Origin: Salinigranum rubrum
GTDB lineage: Archaea; Halobacteriota; Halobacteria; Halobacteriales; Haloferacaceae
Reading direction: 5' to 3'
Length of the DNA: 64,000 bases
NCBI RefSeq assembly: GCF_002906575.1
Contig: NZ_CP026309.1
Coordinates: 1,674,001-1,738,000 of the forward strand
Below, piece by piece: positions 1 through 64,000 of the stretch. The translations under genes were made by a program, and so were the position numbers. Position 1 is the first letter of the stretch, and each line of letters begins with the position of its first letter. The notes beneath the pieces were generated by a model. It ran no database searches. It was not told where the DNA came from and saw nothing but the letters and a program-made list of their open reading frames with translations.

Positions 1-55
1 CACCATCGCGGCACTCGCCCTCCGGGCCGCAGCGGCGCTCGCGGAGGGGCTCTGA
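1..55 (+). CDS. 3' end of a gene cut by the window edge
   Basis: Reading from base 2, an open frame gives TIAALALRAAAALAEGL and stops with TGA at 53-55. The Ala/Leu-rich tail looks like a C-terminal helix. Too little remains to name a family. It converges on the minus-strand regulator that ends at base 77. Confidence 0.4.
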   Translation, partial: TIAALALRAAAALAEGL

Positions 56-76
56 CCGATCAGCCGGGAAGACGGC

Positions 77-757
77 TCAACGGTCGGTTTCGAGCGTCTC
101 GGCGCGGTTTCGGTCCCGGGCGTCGGCGAGCGTCGTGTTGACGAGTCCCTTCATGCCGCGGCGGAGTCGTTCCGAGGCGGCCTGACTCGAGATGTCGAGT
201 TCGTCCGCGACGTCCTGAAGCGAGGCTCCGCGCGGGATGGAGAAGTAGCCGCTCCGCAGCGCGGTGAGGAGCGTCTCGTACTGGGCGGCGGTGAGGCCGA
301 ACCGGTGTTCGGGCGCTTCCTGCTCCCGGTCGTACACCGCGCGGATGTGAATGTCGAAGTCGGCCTCCCAGCAGCGTTCGCGAAACGAGGCGATGGCCTC
401 GCGGTTCGGAAAGCGCATCCGGACGAACCAGCCCTGCCCGTCGTTCTCCGCGTGAAGGACGGCGCCGTCGAGGTCGACCAGCGCCCGGTAGGCTTCGACC
501 TCCGGGACCCCCCCGGCGTACTGGACGCGGTAGAGGCGGGCGTCGTTCTCCTCGGCGAGCAACTCGAACGTCGCGATGGTCGGGTCCTCCGCGAGCGCGG
601 CCTCGAACCGGTCGAAATCGCCCCCCGACGCCCAGAAGAGGTTCCGCAGTGGAATCGCGTCCGATGCGTCCAGCGTGTCGACGACGACGGACATCTCCGG
701 TGTGCGCTGAAGCGCGTGTGAGAGGACGTCCGTGTCGATGTCGAATTCTACGATCAT
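77..757 (-). CDS. Bat/HTH_10-type transcription regulator
   Basis: A 226-residue protein with the architecture of haloarchaeal bacterioopsin-activator-like regulators. The N-terminal two thirds form an alpha/beta sensory region without a recognisable PAS or GAF domain. The last 60 or so residues are the HTH_10 helix-turn-helix, beginning at FGLTAAQYETLLTALRSGYF and followed by LQDVADELDISSQAASERLRR. Such proteins bind DNA and often control membrane, metabolic or redox genes; nothing here fixes the target. The gene stands alone, and the 480-base spacer upstream separates it from divergent hisC. The family call is firm and the role unknown. Confidence 0.85.
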   Translation of the reverse strand: MIVEFDIDTDVLSHALQRTPEMSVVVDTLDASDAIPLRNLFWASGGDFDRFEAALAEDPTIATFELLAEENDARLYRVQYAGGVPEVEAYRALVDLDGAVLHAENDGQGWFVRMRFPNREAIASFRERCWEADFDIHIRAVYDREQEAPEHRFGLTAAQYETLLTALRSGYFSIPRGASLQDVADELDISSQAASERLRRGMKGLVNTTLADARDRNRAETLETDR

Positions 758-870
758 GGCTGTGACGTCGCCGACGACTCCGGACGGTGTCGCGCGAGTC
801 GGTCGGTGGTCCCTCTACAACACCGACCGACTTGAGCGCTCTGACACCGGGGATACGACGAGCGCGCGCG

Positions 871-930
871 TCGTTCGCCGTCGTGGGGCGGGACAGCACG
901 TCGCTCGCCGTCGAGGGCCGGGACAGCACG
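871..930. repeat. Two-copy 30-bp tandem repeat
   Basis: Two adjacent 30-base units (871-900 and 901-930) differ at only four positions, and both end in GGGACAGCACG. It lies in the spacer between the Bat-type regulator and hisC, in no convincing reading frame. Confidence 0.8.
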
Positions 931-1204
931 TGAGCGGGTCCGACCGGTCGGTCGAACGGCGGACCGGACGTCCCCCTCCAGCCAGTGACCCCGGGTCGAG
1001 TTCCGGCTATCGTCTCCGTCGCGGTTGCCGTCGTGTCGGTCGTTGTCCCTAGTTCTCCCCCCTCGTGCCGACCGGCACCAAAAATATCAAAATCCACTCA
1101 CTTAGTGTGTACCGGTGGATATTCATGCCGACGAGCGCTCTCTCGACCGACGGTCGTTCTCCTCCGTGAGAACGACGCGAGAACCGCCGGACGACGCATG
1201 GGCA

Positions 1205-1212
1205 TTCTTAAG
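1205..1212 (+). promoter_or_regulatory. TATA element for hisC
   Basis: TTCTTAAG lies 27-34 bases before the hisC ATG. This is the spacing expected for a leaderless haloarchaeal transcript. Confidence 0.5.
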
Positions 1213-1238
1213 GACCGGGCACCGCATTTTCCCCCTAT

Positions 1239-2323
1239 ATGCAACCACGGGACCTCTCCGCGCACTCCCCGTACGTCCCTGGACGGGGCGTCGAGGAGGT
1301 CGCCCGCGACCTCGGCATGGACCCCGCGGAGCTGACGAAGCTCTCCTCGAACGAGAACCCTCACGGTCCGAGTCCGAAAGCCGTCGAGGTGCTTCGTGAG
1401 TACGCATCGCAGGTCCACGTCTACCCGAAGGCCTCACACACCGATCTCACCGAACGGCTCGCGACCGAGTGGGGCGTGGACCCGACGCAGGTGTGGGTCT
1501 CCGCCGGCGCCGACGGCTCGCTCGACTACCTCTCGCGTGCCATGCTCGACCCCGGCGACCGCGTTCTCGTCCCCGAACCCGGCTTCTCCTACTACGGGAT
1601 GACCGCCCGCTACCACCACGGGACGGTCGCCTCCTACCGGCTCTCGAAGGGGGACGACTTCGCCCAGACCGCCGACGGCGTCCTGGAGGCGTACGACGGC
1701 GAGCGGATCGTCTACGTGACGACGCCGCACAACCCGACCGGCAGCGAGATGGCCCACGACGAACTCGTTGCTCTCCTCGACTCCGTCGACGACCACACGC
1801 TCGTCGTCGTCGACGAGGCGTACGGCGAGTACGCCGAGCGCGACAGCGCCGCGACGCTGCTGGGAGCGTTCGAGAACCTCGCCGTCACCCGGACGTTCTC
1901 GAAGGCGTACGGCCTGGCGGGGCTCCGCATCGGCTACGCGCTCGTCCCCGCGAGTGGGCCGACACGTACGCCCGCGTGAACACGCCGTTCGCGGCGAACG
2001 AACTCGCCTGCCGGGCCGCCCGCGCGGCGCTCGACGACGACGCGCACCTCGAAGAGACCGTCGAGACCGCCCGCTGGGCCCGGGAGTTCTTGACCGAGAA
2101 CCTGGACGCCCACACCTGGGAGAGCGCCGGCAACTTCGTCCTCGCGGAGGTCGGTGACGCCACCGCCGTCTCCGAGGCGAGCCAGCGGGCGGGCGTCATC
2201 GTCCGCGACTGCTCTTCGTTCGGGTTGCCCGCGTGCATCCGCGTCTCGACCGGCACCCGCGAGGAGACGAAACGCGCCGTCGAGGTACTGAACCGGGTCG
2301 CTCATGAGGTGACGGAGGCGTGA
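1239..2323 (+). CDS. hisC: Histidinol-phosphate aminotransferase (apparent frameshift)
   Basis: PLP-dependent class I/II aminotransferase that makes histidinol phosphate from imidazole-acetol phosphate in histidine synthesis. Seen: SSNENPHGPS near residue 36, the cofactor-site VDEAYGEY near 191, and the Schiff-base lysine K222 in TFSKAYGLAG. The frame from 1239 stops at 1979, but the rest of the family (EWADTYARVNTPF, then the C-terminal domain) continues in the -1 frame to TGA at 2323. Adding one C to the CCCC run at 1946-1949 restores VPREWADTYARV. I treat this as a sequence error in an intact gene of about 361 residues. Its stop overlaps the next start. Confidence 0.9.
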
Positions 2324-2838
2324 GGGTCGCCCTGACCGGGACGCCCGGGACGGGCAAGACCACGGCGTCCGAGCGGCTTCCCTACCCCACACTCCACCTC
2401 AACGACGCCGTCCGCGAACACGACCTCTGGACCGAGGAGGACACCGACCGCGACTCGCTCGTCGTCGACGTCGACGCCCTCGCCGCGTGGGTCGACGACC
2501 ACGTCGAAGCGGGGGAGACGGTCGTCCTCGAATCACACCTCGCACACCTCCTCGACGCCGACCGCGTCGTCGTCCTCCGGTGTCGCCCGGACGTGCTCGA
2601 ATCGCGGCTGCGAGAGCGCGGCGAGAGCGACGCCAAAGCGGCCGAAAATTCGGAGAGCGAGGCGCTCGACGTCGTCCTCTCCGAATCGGTTCAGCGGCAC
2701 GGAGAAGAGCGGGTGTACGAGATAGACACGACAGAGCGCACGCCCGAGGACGTCGCGGCCGAAATCGAGGCGGTCGTCGACGGCGACCGCGAGCCCTCGG
2801 CGGGGACGGTCGACTTCACCGACTACCTCCACCCATGA
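2320..2838 (+). CDS. AK6/Fap7-type adenylate kinase
   Basis: Small P-loop nucleotide kinase of 172 residues, of the archaeal AK6 family related to eukaryotic Fap7. It interconverts AMP, ATP and ADP, and relatives act in small-subunit ribosome maturation. The Walker A motif GTPGTGKTT is at residues 7-15, and a typical Asp/Glu-rich haloarchaeal middle follows. GTG start at 2320 lies within the end of hisC (GTGA overlap), and its own stop overlaps the next gene's ATG (ATGA). This indicates a translationally coupled operon. Confidence 0.85.
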   Translation: MRVALTGTPGTGKTTASERLPYPTLHLNDAVREHDLWTEEDTDRDSLVVDVDALAAWVDDHVEAGETVVLESHLAHLLDADRVVVLRCRPDVLESRLRERGESDAKAAENSESEALDVVLSESVQRHGEERVYEIDTTERTPEDVAAEIEAVVDGDREPSAGTVDFTDYLHP

Positions 2839-3439
2839 CGCTCGACAGGCTCCGGCCGGTCGCCGCCCGCGCGCTCGGGCCGTTCGTCAGCGCCGCCGAC
2901 GCCGTGGGGCTGACCCGAACGGCGTGAGCGTCATCGCCTTCGGCGTCGCCGTCCTCGCGGGCGGCGCGTTCTACCTGGCGACCTCGCTCACCTACGCCGT
3001 CGGCGCGGTCTGTGTCTTTCTCAACGGCTGGCTCGACCTCGTCGACGGCGCACTCGCCCGCGAACAGGGCGTCGCGAGCGACGCCGGGGACTTCCTCGAC
3101 CACGTCCTCGACAGGTACGCCGACATCGTCATCATCGCCGGTCTCGCCGCCGGCGTCGGACGGTACGGCCTGGGGTTCGCCGCCGTCACCGGCGTCGTCA
3201 TGACGTCGTATCTCGGGACGCAGATTCAGGCGGTGGGTCTCGGTCGGGCGTACGGCGGCCTCGTGGGTCGGGCGGACCGCCTCGCGCTCATGGGACTCAC
3301 CGCCGCCGTCGCCGTCTTCCTCCCGGGGCCGCTGGTTTCGGGGCTCTCGGCCGTGGGGCTGCTGCTCGCCTTCTTCGCCGTCGTCGGCCACCTCACGGCG
3401 CTGCAGCGCTTTTGGGGTGCGTGGTCCGACTTGACGTGA
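2835..3439 (+). CDS. CDP-alcohol phosphatidyltransferase (apparent frameshift)
   Basis: Membrane enzyme of phospholipid-headgroup synthesis that transfers a CDP-activated lipid to an alcohol. The signature DGx2ARx8Gx3Dx3D is complete, starting at DGALAREQG. Several hydrophobic helices follow. The frame from ATG 2835 (MTLDRLRPVAARALGPF) ends at 2927, and the remaining protein runs in the -1 frame to 3439. One extra C in the CCC run at 2914-2916 gives GLTPNGVSVIAFG and joins both parts, about 201 residues. The acceptor alcohol (glycerol phosphate, inositol phosphate or serine) cannot be told. Third gene of the hisC operon. Confidence 0.85.
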
Positions 3440-3759
3440 TCCGGTGTACTCGCTCGGGTTGTGGTTTTCGTCGTCTTCTCGTTCTCGTATCGACCGTGTG
3501 TCGTCGCGTTCGCCGATGTGCCGAGCAGGTTTGGATACGGGTCGCCACTCGACGGAAGCGGTAGACTGCACGGGTGTCGTGCGGTCGTCGCGGCTGTCAC
3601 TCCACCCACGATGATTCCGACCGTCACCGCACCCACCCTGACGAGTCCACATTCCCCCACTGAGACGCACGCACACGCCCTGTACTGAACGCGAGGTACA
3701 CGGACCGCTGCCGACGTCTCTGGCGCACCTTTTATACACCGGGCTCTGCTAATGGGGGT
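3440..3759. other. Intergenic region before MBF1
   Basis: About 320 bases without a credible gene. A 75-codon open frame at 3461-3688 is rich in Val, Pro and Thr, has no acidic bias and resembles nothing I know. The only clear signal is the MBF1 TATA box at the right end. Confidence 0.5.
3729..3736 (+). promoter_or_regulatory. TATA box for MBF1
   Basis: CTTTTATA lies 24-31 bases before the ATG at 3760. It is among the clearest archaeal TATA boxes in the window and implies a leaderless or near-leaderless mRNA. Confidence 0.65.
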
Positions 3760-4296
3760 ATGCCCCAGTGCGAGATGTGCGGCGCCACGAAGTCGTCGCT
3801 CACCACCGTCAAGGTCGAAGGTGCCAAACTGGACCTCTGCGACGAGTGCAAGGACTTCGGCACCGAGGTCCGCACTGAGTCGTCCTCCTCGGGGTCGACG
3901 AAGTACTCGACGTCGTCCTCGTCGGGGAAGTCGTCGTCGTCCTCCTCCTCGTCGTCGTCTTCCGCCTCGGGAGGCTCGTCGAAACGGCGGCGACGCGACA
4001 TGTTCGACGACATGGAGGAACTCGCGACCGACTACGACCAGCGGGTCCGAGAGGCCCGTGAGAGCCGCGGGCTGAGCCAGCAGGACCTCGCGGGCGAACT
4101 CAACGAGAAGACCAGCCTCATCCGGAAAATCGAGCGCGGCGACGTCCTCCCGAGCGACGACGTCCGCAAGAAGCTCGAACGGAAACTCGACGTGTCGCTC
4201 ACGGAGGGCCCGAGCGACGACGACGACGAGAGCGAGTGGTCCTCCGGGTCGTCGACGACCACCACGCTCGGTGACGTGGTCAAGCGGAAGGACTGA
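3760..4296 (+). CDS. Multiprotein bridging factor 1 (aMBF1)
   Basis: Archaeal MBF1 homologue of 178 residues; the family links TBP-based transcription and the ribosome. The N-terminal zinc ribbon has CEMC near residue 4 and CDEC near 27. The C-terminal Cro/C1-type HTH begins near residue 95 (REARESRGLSQQDLAGEL, then SLIRKIERG). Between them lies a low-complexity linker of about 40 residues, mostly serine, encoded by TCG/TCC repeats and ending in a basic KRRRR patch. The serine tract is longer than I recall for most homologues. Single-gene unit with its own TATA box. Confidence 0.9.
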   Translation: MPQCEMCGATKSSLTTVKVEGAKLDLCDECKDFGTEVRTESSSSGSTKYSTSSSSGKSSSSSSSSSSSASGGSSKRRRRDMFDDMEELATDYDQRVREARESRGLSQQDLAGELNEKTSLIRKIERGDVLPSDDVRKKLERKLDVSLTEGPSDDDDESEWSSGSSTTTTLGDVVKRKD

Positions 4297-4367
4297 GCGC
4301 GCTCGTCGGGACGGGTTCCGAATCGCCCGCGACGAAGACTTTTCTCCTCTCCTCTGCTCGGTGAGCC

Positions 4368-5464
4368 ATGGCACGAAGCCCGAACGAGGAGTTCACGCTC
4401 GGCGCCGCACAGGTCGCGCCCGTGTACCACGACAAGGAGGGGACGCTCGACCGGACCGTCGAGTGGATCGAACGCGCCGGTCGGGAGGACGTCGACCTGC
4501 TCGTCTTCCCCGAGACGTACTTCCCGGGGTACCCGTACTGGCGGCGGAGTACCTCCATCTCCCGCTGGACGGACCTCGTCGTCGACCTCTCGAAGCACTC
4601 GCTTTCGGTCGACAGCGACGCCGTCGAACTCATCGGCGAAGCCGTCGACGACGCGGACCTCCACCTCGTCCTCGGGACGAACGAACGGAGCGACCGGGTC
4701 GGGAGTGAGACGCTGTACAACTCGCTGTTCTTCTTCGACCGTTCTGGTACCCTGGTCCGTCGTCACCGCAAACTGATGCCGACCCACGACGAGCGGACCA
4801 TCTGGGGCCGCGGCGATCCATCGAGCCTCGCGACCCACGACACCGACGTCGGTCGGGTGGGCGGGCTCATCTGCTACGAGAACCACATGACGCTGTCGAA
4901 GGCGGCGCTGTGTGCGATGGGCGAGGAGATTCACGCCGCGGCGTGGCCCGGGTTCTGGGAGCAACACGGCCACCCGGGCGACAAAAGCGGGGCCGACTCG
5001 GAAGCCGCGAAAGACACCTGCGATATCTACCCCGCCGTCCGCGAGTACGCCTTCGAGACGCAGTCGTTCGTCGCCTCCTGCTCGGCGTACATGGACGACC
5101 AGATTCCCGAGCAGTTCGACCCCGACGAACTCGGATTCGGTGTCGGCAACGGCGGGAGCATGCTCGTCAATCCCGCGGGTATCGTCAAAGCCGGCCCCGT
5201 CGTCGGCGAGGAGGCGCTTCTCACGGCGGACTTCCACCGCGACGAGCGGCGGGCGACGAAGGCGTACTTCGACGCGATGGGACACTACGCGCGGTGGGAC
5301 GCCGTCTCGCTTCAGGTCTCGAACGAGACGCTCGACCCGATTCGCCCCGTGACGACCTCCCGCCGCAACCCCGGTTATCGGCCCACCGCGCCGAAGAACT
5401 CGCGACGGAGTACGACGTGCCGATAGAAGCGGTCGAGGCCGTCGCGGACGCGTTGCGGGAGTGA
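4368..5464 (+). CDS. Nitrilase-superfamily hydrolase (apparent frameshift near the 3' end)
   Basis: Carbon-nitrogen hydrolase most like the true nitrilase branch, which converts nitriles to acids plus ammonia. The catalytic triad is visible: E49 in FPETYFPGYP, K135 in RHRKLMPTHDE, and C169 in GLICYENHM. The frame from 4368 stops at 5428 after a basic, unlikely tail. The -1 frame gives LSAHRAEELATEYDVP and more acidic residues, ending at 5464. One added C in a C run between 5344 and 5372 reconciles them, giving about 365 residues. The substrate is unknown. It is a single-gene unit between MBF1 and tpiA. Confidence 0.85.
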
Positions 5465-5796
5465 CGGCGAGCGCGTGAGGGACGCGAACGGCGCGCGGCG
5501 GACGAGCAGTCCCGTCGGCACGATGCGGGCGTTCAAGTACGATGCCGGCTCCATCCCGCCACGTGACGTAGTGACCGACGCGCGGCGGGCAGCGGGTGTC
5601 CGGGCAGACGCCGCGTGAAGCGGCCTGTTGTCGGTCGTCCCGGCTGTCGCCGCCTCCGGGCGACGACCGGGCCACAGCGACGACGGACCTCGTGAGACGG
5701 TGCCCGGCTGTCAGCCCCTGTCGACGACTCCCTCACCCGCGGTTCCGGGCCGAGACGTGAAACTATTTATCCGAGCCAGAGTGAAGACTCACCTGC
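5465..5796. other. Intergenic region before tpiA
   Basis: About 330 bases with no credible gene on either strand. The right end carries the tpiA TATA box. Confidence 0.5.
5763..5770 (+). promoter_or_regulatory. TATA box for tpiA
   Basis: CTATTTAT lies 27-34 bases before the tpiA ATG in otherwise GC-rich DNA. Confidence 0.6.
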
Positions 5797-6441
5797 ATGT
5801 TCATTCTGGTGAACCTCAAGGCGTACCCCTGCGACCCCGTCGAGGTCGCGGAGGCCGCCCGCGACGTCGCCGAGGAGTCCGGTGTACGGATCGCAGTCTC
5901 TCCCCAGGCCGCACACATCGAACGCGTCGCCGAGACGGGAGTGGAGACGTGGGCCCAGCACGTCTCGCCGAACGACCACGGCTCGTACACGGGAAGCACG
6001 CTCGCCGAGGCGGTCGCAGACGCCGGCGCGGAAGGGACGCTCCTGAACCACTCCGAGAACCGTCTGAAGCTCGCCGACATCGACGCCTCGCTCGATGCGG
6101 CCGAGCGCGCCGGCCTCGAAACGTGCGTCTGCGGCAACAACCCCGAGCAGATCGGTGCCGTCGCCGCGCTCGGTCCGGACTCGGTCGCCGTCGAACCGCC
6201 GGAACTCATCGGCGGTGACGTGTCGGTCTCGACCGCCGACCCAGACATCGTCGTCGACGCCGTCGACGCTGCCGGTGCCGTCGACGAGAGCGTCGACGTC
6301 TACTGCGGGGCCGGTGTCTCGACCGGCGACGACGTCCTCGCCGCGCAGGACCTCGGCGCGACGGGTATCCTTCTCGCGTCGGGCGTCGCCAAGGCCGCGG
6401 ACCCGCGTGCGGCGCTGAAGGACCTCGTCGCGGGCCTGTAG
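5797..6441 (+). CDS. tpiA: Triosephosphate isomerase
   Basis: Interconverts dihydroxyacetone phosphate and glyceraldehyde 3-phosphate in the cytoplasm. At 214 residues it has the short archaeal length; bacterial enzymes are about 250. Substrate-site N6 and K8 lie in VNLKAY, the catalytic histidine H85 in LLNHSENR, and the catalytic glutamate E133 in AVEPPELIG. The phosphate-binding loop appears as [11 protein letters not shown] and LLASGVAKA. Single-gene transcript with a good TATA box. The class II fructose-bisphosphate aldolase at 33.4 kb is its pathway partner. Confidence 0.95.
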
Positions 6442-6543
6442 CGACGACGAGACGCGACTCCCGATTCTTTCCCGCCCTTCCCCGCCTTCGTTCTCCCGTT
6501 CGCGGCGCGCCCCCGCTCCGACAGCGATGGGCTTCTGGTCGTC

Positions 6544-8397
6544 TCAGTCGGCGGCAGTCTCCACGTCGTCGACGGTCTCCACGCTGTCCGACGAGTCGTC
6601 CTCGGTCGTGTCACGACGGGGGCCGTCCTCGACGAACACGGCTTCGACCGCCTCGACCGCCTCGTCGAACGCGTCTGGGTGCAACCGATGAGCGTACTCG
6701 GTCCGCACGTGGTCCGGAAGCGCGTACGCGTACTTCCCACGGCCAGCGTGTCGGACGAATCCGGCCTTCCGTAGCGTCCGGTTTCTGGCGTACGCGACCT
6801 TGTGGTCGCCCGGCCCGCCCGCGGCGACCTGTGCGGTGACCGGGTCCGCGATGCCCTGCGACCGGTAGTGGGCGAGCATCCGACGGGTCACCGCCTCGAA
6901 CTCGGCGAGCTGTTCTCTGAGGTCGCGAGCGACGACCCCCACTTCGCCGTCGGGGAGCGGCGGCGACGCGATGTCGAAACGTTCCGTCGACGTGTCGGGG
7001 TCGTCGACAGCAGACGTGACCGACACGAGTTCGGCCGTTCCGACCGACTCGCCGTTCGTCGCGTCCACCTCTCCATCGGTCATCTCCGGATCGGTCGCGA
7101 GCGGGAACGGGACGTCCGCGTCGGGGTCGGCGCTGGCCGCGGCGTTGATCACGGCCTCCTCGCTCGCGTCGGCCGCTCCCTCGGCTCGCCCGTCCTGCTC
7201 GTCCTGATCGGGTCGCTGTCCGTCGGCCGCGGCGGTCGCCTCGGCAGCTGCCTCCGCCTCGGGTTCGCCTTCTTCGTACTCTCTCAGCGCGCGCTGACGC
7301 TCGTCCGGGCGGTTGAGGTTCCTCCCTTCGCCCCCGCGATACGGGGCTTCGGCCTTCTGGAACATCGCCTGAGCCATCTGGTCGGCGAACCGCCGCAGGT
7401 CGCGGGCTTCTTCCAACTCGCGTTCGAGTTCCGCGATTCGGTGTTCCTTCTTCTCCAGTTCCTGTCTGAGGTCAGCGAGCTCCGACGCTCGGCGTTCCTT
7501 CTCGTCGCTGATCGTCCGGAGTTCGTCGACGAGGTCGCCGCTCACCGACTTGAGGTCGGGCCGCTCGAAGTCTTCTAATCCAGGCGTTGCGCCGGCGTCG
7601 AACGTCGTCTTCCGTCGGAACTGCACCCTCCGAATCGACTCCGACCAGTCGGTGACCAGAAAGCCCTCGCCGTCGCCCATGTCCTCGATGGCCTCGGAGT
7701 ACTCCTTCCCGAGGATTCGCTTCACGACCTTGGTGTCGTTCCGCCAGGTGAGCCGGTGCCAGACGAGCCAGTCACACTGGGTGATGAAGTCCTTCTTGAC
7801 GTCCGCCGGCCGCTGGGAGATGCCGACGATGCCGAGGCCGTGTTTCCGTCCCCGTTTGCCGACCTTGATGAGCATCTTCCCCGTCTCGTCCATCCCCCCT
7901 CCCTCCGGAATGTACTCGTGGCACTCCTCGACGAGCATCAGGAACGGCTTCTTCAGCTTCTTCTCCTTCGCGAACAGGTGTCGCGTGGTCTGGAGGAGGA
8001 GGGACTTGGCCTCGCTCTCGTCGAGGTAGCCGGAGACGTCGAGGATGATGGGGACGTTCTGTTCCAGGGCCAGGGACGCGATCTTCTCGGCGTGTTCGGG
8101 GCTGACCTGGATGTCGCACTCCTCGTCCGCGCCGACGTGGAGGATCTCGAACTGCTCTTTCAGTCCGTAGTACTCGCCGTCGGTGTCGACCACGAGCACC
8201 GGAAAGTTCGCCGAGAGCAGTTTCTCGACGACGACCGAGGCCGTGTTCGACTTGCCCGACCCGGACTTCCCCGTGATGAACCCCCTCCCCGTGAGGATTT
8301 CGACGGCCGGGAGCGTGACGGTCGTTCCCGGGTCAGTGCCGTCACCGGCCGGGCCGGCGCTTACGTCTGCAACTGTGATTGTCTCCCGTTCGGTCAT
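6544..8397 (-). CDS. HerA-like FtsK-fold ATPase (DUF87 family)
   Basis: A 617-residue ATPase of the HerA/VirB4-like group, which pump or translocate DNA as hexamers. Walker A is GKSGSGKS at 43-50 and Walker B is FLMLVEECHEY near 152-162. A heptad-like coiled coil spans about 285-345 (repeated E, K, L and R). Next come a long acidic low-complexity stretch and a winged-helix-like region from about 510. I start at the ATG at 8397 because the upstream in-frame extension is basic, disordered and overlaps dinB. No nurA partner is adjacent. It lies 73 bases downstream of dinB on the same strand and may be co-transcribed with it. Confidence 0.85.
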   Translation of the reverse strand: MTERETITVADVSAGPAGDGTDPGTTVTLPAVEILTGRGFITGKSGSGKSNTASVVVEKLLSANFPVLVVDTDGEYYGLKEQFEILHVGADEECDIQVSPEHAEKIASLALEQNVPIILDVSGYLDESEAKSLLLQTTRHLFAKEKKLKKPFLMLVEECHEYIPEGGGMDETGKMLIKVGKRGRKHGLGIVGISQRPADVKKDFITQCDWLVWHRLTWRNDTKVVKRILGKEYSEAIEDMGDGEGFLVTDWSESIRRVQFRRKTTFDAGATPGLEDFERPDLKSVSGDLVDELRTISDEKERRASELADLRQELEKKEHRIAELERELEEARDLRRFADQMAQAMFQKAEAPYRGGEGRNLNRPDERQRALREYEEGEPEAEAAAEATAAADGQRPDQDEQDGRAEGAADASEEAVINAAASADPDADVPFPLATDPEMTDGEVDATNGESVGTAELVSVTSAVDDPDTSTERFDIASPPLPDGEVGVVARDLREQLAEFEAVTRRMLAHYRSQGIADPVTAQVAAGGPGDHKVAYARNRTLRKAGFVRHAGRGKYAYALPDHVRTEYAHRLHPDAFDEAVEAVEAVFVEDGPRRDTTEDDSSDSVETVDDVETAAD

Positions 8398-8470
8398 GCG
8401 GTCTTGCAGAGAGGTGGCCGCCCGCCCACAAAGAGGTACGTCAGACGAGCGACTGACACCGACGGCCGGT

Positions 8471-9751
8471 TCATCCTCCCTCGTCGGCGTCGAACTCCGT
8501 GAGCGACACCTGTCCGGCCCGTGGTCGCCGTCGGGACGACTCGTCGCGCGGTTCACCGTCTCCCTCTGACTCCGCGTCCGCTTCGTACCCGTCGAGTCTG
8601 ACCTGCTCGCCGGCCCCGAACGTGAGGTTCGAGACGCGCACGCCGACCTTTCGAACCTGCTCCCCCGCGAACTCGCCGAGGAGGTCGAGCGCGACCCGTT
8701 CGACGAGGTCCGGGTCGTCGACCGGCCCCGACAACGAGCGTTCGCGCGTGTTCACGTCGAACGGCGGACGGACCACCTTCACGCCGATAGTTCGGTAGGT
8801 CGCGCCCCGGTCGGTCGCCCGCGTGGCGACGTCGCCCGCGAGCGCGCGGACCTTCTCCCGGACGCGCTCGGGGTCGTCGGTGGCCTCGGTGAACGCCGAC
8901 TCCCGCGAGAGGCTCTTCGGGCGACCCGTCGGCTCGACGGCCCTGTCGTCGTCGCCGCGCGCGCGGCGGTGCAGCGTCACGCCGCGCTCGCCGAACCGCT
9001 CGCGGAGGACCGTCGGGTCCGCCTCGCCGAGGCCGCCGGCCGTCTCGACACCAATCTCGCGGAGCTCGCGCGCCGTAACCGGGCCGACGCCGTGGATTTC
9101 CTCGACGGGCAGTGGAGCGAGAAACGCCGTCACGCGCTCGGGCGGGACGGCGACGAGTCCGTCGGGCTTGTCGTGGTCGGAGGCGACCTTCGCCGTGGAC
9201 ATGTTCGGCGCGACACCGACGCTCGCCGGTACGCCCACTTCCCGGTCGATTCGCTGTTTGACGTACCGCGCGTATCCCTCGGCGAGCGTCCGGTCGGTCT
9301 CGCCGTCGCCCGTGTCGTCGACGCGCGCCCACGACGTCCGCTCCGTCACGTCCAGATACGCCTCGTCGATGCTCACCTCCCGGACGACGTCGGCGCAGTC
9401 GTGAAGCACCCCTTTCACCTCGTCGGCCACCTCCCGGTAGTACTCGAGGTCGACCGGCAGGTAGTGGCCCTCGCCGCCCTCCTCGACCCGGGGGAGCGCG
9501 CCGAGCGCCTGCGAGATGGGCTGGGCGCTGTCGACGCCGAACGCGCGTGCCTCGTAACTCGCCGTCGCCACCGCGCCGTGGCTCTCACCGGGTTCGAACC
9601 CCATCCCGACGACCACCGGTTCACCGGCGAGGTCTGGGTGTCGCCGGCGCTCGCAGGAGGCGTAGAAACAGTCCATGTCGACGTGGAGAACGACGCGGGC
9701 GTCGGCCTCTTCGACGGGGGGACCGGTGAACGGAGCCTCCGAGTCGGACAT
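8471..9751 (-). CDS. dinB: Y-family DNA polymerase IV
   Basis: Translesion polymerase of 426 residues. The catalytic carboxylates are D25 and D27 in LHVDMDCFYA and D129-E130 in VSIDEAYLD. Helix-hairpin-helix sequence EEIHGVGPVTARELREIG and the little-finger domain follow. The extreme C-terminus GQVSLTEF, after a disordered charged linker, is a good PCNA-interacting peptide (QxxLxxF), so the sliding clamp can recruit it. Followed on the same strand by the HerA-like ATPase. Confidence 0.95.
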   Translation of the reverse strand: MSDSEAPFTGPPVEEADARVVLHVDMDCFYASCERRRHPDLAGEPVVVGMGFEPGESHGAVATASYEARAFGVDSAQPISQALGALPRVEEGGEGHYLPVDLEYYREVADEVKGVLHDCADVVREVSIDEAYLDVTERTSWARVDDTGDGETDRTLAEGYARYVKQRIDREVGVPASVGVAPNMSTAKVASDHDKPDGLVAVPPERVTAFLAPLPVEEIHGVGPVTARELREIGVETAGGLGEADPTVLRERFGERGVTLHRRARGDDDRAVEPTGRPKSLSRESAFTEATDDPERVREKVRALAGDVATRATDRGATYRTIGVKVVRPPFDVNTRERSLSGPVDDPDLVERVALDLLGEFAGEQVRKVGVRVSNLTFGAGEQVRLDGYEADAESEGDGEPRDESSRRRPRAGQVSLTEFDADEGG

Positions 9752-9850
9752 CGAGAGAACGTAGCGACTCGAAGCTACTGAGCGTTCCCAAAGCGGAGTG
9801 AAAGTAGAGTCCGGACGGGTTCGAGCGCGGTCGGCGACTCTCGATTACAG

Positions 9851-10279
9851 TTACTTCAGCCGCTCCTGCAGGAACGAGGGATGTGCGGCGGTGACGCCGT
9901 CGATGGAGAGGATCTCCTCGGCGATGATGTCCCCGAGCGCGTTGCCGTCGGCGGCGCGGACCTCCGCCATCAGCATGTGGTCGCCCGACGAGGTGTACAG
10001 CGACTCGACCGCGTCGAGAGACTTCAGCGCCCGCGTCGCCTCGACGTAGCGTTCGGAGGCGACGTCGATCCCCACCATCGCGATCGACTGGCCCGAGAGC
10101 TTCTTCGGGTCGACGTCGGCGGAGTAGCCCACGATGACGCCGTCCTCTTCGAGCTTCTTGATGTACTTGCGCACCGTGGGCTTCGAGACCTCCGCCCGCT
10201 CGGCGATGTCGGCGTACGACGCTTGCGCGTCCTCTTCGAGCGCCCGAAGTATCCGCCCCTCCGTGGAAGTAACGTCCAT
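9851..10279 (-). CDS. Lrp/AsnC family transcription regulator
   Basis: A 142-residue feast/famine regulator. The N-terminal AsnC-type HTH (GRILRALEEDAQASYADIAE, then VSKPTVRKYIKKLEEDG) is followed by the RAM/ACT-like effector domain (VGIDVASERYVEATRAL). Longer in-frame starts upstream give a basic non-protein-like leader, whereas the ATG at 10279 begins MDVTSTEGRILRAL and has a TATA-like element about 25-30 bases upstream. It sits between porB and dinB. The TATA region carries an inverted repeat that could be an autoregulatory operator. The effector is unknown. Confidence 0.9.
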   Translation of the reverse strand: MDVTSTEGRILRALEEDAQASYADIAERAEVSKPTVRKYIKKLEEDGVIVGYSADVDPKKLSGQSIAMVGIDVASERYVEATRALKSLDAVESLYTSSGDHMLMAEVRAADGNALGDIIAEEILSIDGVTAAHPSFLQERLK

Positions 10280-10288
10280 ACCGTGGAT

Positions 10289-10310
10289 TTTTTCTCCGTT
10301 GGAAAAATAT
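10289..10310 (-). promoter_or_regulatory. Promoter and candidate operator of the Lrp gene
   Basis: On the minus strand a TATA-like ATATTTTT (10303-10310) lies 24-31 bases before the Lrp start. It overlaps an exact inverted repeat with 6-base arms TTTTTC and GAAAAA and a 7-base spacer (10289-10307). A repressor bound here would cover the promoter. Confidence 0.45.
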
Positions 10311-10434
10311 GTTGCGAATCGGTAAACGACTCTCGATCCGTCACAACACCCGTCGGTCGGCGGGTGATTCACGGGTAACAGACCGCTGCGCGAGGGGACG
10401 AAATCCGAAGACTGCGGGGGACCGCGACGTGACC

Positions 10435-11373
10435 TCAGCGATGCTTGTCGAGGAACATGTCGTAGGAGCGCTCCCACTCGTAGTCGTCGTCGAAGTAGCG
10501 CTCCGCGAGGGGTTCCTCGGGCATCTCGCCGATCGTACGCTTCTCCTGGCCGTAGGAGGGGCGCTCGGAGTCGACGTAGTATCGGCCGGTGAGGACCGTC
10601 CCCTCGTGGAGGGCGTCCTCGGTCTCGGCCATCATCTCCGACGCCTCACGCCGGTCGGTGTTGTCGAAGTCGTAGTCGTCGGAGTCCTGGATGTCGATGT
10701 ACGGGACGTACTGCCGGGCGTCCTTGTTCCAGGTCGGACACTGGGTGAGGAAGTCGATGTGCGAGAAGCCGTCGTGTTCGATGGCCTCGACGATGATCTC
10801 CTTCGCCTGGTTCGGGTTCACCGCGGCGGTCCGGGCGATGTACGACGCACCCGACGTGAGCGACAGCGAGAGCGGCCGAAGCGGCTCCTTCGCGGAACCG
10901 TGCGGTTGGGTCTTCGACTTGTGGCCCTTCGGCGAGGTGGGCGAGGTCTGCCCCTTCGTCAGCCCGAAGATCTCGTTGTTGAACACGATGTACGTCATGT
11001 CGTGGTTCTCCCGGGCCGAGTGCATGAAGTGGTTCCCGCCGATGCCGTAGCCGTCGCCGTCGCCACCCGCGGCGACGACGGTCAGGCCGGGGTTGGCGAG
11101 TTTGGCGGCGCGGGCGATGGGCAGCGAGCGGCCGTGGATGGTGTGGAAGCCGTAGCTCTCGAAGTAGCTGTTGAGCTTCCCCGAGCAGCCGATGCCCGTA
11201 CAGAGGAGCATCTCGTCGGGGCTCAGCCCCAGTTCCGCGGCCGCACCCTTCAGCGCCTTCAGGACGCCGAAGTCGCCGCAACCGGGACACCACGTGGGCT
11301 GGGGTTCGAGTCCGGGCGTGAACTCGTTCTGGTCTTTGTCCGTCTCCTCACCGATTGCGCTGAATGCACTCAT
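10435..11373 (-). CDS. porB: 2-oxoacid:ferredoxin oxidoreductase, beta subunit
   Basis: Thiamine-diphosphate-binding subunit, 312 residues, of the two-subunit haloarchaeal enzyme that oxidises a 2-oxoacid plus CoA to acyl-CoA and CO2, reducing ferredoxin. Seen: PTWCPGCGDFGVLKAL near residue 26, CTGIGCSGKLNSY near 58, and the ThDP/Mg motif GGDGDGYGIGGNH near 103. Starts 2 bases after the stop of the alpha subunit gene. The lengths of this pair (312 and 630) match what I remember for pyruvate-specific PorAB better than oxoglutarate-specific KorAB; substrate choice is therefore inferred. Confidence 0.85.
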   Translation of the reverse strand: MSAFSAIGEETDKDQNEFTPGLEPQPTWCPGCGDFGVLKALKGAAAELGLSPDEMLLCTGIGCSGKLNSYFESYGFHTIHGRSLPIARAAKLANPGLTVVAAGGDGDGYGIGGNHFMHSARENHDMTYIVFNNEIFGLTKGQTSPTSPKGHKSKTQPHGSAKEPLRPLSLSLTSGASYIARTAAVNPNQAKEIIVEAIEHDGFSHIDFLTQCPTWNKDARQYVPYIDIQDSDDYDFDNTDRREASEMMAETEDALHEGTVLTGRYYVDSERPSYGQEKRTIGEMPEEPLAERYFDDDYEWERSYDMFLDKHR

Positions 11374-11375
11374 GT

Positions 11376-13268
11376 TTAATCACCTGCGGCGGGGACGAAC
11401 TTCGTCTCGGTCCCCGGAAGTGTGTCGTTCTCGACGATACTGGTCACGAACCCCTCGACGATCTCGGCGGGTTCGAACGGGTTGCCGTTGTACTTGAGGA
11501 GCGACGAGAGCTTCTCGCCGTACCGGCCCAGTTCCTTCTGTGTGAGGCCGCGGAACTGCGCGGAGGCGTTCATCTCGACGACGAGCACCTCGTCGACGCT
11601 CTCGATGAACGCCTGGACCTCCTCGGTCGGGTAGGGCATCATGTCCGACACCGAGAGGGCCTTCACCGCGTAGCCGTCGTCGTTGAGGCGGTCGACCGCC
11701 TCGAAGACGGTTCCCTGGTTCGAGCCCCAGGTGAGGATGCCGTACTCGGCGTCGCTGACACCGTGGGGCGTCTGGTGACTCGTGCCCATCCCGTCGAGGT
11801 CCGCCCGGATGTTCTCGACGCGCTCCATCCGGCGGTCCATCTGGAAGACCCGGTTCTCGGGGTCCTCGCTGATGTGGCCGGCGGGCATGTGCTCGTTCCC
11901 CGTCGCGAGGAAGCGACCGCCCTTCTGGCCGGGGACGGAGCGCGGGCTGACGCCCTTCTCGCCGTCGTACCGGAAGCGGTTGAACTTGCCCGACGCGTCG
12001 TGAGGCGCGTCCGCGATCTCCGCCTCGGTGAGCGTCGACCCGAGGTCCGCGTTGGGCTCCTCGTCGAAGTGACTCGCGGGCACGTTCACCAGTTCGCCGC
12101 CGAGCTTCTGGTCGTAGATGACGATGGCGGGGATCTGGTACTCGTAGGCGAGTTCGAACGCTTTTCGCGTTTGGGTGTACGCCTCCGACACCGTCGACGG
12201 CGCGAACACCACGCGGTTGGAGTCGCCCTGCGACGTGTAGAGGACGTGTTCGAGGTCGCCCTGCTCGGGTTTCGTCGGCATCCCCGTCGAGGGACCGGCG
12301 CGCATCGCCTCGACGAAGACGACCGGCGTCTCCGTCATCTCGGCGAGGCCGAGCGGTTCGGACATCAGGGCGAACCCGCCGCCCGAGGAACCGGACATGG
12401 CCTTGACGCCCGCGTGGGAGGCACCGAGCGCGAGCGCGGCCGCGGCGATTTCGTCTTCGACCTGCTCGGAGATGCCGCCGAGTTCGGGCAGGTTCTGCGA
12501 CATGATGGTGAACACCTCGGTCCACGGCGTCATCGGGTAGCCCGCGATGAAGCGGCAGCCCTCGTCGATGGCGCCGTAGGCGATGGCGTCCGACCCCGAG
12601 AGCAGCACCTGCTCCTCGTCGTGCTCGCCCTCCGGAACCTGGACGTCGTGGGTGTGCTCGACGTCCATCGCCATCTCGTAGGCCTCGTCGAGGATCTCGA
12701 GGTTCGGTTCGAGGATCTTCTCCGGCATCGCCTCCTCCATCAGCTCTTTGATCCACGAGCGTTCGATACCGGCCAACGCACACGTCACGCCGACGCCGGC
12801 GGTGTTGCGCATGACCTCACGACCGTGCTCGCGTGCGAGCGAGCGCAGGTCGAACTCGTAGACGTGCCAGTCGTTCTCCTCGACCCGCTCGTCGAAGTCC
12901 TCGACGACCTCGGTGTCGACGAGGCCGGAGTCGATGACCATGACCCCTCCCTCGCGGAGTTCGTCGAGGTTCTCGTACAGCGGCTTCTGCTCCTCGTCGC
13001 CGTAGTACGCGTTCTCCGACGGGTTGCGGGCGAACGAGTCCCCCAACGTCAGGAGGAAGTTGTAGCCGTCGCCGCGCGACTCGACCTCGTCGGCCGAGGC
13101 GCGTATCTCCGTGTACGTGTGACCGCCACGGATGCGCGACGGGTAGTGGCGGTGTGTGAATACGTGCAGCCCCGAGCGCATCAGCGCCTTCGCGAAGTTC
13201 TGGCTCGTCGAGGCGATTCCGTCTCCGGACCCCCCTGCGATTCGCCAGATGAGTTCGTCGTCAGTCAT
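11376..13268 (-). CDS. porA: 2-oxoacid:ferredoxin oxidoreductase, alpha subunit
   Basis: A 630-residue fusion of the gamma and alpha domains. The N-terminal gamma part starts with IWRIAGGSGDGIASTSQNFA. The alpha part contains AIDEGCRFIAGYPMTPWTEV near residue 225 and the SGSSGGGFALMSEPLGLAEM region near 288. With PorB it forms the CoA-dependent pyruvate oxidation step that feeds ferredoxin and the TCA cycle in haloarchaea, which lack pyruvate dehydrogenase flux. First gene of the porAB operon, with a promoter about 50 bases upstream. The pyruvate assignment rests on size and is not proven. Confidence 0.88.
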   Translation of the reverse strand: MTDDELIWRIAGGSGDGIASTSQNFAKALMRSGLHVFTHRHYPSRIRGGHTYTEIRASADEVESRGDGYNFLLTLGDSFARNPSENAYYGDEEQKPLYENLDELREGGVMVIDSGLVDTEVVEDFDERVEENDWHVYEFDLRSLAREHGREVMRNTAGVGVTCALAGIERSWIKELMEEAMPEKILEPNLEILDEAYEMAMDVEHTHDVQVPEGEHDEEQVLLSGSDAIAYGAIDEGCRFIAGYPMTPWTEVFTIMSQNLPELGGISEQVEDEIAAAALALGASHAGVKAMSGSSGGGFALMSEPLGLAEMTETPVVFVEAMRAGPSTGMPTKPEQGDLEHVLYTSQGDSNRVVFAPSTVSEAYTQTRKAFELAYEYQIPAIVIYDQKLGGELVNVPASHFDEEPNADLGSTLTEAEIADAPHDASGKFNRFRYDGEKGVSPRSVPGQKGGRFLATGNEHMPAGHISEDPENRVFQMDRRMERVENIRADLDGMGTSHQTPHGVSDAEYGILTWGSNQGTVFEAVDRLNDDGYAVKALSVSDMMPYPTEEVQAFIESVDEVLVVEMNASAQFRGLTQKELGRYGEKLSSLLKYNGNPFEPAEIVEGFVTSIVENDTLPGTETKFVPAAGD

Positions 13269-13572
13269 ATTGTGGTCACGGCCCCGTGGGCCCTATCGAC
13301 AAACTTGGCGAGGTACTGATTAAAGACTTTGCTATGGATTGACAAGGAAAGATGATGATAGACCTAATATTGTATGATGGAATCCGTGAGAAGTGCTGAA
13401 CATCGACGCTCGAAGCTCTTGTTTTCGAAGCCAGAGGGCGGTTCGGAGCGGCGGCCGGAGACGAGTGTCGAGTATCGGGGAGGTTCGCCCCTACCCGTCG
13501 CTCACAACCGAGGTGAAAGCGGTGGTCGTCCCGGCCGCTCGGCGGGGGCGACGGTGCGGGCCGGCCGTCGAG
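13269..13572. other. Intergenic region with porA promoter
   Basis: About 300 bases. On the minus strand a TATA-like element near 13319-13325 (read TCTTTAAT) lies about 50 bases before the porA start. A further AT-rich stretch extends to about 13385. No credible gene. Confidence 0.45.
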
Positions 13573-14724
13573 TTACTCGTTGTCGGGCGACGACGGGTGA
13601 TACTCCGTGTCGTACTCGCCGGCCGTTCCATCCAGGCGGTCGGGGTTGATTCTTCCACCTAGAAGCATGAAGTCGAGGATGGTGAGCGACAGCATCGCCT
13701 CGACCACAGGCACGGCCCGCGGCGGCAGAACCGGGTCGTGCCGGCCGACGACCTGAATCTCCTTCTCCTCGCCGGTCTCCCAGTCGACCGTCTTCTGTTG
13801 CTTGGGGATGGAGGTCGGCGCGTGCCACGTCGCCTCGCCGTAGATGGGCTGACCCGTCGTGATGCCGCCCTGGAGGCCGCCGTGTTTGTTTCCTTCCGGA
13901 ATCGGGTCACCTTCCGCATCGAACTCCCAGTCCTCGTTTCTGTCCTTTCCCGTCCACTCGCGGGCCTCCTTCCCCAGACCGTACTCGACGCTCGTCGTCG
14001 CGGGGATGGAGAACATCGCCTGCCCCAGTCGCGCGGGGAACGAGTCGAACCGCGGCGCTCCCAGTCCTCTCGGAACGCCGCGCGCCTCGAAGTAGATTGA
14101 GCCGCCGATGGAGTCGCCCTCCTGTTGGTACTGGTCGATGCGCTCGCGCATCTTCTCCGCCGTGGGGGGATGCGCACACCGCACCTCGTTCTCTTCTGTG
14201 TGTTCGAGCATCTCCTCGAAGGAGACGGGAGGCGCTTCGATGTCGCCGATCTGGTTGACGTGCGCCTTCACCTGGATGCCGTGCTGGTCGAGAATCTTCC
14301 CCGCGATGGCACCCGCGGCGACCCAGTTGACCGTCTCCCTGGCCGAGGAGCGGCCGCCGCCGCCCCAGTTTCTGGTTCCGAATTTCGCGGAGTACGTGAA
14401 GTCGCCGTGGCTCGGCCGCGGTGCCGTCACGTAGGGTTCGTACTTGCCCGAGCGGGCGTCCTTGTTCTGGATGACCATCCCGATAGGGGTCCCGGTCGTG
14501 TAACCGTCCTGGAGTCCGGAGTTGATGACGACCTCGTCGGGTTCGCCGCGCGAGGTGGTGATCATCGACTGCCCCGGCTTTCGTCTGTCCAGTTCGCGCT
14601 GGATGTCCTCCTCGGAGAGTTCCAGCCCCGCCGGGCAGCCCGAGACGGTGACGCCCATCGCCTCCCCGTGGGACTCGCCGTAGGTCGTCACCTGAAAGAG
14701 ACGACCGAATCGGTTCCCGTTCAT
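13573..14724 (-). CDS. aroC: Chorismate synthase
   Basis: Last enzyme of the shikimate pathway: EPSP to chorismate with reduced FMN. Family signatures are clear over 383 residues: GESHGEAMGVTVSGCPAG near 16-33, the RRKPGQS phosphate-site loop near 47-53, and GGGRSSARETV near 117-127. The C-terminus is acidic, as usual in haloarchaea. It converges with no neighbour and is followed by 300 bases before porA. aroA lies 1.1 kb upstream on the same strand, with an unrelated opposite-strand gene between them. Confidence 0.95.
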   Translation of the reverse strand: MNGNRFGRLFQVTTYGESHGEAMGVTVSGCPAGLELSEEDIQRELDRRKPGQSMITTSRGEPDEVVINSGLQDGYTTGTPIGMVIQNKDARSGKYEPYVTAPRPSHGDFTYSAKFGTRNWGGGGRSSARETVNWVAAGAIAGKILDQHGIQVKAHVNQIGDIEAPPVSFEEMLEHTEENEVRCAHPPTAEKMRERIDQYQQEGDSIGGSIYFEARGVPRGLGAPRFDSFPARLGQAMFSIPATTSVEYGLGKEAREWTGKDRNEDWEFDAEGDPIPEGNKHGGLQGGITTGQPIYGEATWHAPTSIPKQQKTVDWETGEEKEIQVVGRHDPVLPPRAVPVVEAMLSLTILDFMLLGGRINPDRLDGTAGEYDTEYHPSSPDNE

Positions 14725-14829
14725 TACCTGGGTGTGGGAAGGGTGGGCATTTCAACGGTGCGGAACGTGTCCGCCGTGCCAGTCGAGGGGGACCGGAACG
14801 CCCTTGCGACGAGGCGCTGACGTCGGGAC

Positions 14830-15312
14830 GTGGTCTCCGACCAGCCCTCCCTCCCGACGAGACTGAGAGCCACGTTCTGGGAACGCCACGCCAACCCCTG
14901 GAGCGCCGGCACGCGCTTCCTGACGATGCCCGCGCTCCTGTACGCGATATACACCCGCGACCGGCGACTCCTCCTCGCCACACTGGGTTTCGCCGTCGTC
15001 AACCCCGTCGTCTTCCCGAAGCCCGAGACGACGGACTCGTGGCTCTCCCGTATCGTCCTCGCCGAGCGCGAGTGGCTCGGGGAGGGGAAGGGAACGATGG
15101 GCCTCGGCTACCCGAACGTCCTCAATCTCCTCAACGGGCCGGCAACGCTCCTGGCGCTGTGGACCGCCTGGAAGCAGAAGACGGTCGCAACCGTCCTCTC
15201 CTGTGTCGTCGCGATGGGCCTCAAGGTGTGGTGGGTCGACGCCATCGCTCGCCGGACCGAGGCCGGGCGCACGGGACGGTGGCCGGAGACGCTGGAACGG
15301 GAGTCACATTGA
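14830..15312 (+). CDS. DUF6653-type membrane protein
   Basis: A 160-residue protein with two or three hydrophobic segments (about 35-60, 100-120 and 124-137) and the conserved-looking start FWERHANPWSAGTRFLTMP. From memory this matches haloarchaeal DUF6653 proteins; the function is unknown. GTG start. It lies on the plus strand between the two minus-strand genes aroC and aroA, and shares no obvious promoter with them. Confidence 0.7.
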   Translation: MVSDQPSLPTRLRATFWERHANPWSAGTRFLTMPALLYAIYTRDRRLLLATLGFAVVNPVVFPKPETTDSWLSRIVLAEREWLGEGKGTMGLGYPNVLNLLNGPATLLALWTAWKQKTVATVLSCVVAMGLKVWWVDAIARRTEAGRTGRWPETLERESH

Positions 15313-15857
15313 ACTGCGTCCCGTTCGGCGTGAACGGGCTCTCGAACGCAGGAGCGCGCAGAACGGGTGTTACGTGAGAGAGGTACAGAGCGGGGTCGTA
15401 CGGGGCACGGGCGCGGTGTACGCCTCAACCATCCCCGCCCGGTGACTCGCGCACGGAGGCGCGAGCGGTCCACCGAAGCGACTGCGTCGCTTCGAGTCGT
15501 TCGTTCGGTTCCCTCACGACGACTTCGTGCGTTCGTTCGCTCCGCTCGCTCACTCTCGCGCGCCGACCGCAACCGCACTGGCCGGGGCGGTGGCGCGTGA
15601 CGGCGGTCCACCGCGTCCGTGTGTCGTGCGGTCTCCGGTCGTCTCACATCCCGATGACGCCGCCGGTCCTATCTCGCATCCCGATGACGCCGTTACTCCC
15701 GCATCCCGACGACGATGCCGATATCGCAGTCGAGGAGGTCGCGTCGAGCGGTCTCCGTACGCTCACGTCCCACTCACGGAACTACCCCAACTCGGGCACG
15801 TCGGCGCGATACCGCCGAACTCGCCGGTGTGCGTGTAGGTCATCCGCCCGCGGAAGA
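15313..15857. repeat. Non-coding region with dispersed intergenic repeat (copy A)
   Basis: About 540 bases without a credible gene. Two blocks recur elsewhere: 15474-15530 (CGCTTCGAGTCGTTCGTTCG and flanks) resembles 59368-59428, and 15579-15632 (GGTCCACCGCGTCCGTGTGT and flanks) resembles 59591-59640 and 63957-64000. At 15649-15715 the phrase CATCCCGATGACGCC appears twice, with a diverged third copy. This looks like a degenerate non-autonomous or intergenic mosaic repeat. It shows no transposase or clear terminal inverted repeats. Confidence 0.6.
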
Positions 15858-17144
15858 CTACGACCGTTCGACCGTCGCGCCCAGTCCATCGAGGACGTCG
15901 AAGAACCCGGGGAAGGAGACGTCGACGTGCTCTCCGCCTTTTATCGTCGTCCGTCCCTCCGCGACGAGGCCGGCGACGGCCAGCGACATCACGATGCGGT
16001 GGTCGTGTCTCCCGTCCACGTCGGCACCGACGAGGTCCGTCTCCGACCCGTGGATAGTGAGGGTGTCGTGCTCCTCTGTGACCGAGGCACCCATCTTGCC
16101 GAGTTCCTCGGCCATCGCGCTCACCCGGTCGGTCTCCTTGTAGCGGACGTGCTCGCAGTTGACGATGCGTGTGTCCCCGTCGGCGATAGCGCCGAGCGTG
16201 GCGACGGTGGGCAGGAGGTCCGGCGTGTCGCCGACGTCCACCTCGACGCCCGAGAGCGCGGTTCGAGAGACGTCGATGGTTCCCTCCGCCTGATTCCACT
16301 CGACGTCCGCGCCCATCCGTTCGAGGATGGAGACGATGGCCGAGTCGCCCTGTGCGCTCGGGCGCGCACCGTGGACGGTGACGCCCTCGTCGCCCGCGAC
16401 GGCGCCCGCGGCGAGGAGGTACGACATCGACGAGAAGTCGCCCGGGACGTGGTACGTCCCGCCCTCGGCCCGGTAGGACTGCCCGCCCGGGACGGCGAAG
16501 CCCGCGTCGGTCCGCTCGACTTCGACCCCGAAGTCCGCGAGCACCTCGACGGTGATGTCGACGTACGGCGCGGACTTGAGTTCGGTTTCGAGGTCGATGT
16601 CGATTCCCGACTCGGTGACGGCGCCGGCCATCAACAGGGCGGTGATGAACTGCGAGGAGACGTCGCCGGGGATGGAGACCTCGCCCCCCTGGACGTTCCC
16701 GCCGACGACGAGCGGCGCCTGCCCGTTGCCGCGCGTGCTCTCCGCTCGGCCGTCCAACTGGGCGATAGCGTCGAGGAGCGGACCGTGTGGTCGCGAGCGG
16801 AGGGAGTCGTCACCCGTCAGTACGGTGAGACCCGCTCCCAGGGACGCACACCCCGTGACCAGGCGCATCGTCGTCCCCGAGTTGGCGCAGTCGATGACGT
16901 CGTTCGGTATCTCGGGCCGGCCGTCGAACCCCCGTACCTCGATGGTCGAACCCGCGCGGTCGACCGCCCCGCCGAAGGCCTCGACGGACCGCATCGTCGC
17001 GCGCGTGTCCGCGCTGACGAGCGCGTCGGCGACGGTGGCCGCCTCGCTGTAGCCCGCCGCGAGGATGGCCCGGTGCGTGTAGCTCTTCGACGGTGGGGCG
17101 CGCGCGTCGCCCGCGACGGCCGAGGGCGCGATAGAGACGTCCAT
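15858..17144 (-). CDS. aroA: 3-phosphoshikimate 1-carboxyvinyltransferase (EPSP synthase)
   Basis: Transfers enolpyruvyl from PEP to shikimate 3-phosphate. Over 428 residues the family motifs are present: [17 protein letters not shown] near 17-33, [17 protein letters not shown] near 84-100, the sulfate-loop equivalent [14 protein letters not shown] near 108-121, and the C-terminal [18 protein letters not shown]. An ordinary full-length gene. The product is used by the aroC product encoded nearby. Confidence 0.95.
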
Positions 17145-17242
17145 ACGCGGGCGTCGAGGAGCGACGACGAAAGGCTACCGGAGTCGGCGAGTCGCGAGGT
17201 GCTGGGCGGCCGTTCGGGGACCGACCGCAGGTGGCCCCAACG

Positions 17243-17250
17243 CTTTATCA
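17243..17250 (+). promoter_or_regulatory. TATA box for the CBS-domain gene
   Basis: CTTTATCA lies 22-29 bases before the ATG at 17272, which suggests a leaderless mRNA. Confidence 0.5.
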
Positions 17251-17271
17251 CCTGTCCGCGTACTTCGGGGT

Positions 17272-17697
17272 ATGGGTATCGGTGACATCGCACGTCGCGA
17301 CGTCGTCACGGTCGACCTGGAGGCGACGCTCACCGACGTCGCGCACGTCATGCGGAGCGAACGGGTGGGGAGCGTGGTCGTCGTCGACGGCAAGGGGACC
17401 GTCGCCGGTCTGCTCACCGACCGTGACCTCGTCGTCTCGGGGCTCGCGGAGGGTCGCCGCCCCGACGAGTGTCTCGCCAACGACATCCTCTCGACGAACG
17501 TCTTCTCCGTGGCACCCGACACCGACGTCGTCGACGTCGTCCGGCGAATGCGCGAACAGGGCGTCCGACGCGTGCCAGTCATGCGCGACGGCGACCTCGT
17601 CGGCATCGTGACGCTCGACGACCTGCTCGTCCACCTCGTCGAGGAACTCGACTGTCTCGTGTCGGTGGTGCGCGGGGAGTTCCCCGACCGGGCGTGA
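17272..17697 (+). CDS. Tandem CBS-domain protein
   Basis: A 141-residue protein made almost entirely of one CBS pair (Bateman module): VTVDLEATLTDVAHVMRSE then VFSVAPDTDVVDVVRRMREQ. Such modules bind adenine nucleotides or SAM and sense energy state, usually acting on a partner. No catalytic domain is fused. It precedes the M24 peptidase gene by 42 bases and may be co-transcribed, although a functional link is not evident. A similar stand-alone CBS protein lies at 32756-33181. Confidence 0.9.
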   Translation: MGIGDIARRDVVTVDLEATLTDVAHVMRSERVGSVVVVDGKGTVAGLLTDRDLVVSGLAEGRRPDECLANDILSTNVFSVAPDTDVVDVVRRMREQGVRRVPVMRDGDLVGIVTLDDLLVHLVEELDCLVSVVRGEFPDRA

Positions 17698-17739
17698 GCG
17701 GGGGACAACCGTTTTGCCCTCGCTCGCCAACCGGGAGCC

Positions 17740-18915
17740 ATGACCCGCGACCTGAGCGCCCTCGACGACTGTCTCGCCGCGGTCGACGCCGACGGCTACC
17801 TCGTCGACGCCGACGGGACCGACTCGAACCAGCGGTACCTGTCGGGGTTCGACGCCCCGGACCCGTTCGTCACGCTCTACGTTCCCGGCGAGGGGATTCA
17901 CCTCCTCGTGTCGAGCCTCGAATACGGTCGCGCGACGAAGGTCGACGGCGTCGCGTCGGTCGCCCGCCTCGTCGACTACGACCACCGCGACAACGTCACG
18001 GAGCACGGGTCGGTCGCGGGCCGCGCCCGGACGGTCGCGACGTTCCTGGCCGACCACGCCGTCGGGAGCGCCGCCGTCCCGGCGGACTTCCCGCTCGGCG
18101 TGGCCGACGCGCTCCGCGAGACGGGCGTCGACGTGACGGCCGACCGCACGGACGTCGTCACGGGCGTTCGGGCGACGAAATCGGCGGAGGAGGTCGAGCA
18201 CGTCCGCGAGGCACAGCGGGCGAACGAGGCGGCGATGGCCGCCGCCGAGGAACTGATGCGGGAGGCGACGGTCGAAGCGGGGGTGCTCCACCACGACGGG
18301 GCGGTCCTGACGTCGGAACGGGTCAAAGAGGAGATCGAGGTGACGCTGCTGCGCCACGGCTGTGGGCTCGACGAGACCATCGTCGCCTGCGGCGCCGACG
18401 CCGCCGACCCTCACGACCGGGGGAGCGGGCCCCTGAGCGCCGACGAAGCGGTCATCGTCGACATCTTCCCGCGTTCGAAGGCGACGAAGTACCACGCGGA
18501 CATGACCCGGACGTTCTGCAAGGGCAACCCCTCCGCGGAGATGCGACGACGCTTCGACGTGACCGACGAGGCCCGCGAGGCCGCGCTCGCGGCGCTCGAA
18601 CCCGGCGTGACCGGCGCCGACGTCCACGACGCGGTCTGTGACGTTTACGAGGACGCCGGCTATCCGACGCTCCGGTCGGACCCGGAGACCGAGGTCGGCT
18701 TCATCCACTCGACGGGCCACGGCGTCGGTCTCGACGTTCACGAGCGCCCGCGTGTGAGCCCCGACGGCGAGGAACTCCGTCCGGGCCACGTCGTCACTAT
18801 CGAACCCGGGCTGTACGACCCGTCGGTGGGGGGCGTTCGAATCGAGGACCTCGTCGTCGTCACCGAGTCGGGGTACGAGAACCTGACCGACTACCCCGTC
18901 GAGTTCGTCCTCTGA
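17740..18915 (+). CDS. M24 family Xaa-Pro peptidase
   Basis: A 391-residue creatinase/prolidase-fold metallopeptidase. The C-terminal catalytic domain has the five metal ligands: Asp in VIVDIFPRS, Asp in HADMTRTF, His in [12 protein letters not shown], Glu in VTIEPGLYD, and Glu in [10 protein letters not shown]. The N-terminal creatinase-like domain spans about 1-150. Probable role: cleavage of peptides before or after proline in the cytoplasm. The 3' end overlaps the convergent gene at 18891 by 25 bases. Confidence 0.9.
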
Positions 18916-19388
18916 CCGGCCTCGACCTCTGTCGGTGGACGGGCGTCCTCCCAGTCTTCGAGCAGCGTCCGCAGCCCCTCGATAGTCGAGGAGACGGGGA
19001 AACCCGCCGCCTGCCGAACCACGTAGTCGTCGTCGAGCAACAGCGCGTAGACGGTGTCCTCGCCGAGGAGGCCGAGCGACTGACGGAACTGACGCTTGTT
19101 CACCCGGAGGACGATCATCCGGTCGTGCTGGTCGGACGTGAGCAGGTCCGCCCGGCGCGTCCGGCCGATGAGCATCCGGCTCCGCCAGTCGACGACGAGC
19201 AGTTCGTAGTACTCGAAGTCGTCGTAGCGCGCCGCGAGTTGCTCGGCGACGGAGGACCACGGATCGACGAGAGACCGTTGTTGCCACTGGAAAGAGATGA
19301 CGAGCAACGTCGGGTCGCCCTCGAACCACCCGGGGAGCGGGAGGTGGTCTCCTTCGAGGTTCGAACCGGAGACCCGTGGGAACTTCAT
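18891..19388 (-). CDS. Uncharacterised protein, possibly thioredoxin-like fold
   Basis: A 165-residue acidic protein with LEGDHLPLPGWFEGDPTLLV followed by alternating strands and helices (YELLVVDWRSRMLIGR, YALLLDDDYVVRQAAGFP). The layout recalls ATP10/thioredoxin-like proteins, but there is no CxxC, so that is a guess. ATG at 19388, with an AT-rich promoter region just upstream (19410-19450). The last 25 bases overlap the M24 peptidase tail-to-tail. Function unknown. Confidence 0.65.
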   Translation of the reverse strand: MKFPRVSGSNLEGDHLPLPGWFEGDPTLLVISFQWQQRSLVDPWSSVAEQLAARYDDFEYYELLVVDWRSRMLIGRTRRADLLTSDQHDRMIVLRVNKRQFRQSLGLLGEDTVYALLLDDDYVVRQAAGFPVSSTIEGLRTLLEDWEDARPPTEVEAGQRTNSTG

Positions 19389-19573
19389 TGTCCCACACTC
19401 TCCGCGTCAACGGGTATAACTCATCGCCTCTTATTATCAGGATAGATTTTCATCGTCTGCCATCCGTCTGACGGCAGAGCCGAGTAATATGAATGTATCG
19501 TCATCTGGAGACGAACTGACGGTTCGAAACGCCGGTCGGTATCCTCTTCTCGCTCCCGGCCCTCGACCCGGAC

Positions 19574-20104
19574 GTGTCCCTGGTGGAACGACTCGCCCGA
19601 CTGTTCCGCGAACCGGCCGCAGCGGACGGTGTTCACGACCGACACGCGGCCGACGTGACCGACCAACCCGATTCGACCGATTCGACTGGCCCGACCGACT
19701 CGACCGGCTCGACTGATCCGGCCGACGCGTACCGCGGCGACGGCGGGAGCGAGGGCGGCGCATCGACCGCGACTCGCTCCCGAGCGGTCGCCGTCGTCGT
19801 CCAGGCTCCGCCCGCGGGCGTCCGACGGTACGAACTCACCGTTCGAGCCGACGCGCCCGTCGAGTCAGTCGACCCCGGCCTCCTGACGCGGCTCTTCGAG
19901 ACGTTCGACGAGGGGCGGGGTGTCGTCCGTGCGCGGGCGGTCGACGTCGACGGGCGAGGAGCGGAAATCGAAGCGACGCCGCTGTTTACCGTTCGGTTCG
20001 CGGAACCGGTCGACACCGAGACGGTCTCCGTCGACGGAACGCTCACCGGTCACGACGAGGAGCCCGTCCCGTGGTCGCGGGTCCGGCTCACGCCCGTGGA
20101 GTGA
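19574..20104 (+). CDS. Uncharacterised acidic protein with Thr/Ser/Asp-rich linker
   Basis: Begins at GTG 19574 with a short amphipathic helix (MSLVERLARLFREP). A repetitive linker about residues 30-55 follows, with repeated DSTDSTG/TDSTGST units. Then comes a domain of about 110 residues rich in beta strands (AVVVQAPPAGVRRYELTVRA, PLFTVRFAEPVDTETVSVDG). No family recognised. The linker DNA is a degenerate CGACTC-type repeat. It is followed by tyrA after about 100 bases. Confidence 0.6.
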   Translation: MSLVERLARLFREPAAADGVHDRHAADVTDQPDSTDSTGPTDSTGSTDPADAYRGDGGSEGGASTATRSRAVAVVVQAPPAGVRRYELTVRADAPVESVDPGLLTRLFETFDEGRGVVRARAVDVDGRGAEIEATPLFTVRFAEPVDTETVSVDGTLTGHDEEPVPWSRVRLTPVE

Positions 20105-20201
20105 GTCCCGTACTGCCGACTGTCGCCGCGCGGGGCAGCCGACGGTCTCAGCGGCGAACGCTTCCGAAGCCTTTTGCGACGGCCCGGGTTACGGTGGAGC
20201 G

Positions 20202-20999
20202 ATGAGACTGCTCGTCGTCGGCGCGGGGTCGATGGGTCGGTGGTTCGCCGACACCGTCGGGGCGCACGTCCCCGGAGACGTCGACGTCGCGTTCGCCGAC
20301 GCGGACCCGTCGGCCGCGGCGGCGGCGGCAGCGTCGCTCGACGTCCGGGACGTCCCGGTCGACGGCGACGAGCGCTTCGACGTCGTCTGCGTCGCCGTCC
20401 CCATCTCGGCCGTGGAGACGAGCATCGCCGAACAGGCGCGGCGCGCGCGGGACGGCATCGTCGACGTCTCGGGGGTGATGACCCCGCCGGTCGCGGCGAT
20501 GCGACGCGCGTTACCCGACGGCGAACGGGTCAGCCTCCACCCGCTGTTCGCCCCGTCGAACGCGCCCGGCACCGTCGCGAGCGTCGTCGACGCCGCGGGG
20601 CCGACGACCGACCGGATACAGGCCGCTCTCGAAGCGGCGGGGAACACCGTGTTCGATACCACCGCAGCAGAGCACGACCGGGCGATGGAGACGGTCCAGT
20701 CCAGCGCCCACGCGGCCGTTCTCGCGTACGCGCTCGCCGCGAACGAGGTCCGCCCGGAGTTCCACACGCCGGTGTCGGCCGCCCTCGCCGAGGCCGTCGA
20801 GATGGTCACGGGGGGCACCCCGCGCGTCTACCGCGAGATACAGGAGACGTTCGACGGGGCCGACCGCGTCGCGGAGGCGGCCGCCCGTCTCGCCGCGGCC
20901 GAGGGTGCGGAGTTCGACGACCTGTACCGCGAGGCGAGCGCGGGGCTGTCGGGTGAGGACGAGGTCGAAGAGAGGGACGTGGGGGAGGAGACGCCGTGA
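20202..20999 (+). CDS. tyrA: Prephenate dehydrogenase
   Basis: NAD(P)-dependent oxidative decarboxylation of prephenate to 4-hydroxyphenylpyruvate in tyrosine synthesis. A 265-residue protein with the Rossmann start RLLVVGAGSMGRWFADTVG. It also has the VPISAVETSI / DVSGVMTPPVAAMRR segment and the substrate-site HPLFAPSNAP, characteristic of the TyrA family; no chorismate mutase or ACT domain is fused. Its stop overlaps the GTG start of the next gene (GTGA), so the two are probably translated together. Confidence 0.88.
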   Translation: MRLLVVGAGSMGRWFADTVGAHVPGDVDVAFADADPSAAAAAAASLDVRDVPVDGDERFDVVCVAVPISAVETSIAEQARRARDGIVDVSGVMTPPVAAMRRALPDGERVSLHPLFAPSNAPGTVASVVDAAGPTTDRIQAALEAAGNTVFDTTAAEHDRAMETVQSSAHAAVLAYALAANEVRPEFHTPVSAALAEAVEMVTGGTPRVYREIQETFDGADRVAEAAARLAAAEGAEFDDLYREASAGLSGEDEVEERDVGEETP

Positions 21000-22411
21000 C
21001 CGACCGCGAGGGCATCCGTTCGAACGCGAAGTACCTCCGGAACGTCCGCCCCATCGACCCCGACGAGATTCACGAGTACGTCGAGGGGACGCCCCACCCC
21101 GCCGTCGTCAGGCGGATTCTCCGAGAGGAGGCGGTCGGTCTCGGCCTCGTCGAGCGGGAGGACGGCACGTTCGTCCCCGCCCCCGAACGGGTCGTCACCG
21201 GCGGCTGGAGTCCCGAGGCCTTCCCCGACCGCTACGCGAACGCCTTCGAGGACCTGCTGATCGAGCGATACGGCCTCGGCTGGCACGAGGGCGAGTCGGG
21301 CGCACGGCTGCGCGAGACCGTTCGTCGGCTGAAGGAGCGCTACTACCGCCAGCACCCCGTCGAGTACGACGAGGTGGTCGCGCTCGCGTACGGCCTCTAC
21401 CACCTCCCCGACTACTACGCGAGCGTCGGCTACGTTCTGGACACGCTGACCGAGCGCGACCTGCTGACGACACCCCTTCGCGTCCTCGACGTCGGCGCGG
21501 GGACGGGAGGGCCGGCGCTCGGCCTCCACGACTTCCTCCCCGCGGAGGCGCTGGTCGACTACCACGCCGTCGAGCCGAGCGCCTCCGCCGCGGTTCTCGA
21601 CCACCTCCTCGCGGAGACGGGCCGGAACTTCCACCCGACCGTCCACCGGTCGCGAATCGAGGACCTGGACCTCGACGCGCTCGCCGGGGACGAGGGCAAG
21701 CCGTTCGACCTCCTCCTGTTCTCGAACGTCCTCAGCGAACTGGACGACCCGAGTGGGGTGGTCGAGTCGTCCCTGTCGACGCTCGCAGACGACGGCGCGG
21801 TCGTCGCACTCGAACCCGCGGACCTCAACACGGCGACGACGCTTCGAGAGGTGGAACGTGCGGTCGTCGCCCGGACGGGCGCGACGGTGTACGCGCCGAC
21901 GCTTCGGCTGTGGCCCGACGCCGAACCGACCGACCGCGGCTGGTCGTTCGACGTGCGGTCGGACATCGAGAGACCGCCGTTCCAGTCGCGACTCGCGGCC
22001 GACGCCGACGACGGGGAGGCGTTCGTCAACACGACGGTCCAGTTCGCCTACGCCGTGTTGCGTCCGGACGGGGTGCGCCGGAGCGACGTCCGGGCGAACC
22101 CGACGCGCCACGCGAAGATGGCCGACCTCGACCGTCATGTCACCGAGCGCATCGACCTCCTCGCGGTCAAACTGAGCCACGACCTGACCGACGACGCCGA
22201 CGCCAACCCGCTGTTCAAACTCGGTGACGGCAGCGAGGACACGGGCGTCTTCGGCGTCCTCACTCGCCGGACGTCGCTCAACGAGGCGCTCGAAACCGCT
22301 CCTTACGGCTCCGTCCTCCGATTCGAGCAGGCCCTCGCGCTCTGGAACGACGACGAGGGGGCGTACAACCTCGTCGTCGACGACGCGACTATCGTCGATT
22401 TCCTCGGGTGA
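20996..22411 (+). CDS. Rsm22-family SAM-dependent methyltransferase
   Basis: A 471-residue protein with a central SAM-binding site (LRVLDVGAGTGGPALGLHDF near residues 160-180; acidic strand-2 end HAVEPSASA). It resembles the Rsm22 family, linked in eukaryotes to small mitochondrial ribosomal subunit assembly. An N-terminal helical domain (about 1-140) carries SNAKYLRNVRPIDPDEIHEY. The GTG start overlaps the tyrA stop by 4 bases, an unexpected coupling of ribosome-type and tyrosine-synthesis genes. Substrate unproven. Confidence 0.75.
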   Translation: MTDREGIRSNAKYLRNVRPIDPDEIHEYVEGTPHPAVVRRILREEAVGLGLVEREDGTFVPAPERVVTGGWSPEAFPDRYANAFEDLLIERYGLGWHEGESGARLRETVRRLKERYYRQHPVEYDEVVALAYGLYHLPDYYASVGYVLDTLTERDLLTTPLRVLDVGAGTGGPALGLHDFLPAEALVDYHAVEPSASAAVLDHLLAETGRNFHPTVHRSRIEDLDLDALAGDEGKPFDLLLFSNVLSELDDPSGVVESSLSTLADDGAVVALEPADLNTATTLREVERAVVARTGATVYAPTLRLWPDAEPTDRGWSFDVRSDIERPPFQSRLAADADDGEAFVNTTVQFAYAVLRPDGVRRSDVRANPTRHAKMADLDRHVTERIDLLAVKLSHDLTDDADANPLFKLGDGSEDTGVFGVLTRRTSLNEALETAPYGSVLRFEQALALWNDDEGAYNLVVDDATIVDFLG

Positions 22412-22557
22412 GCGTCGACACTCCCTGTTCTCGAACTTGCGACTCGGATACTGAACTGCTCCCACACGACGACAGGGCGGTTCAGTTCGACGGAGTGGGT
22501 TATCAACATGGATAAATTCGCCGATAGGGTTAACCACACCCGGCGAAAGACCGGAGT

Positions 22558-23577
22558 ATGCACCGGCGCGCGTTCCTCGTTGCCGTCGCCGGACTCTCCG
22601 GTTGCACCGGTCTCGTCGGGAATCCGCTCGGAGGCGCTTCCGAGCCGACGGGCGGCTCGGAGGGCTCCGGCGGCTCCACCTCCGGTGGCGGTTCGTCCGA
22701 GACCCCGGTCCCCGAATCCGAGGGCTCGTCGGACGCCGAGTCGGCGGGCACCCCGGCCGGAGAGCCCACACCCACCGCCGGCGAGCTTCGCAGGATGAGC
22801 GTGCCGGACCTCCTCGCGCTGTCGCGCGAGCAACTCTCGCGTGCCGTCGAGGCGTACAGCGGTACCGGTCGGGACGGTTCGCTCACCGACGTCACGGCCG
22901 CGACCGACACGTTCGACCCCGACCCCGTCGTCGACCACCTGTACCGCGCTCGTCGGGCGTACGAGGCGGCCGACCGGCAGGGGCTGTCGGCCGAGATCGA
23001 AGACGAAATCTCACAACTCGGGCGCGTCGAGGAGTTCCTCCGGCTCAGCATCGACGCGCAGGTCCTGCTCATCGAGGCGCACAACGACCTCGAAGGGGTC
23101 GTCACCGCCATCGAGTTCGTCGACCCCGAGAGCGCCCGCTCGCTCACCGACCGGGCCGGCACTCGTCAGGAACGGACAGAGGGGACCGTCAGCGATCTCT
23201 CGAACGTCCGGTACGAACGGTCGGTGACCGTCGTCGACGCGCTCTCGTCCGAGGCGTACCTGGCCAAACGGGACCAGCTTAGAGCCGAGGCGGACGTCCT
23301 GGCGGACGTCGACGAGGGCCTCTCGTCGGTGGTCGAGGGCGTCCGACTCTTCGCACGGGCGCGAGGCCGTCGCCAGAGTGGCTCGCCGTACGTCGCCGCC
23401 GAACTCGGCAGGGACGCCGAGACGGCCTTTTCGCGCGGTGCCAAGGCGCTCAGGGACGTGGGAAGTCGGATCCCCGCGCGGGCGCAGGGCTTCGGCGGGG
23501 TCGTGGCGGCGCTCCGGACGGCTGCCGACGACAAGCGCGACGAGGCACGGGCGTTCTACCGGGACATCGAGCGTTAA
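22558..23577 (+). CDS. Predicted lipoprotein, paralogue of the 47.2-kb lipoprotein
   Basis: A 339-residue exported protein. The start MHRRAFLVAVAGLSGCTG has a twin-Arg and a lipobox (LSGC), consistent with Tat export and lipid anchoring. A Gly/Ser/Pro/Thr-rich spacer follows to about residue 75, then an all-helical domain. The segment VEEFLRLSIDAQVLLIEAH matches RRFLRLSIDVQPRLIAAF in the 47230-48252 protein, and both have an AVxAY(S/T)G repeat region before it. Function unknown. Single-gene unit; surE begins 59 bases downstream. Confidence 0.8.
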   Translation: MHRRAFLVAVAGLSGCTGLVGNPLGGASEPTGGSEGSGGSTSGGGSSETPVPESEGSSDAESAGTPAGEPTPTAGELRRMSVPDLLALSREQLSRAVEAYSGTGRDGSLTDVTAATDTFDPDPVVDHLYRARRAYEAADRQGLSAEIEDEISQLGRVEEFLRLSIDAQVLLIEAHNDLEGVVTAIEFVDPESARSLTDRAGTRQERTEGTVSDLSNVRYERSVTVVDALSSEAYLAKRDQLRAEADVLADVDEGLSSVVEGVRLFARARGRRQSGSPYVAAELGRDAETAFSRGAKALRDVGSRIPARAQGFGGVVAALRTAADDKRDEARAFYRDIER

Positions 23578-23636
23578 CCTGAACCTCGAACTGTCGCAAA
23601 CGGTGTGTTTTTGCTCGGTCCATCGATGTGTGGGGT

Positions 23637-24413
23637 ATGAAGGTTCTCCTGACGAACGACGACGGCATCGACAGCGTCGGCTTCCGTGCGCTGTACGACG
23701 CGCTGTCGCCGGTCGCGGACGTGACCGCGGTCGCTCCCGCCGAGGACAAAAGCGCCATCGGTCGACAGCTGTCGGCGGACGTACTCGTCGAGGAGCGCCC
23801 GCTCGGGTACGCCGTCCACGGGACGCCCGCGGACTGTACGATCGTCGGGCTGGAGTCGCTCTGTCCCGACGTCGACATGGTCGTCGCGGGCTGTAACAAG
23901 GGCGCGAACCTCGGCGCGTACGTCCTCGGTCGCTCCGGGACCGTCTCCGCGGCGGTCGAGGCGGCCTTCTTCGACGTGCCCGCCATCGCCGTCTCGCTGT
24001 ACGTCCCTGACAGCGACGAGCCGTGGGCAGAAGTCGCGACCGACCCCGAGGACTTCCGCCCGGCGACCGACCCTGCGACGTATCTGGTCGAGCACGCTCT
24101 CGACGCGGGCGTCTTCGAACGGGCCGAGTACCTGAACCTCAACGCTCCGCTCGGTGCCGACGCGGACGCCGAGATGCGGGTCACCGAGCCGTCGACGATG
24201 TACGACATGACCGCGCGACCGAACGGCGACGACCGCTTCACCCTCCACGACCGGGTGTGGGAGCGCATGCGCGCGGACGACCTACCCGACCCCGAGGGGA
24301 CCGACCGCCGCGCCGTCGTCGAGGGTCACGTGAGCGTCTCGCCGCTCCTCGCTCCGCACCCCACCAGACACCACGAGGCGCTCGACGGCCTCGCGGCGAC
24401 GTACCGGGACTGA
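23637..24413 (+). CDS. surE: 5'/3'-nucleotidase SurE
   Basis: A 258-residue phosphatase for nucleoside monophosphates. The metal-binding start VLLTNDDGIDSVGF has the paired aspartates. Next come VAPAEDKSAIGRQL, GTPADCTIVGLESL, and the conserved VAGCNKGANLGAYVLGRSGT, where many homologues read SGxNxGxN. I prefer the ATG at 23637 to an upstream in-frame ATG at 23628 because MKVLLTNDDG is the usual family start. The next gene begins 1 base after its stop. Confidence 0.93.
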   Translation: MKVLLTNDDGIDSVGFRALYDALSPVADVTAVAPAEDKSAIGRQLSADVLVEERPLGYAVHGTPADCTIVGLESLCPDVDMVVAGCNKGANLGAYVLGRSGTVSAAVEAAFFDVPAIAVSLYVPDSDEPWAEVATDPEDFRPATDPATYLVEHALDAGVFERAEYLNLNAPLGADADAEMRVTEPSTMYDMTARPNGDDRFTLHDRVWERMRADDLPDPEGTDRRAVVEGHVSVSPLLAPHPTRHHEALDGLAATYRD

Positions 24414-24414
24414 G

Positions 24415-25005
24415 ATGGACGCCACACTCCGACCGGCACGACCGGCCGACGCCGCGGCAATCCGGCGCATCTACGCGCCGTACGTCGAGGAGACGGCGGT
24501 TTCGTTCGCCACCGCGCCGCCCTCGGTGGAAGACCTCGAAACGAAAGTCGAGAAGACGCGCTCGCAGTACCCGTGGCTCGTGGCCGAGCGAGAGAGCGAG
24601 CGGGAGGACGGGGTCGTCGGCTACGCGTACGCCGGGGCGCTTCGGGAGCGCGACGCGTATCAGTGGACCGCCGAACTCTCCGTCTACGTCGCAGAGACGG
24701 CCCAGAGAGAGGGCCTCGGCCGGCGGCTGTACGAGGCGCTCCTCGCGTTCCTCGAACGACAGGGGTACGCCAGCGCCTACGGCGTCGTCACGCTCCCGAA
24801 CCCGGCGAGCGTCGCCCTCCACGAGTCGCTCGGTTTCGAGCGCGTCGGCCTGTTCGACGACGTCGGCTACAAACACGGCGCGTGGCACGACGTCGGCTGG
24901 TGGCGGCGCCGCCTCCCGGAACCGGCCGCACCGGACCCGCCGGTGCCGTTCTCGGCCCTTCCCGACGAGGACGTCGCGGACGCGCTCGTCCGGTACTCCG
25001 GGTAG
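24415..25005 (+). CDS. GNAT N-acetyltransferase (phosphinothricin acetyltransferase-like)
   Basis: A 196-residue acetyl-CoA-dependent N-acetyltransferase of the Pat/MnaT type. Starts TLRPARPADAAAIRRIYAPY, then ETAVSFATAPP (family-typical), the CoA pyrophosphate loop region QREGLGRRLYEALLAFLE, and NPASVALHESLGFERVGLF. Substrates of relatives include methionine analogues and phosphinothricin; here it is unknown. It directly follows surE and is probably co-transcribed. Confidence 0.85.
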   Translation: MDATLRPARPADAAAIRRIYAPYVEETAVSFATAPPSVEDLETKVEKTRSQYPWLVAERESEREDGVVGYAYAGALRERDAYQWTAELSVYVAETAQREGLGRRLYEALLAFLERQGYASAYGVVTLPNPASVALHESLGFERVGLFDDVGYKHGAWHDVGWWRRRLPEPAAPDPPVPFSALPDEDVADALVRYSG

Positions 25006-25053
25006 TCTGTCGGGAGACGGCCGAGGACAGGGAGTCGTCGACGGCGTCGCGAA

Positions 25054-25611
25054 TCAGTCGAGTTCCTTCACGACCGTCGCGGGGTTTCCCTGCACGACCA
25101 CGTCGTCCGGGACGTCGTTCGTGACGACGGCGCCCGAGGCGACGACGGCGCGGTCGCCGACCGTCACCCCAGGGTTGAGCACGGCCCGGCCGCCGATCCA
25201 GACGTCGTCGCCGACTTCGACCGCCTTCCCGTACTCCGGCCCCTCGATTCGGGCCGCAGCGTCGAGCGGATGCGTCGCGGTGTAGACGTGGACGCCCGGT
25301 CCGAGGAGACAGTTCCGTCCCACGTCGATGCGGCAGACGTCGAGGAAGACGCAGTCGAAGTTCGCGTAGAAGCCGTCGTCGACGTGGACGTTGTAGCCGT
25401 AGTCACAGCGGACGGGTGGCTCGACCGCGACGTTCTCGCCGACGGTCCCGAACAGTTCGCCGAGGAGCGCCTCGCGCCGCTCGTGTTGGTCGGGGTCGGT
25501 GTCGTTGTACCACTGGGTGAGCGCGCGGGCCGCCTCGCGGTCGGCGACGAGTTCCGGGTCGGACGCGTCGTACAACTCGCCGGCGAGCATCTTCTCCTTC
25601 TCGCTCTGCAC
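25054..25611 (-). CDS. Maltose/galactoside O-acetyltransferase-like protein
   Basis: Left-handed beta-helix acetyltransferase of the Maa/NodL/LacA group, 185 residues. The N-terminal Mac domain starts KEKMLAGELYDASDPELVAD, then hexapeptide repeats, the catalytic-histidine segment VYTATHPLDAAAR, and the CoA-binding end DDVWIGGRAVLNPGVTVGDR. Likely acetylates a sugar. Convergent with the GNAT gene; the CNNM-like gene ends 47 bases upstream of its start. Confidence 0.9.
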   Translation of the reverse strand: MQSEKEKMLAGELYDASDPELVADREAARALTQWYNDTDPDQHERREALLGELFGTVGENVAVEPPVRCDYGYNVHVDDGFYANFDCVFLDVCRIDVGRNCLLGPGVHVYTATHPLDAAARIEGPEYGKAVEVGDDVWIGGRAVLNPGVTVGDRAVVASGAVVTNDVPDDVVVQGNPATVVKELD

Positions 25612-25658
25612 GCTTTTGGCGTCGCGTCCGCCGGATAAAAGCCCGTTGTCGGCGTCGG

Positions 25659-26759
25659 TTACGACTCCTCCGTTTCGTCGAGGGGGTCCTCCAGTTCGCC
25701 GGTGATCTCCTCGAACGCGTCGGTCGCCGTGACCAGCCCCACCGTCTCCCCCTCGTCGACGACGACGGCGAGTTCCTGCTGTTCCTCCTGAAACCGGTCG
25801 ATGAGGTCGCTCACCGGGAGGTCCGGCGAAACGGTCATCGGCGGCGCTGCGATGTCCGCGAACGCCTGCTCGCCGCGTTCGAGGTCGTCGAGGTGCGTCA
25901 TCAGCGACGGGACGTAGACGGTGCCGACCACCTCGTCGATACTCTCGCCCACGAGCGGGAACCGGGTGTGTGGCGTCTCCCGGATCAACTCGAAGTTCTC
26001 GCTGGTGGATCGGGTGGTGGAGATGGTCACCATCTCCTCGGCGGGGACCATGATGTCCGCCGTCTGGATCTGGTCGATGGCGAGGGCGTTCATCACCTCA
26101 CGACGGCGCTCCGGCGGGACGTCGAGCGTCGTCAGCACGCTCCCCATCTGACTCAGGAGTTCACCGCGCGTCGCCGCCTCTCCCCCTTCTTCGAGTTCCT
26201 CCTCGGCCCACGACCGGGTAATCTCGACGCCGAGCAGCGACAGCAGCGCCTTCGCCGTCCAGTCGGCCAGTCGGATGACCGGCGAGAGGATCCGCGTCCA
26301 CCAGTAGAGGATGGGCGCGCCGTACTTCGCGATGGTCTTCGTCCGCTCGATGCCGAGGTACGTCGGCGCCTGCTCGCCGATGGTGAGGTGGAGGAGGTTG
26401 ATGACCGCGAGGGAGGCGACCGCCGCGAGCGCGGAGTGACCGCCCTCTCCGCCACCCCCGAGCAGGCCGTCGACGCCGAGTGCCGTGAGCGCGGGGTCGA
26501 GGACGGCCGTGAGCGCCGGTTCGGCCGCGACACCGAGGCCGACGCTGCAGATGGTGATCCCCAGTTGACAGCCCGAGAGGTATATCTCCAGGCGTTCCGT
26601 CATGTCCCAGGCCCGTTCGAGCCCTGCGGACCCCTGGAACTCGTCTTCGGTGAACTGCCGGACGCGTGTCATCGCGAACTCGATGGTGACGAAGTAGCCG
26701 TTCCCGAGGAGGAGGACGAGCCCCGCGACGAGGCGGACGAGTGTAGCTGTGGTGACCAT
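25659..26759 (-). CDS. CNNM/CorC-type membrane protein (DUF21 plus CBS pair)
   Basis: A 366-residue protein: N-terminal DUF21 membrane domain with three or four helices (about 5-30, 60-85, 105-130 and 140-165; start VRLVAGLVLLLGNGYFVTIE), then a cytoplasmic CBS pair (IMVPAEEMVTISTTRSTSE; SPDLPVSDLIDRFQEEQQEL). Bacterial and eukaryotic relatives act in Mg2+ export or homeostasis. The usual C-terminal CorC_HlyC domain is absent, so it is the short form. An AT-rich element 250-280 bases upstream may be its promoter. Confidence 0.88.
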   Translation of the reverse strand: MVTTATLVRLVAGLVLLLGNGYFVTIEFAMTRVRQFTEDEFQGSAGLERAWDMTERLEIYLSGCQLGITICSVGLGVAAEPALTAVLDPALTALGVDGLLGGGGEGGHSALAAVASLAVINLLHLTIGEQAPTYLGIERTKTIAKYGAPILYWWTRILSPVIRLADWTAKALLSLLGVEITRSWAEEELEEGGEAATRGELLSQMGSVLTTLDVPPERRREVMNALAIDQIQTADIMVPAEEMVTISTTRSTSENFELIRETPHTRFPLVGESIDEVVGTVYVPSLMTHLDDLERGEQAFADIAAPPMTVSPDLPVSDLIDRFQEEQQELAVVVDEGETVGLVTATDAFEEITGELEDPLDETEES

Positions 26760-27080
26760 TTACCATGTCGTCCGAGTCATGCGACGGTGATAAAACCGCT
26801 CTCTCGGAGAACGGGCACACGGCGGTCGTCGCGGTGACGCACCCCCTCCTCGGTCGAGCGTGTCCGTGGACGCTGACTCGCCGAGACGTCGACGGTTCTC
26901 GGTTCCGGACCCCGCTCGGTCGACGGCGTCGAATCCGGTTCTCAGCTGAGAGCCATCTCCGTTCGAGTTCGCCGACCGCTCGTTCGCCATCGAGTGGTCA
27001 GTCGGACGTTGTATATCAATGATATTATAAATACGGCCGTGGATCGCCGACTGCCCGACGCTTCCTGGGACGCTTCGAAC
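26760..27080. other. Intergenic region with an AT-rich element
   Basis: About 320 bases between two minus-strand genes. The stretch 27010-27043 is strongly AT-rich (TATATCAATGATATTATAAA) and, read on the minus strand, resembles a promoter. A 76-codon open frame (26990 to 26760) lies between it and the CNNM-like start, but its composition is not haloarchaeal. A long 5' leader is more likely than a gene. Confidence 0.4.
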
Positions 27081-27974
27081 TCAGAACAGCCCCGTGATGA
27101 ATCCGACCCCCATGAGGACGAGGACGAACGCCGAGAACACCGGGAGATACGGCGTGTACCGTTCGACCCGCTCCTCGTAGTGCTGGTACCCCGCGATCAA
27201 CAGCATCGTCAGTCCGACGATACCGACGACGACGGTGATGGCGTACGCGCTCATCAGTTCCAGACAGTGGTTCGACCCGGCACAGAGCGCGATTATCTCG
27301 AACTCCTCTTCGTGGGCGAACCCGAGAACGAACGCGAACCACGCGATACCGAGGAGGCCACGGTCGGCGGCTTCGTCGAGGTCACCGTGTGAGTGGGCGT
27401 GTCCCCCGACGAAGGGAACGAACCCCTTCAGACGAGAGAACAGCCCACCGCCCGCGTGGTGGTGAGTACGACCGTGGTCGTGTGAGTGGCTGTAGTCGTG
27501 TGAGTGTCCGCTGTCGCCGTTACCCACCCCGACGAAGGCGTACTCGAACCCCTCCCCTTCCGGGTGTTCGTGGTGGTCGTGATGGTCGTTCCCGTGGCCG
27601 TGGTCGCCGCGGTCGTGAGTTCCGTGAGAGTGTCCGTGGAAGTACTCGCGGATTCCGAGCGCGATGAGCAAGACACCGGCCACGAGACTCACCTGCCCGC
27701 CGATCCGGACGCCGCCGAGTATCGTAATCGGTTCGTTGATCTGTGTGAGATCGAAGTACTCTTTCGCGTAAAAGAACGCACCGACCATCGCAATACTGCT
27801 GATGAGGTGGCCGACACCGAGGATGAAACTCGCCGCGAAGCCGTACACCCACTTGTTCGCCTGATCGAGCGCGTACGACGCGGCGACGGGCCACCCGTGG
27901 CCCGGCTCGATACCGTGGACGGCCCCGAGTGCGACCGCCCCGAGGAGAAGTCCGAGCGCTTCACCGTGTAACAT
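27081..27974 (-). CDS. His-rich nickel/cobalt transporter (NicO/RcnA-like)
   Basis: A 297-residue integral membrane protein with about six helices. The first helix carries AVHGIEPGHGWPVAASYALD, comparable to the His/Asp motif of NicO/RcnA transporters. Two cytosolic-type loops are extremely His-rich (about residues 113-135 and 155-175: repeated GHSH, DHHDHHEH and HSHDHGRTHHH), suited to metal binding. The divergent neighbour is nikR, so Ni2+ (or Co2+) is the likely substrate. RcnA-like proteins export metal; other relatives import it, so direction is open. Confidence 0.8.
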   Translation of the reverse strand: MLHGEALGLLLGAVALGAVHGIEPGHGWPVAASYALDQANKWVYGFAASFILGVGHLISSIAMVGAFFYAKEYFDLTQINEPITILGGVRIGGQVSLVAGVLLIALGIREYFHGHSHGTHDRGDHGHGNDHHDHHEHPEGEGFEYAFVGVGNGDSGHSHDYSHSHDHGRTHHHAGGGLFSRLKGFVPFVGGHAHSHGDLDEAADRGLLGIAWFAFVLGFAHEEEFEIIALCAGSNHCLELMSAYAITVVVGIVGLTMLLIAGYQHYEERVERYTPYLPVFSAFVLVLMGVGFITGLF

Positions 27975-28080
27975 CTACTGGCTGGGTATCCGCCGAGAGC
28001 GTCGATAACGGTTGTTACTACCGAAACGGGTGAATCGTCATACAGGGGCACTCTTGTGACGCCGCGACGATCCCTCAGCT
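27975..28080. promoter_or_regulatory. Divergent nikR / nickel transporter control region
   Basis: Only 106 bases separate the divergent starts. On the minus strand a TATA-like CGTTATCG (28003-28010) lies about 30-36 bases before the transporter start. A weak inverted repeat CGGT-N7-ACCG sits at 28009-28023. I see no copy of the enterobacterial GTATGA-N16-TCATAC operator; GTCATAC at 28037-28043 is a lone half-site resemblance. NikR probably acts here, but the site is not defined. Confidence 0.45.
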
Positions 28081-28476
28081 ATGCGAACGAGTTTCAACAT
28101 CCCCGACGAGGTGGTCGAAGAGTTCGATCAGGTCTGGAAAGAGCAGGAACTCGAAAACCGGTCCCGGGCGGTCAGAGAGGCGATGTTGGAGTACATCGAG
28201 TCACACTCTCGTCTCGAAGAGACGACCGGAGAGATCGTCGCGCTCGTCGCCTTCGATTACCGCCACGACGAGGTGATACGGGAACTCCACGCGGTCCAGC
28301 ACGAGCATCAGGACGTCATTCTGAACACGAGCCACACCCATCAAGGGGAGTGGTGTCTCGAATCGCTCTTCTGTCGAGGCCCCGCCGAGCGGGTCCGCGA
28401 ACTGACGTACCGACTCCGTGACTTCGACGCCGTGCGTCGCGTGAAGGTGATGGTCATCCGCGACGGAAACGTGTGA
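28081..28476 (+). CDS. nikR: Nickel-responsive regulator NikR
   Basis: A 131-residue ribbon-helix-helix repressor (RTSFNIPDEVVEEFDQVW; SRAVREAMLEYIESH) with a C-terminal ACT-like nickel-sensing domain. Candidate ligands are H74, H85, H87 and C92 in QHEHQDVILNTSHTHQGEWC. In E. coli NikR the last two ligands are six residues apart; here they are five apart, so this metal loop appears one residue shorter. Divergent from the His-rich metal transporter it likely controls. Confidence 0.92.
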   Translation: MRTSFNIPDEVVEEFDQVWKEQELENRSRAVREAMLEYIESHSRLEETTGEIVALVAFDYRHDEVIRELHAVQHEHQDVILNTSHTHQGEWCLESLFCRGPAERVRELTYRLRDFDAVRRVKVMVIRDGNV

Positions 28477-28512
28477 CTCCCGTCCCCGAACGAGTGGCGC
28501 CCACGACTTCGA

Positions 28513-28532
28513 CGCTGTTCGGCCTTGTTCAG
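28513..28532. repeat. Left direct repeat flanking the LysE-type gene
   Basis: CGCTGTTCGGCCTTGTTCAG is identical to 29320-29339, which lies within the last codons of aroQ. Flanking bases are also similar: read on the minus strand, both copies could encode LNKAEQRRSR. The repeats bracket the LysE-family gene. Confidence 0.85.
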
Positions 28533-28624
28533 GTCTCGGACTGACTTTCAAAGTTCGTCTGAGTCGCCGCGTTCTTCATCACAGTCGAGAACGGCAGTTG
28601 GTACCGCGAACGTTTCTCGTGACC

Positions 28625-29257
28625 CTACGCCGAAGTTCTTCGTTCGAGCGCCAACTTAAGCCCGAACCCGACGAGGACGCTTCCGCTGACGACACGAAGG
28701 GAATCTCTCACGAGTTCACGCTCGGTAATCACTCGTCTCGCCCGCGCGGAGAAAACCGCAAGTGTCGCTTGGTAGACGAACCCAAGACTCGCAAACAGCA
28801 CGCCGAACGTGAATATTTGAAGGGCAGTAGAACCCCCCGTCTGGACGAACTGCGGAAGGAAGGCGAGGAAAAATACGGCCACCTTCGGATTCAAGACGTT
28901 GATCATCAGAGCGTTTCGAAACGACTCGCTCGGTGTGTAGCCGAGGTCGTCTGATGAAATCTCGAACTCCTCGGTGTTCAAGAACGTCTGCACACCGAGA
29001 TACACGAGATACGCCGCACCGACGAGTTTGATTACGGTGAACGCCAGCGCGGACGTTTTGAGGATTGCCGACAGTCCGAGTACCGCTGCGGACGTGTGTA
29101 CGATACTTCCCGTCGAAGACCCTAACGCGGCCGTCACACCGGCGGTACGCCCGTCACTGATACTCCGAGTTAGCGTGTAGATGCTATCCGGTCCGGGTGA
29201 GATGATGAGCACGAGTGCGACGGGAATGAACGCGAGGACAGCGCTCGGGTCTATCAT
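28625..29257 (-). CDS. LysE/RhtB family exporter
   Basis: A 210-residue membrane protein of the amino-acid/metabolite efflux superfamily. Starts FIPVALVLIISPGPDSIYTL (the family's PGPD motif), with about six helices and ALMINVLNPKVAVFFLAFLP, also typical. The DNA is visibly less GC-rich than its neighbours and uses A/T-ending codons more often. It is bracketed by a 20-bp exact repeat derived from the 3' end of aroQ. Both suggest acquisition as a cassette. Promoter-like GTTTAATA (minus strand) lies just upstream. Substrate unknown. Confidence 0.9.
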   Translation of the reverse strand: MIDPSAVLAFIPVALVLIISPGPDSIYTLTRSISDGRTAGVTAALGSSTGSIVHTSAAVLGLSAILKTSALAFTVIKLVGAAYLVYLGVQTFLNTEEFEISSDDLGYTPSESFRNALMINVLNPKVAVFFLAFLPQFVQTGGSTALQIFTFGVLFASLGFVYQATLAVFSARARRVITERELVRDSLRVVSGSVLVGFGLKLALERRTSA

Positions 29258-29280
29258 CCACTACCGATCACGCATGGGTG

Positions 29281-29288
29281 TATTAAAC
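29281..29288 (-). promoter_or_regulatory. TATA-like element for the LysE-type gene
   Basis: Read on the minus strand, GTTTAATA lies 24-31 bases before the ATG at 29257. It is inside the repeat-bracketed segment, so the cassette would carry its own promoter. Confidence 0.5.
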
Positions 29289-29306
29289 CAGACGATTTGG
29301 GACGTG

Positions 29307-29597
29307 CTACCGACTCCGCCGCTGTTCGGCCTTGTTCAGTTCGATGAGGAGTCGGAACACCGCTTTGACGAGGTTGGCGTCGACCTCGAACCGCTCGGCG
29401 TTCTTGGCGGCGCGCTCCATCACGCGCTCTTCCTGTGACTCGTCCGTCGTCGGGAGGTCGCGCTCGGCCTTCACGTCGGCGATGGTGTCGGCCACGTAGG
29501 TCCGGCGCGCGACGAGTTCGACGATTTCGCGGTCGATGTCCTCGATTTCGGTGCGCAGTTCGTCCAGGTCCATGTCCTCGGGGGTGGTCTCTGTCAT
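29307..29597 (-). CDS. aroQ: Chorismate mutase
   Basis: A 96-residue AroQ-type all-helical enzyme that converts chorismate to prephenate at the branch to Phe and Tyr. Seen: LDELRTEIEDIDREIVELVA, then RRTYVADTIADVKAERDLPT with the basic residues of the active site, and ERVMERAAKNAE. Stand-alone monofunctional form. It lies 37 bases downstream of the shikimate kinase gene and is likely co-transcribed. Its final codons hold the right copy of the 20-bp repeat. Confidence 0.93.
   Translation of the reverse strand: MTETTPEDMDLDELRTEIEDIDREIVELVARRTYVADTIADVKAERDLPTTDESQEERVMERAAKNAERFEVDANLVKAVFRLLIELNKAEQRRSR
29320..29339. repeat. Right direct repeat, within the aroQ 3' end
   Basis: Same 20 bases as 28513-28532, here coding for LNKAEQ near the aroQ C-terminus. 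An element that joined at this site would leave aroQ intact while duplicating its tail on the far side. Confidence 0.85.
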
Positions 29598-29634
29598 GGT
29601 GTGTCGGGTGTGAGTCGGTGGAGCGTGGGTGAGG

Positions 29635-30510
29635 TCAGAGGACGCGCGCGCCGTCGGTTCGCGTCGTCGTCAGTCTGGTCGTCCCGTCACGCTGGTCCCA
29701 CATAGCGGCGACGGTTTCCAACTCGGACTGGGCGCCGACGGCGACGACGCTCGGCCCCGTCCCGGAGAGGGAGACGCCCTCGGCGTGGGGCATCGCCTCG
29801 ACCGCCGGGTCGGTCGGGAAGCCGAGCGCCGCCGAGAACGCGAGGCCGTTGACGGTCATGCCTTCGGCGTATCTCCCATCAGAGGCGAGGTCGGCGACGA
29901 GACGCGCCATGGGTGCGACGCGCCTACATCGAGAGACGTCGGCGTCGGCGGTGAACGCGCGCTCGGGCGGCGTCCAGACGAGGACGTCCCAGTCGCGTTC
30001 GTCTCTCGATAACAGTTCGTCGCTCGTGTTGTCGGTGAGCGTGACGCCGCCGAGCATCGACGCGGAGGCGTCGTCGAACGCGCCCGTCGCCGTCACGCCC
30101 ACGTCACGAGCGGCCTCGACGCCGAGGCGACACGCGTCGAGACGGGTCACGCCTCCGTCGTTCTGCTCGTCGTTCACCTCGACGCCGAGCGCCGACAGCG
30201 TCGCCAGCACCGTCGCGTTCGCCGCCGCGCTCGACGATTTCAACCCGGCGGCCATCGGCACCTCGCTCTCGGTTCGGACGTGCCCGCCCCGCTCTCCGTC
30301 GCCGTAGCGCTCGACGGTCAGTTCGACGCAGCGTTCGATGAGTCGCGTGTCGGCGTCGGGTGCGTCCGCGATTGCGCCGGTGACGCCCTCGGTGTCGTCG
30401 AGTTCGACCGCCGCCGTCGTCTCGGCGTCGAGCGCGAACGCGGACCCGATTTCGATGGCGAGCGCGTTCAACACGGTGCCGGCACCCAGCGCGACTGCGC
30501 GACCCTTCAT
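29635..30510 (-). CDS. Archaeal shikimate kinase (GHMP family)
   Basis: A 291-residue GHMP-superfamily kinase that phosphorylates shikimate, unrelated to bacterial AroK. The ATP-binding motif is PMAAGLKSSSAAANATVLA near residues 84-102, with the family start RAVALGAGTVLNALAIEIGSAFA and the late GVSLSGTGPSVVAVG. I start at ATG 30510 (MKGRAVALGAG); an in-frame extension to 30597 reads as leader. First gene of a two-gene unit with aroQ. Confidence 0.92.
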   Translation of the reverse strand: MKGRAVALGAGTVLNALAIEIGSAFALDAETTAAVELDDTEGVTGAIADAPDADTRLIERCVELTVERYGDGERGGHVRTESEVPMAAGLKSSSAAANATVLATLSALGVEVNDEQNDGGVTRLDACRLGVEAARDVGVTATGAFDDASASMLGGVTLTDNTSDELLSRDERDWDVLVWTPPERAFTADADVSRCRRVAPMARLVADLASDGRYAEGMTVNGLAFSAALGFPTDPAVEAMPHAEGVSLSGTGPSVVAVGAQSELETVAAMWDQRDGTTRLTTTRTDGARVL

Positions 30511-30617
30511 ACTCCCCTCGTGTGTGAACGCCTCGTTTAGGTGTGACGGTTCGCGCGACCCGAGAGCGGGAGACGGAACCCAGCCCCTCTTTACCACCCG
30601 GAGACTACCACCCTCGT

Positions 30618-31100
30618 ATGAGCGCGCCTCACCGGAACGACGTCGCTCCGAGCACGCTCTCGATATCGTTGCTCGAGGAGGGCGTCGAGGTGGAGTACAT
30701 CGACGGACGGACGACCTTCTACCGCGGCGTTCCCGAGAAGGTTTCCACCCTCACGACGAAGCCCGGCCGCGACCTCCACGTCCTCGTCACCGACCCGACC
30801 GACTCGGAGGGCGTTTTGGTGTACGTCAACGACCTCAAGACCCACGACGACATCCTCGAATCCACGGGCGTCGGCCGCGTTATGCTCGACCAGGAGGAAG
30901 AGGAGGAACTCTTCCCGGGGGTAGTCGTCCGTCGCATCGGCGAACTCCGGTTCGCGGTCGACGCCGACCCCGACGTGGCCCGGGGCCGCGTGTTCGCGTT
31001 CGTCGAGGACGACTGGGGCGAGGACTCCTACGAGTTCGTCGCAGACGACGGTGAGAGCGGGGGCGAGACGGACGACGCCGGGAGGGAGAGCGTCGAATGA
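30618..31100 (+). CDS. DUF5796-type haloarchaeal protein
   Basis: A 160-residue acidic protein (DVAPSTLSISLLEEGVEVEY; ESTGVGRVMLDQEEEEELFP; GRVFAFVEDDWGEDSYEFV). From memory it matches the haloarchaea-specific DUF5796 family; function unknown. The ATG at 30618 is chosen because the upstream in-frame extension is basic and a promoter-like CTCTTTACC lies between. The stop overlaps the start of the next gene by 4 bases, which suggests coupling. Confidence 0.8.
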   Translation: MSAPHRNDVAPSTLSISLLEEGVEVEYIDGRTTFYRGVPEKVSTLTTKPGRDLHVLVTDPTDSEGVLVYVNDLKTHDDILESTGVGRVMLDQEEEEELFPGVVVRRIGELRFAVDADPDVARGRVFAFVEDDWGEDSYEFVADDGESGGETDDAGRESVE

Positions 31101-31330
31101 GCCTCCGCAAACCCTGGAAGCCGCTCACGAAAGCGGTCGTGAGGAGCGTTCCGGATCGATACGGCGTGTACGAACTCGGCGACGGCGACGGCAACTCCCT
31201 GGGTGTCGACGCCGGCCCGTTACAGGACGACCTCAAGGAGGCGCTGGCGTACGGCGACGGCGCACAGGTTCGCTGGCAGGTCGCCACCTCCCGCGAACAC
31301 GCGGAGTCGATGCTCGAAGACCACCGCTGA
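31097..31330 (+). CDS. Small haloarchaeal protein, possibly GIY-YIG-like
   Basis: 77 residues: KPWKPLTKAVVRSVPDRYGV, then YELGDGDGNSLGVDAGPLQD. The GVYELGD segment followed by two short strands and a helix faintly resembles the start of a GIY-YIG fold, but the catalytic Arg/Glu pattern is not evident. It overlaps the preceding DUF5796-type gene by ATGA. Function unknown; the gene itself is very likely real. Confidence 0.75.
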   Translation: MSLRKPWKPLTKAVVRSVPDRYGVYELGDGDGNSLGVDAGPLQDDLKEALAYGDGAQVRWQVATSREHAESMLEDHR

Positions 31331-31387
31331 GCCGTCACTGTCGCCGCTCGCCACCGCTCGCCCTTCGACGTCTCGTTCTCGTCCGTG

Positions 31388-31522
31388 CTACTGCAGATAC
31401 GACGGCGAGTCCGTGTCGCAGTGTCCCTCGTGGGCCTTCGCGTCGCCCTCCGACTCGAACAGCATCCCGCAGTCCTCGCACTCGTACCACGTCCCGTCCT
31501 CGCGGCGGGTCGTCGTGACCAT
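31388..31522 (-). CDS. Small C2HC zinc-finger protein
   Basis: A 44-residue protein MVTTTRREDGTWYECEDCGM continuing into LFESEGDAKAHEGHCD. It has Cys-x2-Cys and His-x3-Cys ligands, so a single C2HC-type finger. The longer in-frame start upstream lacks haloarchaeal composition. It resembles tiny zinc-finger proteins common in Halobacteria (DUF7128, from memory). Partner unknown. Confidence 0.75.
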   Translation of the reverse strand: MVTTTRREDGTWYECEDCGMLFESEGDAKAHEGHCDTDSPSYLQ

Positions 31523-31727
31523 GCCGTGAGGTATGATGTCAGTTGTCAAAATGGTTTCTCCGGGATTCGACGTCGTCGTGTTCAGTCTCGCGAACGGACC
31601 GACCACGGATCGACCGGCGACGGCATGCGGTCGCGTCGGCGGGACCGATGGGGGAGCGAACGACGACCGAACGGCACCGACTGCCCCCGACGCCAGCCTT
31701 ACAACACCCCCGGGTCTGGTGGGAGGT

Positions 31728-32588
31728 ATGCGAACGCTCGAAGACGTCGAGACGGTCGGTATCGTCGGCGCGGGAACGATGGGCAACGGCATCGCACAGG
31801 TCGCCGCGACGGCCGGCTACGACGTCGTCATGCGCGACATCGAGACCGAGTTCGTCGAGCGCGGCTTCGACAGCATCGACAGCTCGCTCTCGCGGTTCGT
31901 CGAGAAGGAGAAACTCTCGGAAGCGGAGGCCGACGCCGCGCGCGACCGCATCACGGGAACGACGGAGTTCGACGACCTCGCCGAGGCGGACCTCGTCGTC
32001 GAGGCGGCCGTCGAGAACATGAGTGTAAAAAAGGACATCTTCGGTGACCTCGACGACCTCCTCGCCGAGGACGTCGTGCTGGCGACGAACACCTCGACGC
32101 TCTCGATCACCTCCATCGCGGCCGCCACCGAACGACCCGAGCACGTCGTCGGCCTCCACTTCATGAACCCCGTCCCCGTGATGAAGGGTGTCGAGGTGGT
32201 CCGCGGCGAACTCACGAACGAAGCCGTCGTCGACCTCGCACACGGCTTCGCCGAATCCCTCGAAAAGGAGACGTGGGAGTCCGACGACAAGCCGGGCTTC
32301 GTCACCAATCGGATTCTGATGCCGTGGCTCAACGAAGGGATTCGGGCGTACGACGAGGGCGTCGCCTCGAAGGAGGACATCGACAAGGGAATGACCCTCG
32401 GTACGAACGTCCCGATGGGACCGCTCACCCTGGCAGACCACATCGGCCTCGACGTCTGCCTGCACGCCTCCGAGACGCTCTACGACGAACTCGGCGACCG
32501 CTACAAGCCCGCCTATCTCTTGAAGCGGAAGGTCGAAGCGGGCGAGTTGGGTAAAAAGAGCGGCAGCGGCTTCTACGACTACGAATAG
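31728..32588 (+). CDS. 3-hydroxyacyl-CoA dehydrogenase
   Basis: A 286-residue NAD-dependent enzyme of beta-oxidation-type pathways (3-hydroxybutyryl-CoA class). Rossmann motif GIVGAGTMGNGIAQVAATAG near residues 11-30, VVEAAVENMSVKKDIF, NTSTLSITSI, the catalytic His in VVGLHFMNPVPVMKGVEVV, and the KPGFVTNRILMPWLNE dimer region. Single-domain form with no hydratase fused. ATG at 31728. No other fatty-acid genes adjoin it. Confidence 0.93.
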   Translation: MRTLEDVETVGIVGAGTMGNGIAQVAATAGYDVVMRDIETEFVERGFDSIDSSLSRFVEKEKLSEAEADAARDRITGTTEFDDLAEADLVVEAAVENMSVKKDIFGDLDDLLAEDVVLATNTSTLSITSIAAATERPEHVVGLHFMNPVPVMKGVEVVRGELTNEAVVDLAHGFAESLEKETWESDDKPGFVTNRILMPWLNEGIRAYDEGVASKEDIDKGMTLGTNVPMGPLTLADHIGLDVCLHASETLYDELGDRYKPAYLLKRKVEAGELGKKSGSGFYDYE

Positions 32589-32755
32589 GCCGTCTCGCGT
32601 TCCAGTTTTCGTTCCGGTCACCTCGTCGAAATAACGGGAGGTGAGACAGACAGCGTGTTGAATACAGGGAGTTCCCCCTTGTTTGGTCGAAGCTCACAGT
32701 GTAAACCGCCCCCCGCCTCAGTACCACTTAACCGCCTTCGTAGCCAGTGAGCAGC

Positions 32756-33181
32756 ATGATCGATCAGTCGGTTGCAGATGTGATGAAGCGCTCGGCCCGG
32801 ACGATCACCGAGGAGACGACAGCGAGTGCGGTTGCCAGGCTCTTCGCGGAGAACGGTATCGGCTCGGCGGTCGTCGTCGACCCGGAGACGGACGATCTGA
32901 TCGGAATCGTCACCGAATCAGATATCATGCACCAGGTCGCGACCGGTGCTGATGTCACCGCGGTTCCAGTCGGTTCGTTCATGACCACTCCCGTGATTAC
33001 CATCAACAGCACCGACTCCATCGACACCGCAGCCACGCTGATGAGAGACCGCTCGATTCGACGGCTCCCCGTCGTCGATGACGACCGCCTCGTCGGGATG
33101 TTAACGACGACGGACCTCGTCCATTACATACCGCGCCTGCGGGACACCATCCTTCGGTCCCGAAACGAGACCGAGCGGTGA
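32756..33181 (+). CDS. Tandem CBS-domain protein
   Basis: A 141-residue stand-alone CBS pair: [20 protein letters not shown], then [20 protein letters not shown] and [20 protein letters not shown]. An alternative GTG start at 32747 adds three residues; the ATG fits better with the upstream CACTTAAC element. Slightly lower GC and more ATC/GAT codons than neighbours. Probably binds an adenine nucleotide and modulates a partner. Confidence 0.88.
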
Positions 33182-33416
33182 ACGGTGGACCGTACTACTC
33201 GGCTTCGATCCGACGACTGCTGAGCCTCGGGGGTGTGCGGTGTACGCGCCCTGTGTTCCGTCTGGCGGCCAAAACCCATCTACCGTTCGAGCGTTTCACG
33301 GAGAGCGTTCCGAATCCTGTTCCCCTCTTCCGTTCTCGTCCGACGCTGTCTCGCGTACGGTCCTCGCCCGCATGAATTATTACGCTGTCATCTCATGGGG
33401 GAAGCGAGGACTACAC

Positions 33417-34409
33417 ATGCCATTCTACAGTGGGGCCGAACTCGACGCAGTGTACGACGACGCGCTCGACGAGGGATTCGGGCTCGTCGCGAGCAACATC
33501 GCCGAACCGAACGTGATGATGGGGCTCATGGAGGGGGCCTCACAGGCGAACTCCGACCTGCTCCTCCAGTTGAGCGGGGGTGCCTGCAAGTTCGCCGGCG
33601 ACGGCGACCCCGTCGCGGGGCTGAAGGCGATGGGGAACTACATCGAGGTCATCGCCGAGCGGTACGACATCGGCGTCTTCCTCAACATGGACCACCAGAC
33701 GGACATGGAGTTCATCGAGAAACAGATCGAACTCGACATCCCCTCCTCGATCATGATCGACGCCTCCCACGAGCCGTTCGAGGGGAACATCGAGGAGTCC
33801 AGACAGGTCGTCGAGATGATCGAGGACGCCGGCCGTGACATCCTCGTCGAAGCCGAACTGGGACGGATCAAGGGCGTCGAGGACGAAATCGTCTCCGACG
33901 AGGCGTTCTACACCGACCCCGAGGAGGCAGTGGAGTTCGTCGACCGGACGGGCTGTGACCTGCTCGCCATCTCCGTGGGGACCCAACACGGCGTCGCGAA
34001 GGGGAAGAACCTCGAACTGCGACCCGACATCGCCCAGGACATCCGCCAGGAACTCCGCGACCACGGCCTCGACACGCCGCTGGTCCTGCACGGCTCGTCG
34101 GGTATTCTCCCCGAACAGCTCCAGCAGATGCTCGAGTACGGCATCTGCAAGGTGAACAAGGACACCCGCTACCAGTACGAGTACACCCGGACGCTGTTCG
34201 ACCTCTACCGCGCACACACCGACGAACTCGTGCCACCCGAGGGCATCGAAGACGACCGCGACGGCTTCTACAACGCGGTCGACTGGTCGCCGAACAAGGA
34301 CGTGTTCGACCCGCGCGTCGGCGGCCGCGACGTCCGCGAGCGCATCGCCGAGGTCCACCAGGACCTCGCCGAAATCGCGGGCAGCGCCGGGAAGAGCAAG
34401 TACGCGTAA
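33417..34409 (+). CDS. fba: Class II fructose-bisphosphate aldolase
   Basis: Zinc-dependent aldol cleavage or condensation of fructose 1,6-bisphosphate in gluconeogenesis and semi-phosphorylative sugar breakdown. Metal-site histidines appear in [34 protein letters not shown] and [11 protein letters not shown]. About 330 residues. I start at ATG 33417 ([14 protein letters not shown]) with AGCGAGGA upstream. An in-frame ATG at 33372 would add 15 residues that cover a TATA-like GAATTATT. Confidence 0.9.
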
Positions 34410-34485
34410 GCCGTCGGTCGCTCAGTATCGACGTCGGCGTCTCCGGTGGCGTCCCCGACGACGCCGGTCGTTTTCCGTCCCCTCC

Positions 34486-34641
34486 TCACCACGTACACGT
34501 CCCACAGCGGTCGAACCCCGACAGCGCGTCGCGGTCGACGGTCCGCTCCTCGTCGACAACGGCGACGTCGGCGTACGAGCAACCGAGGATATCCGTGCGG
34601 TGCCAGGTGTCGTCGGCGCGGATGAGCGTGATCTCGCTCAT
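34486..34641 (-). CDS. Small Cys-containing protein
   Basis: 51 residues starting MSEITLIRADDTWHRTDILG and ending DRCGTCTW. The terminal Cys-x2-Cys plus an earlier Cys suggest metal binding. Acidic composition supports a real gene; a longer in-frame start upstream looks non-coding. Haloarchaea have many such small proteins of unknown role. Confidence 0.6.
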   Translation of the reverse strand: MSEITLIRADDTWHRTDILGCSYADVAVVDEERTVDRDALSGFDRCGTCTW

Positions 34642-34791
34642 ACGTGTCAGTACACTGGCTATCGTCTTGTGTGTACCGCCGTCTCGTGTGTACCACCGGT
34701 GTGAGGGGTGAAGACCAGTCACGCCCTCGGACGTTCTCACGACTGAGAGTCGGCGGGTGAGCTTAAACAGTGAGGAGGCGGTGCCACGCGT

Positions 34792-35691
34792 ATGATACGC
34801 GTCAACGGCCTCCGCAAGACCTACGGCGAGTTTCCCGCGGTGGTCGGCAGCGACTTCGCGGTCGACCGGGGGGAGATTTTCGGCATCGTCGGTCCCAACG
34901 GCGCGGGGAAGACGACGACGTTGAAGATGCTCGCCGGACTCGTCGAACCGTCGGCCGGGACGGCGACGGTCGGGACGTACGACGCCGGCGACCCCGAGAT
35001 GCGCCGCTCCCTGGGGTTCCTCCCCGAGGAATCACCGCTGTACGAGGACATGACGCCGCGGTCGTATCTGCGGTTCTTCGCCGACCTCTACGACGTGCCC
35101 CGTGACGTCGCTCGCGAGCGCACCGAGGAGACGCTCGACCGCCTCGAACTCGAACACCGCGAGCGACGGCTGGGAGACATGTCGAAGGGGATGAAGCGGA
35201 AGGTCGCCATCGCGCGCTCGCTCGTGAACGACCCGGACCTGCTCATCTACGACGAACCCGCGTCCGGACTCGACCCGCTCACGACCAACTACGTCCTGGA
35301 GTTCACGCGCGAACTCGCCGAGCGGGGGAAGACGGTGGTCTTCTCGGCGCACAACCTCTACCACGTCGAGAGCGTCTGCGACCGCGTCGTCATCATGAAC
35401 CGCGGACAGATCGTCGCCCGCGGCACCGTCCCCGAGATCAGAGACGAACACGGGTCGACGACGTACCGCGTGTTCACGACCGTCTCTCTCCCCGACAGCG
35501 ACCCTGCCGGCGAGGAGTACGTGACCGTCGTCGACGACATGGACGCGGTCGAGGCGGTCCGCGAGGCGACCGGAGACGCGGGCGGGCGCGTGGTCGACAT
35601 CCGGACCGAAGAGCCCAGTCTGGAGGACCTCTTCCTCGACATCGCGGGCCGCGAACTGGAGTCGGACCCGCGGGCGGAGGCGACTCAGTGA
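34792..35691 (+). CDS. ABC exporter ATPase subunit
   Basis: A 299-residue ABC-type ATPase of the drug/Na+-export (NatA/CcmA) group. Walker A is GPNGAGKTT near 34-42, Walker B with switch is LLIYDEPASGLDP, and H-loop is FSAHNLYHVE. The signature loop reads MSKGMKRK rather than LSGGQ, as in many NatA-type proteins. The C-terminal 80 residues are a regulatory domain. Its stop overlaps the GTG start of the permease gene, the first of two permeases in the operon. Confidence 0.93.
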   Translation: MIRVNGLRKTYGEFPAVVGSDFAVDRGEIFGIVGPNGAGKTTTLKMLAGLVEPSAGTATVGTYDAGDPEMRRSLGFLPEESPLYEDMTPRSYLRFFADLYDVPRDVARERTEETLDRLELEHRERRLGDMSKGMKRKVAIARSLVNDPDLLIYDEPASGLDPLTTNYVLEFTRELAERGKTVVFSAHNLYHVESVCDRVVIMNRGQIVARGTVPEIRDEHGSTTYRVFTTVSLPDSDPAGEEYVTVVDDMDAVEAVREATGDAGGRVVDIRTEEPSLEDLFLDIAGRELESDPRAEATQ

Positions 35692-37492
35692 CGCCGCGGC
35701 TGAAACCGCGTGCCGTCGCGCGAATCGCGCGCTGGGAGGTGAGCCGGTCGGCCGCCGTCGTCGACCGACGGACCGTCCTCATGGGCCTCGTCGCGCTGGT
35801 CGTCGTCGGGAGCGTTCTCGGGGCCGGCGTCCTCACCAACGGGGTCGCCCTCGACCGCGACCTCTACCGCGTCGGCGTCGCCGAATCGAGTCCCTACTAC
35901 GACCCTGTCGCATCGAGCACGTCGCTCGTGGCGCGTCCGCCCAGCGAATCCGCGTTCGTCGCGGGCGACCTCGACCTGCTCGTCACGAATCGGGGCGTCG
36001 TCGCCCCCGAGACGCCCAAGGGGAGGCCGCGCTCGCGGCGTTCCGCGCGAGCGTCGAGCGACACAACGCCGGGCTGATGCGCGCCGAACCGAACCAGTCG
36101 GCGGCGTTCCCCGTCGTGGTCTCGCTCACCTACGCGACGCGCGAGGATGTCGTGGTCGCGGAGACGACGGGCGGTGGCGACGGGACGGAACGCGGCGGCG
36201 ACGAGGCCGACGCTGCGGGCGGGCAGAGCGTGGCCGGTTCCGGCGGCACGGGCGACGCCGACGTGCGGACGGCGAATCGGGACGGACCGCTGGCGATTCC
36301 GGGTATCGGCACCAGCGTCTTCGCACAGGACTCGACCGGGTCGCCCGCGGACATCGACCCGCCGTTCCCGTTCGGGTCGCTCGTCCTCGCGTTCGCCTTC
36401 CTCGTGCCGATGAACTTCGTTATTCAGGCGTACGGTTCGACCGTGCTCAACGAGCGGGTCAACCGACGGGGCGAACTCCTCCTCGTCGCGCCCGTCACTC
36501 CCGGAGACATCGTCGCCGGGAAGACGCTGCCGTACCTGACCGCGATGGTCGCGGTGACGACGCTCATCGCACTCCTGGTCGGCGGTGGCGTCGTCTCCGT
36601 CGCCGCCGTCGTCCCGCTCGCCCTCCTCTTCCTGGCGGCGACGTTCGTCGGCGCGATGTTCGCGCGGTCGTTCAAGGAACTCACGTTCGTCACCGTGACG
36701 GTGAGCGTCTTTCTCACCTCCTACGCGTTCGTCCCGGCCATCTTCACGAACGTGACGCCCATCGCGCTCATCTCGCCGCTCTCGCTCGTCGTCAGGGACC
36801 TCCAGGGAACGGGCGTCGACCTGGCCTCGTACCTGTTCTCGACGGGTCCCATCTACCTCTCCTCGATGGTCCTGTTCCTCCTCGGCATCGGCGTCTACCG
36901 CGAGGAGGACATGTTCACCCAGCGACCGGTTCCCCTCAAGTTCCTCGACGCGCTCGACGCACGGCTGTCGGGAACGGGGTCCGTCGCGCTCGTCTCCGCG
37001 CTCTCCATCCCGTTCGTCTTCGTCGCCGAACTGCTCGGCGTCGCCGTCCTCTTCGCGCTGCCCGTCTCGGTCTCGATTCCGGTCATCCTCGTCGTCGTCG
37101 CGCTCGTCGAGGAAATCGCGAAGAGCCTCCACGTACTGGCCGGCTTCGAGAAGGGCCGGTTTTCCCCCTCTCTCCGGAGCGCACTCACCGTCGGCGCGGC
37201 CTCCGGCGTGGGCTTCTTCGCCGGCGAGAAGGTGACGGCCGTCGTCCAACTGGTCGGCCTGCCCGAACTCGCGGTCGGCCGGGCGGCGTTCGCGCCGGCC
37301 GGGACCGTCGGCGTGGAGGCGCTCCCGCTCGCGCTCGCCCTCCTGGCGGCCCCGCTCGTGCTCCACGTCGTGACGGCGTCGCTGTCGGCGCTCGGCGCGC
37401 GACGGGGGTTCCAGTGGTATCTCCTGGGCCTCGGGACGGCCGTCTGCGTCCACACGGTGTACAACCTCACGGTGGTGACGCTCCTTGGCTGA
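35688..37492 (+). CDS. ABC-2 permease fused to a PrsW-like intramembrane protease (apparent frameshift)
   Basis: The N-terminal part starts at GTG 35688 with one helix (LMGLVALVVVGSVLGAGVL) and an extracellular domain. The central part is an ABC-2 six-helix permease (FGSLVLAFAFLVPMNFVIQA to LSSMVLFLLGIGVYREEDM). The C-terminal 190 residues hold PrsW-type motifs in order: VEEIAKS, GFFAGEK, PLVLHVVTAS and CVHTVYN. The frame breaks at GGGG 36020-36023; one more G joins TPKG to EAALAAFRASVERHNAG. About 601 residues. The fusion suggests an exporter that may also cleave membrane proteins. Followed with overlap by a second permease. Confidence 0.8.
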
Positions 37493-38542
37493 CGGCTCGC
37501 TCACCGTCGCCCGCCGGGAGTTGCAGGTGCTGAAGGCCGAGAAGACCATCGTCCTCGCGCTGCTCATCCAGGTGTTCATCGCCGCCTTCTCGTCGTTTCT
37601 CGTCGTCGGCCTCGTCTCGCTGTACGACCCCGGGAGCGTCCAGGGCTACCAGGTCGACGTCGCGCTCAGCGGCCCCGAGGCGGAGGCGAGCGAACTGCTC
37701 GCCGTCGCGAACAGCCAGCCCGGCGTGCGACCGATTCCGTACGCCACCGAGGAGGCCGCCCTCGCCGCGTTCGAAGAGGGCGACGTCGAAGCCGTCCTCG
37801 TGGCACAGCGACGCGACGGTCGGACGTTCGTCCGCGCGACGGTCCCCGACTCGAACATCGAGACGACCGTGACGGTGGTCCAGGTGCGGGAGGTGCTCCG
37901 CTCGTTCGAGCGTGCCGAGCGATCCGAGCGGGCGAGTTCGCTCCGGCGGGTCCCGCTCGACCTCCCGCCGGAGGGGACGTCGAGTCCATACTTCGGCTTC
38001 ACCTACACGGTCCTCGTTCCCCTGTTGTTGTTCCTCCCGGTGTTCATCAGCGGGTCGCTCGCCGTCGACTCGCTCACCGAGGAACGCGACCGGGGGACGC
38101 TCGAACTGCTCAGAGTGGCTCCCGTCTCCTTCGGCGACATCGTCGACGGGAAACTGCTGGCCGCGGCGGGACTGGCACCGACGCAGGCCGCGCTCTGGAT
38201 CGCCCTCCTTCGACTGAACGGCACGAGCGTCTCGCACCCGTTGCTCCTGGTCGCGTTCGTCGCCTCGCTCGCCGTCCTCGTGGTGTCTCTCGCGCTCGCG
38301 CTCGCCATCGTCGCCTCCGACCGGCGAACCGCGCAACTGCTGTACTCCGTCGCCGTCCTCCTCGTGTTCGGCGGAGCACGGTCCTCCCGGTGAACCCCGC
38401 GAACGTCGCCGCGCGACTCGCCATCGACAGCGCCGACCCGACGAGCGCTGCCGCCGTCGGGACGGTCGCCGTCGTCGGCGCCGGGGCGTACCTCGGACTC
38501 CGGTGGCTGACGCGACGGGTCGACCCCGCGACCCTCTCGTGA
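37485..38542 (+). CDS. ABC-2 exporter permease, second subunit (apparent frameshift)
   Basis: About 352 residues. Starts at TTG 37485, overlapping the previous stop by 8 bases. One helix (IVLALLIQVFIAAFSSFLVV), an extracellular domain with VVQVREVLRSFERAE, and then five helices including the conserved ERDRGTLELLRVAPVSFGDI coupling segment. The frame stops at 38393, but the -1 frame continues with TVLPVNPANVAARLAIDSAD and a last helix to 38542. Adding one G at the GG near 38370 restores VFGGSTVLPVNPAN. Works with the ATPase at 34792 and the PrsW-fused permease; substrate unknown. Confidence 0.85.
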
Positions 38543-38592
38543 GCCCGGGAGTAAGCGGAACGCACACAAGGGCGGGGGTCACACGCTCTGGT

Positions 38593-39021
38593 ATGGGAAT
38601 CGGCGGAACCGCGAAGAAGCTCCAGAAAGTCGCGGAGATGGGCGAAGAGCTGTACAAACGGATCAACGACCTCCGGGCGCAGGTCGCGGAGATGCGCGAG
38701 ACCGTCACCGCGACGCACAATCGGGTCGACCGGCTCGAAAAGGAAGCGGCCGAGCAGCGCGCCATCCTCCAGGCGCTCGCCGAACGCGAGGGCATCGACG
38801 TCGACGCGCTGATCGCCGAGGCGCACATCTCGGAGGCCGAGAGCGGAGTGACGGCAGACGCCGGCGGCGAGGCCGCCCCCGATGTCGACGCCGACACGGA
38901 AACACAGGCCGCGGACGACGCGAGTGTCGGAGCGACGGACGCCGACGTCGCGACGGACGAGCCCTCGGAGTCGGACTCGGAGTCGACCGCCGACGCGGAG
39001 TCGACGCGCGACTCGAAGTAG
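38593..39021 (+). CDS. DUF5798-type coiled-coil protein
   Basis: A 142-residue protein. The first 80 residues form a coiled coil (GGTAKKLQKVAEMGEELYKR; AVTATHNRVDRL-type heptads), and the remainder is a very acidic Asp/Glu/Ser/Ala tail. From memory it matches haloarchaeal DUF5798. ATG at 38593 is preferred to an upstream in-frame ATG. It lies 50 bases after the exporter operon, but a link is not shown. Function unknown. Confidence 0.8.
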   Translation: MGIGGTAKKLQKVAEMGEELYKRINDLRAQVAEMRETVTATHNRVDRLEKEAAEQRAILQALAEREGIDVDALIAEAHISEAESGVTADAGGEAAPDVDADTETQAADDASVGATDADVATDEPSESDSESTADAESTRDSK

Positions 39022-39042
39022 CGGTAACGGGTGGAGGCCGAC

Positions 39043-39465
39043 TCAGCCGAGGAGGCGGCCGTGTTCGACCTTCATGCACTTGTCCTGGACGACGTCGAGC
39101 CCCGCCTCTTCGGCGCGCGCGGCCGCGTCGTCGTCGCGGATGCCGAGTTGGAGCCAGATGGCCTCGACGTCGCCGCGTTCGTCGTGGCGTTCGATGACCT
39201 GGTCGACGATGCCGCTCACCTCCGCACTCGGGCGGAACACGTCGACGAGTTCGACGTCGTCGGGGACCTCCGCGAGGCTGTCGTAGGCCGGTTCGCCGAG
39301 AATCTCGTCGGTCGTCGGGTTCACCGGGACGACGCGGTAGCCGTGTCGCTGGAGGTACTTCGGAATCTCGTGTGCGGCCTTCCCGGGCGTGCTCGAACAG
39401 CCGATGACGGCGACCGGCGTCAGGTCGAGGAGTCGGCGCAGGCCATCGTCGCTGGTGACAGGCAT
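39043..39465 (-). CDS. CoA-binding domain protein (YccU-like)
   Basis: A 140-residue Rossmann-like CoA_binding domain protein: VAVIGCSSTPGKAAHEIPKY, then GYRVVPVNPTTDEILGEPAY, VDVFRPSAEVSGIVDQ and the final VQDKCMKVEHGRLLG. Relatives bind CoA or nucleotides and are common but uncharacterised. Convergent with the DUF5798-type gene (21 bases apart). Single-gene unit. Confidence 0.9.
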   Translation of the reverse strand: MPVTSDDGLRRLLDLTPVAVIGCSSTPGKAAHEIPKYLQRHGYRVVPVNPTTDEILGEPAYDSLAEVPDDVELVDVFRPSAEVSGIVDQVIERHDERGDVEAIWLQLGIRDDDAAARAEEAGLDVVQDKCMKVEHGRLLG

Positions 39466-39536
39466 AGGGGGATAGAGAGGAGCCGAGGATAAAAACGAAC
39501 GGCCGTCCGGTGCCGGGCGGGTCCGAGCGTCCCGGG

Positions 39537-40142
39537 CTACGGCAGGCGAACCGTCGGTTCGCCGTCCTCGTGGGTCGTGATGATGCCGTCGAACAGCTGT
39601 TTGAGCGTGTTCATCGTCTGGTCGTCGTGGGCCGTCGAGTCGATGGAGAACAGCCCGAGACCGTCGATGCTCTGGACCCTCCCCGTGAAGACGTGGAGGA
39701 ACCGGAAGACTGTCTGGAGGTCCGAGTACATCAACAGCGTCGACAGCGAGTGGAGCATGACGCGGTTCCGTTCGAGCCCTCGGACCTGGTAGTACTCCTC
39801 CAGCACCTCGGAGAACTTGATCCCGATACCGGTCATGTCGACGGGCGAGGAGGCGTACTTGACGTGGTCGCTCTCGGTGACGTCGCTGATACCCTGCTGG
39901 CGGGTGACACAGTCGATGACGGTGAGGGGCTCGTCGTCGATATCGAACCGGGACTCGAACTCGTTCAGCACGCGCTGGGCGCTGTCCTTGGTGCTGACGA
40001 CGACGGCCCCCTCGCCCGCGTCGATTCCACCGGCGATGACGTCGAACCCGAGCGCTCGCTTGCCGGTCAGTGGCGGTCCCGCCAACAGGATGTTCGTCCC
40101 CGGTTGCACTGTGGCGTCGAGTGCAGGCGAGAGGTCATACAT
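39537..40142 (-). CDS. RecA/KaiC-like protein with degenerate P-loop
   Basis: A 201-residue member of the haloarchaeal RAD55/KaiC-like group. The P-loop is GPPLTGKRAL: the usual Ser/Thr after Lys is Arg. The Walker B position reads NRVMLHSLSTLLMY without the Asp. It is therefore probably not an active ATPase and may serve in signalling. Neighbouring sequence to 40300 is AT-rich and contains its promoter. A tRNA-Arg gene follows on the other strand. Confidence 0.8.
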   Translation of the reverse strand: MYDLSPALDATVQPGTNILLAGPPLTGKRALGFDVIAGGIDAGEGAVVVSTKDSAQRVLNEFESRFDIDDEPLTVIDCVTRQQGISDVTESDHVKYASSPVDMTGIGIKFSEVLEEYYQVRGLERNRVMLHSLSTLLMYSDLQTVFRFLHVFTGRVQSIDGLGLFSIDSTAHDDQTMNTLKQLFDGIITTHEDGEPTVRLP

Positions 40143-40463
40143 GAGAGAGCTCCCGGGTAGTCAGTCCCGTAGGTAGAGAGACGCTTGTGCGACGGGCCGA
40201 CTCTCCGGGAGTCATTAGGTGATAGCAAGATACAGTGTGCCGGTAATATTCTTTTTGATTCCATTACCAGTCATGGACACGTCGTGCCGGGGTTTCTCTC
40301 GATACTGACCGGTCGGCTGAGGCGTCGCTATCCGGTGATTCTGCGCTCCGAGCGATGGAACCGAGCGACCGTCTCCCCGGCGTCGACGACGGTCGGCCAC
40401 ACCTCGTGAGGACGTGCGAAACCACGAGGTTTAACACGGCGTGTCTCGGTACGTTCGAGTACG
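40143..40463. other. Intergenic region before tRNA-Arg
   Basis: About 320 bases. An AT-rich patch (about 40215-40275, with GTAATATTCTTTTTGATTCC) probably holds the promoter of the minus-strand KaiC-like gene. The right end holds the tRNA promoter. Open frames here lack acidic bias, and I see no gene. Confidence 0.45.
40429..40436 (+). promoter_or_regulatory. TATA box for tRNA-Arg
   Basis: GTTTAACA lies 28-35 bases upstream of the mature tRNA 5' end, the expected distance. Confidence 0.5.
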
Positions 40464-40537
40464 GGCGCTTAGCTCAGTTTGGACAGAGTGCTTGGCTTCG
40501 GACCAAGTTGTCGCGGGTTCAAATCCTGCAGCGCCCA
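40464..40537 (+). tRNA. tRNA-Arg (anticodon TCG)
   Basis: Acceptor arms GGGCGCT and AGCGCCC pair fully, followed by discriminator A; CCA is not encoded. The D-arm starts GCTCAGT. The anticodon arm CTTGG-CTTCGGA-CCAAG places TCG at the anticodon, which reads CGA (Arg). The T-arm GCGGG-TTCAAAT-CCTGC is complete. 74 nt with no intron. Its 3' end is duplicated downstream. Confidence 0.95.
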
Positions 40538-40648
40538 CTCGTCCTGCGAACGCTAGTGAGCAGTGACGAGTGTACCGCAAGGGATTTGAACTAGACGGCG
40601 GCGAGCGAACGCGAGCCGACGGCGTCGTTCACAATCCTGCAGCGCCCA
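40517..40648. repeat. Duplicated tRNA-Arg 3' end (attachment-site remnant)
   Basis: The last 16 bases of the tRNA (AATCCTGCAGCGCCCA, 40522-40537) recur exactly at 40633-40648. GTTCA precedes both copies, with one extra C in the second, extending the match. The 95 bases between include GGATTTGAAC (40582-40591), the inverted complement of the tRNA T-loop GTTCAAATCC. This is the footprint expected of tRNA-targeting integrative elements; no integrase gene remains in the window. Confidence 0.7.
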
Positions 40649-40785
40649 TCTACTTACAACGCAGTTCGGTTACAATCTCTATTAGCGAGTAGAGCGTCTT
40701 ACTCGGCCGTTTTCGGAGTTTTCGACGTTCTTCGGAATCTCCTCTCAAACAGTACAACGTCGTCGCAACTCGCGGCCCCTCGTCG

Positions 40786-41031
40786 TCATGCGATTCTAAC
40801 GTCCTTCCCGCTCGCGCGTCCGAGCGGGCCGGTCTCTCCGACCTCGTCGAGAGCCGAAAGGTCATCCCCGGAGACGTCGTCGCTGGGTTCGAGGGAGACG
40901 ACGAACACCCGAGCGTTCTCCTCGTGACAGAACCCGTGCACGCACTCGACACGGTTCGACGGGAGCGACTCCGCGAGACGAACGAACGGAAGAGAGGGCG
41001 ACCGGATAACGAACTCCGTGGTGAGGGTCAC
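40786..41031 (-). pseudogene. Truncated Bat/HTH_10-type regulator fragment
   Basis: 81 codons starting MTLTTEFVIRSPSLPFVRLA and containing NRVECVHGFCHEENARVFVV. The opening resembles the N-terminal sensory domain of haloarchaeal HTH_10 regulators, which normally run to about 210-230 residues and end in a helix-turn-helix. Here a stop follows and no HTH is found in any frame to 40650. It lies next to the duplicated tRNA end, so loss of the 3' part by integration or excision is plausible. It could alternatively be a short functional protein. Confidence 0.5.
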
Positions 41032-41162
41032 AGGACGAAGGGAGACGCTACCCGAAGGTAACTCTCTGAACTCGCCGATGGCACTCGGCGCCCGTCACAC
41101 CGAACATAATTATCTATCATTGTCGTTATGTCGGTAGCGTCCGTACGCCCTCCGACGGCGGA

Positions 41163-44100
41163 GTGAGCTACCGAATGTCATCCTACGTTTCCACCCGTCC
41201 CGGCGAGTATTTGGGGTTCAGCCGATTGACGCCGTTCCGAGTGACGGTGATCTACGTGGCGTTCGGGGGGCTGTTGCTGTTCGTCTCGGACGTCCTGTTC
41301 GTGATCCTGATCGCCGACTCCGCCGTGTTGGCGCGCGTCCAGGGCGTCAAGGGCGCCGTCGAGGTGCTTCTCACAGGCGGGATCATCTACGTCCTCAGTG
41401 CGAGGATGCAACGGCAGTACCAGCAGTCCGAGCGGCGCTATCACAACCTCACCACCAGTTCGCCGGCGCCGATCATCCTGTTCGACGGAAAGGGTGAGAT
41501 GGTGTGGGGGAACGACGCGGCCCGCGAACTGCTCGGAGCCGAAGAGACCGAGACGCTGGTCGGACGGCCGCTCTCGGCGTTCGTCCATCCGGACGACCAC
41601 GACCTGTGCGAGCGCGTCCGGTTCCGCGTGACCGAGCGGAGCGAGGCCGTCGGCCCGGTGCAGATACGGCTTCGAGGCGAAGGTCGGGAAACGCGGCACA
41701 CCCGAGTCTCGGCGGCTCCCGGGTGGTTTCAGGGCGAGTGGGTCGGTCAGGCCGTCGTCGTCGACGTCACCGAACTCCGGAACGTGGAGGAGACGCTCCG
41801 ATCGGAACGGGACTTCATTCGGAACGCGCTCGACGAACTCAGTGACGTCTTCTACGTCTTCGACCACGCGGGTAAGCTGAGGCGCTGGAACGCGCGGCTG
41901 ACCGAGGTGACGGGGTACACCGACGAGGAGCTCACGAGGATGGACGCGGCGACGCTCTTCGTGCCGCGGGAGGACCCACCCGGCGACGGATCGGTGGTGG
42001 CCGCCCTCGAACGCGGAGAGGGGTTCGTCGAAGCCGACCTGGCGACGAGGGATGGGAAGCGGCGCCACTACGAGTTCAAGGGGTCACGACTGACGGACGA
42101 CGACGGGGCCGAGCAGGTCGTCGGAATCGGGAGGGACATCACCGACCGAACGCAGATGGAACGGGAACTCCGCGAGAACGAACAGCGATACCGGACGCTC
42201 GTCGAGATGTCGCCGTACTCGATACTCGTCCACAGCGACGGACGGGTCGTCTACGCGAACGACGCGTTCGTCGACCTCGTCGACGGGGACACGAAGGAAG
42301 AACTCACCGGGACGTCCCTCGCCGAGTTCTTCCATCCGGCCGACCGCGAGGACGTCGGCCAGACCGCGGTCCTGACCCAGCGCGGAGAGCGGTTGCCGAC
42401 CGACCGACGCCACCGGGTCGTCACTCTCGACGGGCGGGAGCGGCACGTCGAGGTCACCGCTCGACCGATCGCCTACGAGGACGAACCGGCGGTCCTGACC
42501 GTCGTCAACGACGTCACCCACCAGCGTCGGTACGAGGAGATGCTGACCGGGTTACACGAGCGGACCCGCGAGATGATCCACGCCACGGACGGCGAACGGA
42601 TCGCCGAAATCGGTATCGACACCACGGACGAACTCCTCGACACCGACAGCGTCGTCTACGCGTTCGACGACAGCGACCGACTCGTCCCGCTCGGGTGGTC
42701 CGACGACTTCGACGGGGAGGGGATTCGGGCGGTGACGCGGGGCGACGGGCCGCTGTGGGAGGCGTTCGTCGACGGCGAGGAGCGGATCGTCGACCTGGAG
42801 GAGACCGGACTGCGGCCGGGACCGGGAGCGGATTCCCCGACGTCGGCGATGGTTCTCCCGCTGAGTAATCACGGTCTCCTCGTGATCGTCGCCGAAGGGG
42901 CGGCCTCGTTCACCACCACCCGGCGCGAGGTGCTTCACCTCGTCAGGGAGAACATGAACGCCGCGTTCGACCGCGCCGAGCGGGAACGCAGTCTCCGCGA
43001 ACGGGACCGCCGACTCGAACGGCAGAACCAGGCCCTCGAACAACTGAACCGATTGAACGCCGTCATCAGGGATATCAACCAGACCCTCGTCCGGTCCGCG
43101 ACGCGGTCGGAGATCATGGAGAGCGTCTGCGAACGGATATCGGCCGGCGACCAGTACTCGTTCGCCTGGACCGGGGCACGAACTCCGGTCGACGACTGCG
43201 TCGAGCCCGAATACTGGAGCGGGACGGACCCCGAGTACGTCGACCACATCAGGGCCACGGACGCGCAGACGCCGCTGTCCCGCCTGATCGCCGCTGCGCT
43301 CCGCGACGGCGCGGTCCAGGTGGCCCCGAACGTCCTCGACGACCCTGACTGGGACGATCACCGGAGCGAGATACTGAACTACGGCTACCGCTCGGTCGCC
43401 GTCGTCCCCATCGTGAGAGGTGACTCCGTCGACGACGTGCTCGTGATCTACGCCGAAGACGCCGACATCTTCGACGAGCGGGAGCAGACCGTTCTGGCGG
43501 AACTGGGAGAGACGATGGGCTACGCGCTCCGCAACGTCGACCGGGCCGAGGCCATCCAGTCGGACGAGCGCATGGAGATCGAACTCGCGGTCCACGACAG
43601 ACGGCTGTTGACCAACCGGATCACGGCCGAGTCGGACGCCCACGTCGAGTTCGTCGGAGCGGTCACGACCGAGACCGACAGCCTGCGGCTGTTCCTCAGA
43701 TTCGACGGCGTGACCGAGACCGAGGTGGAGCGCCTGTTGGAGCCACTGGAGCAGGTGACCGCGGTACAGCCCCTGTCGGTCGAGGGCGAACAGGGGCTCT
43801 ACCAGCTCACCGTTTCGACGCCCCCCCTGGTCCGTATCCTGCAGCGAAACGGCGTCCGGATCCGGAGCCTCGCGGCCGGCGGCGGGACGACGACGCTCGT
43901 GGGCGTCCTCCGGGGGAGCGGAAGCGTCCGGTCGGTCGTCGACGAGATACAGAGCGCGTATTCGGAGACGGAACTGCTCGCTCGCCGCCGGAACACCGAC
44001 CCGATCGAGACGCGCGAGACGTTCCGGGACCGGATACTCGACGACCTCACCGAGCGGCAGCAGGAGGCGCTTCGGACCGCGTTCTACAGCGGGTTCTACG

Positions 44101-44249
44101 AGTGGCCCCGCGAGACGAACAGCGCCGCGCTCGCGGAGATGATGGGCGTCGCCTCGTCGACGTACCAGTACCACCTCCGGGCGGCGGAACAGACCGTCGT
44201 GCGCTCGGTGTTGGAATCCAGTGAATTACCCGACCCTCTAGCCGGCTAG
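41163..44249 (+). CDS. Multi-PAS/GAF membrane sensor with Bat-type HTH
   Basis: A 1028-residue one-component sensor-regulator. Order: two hydrophobic segments (about 30-52 and 58-78); three PAS domains (about 88-205, 212-335 and 340-455; e.g. RYRTLVEMSPYSILVHSDGR); two GAF-like domains (about 465-610 and 630-790; QTLVRSATRSEIMESVCERI); a BAT-type domain (about 800-950); and the HTH_10 (LTERQQEALRTAFYSGFYEW then EMMGVASSTYQYHLRAAEQT). No kinase domain, so it probably acts directly on DNA. Starts at GTG 41163 or ATG 41175. Membrane anchoring of a DNA-binding regulator is notable. Confidence 0.9.
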   Translation: MSYRMSSYVSTRPGEYLGFSRLTPFRVTVIYVAFGGLLLFVSDVLFVILIADSAVLARVQGVKGAVEVLLTGGIIYVLSARMQRQYQQSERRYHNLTTSSPAPIILFDGKGEMVWGNDAARELLGAEETETLVGRPLSAFVHPDDHDLCERVRFRVTERSEAVGPVQIRLRGEGRETRHTRVSAAPGWFQGEWVGQAVVVDVTELRNVEETLRSERDFIRNALDELSDVFYVFDHAGKLRRWNARLTEVTGYTDEELTRMDAATLFVPREDPPGDGSVVAALERGEGFVEADLATRDGKRRHYEFKGSRLTDDDGAEQVVGIGRDITDRTQMERELRENEQRYRTLVEMSPYSILVHSDGRVVYANDAFVDLVDGDTKEELTGTSLAEFFHPADREDVGQTAVLTQRGERLPTDRRHRVVTLDGRERHVEVTARPIAYEDEPAVLTVVNDVTHQRRYEEMLTGLHERTREMIHATDGERIAEIGIDTTDELLDTDSVVYAFDDSDRLVPLGWSDDFDGEGIRAVTRGDGPLWEAFVDGEERIVDLEETGLRPGPGADSPTSAMVLPLSNHGLLVIVAEGAASFTTTRREVLHLVRENMNAAFDRAERERSLRERDRRLERQNQALEQLNRLNAVIRDINQTLVRSATRSEIMESVCERISAGDQYSFAWTGARTPVDDCVEPEYWSGTDPEYVDHIRATDAQTPLSRLIAAALRDGAVQVAPNVLDDPDWDDHRSEILNYGYRSVAVVPIVRGDSVDDVLVIYAEDADIFDEREQTVLAELGETMGYALRNVDRAEAIQSDERMEIELAVHDRRLLTNRITAESDAHVEFVGAVTTETDSLRLFLRFDGVTETEVERLLEPLEQVTAVQPLSVEGEQGLYQLTVSTPPLVRILQRNGVRIRSLAAGGGTTTLVGVLRGSGSVRSVVDEIQSAYSETELLARRRNTDPIETRETFRDRILDDLTERQQEALRTAFYSGFYEWPRETNSAALAEMMGVASSTYQYHLRAAEQTVVRSVLESSELPDPLAG

Positions 44250-44292
44250 AGTGCCCCGACACCCCGGTACGTCGTGAGTGTGGCGTACCGAT

Positions 44293-44373
44293 ATGCCTCC
44301 GGTGACCGTCCGAGAGACCGATGAAGCCGAAGACTCCGACATCGATCCGACGGACTGGCGCTCGTCCCTGTGA
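44293..44373 (+). CDS. Possible 26-residue acidic peptide
   Basis: An ATG frame of 27 codons starts MPPVTVRETDEAEDSDIDPT and ends WRSSL. Its acidic composition fits haloarchaeal proteins, and it lies between the sensor gene and the HalX regulator gene, but there is no homology evidence. Confidence 0.25.
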   Translation: MPPVTVRETDEAEDSDIDPTDWRSSL

Positions 44374-44445
44374 CGTCCGGCACGTTCGGCCCGACCGGAG
44401 CCACCGGCTCGAAGTGGTCGACCCGAGACGAGGAGGACGGCGAGT

Positions 44446-44988
44446 ATGACCGAACGGGACCGCGACTCCGTCGTCCTCGTCGTGGACGACGAGCCCGGAC
44501 TCGCCGACCTCTACACCGTCTGGCTGAAGACGGAAACGGAGTACACGGTCCGGACGGCCTACGGCGGCGAAGAGGCACTCGAACGCGTCGACGAAACCGT
44601 CGACGTCGTCGTGACCGACCGGCACATGCCTCCTCTCTCGGGCGACGACCTGGTGCAGCGGCTCGCGGAGCGGGGACTCACCTGTCGGACGGCGATGGTG
44701 ACCGCCGTCTCCCCGGACTTCGACATCGTCGGGATGGACGTCGACGACTACCTCACGAAGCCCATCTCGCAGTGCGAACTGCTCGACGTCGTCGGCGAAC
44801 TCCTGCGCCGCGCGCGCCATGACCCGGTGACGGCCGAACTGCACTCGCTGCGCGCCAAGCAGTCGGCGCTGCAGACGGCGAAATCGGCGGGGGAACTGAG
44901 AGAGAACGACGCGTACTGCGAACTCGTCGAACGGATCGAGACGCTCGACCAGTCGAGGCCGATATCGGACGCTCGCAGGCGGGCCTGA
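44446..44988 (+). CDS. HalX-domain response regulator
   Basis: A 180-residue protein. The receiver domain has acidic residues VVDDEPGLADLYTVWL, phosphoacceptor D58 in VVVTDRHMPPLSG, and K105 in YLTKPIS. It is followed by a HalX helical domain (about 120-175; SLRAKQSALQTAKSAGELRE), typical of haloarchaeal response regulators that lack a DNA-binding output. No histidine kinase gene is next to it. It is 200 bases downstream of the Bat-type sensor and might work with it. Confidence 0.92.
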   Translation: MTERDRDSVVLVVDDEPGLADLYTVWLKTETEYTVRTAYGGEEALERVDETVDVVVTDRHMPPLSGDDLVQRLAERGLTCRTAMVTAVSPDFDIVGMDVDDYLTKPISQCELLDVVGELLRRARHDPVTAELHSLRAKQSALQTAKSAGELRENDAYCELVERIETLDQSRPISDARRRA

Positions 44989-45445
44989 AGCGTCGCTCCG
45001 GGAGCGTCACGGTCGCCGAAACCTCGCGATAGCGGGGAGTAGTCCGGTCGCCGCGACCGTCGAAGGTGACGGGTTCCGACCGGAGTGTGAGTCGAGCGGG
45101 GTCGGGGATGCCTCGAACAGGAGTCCACCGTTCGGAGGGCCAGCGGGGGGCCGGTGGAGTCAGTGGTGGACGGCTCCTGTACCAGATCATGGTCGTGTTC
45201 GACTATCAATATATTTGAACGTCTGACAACTTCTCCCGCGTTTATCCCACGAGGTTCGGAGAACCGACCGTGGGGTTTCTCGGTCGTGATTCGTCCGACC
45301 CCTGGCGGTCGTACTCGTCGCAGCGGCCGCTCGGGACAGACAGAGATCGCCCGGCGAACCGACCCACCTCGTGCACGGTTCGGGGTAGCACCGGATCAGG
45401 TCACGTAGAGCCCGACGCAGGTGTCGCGAGCGGACGTAGAACGGC
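44989..45445. other. Intergenic region
   Basis: About 450 bases between convergent units, with no credible gene. An isolated AT-rich patch at 45200-45225 (ATCAATATATTTGAAC) looks promoter-like but no good reading frame follows on either strand. Confidence 0.45.
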
Positions 45446-46051
45446 TCAGAAGTCGCGTCCGGTGGGGGCGTCCGGCAGGTCGTTCGGCTCGACCGGGAGA
45501 CCGAGGTCCGCGAGCGCGGTTTCGAGGTGGTCGGAGTCGATGTAGTCGGCGCCAGCGGCGACGCGGGCGGCCTGTGCGCGGGCGAGCACCTCGGCCCGTC
45601 GGTCGTCGGGAATGGCGTACTTGTCCGCGGCGAGTTCGATGACGAGGCCGTTGTGGTCGCGGGTGTACAGCGAGTGGAAGGCCCCGCGGTCGTACTCGCT
45701 CACGCGGTGGCCCGCCTCGTCGAGTCGGTCGCGAATCGCGGGGAGTTCCTCGGGTTCGATGCGGAACGCGAGGTGGTGGACGGCACCGACGCCGGGGTCT
45801 TGACGCTCGACCGACTCGCGGGACTCGTCGACGAAGAACGTGACGAGGCGGCCGTCGCCGGCGTCGAAGAAGAGGTGTTCGACCTCCTCGCGGTCGAGGT
45901 TCGGCTGGCGGATGACCAACGGGAGGCCGAGGACGTCGCGGTAGAAGGCGACCGTGTCCTCGGCGTTGCTGCCGACGAGGGTGACGTGGTCCCACCCGGC
46001 GACGTGCGCGAGGCTGTCGGGTCGTTCGGCGGAGACGTCGTGATCTGACAT
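45446..46051 (-). CDS. Glyoxalase/extradiol dioxygenase-fold protein
   Basis: A 201-residue VOC-superfamily protein. It has paired beta-alpha-beta-beta-beta units: VAGWDHVTLVGSNAEDTVAF with YRDVLGLPLVIRQPN, and GAVHHLAFRIEPEELPAIRD with YTRDHNGLVIELAADKYAIP. Metal-ligand candidates are His in WDHVTL, His in VHHLAF and Glu in VIELAA, as in ring-cleaving dioxygenase-like members. Start at ATG 46051 (MSDHDVSAERPD) or 46060. Substrate unknown. Confidence 0.88.
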   Translation of the reverse strand: MSDHDVSAERPDSLAHVAGWDHVTLVGSNAEDTVAFYRDVLGLPLVIRQPNLDREEVEHLFFDAGDGRLVTFFVDESRESVERQDPGVGAVHHLAFRIEPEELPAIRDRLDEAGHRVSEYDRGAFHSLYTRDHNGLVIELAADKYAIPDDRRAEVLARAQAARVAAGADYIDSDHLETALADLGLPVEPNDLPDAPTGRDF

Positions 46052-46349
46052 GGGAACCAATAGGAGTTCGGCGCTAATGTACTCTCGGCAACGTCCGTGT
46101 CAGCCGGTGACGGCGGGGTTACCGGCCGCTCGCTCTGCAGCGACTGGACGGCTACCGATAGACCGACGTTCAGTATCGCCGAGTCCTCGGGGTAGCGGAG
46201 CTTTCGACGCCGAGTCGGGACACGCGCACCGCTTGCGTCCTGCTCGTCGTTCTCGACACGGTGACGGCGCGACACACGTCGCCCCACGGGGTACTCGGAG
46301 GGGTCGTCGTGGACGAGCGCGCTCACCACCGTGGACGGCCGACCGGCGC

Positions 46350-47003
46350 TCAGTTCCGGAGGTACTCCTCTATCTCATCGACGAAGCTCCGCACGGGGAC
46401 GTCCGCCTCGTCGTCGAGCGAGATACCGAGACGCCGCGTCTCGTCGACGCAGAGGTCGACGAGCGTGACGTTTTCGAGCCCGTAGACGGTGAACTCGTGA
46501 CGGCCCGTCGCTCCGGAGGTCAGTTCGCCGTTCGGGCCCGACGTCGTCCACAGCCGAACGATGGGTGACTCCCTGCTGTCCGCCGGTTCGCTCGCGAAGA
46601 AGTGGACGCTCGCGGCGTCGCCGTCGTACGCCGCGACCGCCTGCATGACCCCCGAGTACGCCGTTTCGAGGTGTTTGACGAGGTCGTCGTGCGGGAACTC
46701 TTCGCGGGTCACGACCTCGATGTCGACCGCGTTCCGACCGTGTGCGAGCCGGTTGAGGGCGACCCGTCCCGCCTCCGTGAGGTCGTAGAGTCGCCCCTTC
46801 TGCTGCGACTCCGGAACGAGGAGTTCGACGACGTCTCGGTCTCGGAGTTCCGAGAGCGCCCGAGAGACGTGGGGCTGTGCGAGGTCGGTCTCCGTCGAAA
46901 TTTCGGACGGAAGCCCCGGCCCGTGGTCAGAGAGATACTCACAGACAGCAAGCCGATAGCGGGAACTAGCCACGAACCCAGCCGCGTCCCAAGTGTTGCT
47001 CAT
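46350..47003 (-). CDS. Winged-helix transcription regulator with C-terminal sensor domain
   Basis: A 217-residue protein. The N-terminal winged helix (SSRYRLAVCEYLSDHGPGLP, DLAQPHVSRALSELRDRDVV, GRLYDLTEAGRVALNRL) is MarR/ArsR-like. A C-terminal domain of about 120 residues (ESPIVRLWTTSGPNGELTSG, LVDLCVDETRRLGISLD) is similar to sensory parts of other haloarchaeal regulators. Unusually for this window it has both a TATA-like element about 45-50 bases upstream and a strong Shine-Dalgarno sequence. Confidence 0.82.
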   Translation of the reverse strand: MSNTWDAAGFVASSRYRLAVCEYLSDHGPGLPSEISTETDLAQPHVSRALSELRDRDVVELLVPESQQKGRLYDLTEAGRVALNRLAHGRNAVDIEVVTREEFPHDDLVKHLETAYSGVMQAVAAYDGDAASVHFFASEPADSRESPIVRLWTTSGPNGELTSGATGRHEFTVYGLENVTLVDLCVDETRRLGISLDDEADVPVRSFVDEIEEYLRN

Positions 47004-47013
47004 TTTTTAACGT

Positions 47014-47055
47014 CCCCTCCGTGCGTTCATTTCTCGCCAATGCGGTATATTATTT
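47014..47055 (-). promoter_or_regulatory. Promoter and Shine-Dalgarno of the winged-helix regulator
   Basis: On the minus strand AAATAATA (47048-47055) is a TATA-like element, and GGAGGGG (47014-47020) lies 10 bases before the ATG at 47003. So this mRNA has a short leader with a real ribosome-binding site. Confidence 0.5.
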
Positions 47056-47229
47056 TTGTGTTCGTCGCGGCAGTAAATTCCAGAATTCGACATCGTCCGA
47101 CGGGTGAGAGGACCGCCCGCCGTGAGGGCCTCCGGCCCGTCGAAGCCTACGTGCGACCGGAGGCAGAAAACCGACGGACGAGAGTGTACCCAGCGGTATA
47201 CTTATTTCAATCCGACAGGAGATGAGGGT

Positions 47230-48252
47230 ATGGACCGACGTTCTGTTCTCGCCGCGGCGGTAGCGTTGTTCGCCGGCTGCGGCCAGTCGCCCTCCCCCGA
47301 CACGTCGACGCCGACGGCGGGGACGGGAACAGCGACGCAGGCACCCTCGTCGACCGCAACGCCCACCGAGGAGCCGACGGCGACGGCGACCGAGGAGCCG
47401 ACTGCGACGGCGACCGAGACCGAGGAACCGACCGAGACGCCGACTGAGACGGAGACGCCGGAACTGAGCGAACGCGAGGAGCGTGCGGCGCAGGAACTCG
47501 ACCGGGCGATCAGCGACCTCTCGCAGGCGGTCGCGGCGTACACGGGGAACGCGAGCGATTCGCTCGTCACCGTCTCCGCCGCGAGTCAGGGGTTCTCGCG
47601 GGCGGCCGTCCTCACCGAACTGACCGACGCGGACGACAACATCGAGAACGCCCGACGGCTGGTGAGCGGTCGCCAGCAACCGCGGCTCGCCGCCGTCGAG
47701 TCGGCCAGACGGTTCCTCCGCCTGAGCATCGACGTCCAGCCTCGCCTCATCGCGGCGTTCGGGGCGACGGAGACCGCACGAGACGCCGTCGTGGAACAAC
47801 AGGAGTCGACACTCGAAACCGCGACACAGGACCTCCGAGAGGAGCGCGACGACGCCGAAGAGCCGCTCGACCGTATCGAGTCCGAGACCGACGCGTCGGG
47901 CGTCTCTGTCGTCCCCGAGATATCCGAGAGCGAGTACGGGGCGAAGGTCGCTCAGTTCGGTACGGAGGTCGACGGCTTCGGCTCGCTCGCCGACTTCTTC
48001 GACCGATTCCTCACGGCCGTCGCCGACCTGAACGACGCCGAGCGGTTCGACCGGGCAGAGCGCGAACCGCGGGCGCGCGAGGACGGGCAGGCGGCCGCCG
48101 ACGCGTTCGACGCGCTCGCGTCGGACCTGCAGGCGTTCGTCGACGGGCTCTCGGAGGCGGGCGCCTCGCTCGAAGAACTCGCGGCCGACCTCGCGCGAAT
48201 CGCGGCGGAGAAGGCCGACGACGCGCGCGAAATCGTCGAAGACAACTCCTGA
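47230..48252 (+). CDS. Predicted lipoprotein, paralogue of the 22.6-kb lipoprotein
   Basis: A 340-residue exported protein. MDRRSVLAAAVALFAGCGQ has a twin-Arg and the lipobox FAGC. A Thr/Pro/Glu repeat spacer (ATATEEPTATATETEEPTET, residues about 30-75) follows, then an all-helical domain. RRFLRLSIDVQPRLIAAF and AVAAYTGN match the 22558-23577 lipoprotein. An EELAADLARIAAEKADDARE-type coiled coil ends it. TATA-like CTTATTTC about 27 bases upstream. Function unknown; two paralogues 25 kb apart suggest a small envelope family. Confidence 0.82.
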   Translation: MDRRSVLAAAVALFAGCGQSPSPDTSTPTAGTGTATQAPSSTATPTEEPTATATEEPTATATETEEPTETPTETETPELSEREERAAQELDRAISDLSQAVAAYTGNASDSLVTVSAASQGFSRAAVLTELTDADDNIENARRLVSGRQQPRLAAVESARRFLRLSIDVQPRLIAAFGATETARDAVVEQQESTLETATQDLREERDDAEEPLDRIESETDASGVSVVPEISESEYGAKVAQFGTEVDGFGSLADFFDRFLTAVADLNDAERFDRAEREPRAREDGQAAADAFDALASDLQAFVDGLSEAGASLEELAADLARIAAEKADDAREIVEDNS

Positions 48253-48320
48253 TCTCGACTGCGGTCGTCGACGTTCGCTGGTGGCACCGACGTTACCCGG
48301 TGACATCAACGTCAGGAAAA

Positions 48321-48330
48321 TGATATATTT
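48321..48330 (+). promoter_or_regulatory. TATA box for the DoxX-type gene
   Basis: TGATATATTT lies 25-34 bases before the ATG at 48355. Confidence 0.55.
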
Positions 48331-48354
48331 GGGGGTCGCATACAGCGACGTACG

Positions 48355-48834
48355 ATGTACCCATCCGACATCACCGATATTACCCGTCTGAGCGCCGAAC
48401 TCGTCCTCCAGAACGCGTCGCTGTTCGACTCCGCCGGCGCCGACGTCGTGTTCCTCCTCGCACGCGTCCTGTTCGGGGCGGTCATCGCCTTCACCGGGCT
48501 GAACCACTTCCTCAACGCCGAAACGATGGTCGGGTACGCGGGGGCGAAGGGGATTCCCGCCCCGAACCTGGCCGTTCCGTTCTCCGGGGGACTGCTCCTC
48601 TTCGGCGGCCTCGGAATCGTGCTCGGCGTCTTCCCGACGCTCGCCGCGGGTGCTATCGCCGTCTTCCTGCTCGTCGCGACGCCCACGATGCACGACTTCT
48701 GGGCGGCGCCCGCGGAGGAGCAGATGACCGAGATGACGCAGTTCCTCAAGAACGTCGCCCTCCTGGGCACGGCGCTCGGCTTCCTCGTCGTCAGCCAGAC
48801 GCCGTGGCCCCTCGCCGTCGGCGTCGGCCTGTAA
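48355..48834 (+). CDS. DoxX-family membrane protein
   Basis: A 159-residue four-helix membrane protein: FLLARVLFGAVIAFTGLNHF, GYAGAKGIPAPNLAVPFSGG, the central LGIVLGVFPTLAAGAIAVFL helix, and MTQFLKNVALLGTALGFLVV. These are the family's standard segments. Relatives include a subunit of thiosulfate:quinone oxidoreductase and redox-stress membrane proteins; the specific role here is unknown. Confidence 0.88.
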   Translation: MYPSDITDITRLSAELVLQNASLFDSAGADVVFLLARVLFGAVIAFTGLNHFLNAETMVGYAGAKGIPAPNLAVPFSGGLLLFGGLGIVLGVFPTLAAGAIAVFLLVATPTMHDFWAAPAEEQMTEMTQFLKNVALLGTALGFLVVSQTPWPLAVGVGL

Positions 48835-48886
48835 CCGCACCCAACGTTTTCATCCCGCTTTTCATCCCGTGCTCCATACCACACAC

Positions 48887-48967
48887 ATGCCCGAGACGTT
48901 CCTGATGGTTTACCGACAGTACGCACAGAGCGACGAGTACCGCCCCCACGGAGGAGGTCGAAACTGA
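48887..48967 (+). CDS. Possible 26-residue upstream ORF
   Basis: ATG at 48887 opens MPETFLMVYRQYAQSDEYRP and ends HGGGRN. The TGA overlaps the next gene's ATG by one base (TGATG), a standard arrangement for translational coupling. The Shine-Dalgarno-like GGAGGAGG for the next gene lies inside it. It may be a coupling or leader peptide, or chance. Confidence 0.35.
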   Translation: MPETFLMVYRQYAQSDEYRPHGGGRN

Positions 48968-49551
48968 TGGAGGGTCGACCCGAGGAGTTCGGCTCCCCGT
49001 ATCGGCTGGTGTCGGCGGCGGTCGTCCCCCGGCCCATCGCGTGGGTCTCTTCGCGCGGCCCGCGCGGCGAGAACCTCGCGCCGTTCAGCTTCTTCAACGT
49101 CGCCGCCATCGACCCGCCCATCCTGATGGTCGCCCCCGTCGGCGTCGGCGACGAGCGCAAGGACACGCCCGAGAACGTCCTCGAGACGGAGGCGTTCGTG
49201 GTCAACGTCGTCACCGCCGACCTCGTCGGGGCGATGAACGAGACGGCGGCCACGCTCGACGCCGGCGAGAGCGAGTTCGAGCGCGCGGACGTGACGGCGG
49301 TCGAGGCCACGGCCGTCGACGCGCCGCGCGTCGAGGAGGCTCACGTCGCCCTCGAGTGTACCCTCGCGGAGTCGATGGAGATGGGCGGGTCGACGCTGCT
49401 CTTCGGCGAGGTCGTCCACGCCCACGTCGACGACGACCTGCTCGTCGACGGCCACAAGCTAGACGTGACGAAACTCGACGCGGTCGGCCGCCTCGCCGGC
49501 GGCTACTACGCCTCGACGTCGGACCGCTATCACCTCGAACGGCCCCCCTGA
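48967..49551 (+). CDS. Flavin reductase-like FMN-binding protein
   Basis: A 194-residue split-barrel flavoprotein of the flavin_reductase family. Start segment SPYRLVSAAVVPRPIAWVSS, FMN-contact region NLAPFSFFNVAAIDPPILMV, DTPENVLETEAFVVNVVT and the late DVTKLDAVGRLAGGYYA. Relatives reduce FMN with NAD(P)H or act as flavin oxidoreductases. A good ribosome-binding site (GGAGGAGG) precedes the ATG, which overlaps the stop of a 26-codon ORF. Convergent with the SRPBCC gene, ending one base before it. Confidence 0.9.
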   Translation: MEGRPEEFGSPYRLVSAAVVPRPIAWVSSRGPRGENLAPFSFFNVAAIDPPILMVAPVGVGDERKDTPENVLETEAFVVNVVTADLVGAMNETAATLDAGESEFERADVTAVEATAVDAPRVEEAHVALECTLAESMEMGGSTLLFGEVVHAHVDDDLLVDGHKLDVTKLDAVGRLAGGYYASTSDRYHLERPP

Positions 49552-49552
49552 C

Positions 49553-49999
49553 TCACTCGCGCTCGACGGTTCGAGCGATCCGGGCGAGCGCCCGCCGACA
49601 GACGGGGACGTAGCCCGCTGCGAGCAGAGGCACCTCGAACGCCACCCGACACTGCCCGTCGACGCCGACCGGGTCGACGCGGTGGCCCGTCGCCGGCACG
49701 CGGGCGACGGTCCACGTCCACCGCTTCTCGTCTTCTCCATCGACGTACGAATCGACCGCGAACGGGACCCAGATTCCCGCGCCAGCGACGCGAACCCGGC
49801 CGGTCGTCCCCGCCTCGATGTACCGGGTGGGAGAGTCGACGGCGGTCACGCTCGGTCCCCACTCGGGCCACCGGGTCGTGTCGGTGAGGAGGTCCCACAC
49901 AGCGTTCGGAGGCGCGTCGACGACCCGTGAAACCACGAGACGCCGCCGGCCGTCCCGACGCTCGACCCCGGTCGCGTGCGAATATATATTCCTAGGCAT
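49553..49999 (-). CDS. SRPBCC (START-like) fold protein
   Basis: A 148-residue protein: VVSRVVDAPPNAVWDLLTDT, then RWPEWGPSVTAVDSPTRYIE and WTWTVARVPATGHRVDPV. These fit the polyketide-cyclase/SRPBCC lipid-binding fold. I start at ATG 49999 (MPRNIYSHATGVERR) because the long upstream in-frame extension is Cys/Arg-rich and crosses the divergent promoter. Ligand unknown. Confidence 0.82.
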   Translation of the reverse strand: MPRNIYSHATGVERRDGRRRLVVSRVVDAPPNAVWDLLTDTTRWPEWGPSVTAVDSPTRYIEAGTTGRVRVAGAGIWVPFAVDSYVDGEDEKRWTWTVARVPATGHRVDPVGVDGQCRVAFEVPLLAAGYVPVCRRALARIARTVERE

Positions 50000-50033
50000 G
50001 ACACGTACACCTAATATGGTACCCGGGAAAGGG

Positions 50034-50039
50034 TTAATA
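50034..50039. promoter_or_regulatory. Shared TATA-like element between divergent genes
   Basis: TTAATA lies 24-29 bases before the ATG at 50063 on the plus strand. Read as TATTAA on the minus strand, it lies 35-40 bases before the SRPBCC start at 49999. It could serve either or both. Confidence 0.4.
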
Positions 50040-50062
50040 CGCAACGCTGCCTCCGCAGTGCA

Positions 50063-50197
50063 ATGACATCTAGTGACACACCGCTGATGAAAGAGGTCAG
50101 CCACACACCGCCCGAGGGAGACTCCGTCACGAACGTCTGGCAGCGAGGCCGTGCGAAGACGGAGACGGGCGAGACATCCGCACCGGCCGACGACTGA
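50063..50197 (+). CDS. Possible 44-residue protein
   Basis: MTSSDTPLMKEVSHTPPEGD followed by SVTNVWQRGRAKTETGET and a short acidic end. Soluble and probably disordered. Support comes from the upstream TATA-like element at the right distance and from composition; no family recognised. Confidence 0.45.
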   Translation: MTSSDTPLMKEVSHTPPEGDSVTNVWQRGRAKTETGETSAPADD

Positions 50198-50316
50198 GCC
50201 GGTCCCGCCGGTTCCGACCCGGTCTCGGTTCTTCGGCCTCGCCATCTCCGACGACGAGCGGCCGCTCCGACCGACCGTTCCGGGACGTTTAACCCCGAGT
50301 CACGCGCCCTTCGTGT

Positions 50317-51294
50317 ATGTCGATGAAAGCCACCGCGAAGGCTCACCCCATCCAGGGACTCGTGAAGTACCACGGGATGCGCGACCCCGACCTCCGACTC
50401 CCGTACCACGACAGCATCAGCGTCTGTACGGCCCCCTCACACACGCGGACGACCGTCGCGTTCGACACGGACCGCGACTCGGACGTCTACCGCATCGACG
50501 GCGACGTCGTCGAGGGCCGCGGGGCCGAACGCATCGCACACGTCGTCGACCACGTCCGCGACCTCGCGGGGTTCGACCATCGCGTTCGGGTGGAGTCGGA
50601 GAACTCCTTCCCCTCGAACGTCGGCTTCGGTTCCTCCTCGTCGGGCTTCGCCGCCCTGGCGATGGCGGCGTGTGAGGCCGCCGGGCTGGAGATGACGCGC
50701 CCCGAGATATCGACGGTGGCCCGCCGTGGCTCCTCCTCGGCGGCCCGAGCGGTCACGGGCGCGTTCTCGCAGTTGTACACCGGACTGAACGACGAGGACT
50801 GCCGCTCCGAACGCATCGAATCGGACCTCGAATCCGAACTCAGAATCGTCACGGGGCTCGTCCCCGCGTACAAGGAGACCGAACAGGCCCACGAGGAGGC
50901 GGCGGACTCGCACATGTTCCAGGCCCGGATGGCCCACATCCACGGGCAGATTGCCGAGATGCGCGACGGCCTTCGAAACGCCCAGTTCGACCGCGTCTTC
51001 GAACTCGCAGAGCACGACTCGCTCTCGCTGGCGGCGACGACGATGACCGGCCCGGCGGGATGGGTCTACTGGCAGCCGCGCACCATCGCCATCTTCAACG
51101 CCGTCCGCGAACTCCGGACGGAGGGCGTCCCGGTGTACTTCTCGACCGACACGGGCGCGTCGGTGTACGTCAACACCCGTGAGGAGTACGTCGAACGGGT
51201 CGAGGCGGCGGTTTCGGAGTGTGGGGTCGACACCGAAGTGTGGGAAGTGGGCGGCCCGGCGCGCGTGCTGGACGAGTCGGAGGCGCTGTTCTAA
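50317..51294 (+). CDS. mvaD: Phosphomevalonate decarboxylase
   Basis: A 325-residue GHMP-fold decarboxylase of isoprenoid (archaeal lipid) synthesis. Seen: AKAHPIQGLVKYHGMRDPDL at the start, the ATP-site ENSFPSNVGFGSSSSGFAAL near residue 90, RRGSSSAARAVTGAF, and STDTGASVYVNTRE late. In haloarchaea this enzyme is known to act on phosphomevalonate, ahead of isopentenyl phosphate kinase, rather than on the diphosphate; I assign that activity by lineage. Single-gene unit. Confidence 0.9.
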   Translation: MSMKATAKAHPIQGLVKYHGMRDPDLRLPYHDSISVCTAPSHTRTTVAFDTDRDSDVYRIDGDVVEGRGAERIAHVVDHVRDLAGFDHRVRVESENSFPSNVGFGSSSSGFAALAMAACEAAGLEMTRPEISTVARRGSSSAARAVTGAFSQLYTGLNDEDCRSERIESDLESELRIVTGLVPAYKETEQAHEEAADSHMFQARMAHIHGQIAEMRDGLRNAQFDRVFELAEHDSLSLAATTMTGPAGWVYWQPRTIAIFNAVRELRTEGVPVYFSTDTGASVYVNTREEYVERVEAAVSECGVDTEVWEVGGPARVLDESEALF

Positions 51295-51424
51295 ACGAGC
51301 GAGTTCTATGGCCGAGCGGGGCACGCGACGCCGAGGCCACCCGCGTCGACCGCTCGTCGAGACGGTCAGTCGGGGACGTCCCCATCGTGAAACGCTCTTT
51401 GCCCTCGCGTCCCTGTCCCCATCT

Positions 51425-52813
51425 ATGCGCATCGCCGTTCTCGGCGCAGGCTACGCCGGCGTGACCGTCGCGCGTCGTCTCGACGCCAGTCTCCCGTCCG
51501 ATGTCGAACTCGTCGTCGTCGACGAGCGTCCGACACATCTGGTCCAGCACGAACTCCACCGGCTGGTTCGACATCCGGACCTCGAAGACGTCATCCAGGT
51601 CCCGCTCGACGACCTGTTCGACCGCGCCGAGGTCCGCACGGCCCGCGTCGAGTCCGTCGACCGGGAGAACCGCCGCGTTCACCTCTCCGACGGGACTCTC
51701 GACTACGACTACTGCGCGGTCTGTCTCGGCGCGGAGACCGCCTTCTACGACCTCCCGGGGCTCGAAGACCACGCCATCCCGCTCAAGCGGGTCGAGGACG
51801 CCCGCGCCATCCGCGAGTCGTTCCTCGAAACCTGCCGGCAGGGTGGGACGGCCGTCGTCGGCGGGGCGGGACTCTCGGGCGTCCAGGTCGCGGGCGAACT
51901 CGCGGCGCTGCGGGACCAAGAGGGTGCGCGAGACGTCGACGTGGTGCTGCTCGAACAGTTCGACGCCGTCGCGCCGTCGTTCCCCGAGAACTTCCAGCGG
52001 GCCGTCCGCGACGAACTCGACGGCCGGGGCGTCGACGTGCGGACGGGGACGACCGTCGAGCGGGCGACTGCAGACGCCGTCGAGACCGACGGTGGGGACA
52101 TCGAGTACGGAACGCTGGTCTGGACGGGCGGCATCCGCGGGCCCGAGGCGCTCGAGGGCGAGCGCCCGCCGGTCCGGAGCGACCTGCGACTCGACACACG
52201 GACGTTCGTCGTCGGCGACGCGGGGCGCATCGTCGACGCCGACGGCGAGGCCGTCCCCGCCTCCGCGTCGGCCGCACTCCGCGAGGCCCGCACCGTCGCC
52301 GACAACCTGCGGACGCTCGTCGAACACGAGTTCGAGGCCGACCCCGACGACTTCGCGCCCAGGCTCAAACAGTACCGCTTCGAGGTGCCGGGCTGGATCG
52401 TCTCCGTCGGCGAGGGGGCCGTCGCACAGGTGGGTCCCACGGTGCTCAGGGGTGCGGCCGCGCGGGCGATGAAGGCGACCGTCGGCGCGGGACACCTGTC
52501 GAGCGTCGGCGCGCTCCAGCAGGCGACCGAACTCGTCGAGTCCGAACTCGGCGCGCCCTCCGTGGACGACGCGGCGCTCGACGAGGTCGAGGAGGCGCTG
52601 CAGATATCCGTCGACGGCGACGACCTCCCCGACCCGGCAGACGTCGTCGACGGCATCGAGGGTGAGGGGCTCGACGACCCCGTTCGGCTCGGGACGGGGG
52701 CCGCGTCGTCCACGGAGCCGGTCGAAATCGAGATTCCCGTCGAGGACGAGGACGCCGACGACGAGAGCCCTGGCGACGACGGGACAGGACAGGCGGACGG
52801 GGAAGAGGAGTAG
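51425..52813 (+). CDS. NDH-2-like FAD-dependent NAD(P)H oxidoreductase
   Basis: A 462-residue flavoprotein. The FAD-binding Rossmann motif at the start is RIAVLGAGYAGVTVARRLDA, and the second (NADH) motif is TAVVGGAGLSGVQVAGELAA near 140-160. FAD-contact TFVVGDAGRIVDADGEAVPA near 260 comes before a C-terminal membrane-associating region (about 320-370) and a long acidic tail. Relatives are type II NADH dehydrogenases that pass electrons to quinone without proton pumping. ATG at 51425. Confidence 0.87.
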   Translation: MRIAVLGAGYAGVTVARRLDASLPSDVELVVVDERPTHLVQHELHRLVRHPDLEDVIQVPLDDLFDRAEVRTARVESVDRENRRVHLSDGTLDYDYCAVCLGAETAFYDLPGLEDHAIPLKRVEDARAIRESFLETCRQGGTAVVGGAGLSGVQVAGELAALRDQEGARDVDVVLLEQFDAVAPSFPENFQRAVRDELDGRGVDVRTGTTVERATADAVETDGGDIEYGTLVWTGGIRGPEALEGERPPVRSDLRLDTRTFVVGDAGRIVDADGEAVPASASAALREARTVADNLRTLVEHEFEADPDDFAPRLKQYRFEVPGWIVSVGEGAVAQVGPTVLRGAAARAMKATVGAGHLSSVGALQQATELVESELGAPSVDDAALDEVEEALQISVDGDDLPDPADVVDGIEGEGLDDPVRLGTGAASSTEPVEIEIPVEDEDADDESPGDDGTGQADGEEE

Positions 52814-52835
52814 AGCCGACGGTTCTCGTCCGGTC

Positions 52836-53648
52836 CTACGTTTCCGATTCCGACGCCCGCGCGGCCTCGACGACGGCGCGGACGCGCGCCTCGTCGACCC
52901 GGTTGGTCGTCTCGCCGTCGACCTTGAGCGCGGTGCCGACGACGACGCCGTCGGCGTGCGCGAGGCACTCGTTCACCGTGTCGGCGGTGACGCCGCTCCC
53001 GACGAACAGCGGCGCGTCGTGACGGTCACAAGCCCGTGCGGCGCGGGCGAGTCGGTCCTCGTCGACGGCGTGTCCCGTCCCGCGTCCGGAGACGACCACC
53101 CCGTCGGCGAGGCCGCGTGTCACCACGTCGTCGACCGACTCGTCGAGCGACCGCCGCTCTCCCAGCGGGGCGGAGTGTTTGACGCCGACGTCGGCGAGGA
53201 CGGCGACGTCGCTCGCGAGGCGGGAGCGGAGCCGAATCGTCTCGTGGGCGCGGCCCTCGACGACGCCCTGGTCGGTCACGCGAGCGCCCGCGTGCACGTT
53301 GACGCGGACGAACGACGCGCCCGTCGCGCTCGCCACCGAGAGGGCGGCCTCGGCGTCGTTGCGGAGGACGTTCACCCCGACGGGACAGTCGACCTCCTCC
53401 CCGATTCGACCGACCACGTCCGTCATCGACGCGACGACGTGTTTGGGTACCGAGTCGGGGTAGAAGGGAACGTCGCCGAAGTTCTCGACCATGACGGCGT
53501 CGCATCCGCCGCTCGCGAGCGCGCGGGCGTCCGAAACCGCACGCGACCGGATTCGGTCGCGGCCAGCGTCCTCGTCGTAGTCGGGTGCGCCCGGGAGCGG
53601 TGGGAGATGGACCATGCCGACGACGGTCGGCGGGTCGAAGGGGGGCAT
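52836..53648 (-). CDS. BtpA/SgcQ-family protein
   Basis: A 270-residue TIM-barrel protein: VVGMVHLPPLPGAPDYDEDA, GCDAVMVENFGDVPFYPDSV, CPVGVNVLRNDAEAALSVAS, VKHSAPLGERRSLDESVDDV and GVVVSGRGTGHAVDEDRLAR. BtpA was first noted for photosystem I accumulation in cyanobacteria. The archaeal substrate is unknown, but the fold suggests a phosphate-containing ligand. ATG at 53648. Divergent from the DUF429 gene with about 140 bases between. Confidence 0.9.
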   Translation of the reverse strand: MPPFDPPTVVGMVHLPPLPGAPDYDEDAGRDRIRSRAVSDARALASGGCDAVMVENFGDVPFYPDSVPKHVVASMTDVVGRIGEEVDCPVGVNVLRNDAEAALSVASATGASFVRVNVHAGARVTDQGVVEGRAHETIRLRSRLASDVAVLADVGVKHSAPLGERRSLDESVDDVVTRGLADGVVVSGRGTGHAVDEDRLARAARACDRHDAPLFVGSGVTADTVNECLAHADGVVVGTALKVDGETTNRVDEARVRAVVEAARASESET

Positions 53649-53787
53649 ACGCGAGCGTCTCGGGCGACCGGGAAAGCCCGTTCGGTCTGTCCGAACGACC
53701 CGACGAAGGAGCACGATGCGACTGGATGGCGCGGTCGGACCGACCGACGGCCGAAGCCTCTTTCGTCCTCGCGCATCCCCTCTCAGC

Positions 53788-54534
53788 GTGTCCAGGTACA
53801 TCGGCGTCGACGGCTGCTCGGGCGGGTGGTTCGCGGTGGCGTACGACCCCGACGAGGGACCCCTCGACCACGGCCTGTACGAGACGTTCGGGGCCGTCGT
53901 CGACACGCACGTCCGTTCCGATACGGACCGACTGCTCGTCGACATTCCCATCGGCCTCCCCGAGACCGGCCGCCGTCGGTGCGACGAGGAAGCCAGAGAG
54001 CGCCTCGGGTCGCGCGCGTCGACGGTCTTCTTCGCGCCGTGTCGGGCCGTCCTCGGGGCCGCGGACCACGAGACGGCCTCGGCGGTGAACCGGGAGCGAA
54101 CGGGGTACGGGCTCTCCATCCAGGCGTGGCACCTCGTCCCGAAGATACGGGAGGTGGACGCGGTCCTCCGCTCCTCGTCCGCACTGCGGGAGACGGTGTC
54201 GGAGGCGCACCCCGAACTCTGCTTCGCCGCGCTGGGTGACGGCCCCGTCGCGGCGTCGAAGTCGACGCCGGCGGGGAGAGACGAACGACTCGACCGGTTG
54301 CGACCGTGGGTCGACGCGGACGAGGTGTACGAGTCGTGTCTCGACGCCTACCTCCGGAGGGACGTACAGCGCGACGACGTCCTCGACGCGCTCGCTCTCG
54401 CGCTCGCGGCGTCCCGCCCGCTGGCCCGTGTTCCCCCCGTTCCCGACGGGACAGTCCCCAGGGACCCGGTCGGTCTGCCGATGGAGATTCGCTACCCCGA
54501 AAATGGTTCGTTCGAAGAGGATTGGGTAGAATAG
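53788..54534 (+). CDS. DUF429 family protein
   Basis: A 248-residue RNase H-like-fold protein. Starts at GTG 53788 with YIGVDGCSGGWFAVAYDPDE, then LLVDIPIGLPETGRRRCDEE, the FFAPCRAVLGAADHETASAV and SEAHPELCFAALGDGPVAAS segments typical of DUF429, and the late DDVLDALALALAAS. The conserved acidic residues hint at metal-dependent phosphoryl chemistry; the role is unknown. The upstream in-frame extension to 53614 is Arg-rich and rejected. Confidence 0.88.
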   Translation: MSRYIGVDGCSGGWFAVAYDPDEGPLDHGLYETFGAVVDTHVRSDTDRLLVDIPIGLPETGRRRCDEEARERLGSRASTVFFAPCRAVLGAADHETASAVNRERTGYGLSIQAWHLVPKIREVDAVLRSSSALRETVSEAHPELCFAALGDGPVAASKSTPAGRDERLDRLRPWVDADEVYESCLDAYLRRDVQRDDVLDALALALAASRPLARVPPVPDGTVPRDPVGLPMEIRYPENGSFEEDWVE

Positions 54535-54775
54535 TTGCCCGATATAACAGTATATATGATATATACGACACACATTGTGATGAACAGAAGGCTTTTATGT
54601 ACAACTCTCACAGTAGTAGTTGGCGCGAACGACATCCCACCCTGCCATGTGTGTCTCAGTACCAGCCACCTCGTCGCGCCACCGTAGTCCCGAGTGAATA
54701 CGGGGGCGACACCACCCTGCCACTATCGCCCTCTTCTCGCGAAAGTCACTAACCCGTCGACTCCTCAGAGCCAGC
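54535..54775. promoter_or_regulatory. AT-rich spacer with palindromic patch
   Basis: 240 bases. 54540-54605 is far more AT-rich than its surroundings, with TATATATGATATATA and, downstream, GGCTTTTATGTACAAC. There are several TATA-like elements but no gene starts within 150 bases. No credible ORF. Confidence 0.4.
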
Positions 54776-55234
54776 ATGTACACTGGTCAGACCGAGCAGC
54801 CGTGCTGTCTCTGTGGTGAGGAGGAGACGGTCGCGCGGCTCGACCTCCCGCCGCGGACGGTGACGTTGATGCGGAACGCCGACCCCATCGCGTGGCGGGA
54901 CATCGTCGGTGAAGTCTCGGTTCACTTCTGCGAGAGCGACTGGGAACTCGTCAGGGAACTCGTTCTCGACATGGGGATGCTCCCCCTCTCGCGGTGCAAC
55001 GTCGCCCGCGCCTCCATGTCGTTCCGCGAGGACTTCGAGGCGCTGTTGAACGCGACGCGAGAGGAACCCGACCAGACCGAACTCGAAGCCCGCGCGCTCG
55101 AACGGAGCCGGGAAGCCCTCGCCGACCCCGACGCGGAACCGGTGGCGGCCGTCCAGGCGCGCGTCGTCGTCCTCGCGCTGCAGGAACTCGGCGTCCCCGA
55201 CGGTCGCGGACTCCCGACGCCCGACCGCGCGTAG
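54776..55234 (+). CDS. Uncharacterised protein with Cys-rich N-terminus
   Basis: A 152-residue protein. QPCCLCGEEETVARLDLPPR has Cys-x2-Cys, with HFCESDWELVRELV further on, so an N-terminal metal site is likely. A long helical region follows (EDFEALLNATREEPDQTELE, AVQARVVVLALQELG). No family recognised. 30 bases upstream of the DICT-domain gene; the two may be co-transcribed. Confidence 0.7.
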   Translation: MYTGQTEQPCCLCGEEETVARLDLPPRTVTLMRNADPIAWRDIVGEVSVHFCESDWELVRELVLDMGMLPLSRCNVARASMSFREDFEALLNATREEPDQTELEARALERSREALADPDAEPVAAVQARVVVLALQELGVPDGRGLPTPDRA

Positions 55235-55264
55235 GATTTTTTCACGTCTACCGAGCGAACAGTT

Positions 55265-55966
55265 ATGACCTCGATAGACGTACGGGAATTCATGTCACTC
55301 GGGCGAATAATCGACCGGGTCGAACGCCACGAGCGGCGGGTGACCCTCCAGTCCCCCCCGTCACGGGCCGTCGTGAGCGCCGTTCGGCGGACCTTCGGTC
55401 CACAGGGCGTGAGCGTCGACGTCGAGGACGGGGCCGACCGTCCTTCGGCGCTGGTCCGCGACGGCGGCGACGTCGTCACCGCCGTCCCGCTCGGCGACGA
55501 CGCCGCGTCGTTCGAGGCGGCGACCGAGGCGCTGACGGACGCGCTGTCGACGCTCGACCGGACGACGTTCGTCTCCTACGACCTGAGCGGGATGTTCGCG
55601 ACGACCCGCGAGATCGAAGACCGTGCGTGGCGTGTCGGGAGCGGCCGGCTTCGGGCGGGTTTTCAGCGGGTCGGCGCGCTCGCCGAGCAGGCGGCGGTTT
55701 ACGCGCAGTTGTCGACGGCGCTCGACGTCCACGCGTACGCCGTCCCCGACGGCTCGCCGCCGGACATGGGCGAGACGGTCGTCCACCTCGAACCCGCCCC
55801 CGAGATCGAGCGCTCGTGGTTCGTCGTCTACGACGGCGACGGCCGCGCGGCGCACAAGTGTGCGCTCGTCGCCGAGGAGCGCGGGCCGAGGCGGTTCTCG
55901 GGCTTTCTGACCTACGCGCCGAGCCTCGTCGACGAAGTCGACGACTACATCGCGGCGACCTACTAG
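55265..55966 (+). CDS. DICT sensory-domain protein
   Basis: A 233-residue protein that is essentially one DICT domain: FMSLGRIIDRVERHERRVTL, FVSYDLSGMFATTREIEDRA, WRVGSGRLRAGFQRVGALAE and YAQLSTALDVHAYAVPDGSP. DICT domains are associated with signalling proteins, often light-related. Here no output domain is attached, so it may act through a partner. Convergent with the acylphosphatase gene, 4 bases apart. Confidence 0.8.
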   Translation: MTSIDVREFMSLGRIIDRVERHERRVTLQSPPSRAVVSAVRRTFGPQGVSVDVEDGADRPSALVRDGGDVVTAVPLGDDAASFEAATEALTDALSTLDRTTFVSYDLSGMFATTREIEDRAWRVGSGRLRAGFQRVGALAEQAAVYAQLSTALDVHAYAVPDGSPPDMGETVVHLEPAPEIERSWFVVYDGDGRAAHKCALVAEERGPRRFSGFLTYAPSLVDEVDDYIAATY

Positions 55967-55970
55967 CTGC

Positions 55971-56264
55971 TCACCACCGGACGCGGAAGCCCGACGCGCC
56001 CTTCGGCTCGGAGAACTCGACCTCGACGTCGTCGACCCGCGCCGCGGGACTCCCCGTCTCACACCACTCGACCATCTCCTCGACGTCCGGCCGGGGGCCC
56101 TCGAAGACGGCTTCGACCCGGCCGTCGTCGAGGTTCCGGACCCACCCTTCGATGTCGTAGTCGCGGACTGCCTCGCGGGTGTTGGCTCGGTAGGCGACCC
56201 CCTGGACGCGGCCGGAGACGTACACGTGCGCGTGAACCTCGTCGTCCCCGTCGCGCTCTGTCAT
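55971..56264 (-). CDS. acyP: Acylphosphatase
   Basis: A 97-residue enzyme that hydrolyses acyl phosphates. Signature HVYVSGRVQGVAYRANTREA contains the phosphate-binding loop and catalytic R26; N44 in GWVRNLDDGRVE is the catalytic Asn. A typical family end is GFRVRW. The active-site signature is complete. Single gene. Confidence 0.94.
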   Translation of the reverse strand: MTERDGDDEVHAHVYVSGRVQGVAYRANTREAVRDYDIEGWVRNLDDGRVEAVFEGPRPDVEEMVEWCETGSPAARVDDVEVEFSEPKGASGFRVRW

Positions 56265-56461
56265 ACGTTACGTGCGTGCATGCAAGATAAAGAAGCCTCG
56301 TGTCCCCGAACGCGGCGGGGACCGCGCACGAACGGGGGAGACGTGAGTTCGTACGTTCGCCGGGAGCCCCAGCCCTCGACGGACGGTCGACAATGGCCCG
56401 CCGTCCACCGGTCACGACTGATGACCGACAGTATAAGGACGGTCCCCCGTGACGGGCGGGT

Positions 56462-57826
56462 ATGGAGCTGTTCGGTACCGCGGGAATCCGCGGCGACACG
56501 GCGGAACGAGTGACGCCCGAACTGGCGCTCGCCGTCGGGCGCGCTGCGGGCCTCGCCGCGGTCGAGGCCGAGGACGCGGAGTTCGTGGTCGGTCGCGACG
56601 GTCGAACGACGGGCGAGGCGCTCGCGTCGGCCGTCGAGGCGGGTCTGCTCTCGGCGGGGGCGACGGTCCGCCGCGCGGGCGTCCTCCCGACGCCGGCGCT
56701 GGCGTTCGCCTCGCGCGGGCGACGCGGGGTGATGCTCACCGCGAGCCACAACCCGCCCACGGACAACGGCCTGAAGCTGTTCGTCGACGGCGTCGAGTAC
56801 GACCGAGCACAGGAGCGGACCGTCGAGCGACGCGTCGACGACGAGTCCCCGCCCGTCTCGTGGGACCGCTGGGGGTCGACCGAGTCGGTGACGCCGCTCT
56901 CTCGCTACCGGCGGGCGGTCGTCTCGTACGCGGAGGGGGTCGGAAGCGACCTCGACGGCCTCTCGGTTGCGGTCGACTGCGGCAACGGCGTCGGCTCCGT
57001 GGCGACGCCGTGGGTACTCCACGAACTCGGCGCGCACGTCGTCGGCCTCAACGACAACGTGGACGGACACTTCCCGGGGCGCGAGTCGAAGCCGACACCG
57101 GAGTCGCTCACGGGTATTCGCGACTTCGTCGCCGACGGCGACTTCGACCTCGGCCTCGCACACGACGGCGACGCCGACCGACTGGTGGTGCTGGACTCGG
57201 CGGGGGAGGTGGTCCACGAGGACACCGTGCTCGCGATGTACGCGGCGGCGTACGTCCGGTCCTCGTCGGTCGCGGACCCGGTCGTCGTGACGACGCCGAA
57301 CGCCTCCGCGCGCATCGACGAGCGGGTGACCGCTCTCGGCGGCCGGGTCGAGCGCGTCCGACTCGGTGCGCTCCACGAAGGCATCTCGACGGCGCGGAAG
57401 GCGGGTGGCGACGTCGTCTTCGCCGCCGAGCCGTGGAAGCATATCCACCCCGCGTTCGGCGGCTGGATCGACGGCGTCTGCTCGGCGGCGGTCCTCTGTC
57501 GGTTGGTCGCCGGACAGGCTGGAGGACTCGACGGTCTCCGCGAGCCCATCACGGAGCGACCGTACCGGAAGGTGTCGGTCCCCTGTCCCGACGGGTCGAA
57601 ACGTGCGGCGATGGCGGCGCTTGAGACGTCGCTCCCCGAGGCGTTCCCGGGGGGCGAGGTGGACACCGAACACGGCGTCAGGCTGGAGTTCCCCGACGCC
57701 TCGTGGCTGCTCGTCCGTCCCTCCGGCACCGAGCCGTACGTCAGACTCTACGCCGAGAGCGACGACGTCGACGCGCTGGCCGAGGAAGCCCGGGCGGTGG
57801 TCGAGGCGGCCGTCGACGGATCTTAA
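56462..57826 (+). CDS. Phosphohexomutase (GlmM/PMM family) with variant sugar-binding loop
   Basis: A 454-residue alpha-D-phosphohexomutase. The active-site serine is S95 in TASHNPP, the Mg2+ loop is DGDADR at 235-240, and the C-terminal phosphate loop is RPSGTEPYVRLY. The sugar-specificity loop, usually GEpSGH or similar, here reads AEPWKHIHP at 322-330, so the substrate cannot be set between glucosamine, mannose and glucose phosphates. Starts MELFGTAGIRG, the family's normal opening. Single-gene unit. Confidence 0.88.
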   Translation: MELFGTAGIRGDTAERVTPELALAVGRAAGLAAVEAEDAEFVVGRDGRTTGEALASAVEAGLLSAGATVRRAGVLPTPALAFASRGRRGVMLTASHNPPTDNGLKLFVDGVEYDRAQERTVERRVDDESPPVSWDRWGSTESVTPLSRYRRAVVSYAEGVGSDLDGLSVAVDCGNGVGSVATPWVLHELGAHVVGLNDNVDGHFPGRESKPTPESLTGIRDFVADGDFDLGLAHDGDADRLVVLDSAGEVVHEDTVLAMYAAAYVRSSSVADPVVVTTPNASARIDERVTALGGRVERVRLGALHEGISTARKAGGDVVFAAEPWKHIHPAFGGWIDGVCSAAVLCRLVAGQAGGLDGLREPITERPYRKVSVPCPDGSKRAAMAALETSLPEAFPGGEVDTEHGVRLEFPDASWLLVRPSGTEPYVRLYAESDDVDALAEEARAVVEAAVDGS

Positions 57827-57859
57827 GCCCGAGGGTCGGAGTCATCAACGGAACGACGG

Positions 57860-57867
57860 CTTTATTG
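57860..57867 (+). promoter_or_regulatory. TATA box for the BMP lipoprotein gene
   Basis: CTTTATTG lies 25-32 bases before the ATG at 57892. Confidence 0.6.
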
Positions 57868-57891
57868 ACGCCACGCCGCGTCGTTTCTGGC

Positions 57892-59091
57892 ATGAGATTC
57901 GAAGACATCGATAGACGGACGTTCATCAAAGGAACCAGTGTCGCCGGTCTCGCGGGATTGGCAGGCTGTTCAGGCGGTCCGTCGGGTGGGTCGTCCGGCG
58001 AGTCGTCCGGTGGCTCGGAGAGCACCGCGACCGAGACGTCGTCCGGCGGCGACTCCGGCGAGTCGACCGAGTCCGACGGGATGGAGGAGACGGAGACCGA
58101 GCCCGGCGAGAGCGGGGGCTCCGAGTCGATCAACGTCGGGATGGTGTACGCCACTGGCGGGCTGGGTGACGGCTCGTTCAACGACCAGGCTCAGCAGGGC
58201 GCCTTCCAGGCGCGCGACGAGTTCGACGTCCAGATCGGCGAGGCCCAGCCCGAGGAGGTCGCACAGTTCAGCACGTTCCAGCAGCAGTTCGCCCAGTCGA
58301 CCGACCCGGCGTACGACCTCGTCTGCTGTATCGGCTTCCTCCAGACGGACGCGCTGAGCCAGACCGCACAGGACTACCCCGACCAGAACTTCATGCTCGT
58401 CGACTCGGTGGTCGAGGCCGACAACGTCGCTAACTACGTGTTCGCCGAGCACGAGGGGTCGTACCTCGTCGGGCAGATGGCGGGACTCCTCACGACGCAG
58501 GACTTCTCCGCCGGGGCGGGGTCGACCGCGGGCGACTCGACGACCGTCGGCTTCGTCGGCGGCGTCGAGTCCGACCTCATTCGGAAGTTCGAGGCCGGCT
58601 ACACCGCCGGCGTGAAGGCAGCCGACGAGAACATCGAGGTCCTCACGAACTACACGGGGAGCTTCAACGACCCCGCCGCCGGGAAAGAGGCCGCGCTCGC
58701 GATGTACAACTCCGGCGCGGACATCGTCTACCACGCCTCGGGTAACACCGGGACGGGCGTCTTCCAGGCCGCCCAGGAACAGGGCGCGTTCGCCATCGGC
58801 GTCGACCGCGACCAGTCGGTGACGAAGGAGTCGTTCGCGGACGTCATCCTCGCCAGCATGGTCAAGCGCGTCGACACCGCCGTCTACGACGCCATCGAGT
58901 CCGTCGTCAACGACAACTTCCAGGGCGGCAACGTCGTCACGCTCGGACTCGAAGAGAACGGCGTCGCGGCCGTCTACGGCTCCGAGTTGGAAAGCGAGAT
59001 TCCGCAGGACGTCAAGGACGCCGTCGCCTCCTCCCGGGAGTCCATCATCGCGGGCGACATATCGGTGCCGAGCGACCCGAGCAACGTCTGA
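57892..59091 (+). CDS. BMP-family ABC transporter substrate-binding lipoprotein
   Basis: A 399-residue exported binding protein. The start has a Tat motif and lipobox (DRRTFIKGTSVAGLAGLAGC), then a Gly/Ser/Glu-rich tether (to about residue 78). The PnrA/BMP domain follows: VGMVYATGGLGDGSFNDQAQ, MLVDSVVEADNVANYVFAEH, EGSYLVGQMAGLLTT, IVYHASGNTGTGVFQAA and GVDRDQSVTKESF. BMP proteins typically bind nucleosides. The ATPase and two permease genes begin 735 bases downstream with their own promoter. An intact single-gene transcript. Confidence 0.92.
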   Translation: MRFEDIDRRTFIKGTSVAGLAGLAGCSGGPSGGSSGESSGGSESTATETSSGGDSGESTESDGMEETETEPGESGGSESINVGMVYATGGLGDGSFNDQAQQGAFQARDEFDVQIGEAQPEEVAQFSTFQQQFAQSTDPAYDLVCCIGFLQTDALSQTAQDYPDQNFMLVDSVVEADNVANYVFAEHEGSYLVGQMAGLLTTQDFSAGAGSTAGDSTTVGFVGGVESDLIRKFEAGYTAGVKAADENIEVLTNYTGSFNDPAAGKEAALAMYNSGADIVYHASGNTGTGVFQAAQEQGAFAIGVDRDQSVTKESFADVILASMVKRVDTAVYDAIESVVNDNFQGGNVVTLGLEENGVAAVYGSELESEIPQDVKDAVASSRESIIAGDISVPSDPSNV

Positions 59092-59165
59092 GGCCGTCGT
59101 ACTGGTCGGCGAACGCGTCGTCCTTCAGTTCTTTCGAGTGGTTCGTGACGAGCGGGAGTCCAGAC

Positions 59166-59233
59166 GAGTGATGGACTCCTGTGGGCTGACTCTGTGACCG
59201 AGTGATGGACTCCTGTGGGCTGACTCTGTGACC
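59166..59233. repeat. Two-copy 34-bp tandem repeat
   Basis: Two identical adjacent 34-base units (59166-59199, 59200-59233) containing TGGACTCCTGTGGGCTGACT are followed by a diverged partial third copy (GAGTGACGGACT). It lies just after the BMP lipoprotein gene and could be a terminator-associated or unstable spacer repeat. Confidence 0.85.
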
Positions 59234-59367
59234 GAGTGACGGACTGTGCTCGGTAGCGGGCTGAGCCACACGGCTGATTGATTAGTCGACTCCGTAGCCT
59301 GCAGATGTAGGTGGCGTATCCGTGGACACGAAGCCCGTGCGAGCGCCAGGGCAGTGACACCACGAGT

Positions 59368-59640
59368 ACCGAAGCGACGATGCCGCTTCGAGCCGCTCGT
59401 TCGGTTTCCTCACGAAGACCTCACGCGCCACCGCACCGCCCCGCAATCTGGCGGTCGGCGCGCGGAAGTGAGCGAGTGACCCGCGCGGAACCTCCGGTTC
59501 CGTCGGAAGCCGGCGCATAGCGCCGACGACGAAGGGGACTGAGCGAACCGCACACGAGGGTCACGGCCGGGCTCTGTCCCGGCCGGACCGGTTGGGGAGG
59601 CACGAGGCCACGGTCCACCGTGCCCGTGTGTCGCGCGGTT
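59368..59640. repeat. Dispersed intergenic repeat (copy B)
   Basis: Two similarity blocks to other spacers. 59368-59428 (CGCTTCGAGCCGCTCGTTCG and flanks) matches copy A at 15474-15530. 59591-59640 (CGGTCCACCGTGCCCGTGTG) matches 15579-15632 and the copy at the window end. No coding capacity recognised. Confidence 0.6.
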
Positions 59641-59794
59641 CTCTCGCCGGTTCCAGCCGTCTCATCAAGGACTCCACACCGACCCACACGCGACTCTGTC
59701 CCCGCTACTCATCGGGACTCGCCATCCACCCCACTCCGTACTCGACCTCCGCCCGCACCTGCCATCACACCCACGCCCCATCACGAATCCTCGG

Positions 59795-59802
59795 CTTTAA
59801 AC
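59795..59802 (+). promoter_or_regulatory. TATA box for the BMP transporter ATPase gene
   Basis: CTTTAAAC lies 25-32 bases before the ATG at 59827, so the ATPase-permease genes can be transcribed separately from the binding protein. Confidence 0.55.
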
Positions 59803-59826
59803 GACTCCTGTCCGACGAAAGAGCCA

Positions 59827-61421
59827 ATGACTCCAGCCGTCCACCTCGACGGCATCACGAAGCGCTTCCCCGGCGTGGTCGCCAACGACGACGTCACGCT
59901 CCGGGTCGAACAGGGCTCCGTCCACGCCCTCCTCGGCGAGAACGGGGCCGGGAAGACGACGCTGATGAACGTCCTCTACGGGCTCTACCAGCCCACGGAG
60001 GGGCGCGTCGTCCTCGACGGCGAGGAGCGGGACTTCGACTCGCCGCGGGACGCCATCGACGCCGGCGTCGGCATGATCCACCAGCACTTCATGCTGGTCG
60101 ACCCGATGACCGTCGCCGAGAACATCACCCTCGGGAACGAACCGCGCAAGTGGGGCGGCCTCGCCGTCGACCGCGAGCACGCGAGGAGCGAAGTCGTCGA
60201 ACTCTCGAACCGATTCGGCTTCGACGTCGACCCCGACGCGCGCATCGAAGACGTCTCGGTGGGCGTCCAGCAGCGCGTCGAGATACTGAAAGCCCTCTAC
60301 CGGGGGCCGACATCCTCATCCTCGACGAGCCCACCGCGGTACTGACGCCCCAGGAGGTCGAGGAACTGTTCGCCGTCTTCGAGGAACTCACCGCACAGGG
60401 CAAGACCATCATCTTCATCAGCCACAAGCTGAGCGAGGCGATGGAGGCCGCGGACGAGATCACCGTCCTGCGGGACGGGGAGAACGTCGGCACCGTCGTC
60501 GCCGACGAGACCACCCGGGAGGAACTCGCCGAACTGATGGTCGGGAGGGAGGTCATCCTCGACGTCGAGAAGCGGCCGGCGACGGTCGGCGAGTCGACCC
60601 TCGGCGTCGAGGGGTGCGTCGCCGAGGACGAGCGCGGCGTCCGCGCCGTCGACGACGTCTCCTTCGAGGTACGAGAGGGAGAGGTGTTCGGCATCGCCGG
60701 CGTCGACGGCAACGGCCAGTCCGAACTCGTCGAGGCCATCACCGGCCTCCGCGACCCCACGGCGGGGCGCATCTCCTTCGAGGGGACGGACATCACCGAC
60801 CACTCGCGCCGCGAGCGCATCGACCGTGGGATGGCGTACATTCCCGAGGACCGCCAGGAGCGCGGGCTCGTGATGGACTTCGACCTCGTCGGGAACGGAA
60901 TGCTGGGGAGCCAACACCGCGAACCGTTCGCGAAGGGGGGCCGCCTCGACTGGTCCACGGCGCGCGGACACACGGAGTCGGTCATCGACGAGTACGACGT
61001 CCGCCCGCCGAACCCCGATTCGACGGCCGAGTCGCTGTCCGGCGGGAACCAGCAGAAGTTCATCGTCGGCCGCGAGTTCGAGCGCGACCCGACACTCGTC
61101 GTCGCCGCCCACCCGACCAGGGGTGTCGACGTCGGCTCCATCGAGTTCATCCACGAGCGCCTGCTGGACCTCCGCGACCAGGGTGTCGCCGTGCTCCTCA
61201 TCTCCTCGAAGTTAGAGGAGGTCCAGGGACTGTCGGACCGCCTCGCCGTGATGCACGACGGACGGTTCATGGACACGGTCGACCCCGAGGGAGTGACAGA
61301 AGAGGAGATCGGGCTGCTGATGGGCGGGGAGTACCCCGACGACTGGGACGAAGAGGCGACGGAGGCGGACGCCGGCACCGACGCCGACGCGGGCGTCAGA
61401 GCGGACGGTGATGGCCGATGA
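59827..61421 (+). CDS. BMP-type ABC importer ATPase with two ABC domains (apparent frameshift)
   Basis: About 531 residues, RbsA/MglA-like. Domain 1 has Walker A GENGAGKTT, Q-loop region IHQHFMLVDPMTVAENI and the unusual signature VSVGVQQRVEIL. Domain 2 has the degenerate Walker A AGVDGNGQSELVEAI and signature LSGGNQQKFIVGREF, with AHPTRGVDVGS, as expected for this subfamily. The frame from ATG 59827 stops at 60345; the remainder, starting GADILILDEPTAV, is in the -1 frame. One G added to GGGGG (60302-60306) gives ALYRGGADILILDEP. Stop overlaps the permease start. Confidence 0.92.
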
Positions 61422-62664
61422 GTGCGCTCGACCGCGCTCGCGGCGTGCTGGAGCGCCTCGTCGGCGCGTCCACCGCGGAACGGGCGCTCATCTCCGTCGC
61501 CTCGCTCGTGTTGGCGATACTCGTCGGGACCGTCATCATCCTCGTCTCGGGCCGGATGACCACCTGCTCGCCCGCCGACGCGGCGTACTACTTCGGTATC
61601 GGCTTCTGTTACGACCCCATCACCGTGTACGACCGGCTGTTCCTCGGCGCGCTCGGCGACCCGCTCAGAGGCGGGTGGTCGCCGCTCAACAGCCAACTCG
61701 CCGTGACGCTCCGCGAGACGACGGTTCTCATCTTCACGGGCCTCTCGGTGGCCATCGCGTTCCGGGCCGGCATCTTCAACATCGGGACCCAGGGCCAACT
61801 CGTCGTCGGCGCGCTCGCGACCGGATTAGGAGTGCTGTGGGCGTCGCCGTTCGTCTCGGGCGTCGTCGGAACCCTCCTCTTGATCCCGCTCGGCCTGGCC
61901 ATCGGCGCGGCGTTCGGCGCGCTCTACGGTGCCATCCCCGGCGTCCTGAAGGCGTACGCCGACGCGAACGAGGTCATCACGACCATCATGCTCAACCTCA
62001 TCGCGACCGGCGTCACGCTGTATCTCGTCTCGGACGTGTTCAAAGACCCCAACAGCCAGGCGAATCAGACCGTTCCTCTCCCCGACTACGCGACGTTCCC
62101 CTCGATTTTGTTCGGAGGGGCGACGGACTTCTCGCTTCTCGCCCTTCTCTTCGGCGTGGTCGCGCTCGTCGCCCTCGCGTACCTCATCAACCGGACGACG
62201 TTCGGCTACGACGTTCGGACCTCCGGGCTCCAGCCGGAGGCCGCCGAGTACGGCGGCGTCGACTCGAAGAAGACCATCGTGGCGAGCATGATGCTCTCCG
62301 GCGCGCTCGGAGGAATCGGCGGCGCGATGTACGTGCTGATGATCCTCGGGAAGTTCCAGACCGGCGTTCCGGCCTACGGCTTCGACGGCATCACCGTCTC
62401 CATCCTCGCCGGGAACAACCCCCTGGGCGTCGGCTTCGCGGCCCTGCTGTTCGGCGTGCTGAAGAGCGGTACGACGGTGGTGCAGTTCGCGACGGACGTC
62501 CCGCCCCAACTGGTGGGCGTGCTCCGCGGGCTCATCATCCTCTTCGTGGCGATGCCGGAGTTCTTCCGGCTCATCGGCAAGCGCCTCGGCTCCGTCGGGA
62601 GCGCGGGTCGAAGCCGGCCGCGACCGACGGCGGCGTCGAGTCGGGAGGTGCCGGCGATGAGTGA
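61418..62664 (+). CDS. BMP-type ABC importer permease 1 (apparent frameshift at 3' end)
   Basis: About 415 residues. It is a membrane subunit with eight to ten helices and the BPD_transp_2 pattern (AIAFRAGIFNIGTQGQLVVG; ANEVITTIMLNLIATGVTLY; GFDGITVSILAGNNPLGVGF). In the given sequence the frame runs straight into permease 2, but adding one G to the GGG at 62597-62599 gives RLGSVGERGSKPAATDGG and a stop at 62664. This overlaps the ATG of permease 2 (ATGAGTGA). The apparent permease 1-2 fusion is thus an artefact. Confidence 0.9.
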
Positions 62665-63729
62665 GTCGACCGTCTCGCAGGTGCGTGACCTGCCCACGCG
62701 GGCGGTCGCGACCGTCGTGACGCTCGCCGCGCTCGTCCTCGTCGTGGCCGCCGGCCTCGCCGCCCCCGACTCCCTCGCCGGGACGCTGGTCGACATCCTC
62801 GCCCGGGAGGGGACGCTCTCCTCGGCGCTCCGGCTCTCGGTCCCCATCGCGCTGGCCGCGCTCGGGGGCATCTTCTCCGAGAAGTCCGGCGTCATCAACA
62901 TCGGGCTCGAAGGCCTGCTCATCATCTCGGCGTTCGCCGCCATCTACGTCGCGGACGTCACGGGCGGCGTCTGGGTCGGGTTCGCGGGCGGCGTCGTCGC
63001 CTCGATGCTCCTCTCGTTGCTCTTCGCCGTCGTCGTCATCGAGTTCCGTGCCGACCAGATCATCGCGGGACTGGCCGTGTGGCTCATCGCGCTCGGCCTC
63101 GCGCCGTTCGCCTCGCAGGTCATCTACGGCCGGCCGAACTCCCGAGCGTCTCGACGCCCGGCACGGTCACGGTCCCGGTGCTGTCGGAACTGTCGGTGCT
63201 CGGTCCCTTCCGCGCCCTGTTCGACGCCTCGCCCACGGTGTACTTGATGTTCCTCGCCGTCGGCGTCTCGTGGTACGTCCTCAACCGCACCCGCTTCGGC
63301 AGGTGGGTCCGCGCCTCCGGCGAGAACCCGAAGGCGCTCGACACCGCCGGCGTGAGCGTTTCGAGAGTACGGTACGCGGCCGTCCTCCTCTCGGGCCTCC
63401 TCGCCGGCATGGGCGGTGCCTCCCTCTCGCTGGACCTCGGGCAGTTCACCGGCAACGGTCCGACGATGGTCAACGGCAAGGGGTTCATCGCCATCGTCGC
63501 CTACCTGTTCGGTAACTACAACCCGGTCGGGGCGTTCCTCTCGACGCTCCTCTTCGCGGGGCTCGACGCGATGCAGACGGCGCTGCAGCTACAGAACATC
63601 GGGATTCCGAACCAGTTGGTGCGCGTCCTCCCGTTCGTGATGGTCATCGTCGTGCTCGCGCTCGTGGGGCGGACTCGCATCCCCGAGGCGGCGGGCGAGC
63701 ACTACGAGTCGGGCGACGACAGTCGGTGA
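62657..63729 (+). CDS. BMP-type ABC importer permease 2 (apparent frameshift)
   Basis: About 357 residues. The second membrane subunit, BPD_transp_2 type: LGGIFSEKSGVINIGLEGLL, VVIEFRADQIIAGLAVWLIA, RASGENPKALDTAGVSVSRV, GKGFIAIVAYLFGNYNPVGA. The frame from ATG 62657 breaks at CCC 63141-63143; one more C gives YGRPNSPSVSTPGTVTVPVL and continuity to the stop at 63729. It forms the transmembrane pair with permease 1. Substrate probably nucleosides, by analogy with BMP systems. Confidence 0.92.
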
Positions 63730-64000
63730 GTGCGTGGACTGTGCTCCGCGTTCGACGTTTCGCGCGGTCTGTACGCGTTCCGTGGTTGAGTGTGGGTTCG
63801 TCGACGGGGGAGCCACGTCGGACAGAGACGTCGAGCGACACCCGGACGCGGTGTGGTGGCGGTGGCGCGTGACGGCACGCGGGCTTGCCGCGTGACGCAC
63901 GCGCGAGGGATGAGGGCCGGAGCCGCGAACGCAGTGAGCGGCGAGGACCGCAATCGGCTGGGGAGGGCGTGGCTGCGGTCCACCGCGCCCGTGTCCCGCA
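63730..64000. repeat. Non-coding 3' region with dispersed repeat (copy C)
   Basis: No credible gene to the window end. GGCGGTGGCGCGTGACGGC near 63855 matches copy A near 15585. The last 44 bases (63957-64000, containing GGTCCACCGCGCCCGTGT) match copies A and B. The element may continue past the window. Confidence 0.6.

Follow-up and report, generated by a model that had tools for sequence, protein, structure and literature searches.

Streptococcal CIMEs are att-flanked segments without recombination genes that arise beside integrase-bearing elements and are usually larger remnants. On Acinetobacter plasmids, pdif modules consist of toxin-antitoxin (TA) or single genes between short tyrosine-recombinase sites, and are shuffled among replicons without an integrase of their own (PMC13141974). 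Integrons have been reported from archaeal MAGs of nine phyla, and most of the archaeal arrays have no integrase nearby (PMC9668308). For archaeal integrases in general, a review of the XerA/SNJ2 network gives tRNA genes as the main targets and leaves chorismate mutase unmentioned (PMC8371274); nor did we find aroQ or chorismate mutase mentioned as an archaeal integration site in the open-access literature searched, subscription papers lying outside the search.

Here we consider a 64,000-nt stretch of Salinigranum rubrum DNA (the window), in which a gene for a LysE-type exporter lies between two copies of the 3′ end of aroQ. We consider it likely that site-specific recombination at the aroQ 3′ end has captured this segment as a mobile gene cassette, and that the integrase of an island moved it. 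Two parts of this proposal differ in strength: (i) site-specific insertion of a cassette is very likely; and (ii) the tyrosine integrase of aroQ islands, acting in trans, is the mover that we favour with some reserve. With about the same reserve, we suggest that the Halobacteriales have a gene-capture system of their own, parallel to integrons, in which the C-terminal codons of aroQ would form the capture site, an integrase dedicated to aroQ, from islands that bear defence genes, would be the mover, and the single-gene cassettes, mostly TA, would circulate among genera.

The lysE segment behind aroQ

The target gene, aroQ, is an open reading frame for a chorismate mutase of 96 aa (29307..29597, minus strand) with orthologs in 59 of 60 relatives. 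Upstream of it is a shikimate kinase gene (29635..30597, minus strand), and the same neighbour is annotated as shikimate kinase in plasmid records. The last 33 nt of aroQ (29307-29339, minus strand) make up the upstream, attL-like recombination site, in which the C-terminus LNKAEQRRSR is rebuilt. A repeat search places a second, attR-like copy of the tail, CTGAACAAGGCCGAACAGCGTCGAAGTCGTGGG, at 28500..28532 (minus strand). Under a position-weight model of arm and core this copy scores 41.2 and the aroQ copy 27.4, the next-best place in the window reaching 1.3. Both copies contain the 20-mer CGCTGTTCGGCCTTGTTCAG, which occurs exactly twice in the window (28513-28532 and 29320-29339) and not at all in shuffled sequence, and the direct repeat around it reaches 32 nt at 91% identity. 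In the entire 4.97-Mb genome a degenerate 19-mer has two matches only, namely this pair. A chance origin of the repeat is rejected on the shuffles, on the two genome-wide matches and on a reversed-pattern control that is near nil (0 of 170 genomes and 2 of 392).

Between the tail copies lies a cassette body of 774 bp (28533..29306, minus strand), homologous to cassettes at other loci (L112_c1, L240_c2 and L241_c3). Its GC content, 0.563, is below the window value of 0.676, and every other 774-bp stretch sampled from the window is higher. The one likely gene in it (28625..29257, minus strand) is predicted to encode a LysE/RhtB-type exporter of 210 aa; the product matches Pfam LysE (PF01810) at 5.4e-38 over residues 16-205, so that the domain runs across the whole protein, and scores under the NCBIfam cut-offs. 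The TATA-like TTTAATA 23 nt 5′ of the lysE start (29281..29287, minus strand) is, from its sequence and position, probably a promoter carried inside the cassette. At the other end, adjoining the core of the second tail copy, is the cassette arm TTGAAAGTCAGTCCGAGAC (28533..28551, minus strand), a TGTAAC-type variant of the arm consensus drawn from unrelated cassettes. Beyond the second copy follows a convergent nikR-like gene (28081..28476, plus strand), which is the immediate 3′ neighbour of aroQ in those genomes of other genera that have an empty site. No integrase occurs among the open reading frames inside or beside the cassette.

A sequence-only reading of this DNA had described the pair of 20-mers at the aroQ end, the capacity of both to encode LNKAEQRRSR on the minus strand, and between them one LysE/RhtB gene with its own TATA-like element and lower GC. 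All of this stands, the aroQ copy reading LNKAEQRRSR-stop and the second copy LNKAEQRRSRG. The same reading explained them by insertion of an element at the aroQ 3′ end, with the C-terminus rebuilt in the process, and suggested looking in relatives for empty sites and for other genes between aroQ-tail repeats. Both exist, the empty sites being exact ones, and they support the proposal. The exporter and its two repeats are not a fixed feature of close relatives, as three genomes of the same genus, Salinigranum, have aroQ with neither a tail copy nor the window lysE there. Because these genomes have another downstream neighbour, an exact empty site is unavailable inside the genus; the aroQ of S. 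salinum is 95% identical to that of the window. Beyond the view of that reading were two facts, that the lysE segment is one of many related, array-forming cassettes, and that aroQ-targeting integrases sit on other islands.

The insertion in the window appears to be old, since its second tail copy has no stop codon and the two copies agree at only 28 of 33 positions. Its age is also suggested by the identity of the cassette to related lysE cassettes, which at 78-79% is roughly the aroQ level and therefore gives no transfer signal for the window copy. It is from scattered genomes and varied array positions, rather than from identity, that transfer of the lysE cassette is recognized: four genomes, from three families, have the same cassette behind aroQ, and its array position is 1, 1, 2 and 3. 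The window LysE is 82-84% identical to the cassette-borne LysE of the three others. One of these belongs to another genus (G013), where a LysE gene of 83.7% identity again stands between aroQ and a tail copy, in the orientation of aroQ; the remaining two (G261 and G196, from two further families) have the cassette at array positions 2 and 3. At another aroQ locus (L168), cassette 1, of 759 bp, carries a second LysE-family gene (Pfam 2.3e-26). This gene belongs to a different cassette group, which implies that LysE-family exporters have been captured repeatedly.

Cassette arrays and integrase islands

Cassettes of this kind are common in the order Halobacteriales. The 19-mer is matched exactly two or more times in about 122 of 392 genomes, a sample that includes some drafts. 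Of 109 loci scanned with a weight matrix of the tail, nearly half have additional copies behind aroQ and in its orientation, and 35 of 75 loci have a tail copy when loci are picked by aroQ alone with at least 1.5 kb of downstream sequence (a Halorubrum-rich sample). The arm-plus-core model gives 122 sites at 177 aroQ loci, a set containing some repeats of one genome; all are on the aroQ strand and downstream, with none on the other strand and none upstream. Several loci carry arrays of 2 to 4 tail copies in tandem, with up to four cassettes. Strains that bear cassettes include Halorubrum saccharovorum, Halogranum rubrum and Haloterrigena alkaliphila. In IMG/VR, a scan with the tail pattern returned 15 contigs; in all of them the match is unrelated coding sequence that lacks both the arm and the conserved end of the tail. 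Copies of the site without aroQ inside the retrieved stretch were seen at L193/L258 (G121:C1:2240229, minus strand) and L194 (G119:C4:31313), and are possibly ectopic insertions, or else mark where large islands end.

The 104 segments examined comprise 32 singletons and 14 groups with more than one member. At least 57 of them are in groups that read as toxin-antitoxin (PIN-domain, MazF/PemK with MazE or another partner, and ParE), and other cargo comprises LysE (two kinds), alpha/beta hydrolase, SBF transporter, GNAT, glyoxalase and SnoaL. Most cassettes hold one gene or a TA pair, and no integrase. The orientation of the cargo gene differs by group, so the cassettes are independent of a common promoter. 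Units of 680, 700 and 1200 bp recur with fixed ends in many species, in differing array order. In locus L078 the first segment behind aroQ, of 3196 bp, includes an ORF that by eye is TnpB-like, suggesting an IS insertion into that cassette.

Large islands occupy the same site. Three of them, of 38 kb (G144), 37.6 kb (G097) and 32.5 kb (G446), span from aroQ to an arm-plus-core copy, and at the aroQ-proximal end of each are the gene for a tyrosine recombinase (379-430 aa) and a pair of small genes. By description this resembles the SNJ2 integrase cluster, in which the att site likewise adjoins a tyrosine recombinase that is accompanied by two small genes (PMC8371274). The integrase is a PF00589 match in the two islands tested; in Halorubrum californiense it is encoded at L189:4418-5557 (minus strand). 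Two more genomes (G385 and G364) have an integrase linked to aroQ, the linkage in G385 being the weakest of the five, as integrase and aroQ share a contig at a distance of ~10.6 kb but the other end of the island is on a second contig; a further genome (G022, locus L082) retains a decayed island with an integrase fragment. The five aroQ-linked integrases group in a single clade (100/99) of a tree of 45 relatives, with hosts from three families, a clustering matched in 0 of 500 shuffles. They keep the catalytic R, HxxR and Y, and match XerA/XerD models weakly, far under the cut-off. No tRNA genes occur inside 1.5-kb flanks of the other related integrases, and the haloarchaeal virus and phage records searched contain no match for the aroQ-island integrase, no relative of it and no arm-plus-core match.

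Island insertion also leaves its mark on AroQ: its last residues are changed, as seen in the differing, extended C-termini at integrase islands (L083, L186, L282 and L268), for example RHNRKTD or longer. Two 38-kb islands, in G097 (L186-L188) and G144 (L189-L191), have model matches to an Hma-like helicase/methylase/ATPase, Lamassu LmuB and Gabija GajB; the aroQ site hosts defence islands besides small cassettes.

A close homolog of the island integrase was not found in most cassette-bearing genomes, the window genome included, where the closest homolog is only 29% identical; the mover must therefore be transient, rare or different. It is possible, as a more tentative reading, that the units are site-specific and that their mover is chromosomal XerA or some other, plasmid-borne integrase, much as Xer acts on dif modules in Acinetobacter. 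Cassettes are common and the aroQ-island integrase is rare, with a relative at E<=1e-40 in 46 of 392 genomes and aroQ linkage in a handful only, and distant tyrosine recombinases, at ~30% identity, are present in nearly all genomes examined. Integrase matches in the plasmid records reach 24-33% at best, none of them close. What favours the island integrase over such a mover is that three integrase islands end in the cassette-type arm and core, and that a dedicated integrase clade tracks aroQ.

The islands raise another, unlikely scenario, namely that the units are the decayed remains of large islands integrated serially at aroQ, and are CIME-like remnants without mobility of their own. Such accretion fits the integrase islands at aroQ, one of them decayed, and some segments of 2-5 kb with several genes, but is hard to reconcile with the recurrent fixed-end units in shuffled order and with a 1264-bp unit that has moved intact between genera (below). 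The aroQ cassettes do share the anatomy by which CIMEs are defined, as they are att-flanked and without an inner recombination gene, and integrase elements exist at the same site; unlike CIMEs, they are minimal, recurrent single-gene units spread over genera. In one genome (G356, L231-L232, G356:C48:296597-323186), 26.6 kb with several unrelated genes separate aroQ from an arm-plus-core copy. No integrase was recognized among the ORFs of this segment, which is perhaps an accretion of many insertions.

Empty sites, crossover and arm

Comparison of filled and empty loci defines the point of insertion. In several empty loci nikR lies 30-60 nt after aroQ, and in filled loci it comes after the last tail copy. 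Within Halorubrum, one locus (L049) is empty and three others (L088, L090 and L095) each have a different cassette, inserted at the identical base; their DNA downstream of the insertion is 98%, 95% and 90% identical to that of L049, respectively, and collinear across 430 bp. Haloferax provides another such filled/empty pair (L041/L039). In 16 filled/empty pairs, the sequence leading into the tail on the left agrees with the host at the aroQ copy, and that running rightward from the tail end agrees with the host at the last copy.

The crossover itself is located by cassettes of Halogranum rubrum and Halogeometricum limi (L036_c1 and L037_c1), which are 99.7% identical over 1264 bp in genomes whose aroQ genes are only 82.1% identical. 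The identity starts on the left at tail position 2 and ends on the right at position 10, and the exchange thus falls within the 9 bp TGAACAAGG. In the window these are 29330..29338 in the aroQ copy and 28523..28531 in the downstream copy (minus strand), and the motif is nearly invariant across tail copies. Such breakpoints are the expected trace of conservative site-specific recombination in which one site is on the cassette and the other on the chromosome. Unrelated cassettes have in common an 18-bp arm beside the core (positions -18 to 0), with the consensus TATTATGGATTTCAGCTAC or TGTAACrtCAGTCCGAGAC, about 18 bp, and there is no conservation past the tail. When cassette type is compared with tail codons over all members, the arm gives a clear signal and the core none, the crossover being resolved by the closest pairs only; saturation or conversion between copies may have decoupled tail codons from cassette type over long times.

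A plausible course of events would be as follows. Each cassette unit consists of one gene or TA module, then the arm of ~18 bp, then a copy of the aroQ tail. As a circular intermediate, with the junction arm-CTGAACAAGG-3′ tail part-gene, it would undergo exchange with the tail on the chromosome, the crossover falling in TGAACAAGG. On the left, aroQ would then keep the codons of the host, and AroQ would be restored because the cassette supplies the right codons and the stop; the displaced host end of aroQ would be placed behind the cassette. Repeated insertion would build the direct-repeat arrays, and the integrase of the rare aroQ islands would work in trans on cassettes that have none.

Haloarchaea exchange DNA readily. 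Ordinary homologous recombination via conserved aroQ and downstream flanks could draw on this and on the homologous flanking genes (cf. homeocassettes, PMC11078007), but is very improbable, because a single stretch of 9 bp contains the left as well as the right breakpoint of the 99.7% cassette, in a context where aroQ is just 82% identical, and because unrelated cassettes have conserved arms. Still less probable is a transposon that inserts at aroQ with a target duplication of 20-33 bp: the insert is bordered by direct repeats, as this would require, but the window cassette has neither transposase nor terminal inverted repeats, the flanking copies are reciprocal hybrids, unlike a duplicated host tail, and a single site is common to unrelated contents.

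Likeness to integrons and dif modules

A true integron, with IntI and attC, would likewise yield gene-cassette arrays rich in TA genes, but it is the least probable reading, given that there is no IntI integrase, that the site is the tail of a coding gene, and that the archaeal integron paper (PMC9668308) does not mention Halobacteria or haloarchaea. Folding of four site sequences in the manner of attC was no better than shuffles or only slightly so (z 0.47 to -1.95). The resemblance to integron cassettes and CALINs is nonetheless considerable: small one-gene units with a common end site, in tandem direct arrays, TA-rich and, by the inference drawn here for aroQ cassettes, movable in trans. 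The differences are that the site of aroQ cassettes is an arm joined to the last codons of aroQ, in place of a folded attC, that their cargo lies in either orientation with its own promoters, and that the recipient is a rebuilt housekeeping gene. With dif (pdif) modules they share small single-gene or TA modules without an integrase of their own; pdif sites alternate in orientation, in contrast to aroQ sites, which are all direct and behind one gene (122 against 0 opposite). We suggest that the aroQ system is a variant mobile cassette system, falling outside the definitions of integrons and of dif modules.

If this is correct, a widespread archaeal cassette system exists beyond IntI/attC, with small genes behind aroQ in roughly one third to one half of sampled haloarchaeal genomes, and it would account for the spread of TA pairs and exporters among haloarchaea. 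It would also mean that a reusable docking site can lie in the last codons of a protein gene and be rebuilt with each insertion. The precision of the site, 9 bp and an 18-bp arm, makes it amenable to testing in Haloferax volcanii, and a possible tool for stepwise gene insertion in haloarchaea.

Finally, we note that aroQ is found on plasmids as well. In Haloterrigena and Halomontanus, plasmid-borne aroQ bears annotated arrays with PIN, AbrB/MazE and VapBC genes, and from this arrangement aroQ-bearing plasmids may serve as vehicles of cassettes. Plasmids of 160-400 kb carry the shikimate kinase-chorismate mutase pair in four records from these genera (L288, NZ_CP084320; L290, NZ_CP119800; L291, NC_013747; L292, NZ_CP149790), and in three of the four it is followed by toxin-antitoxin genes.
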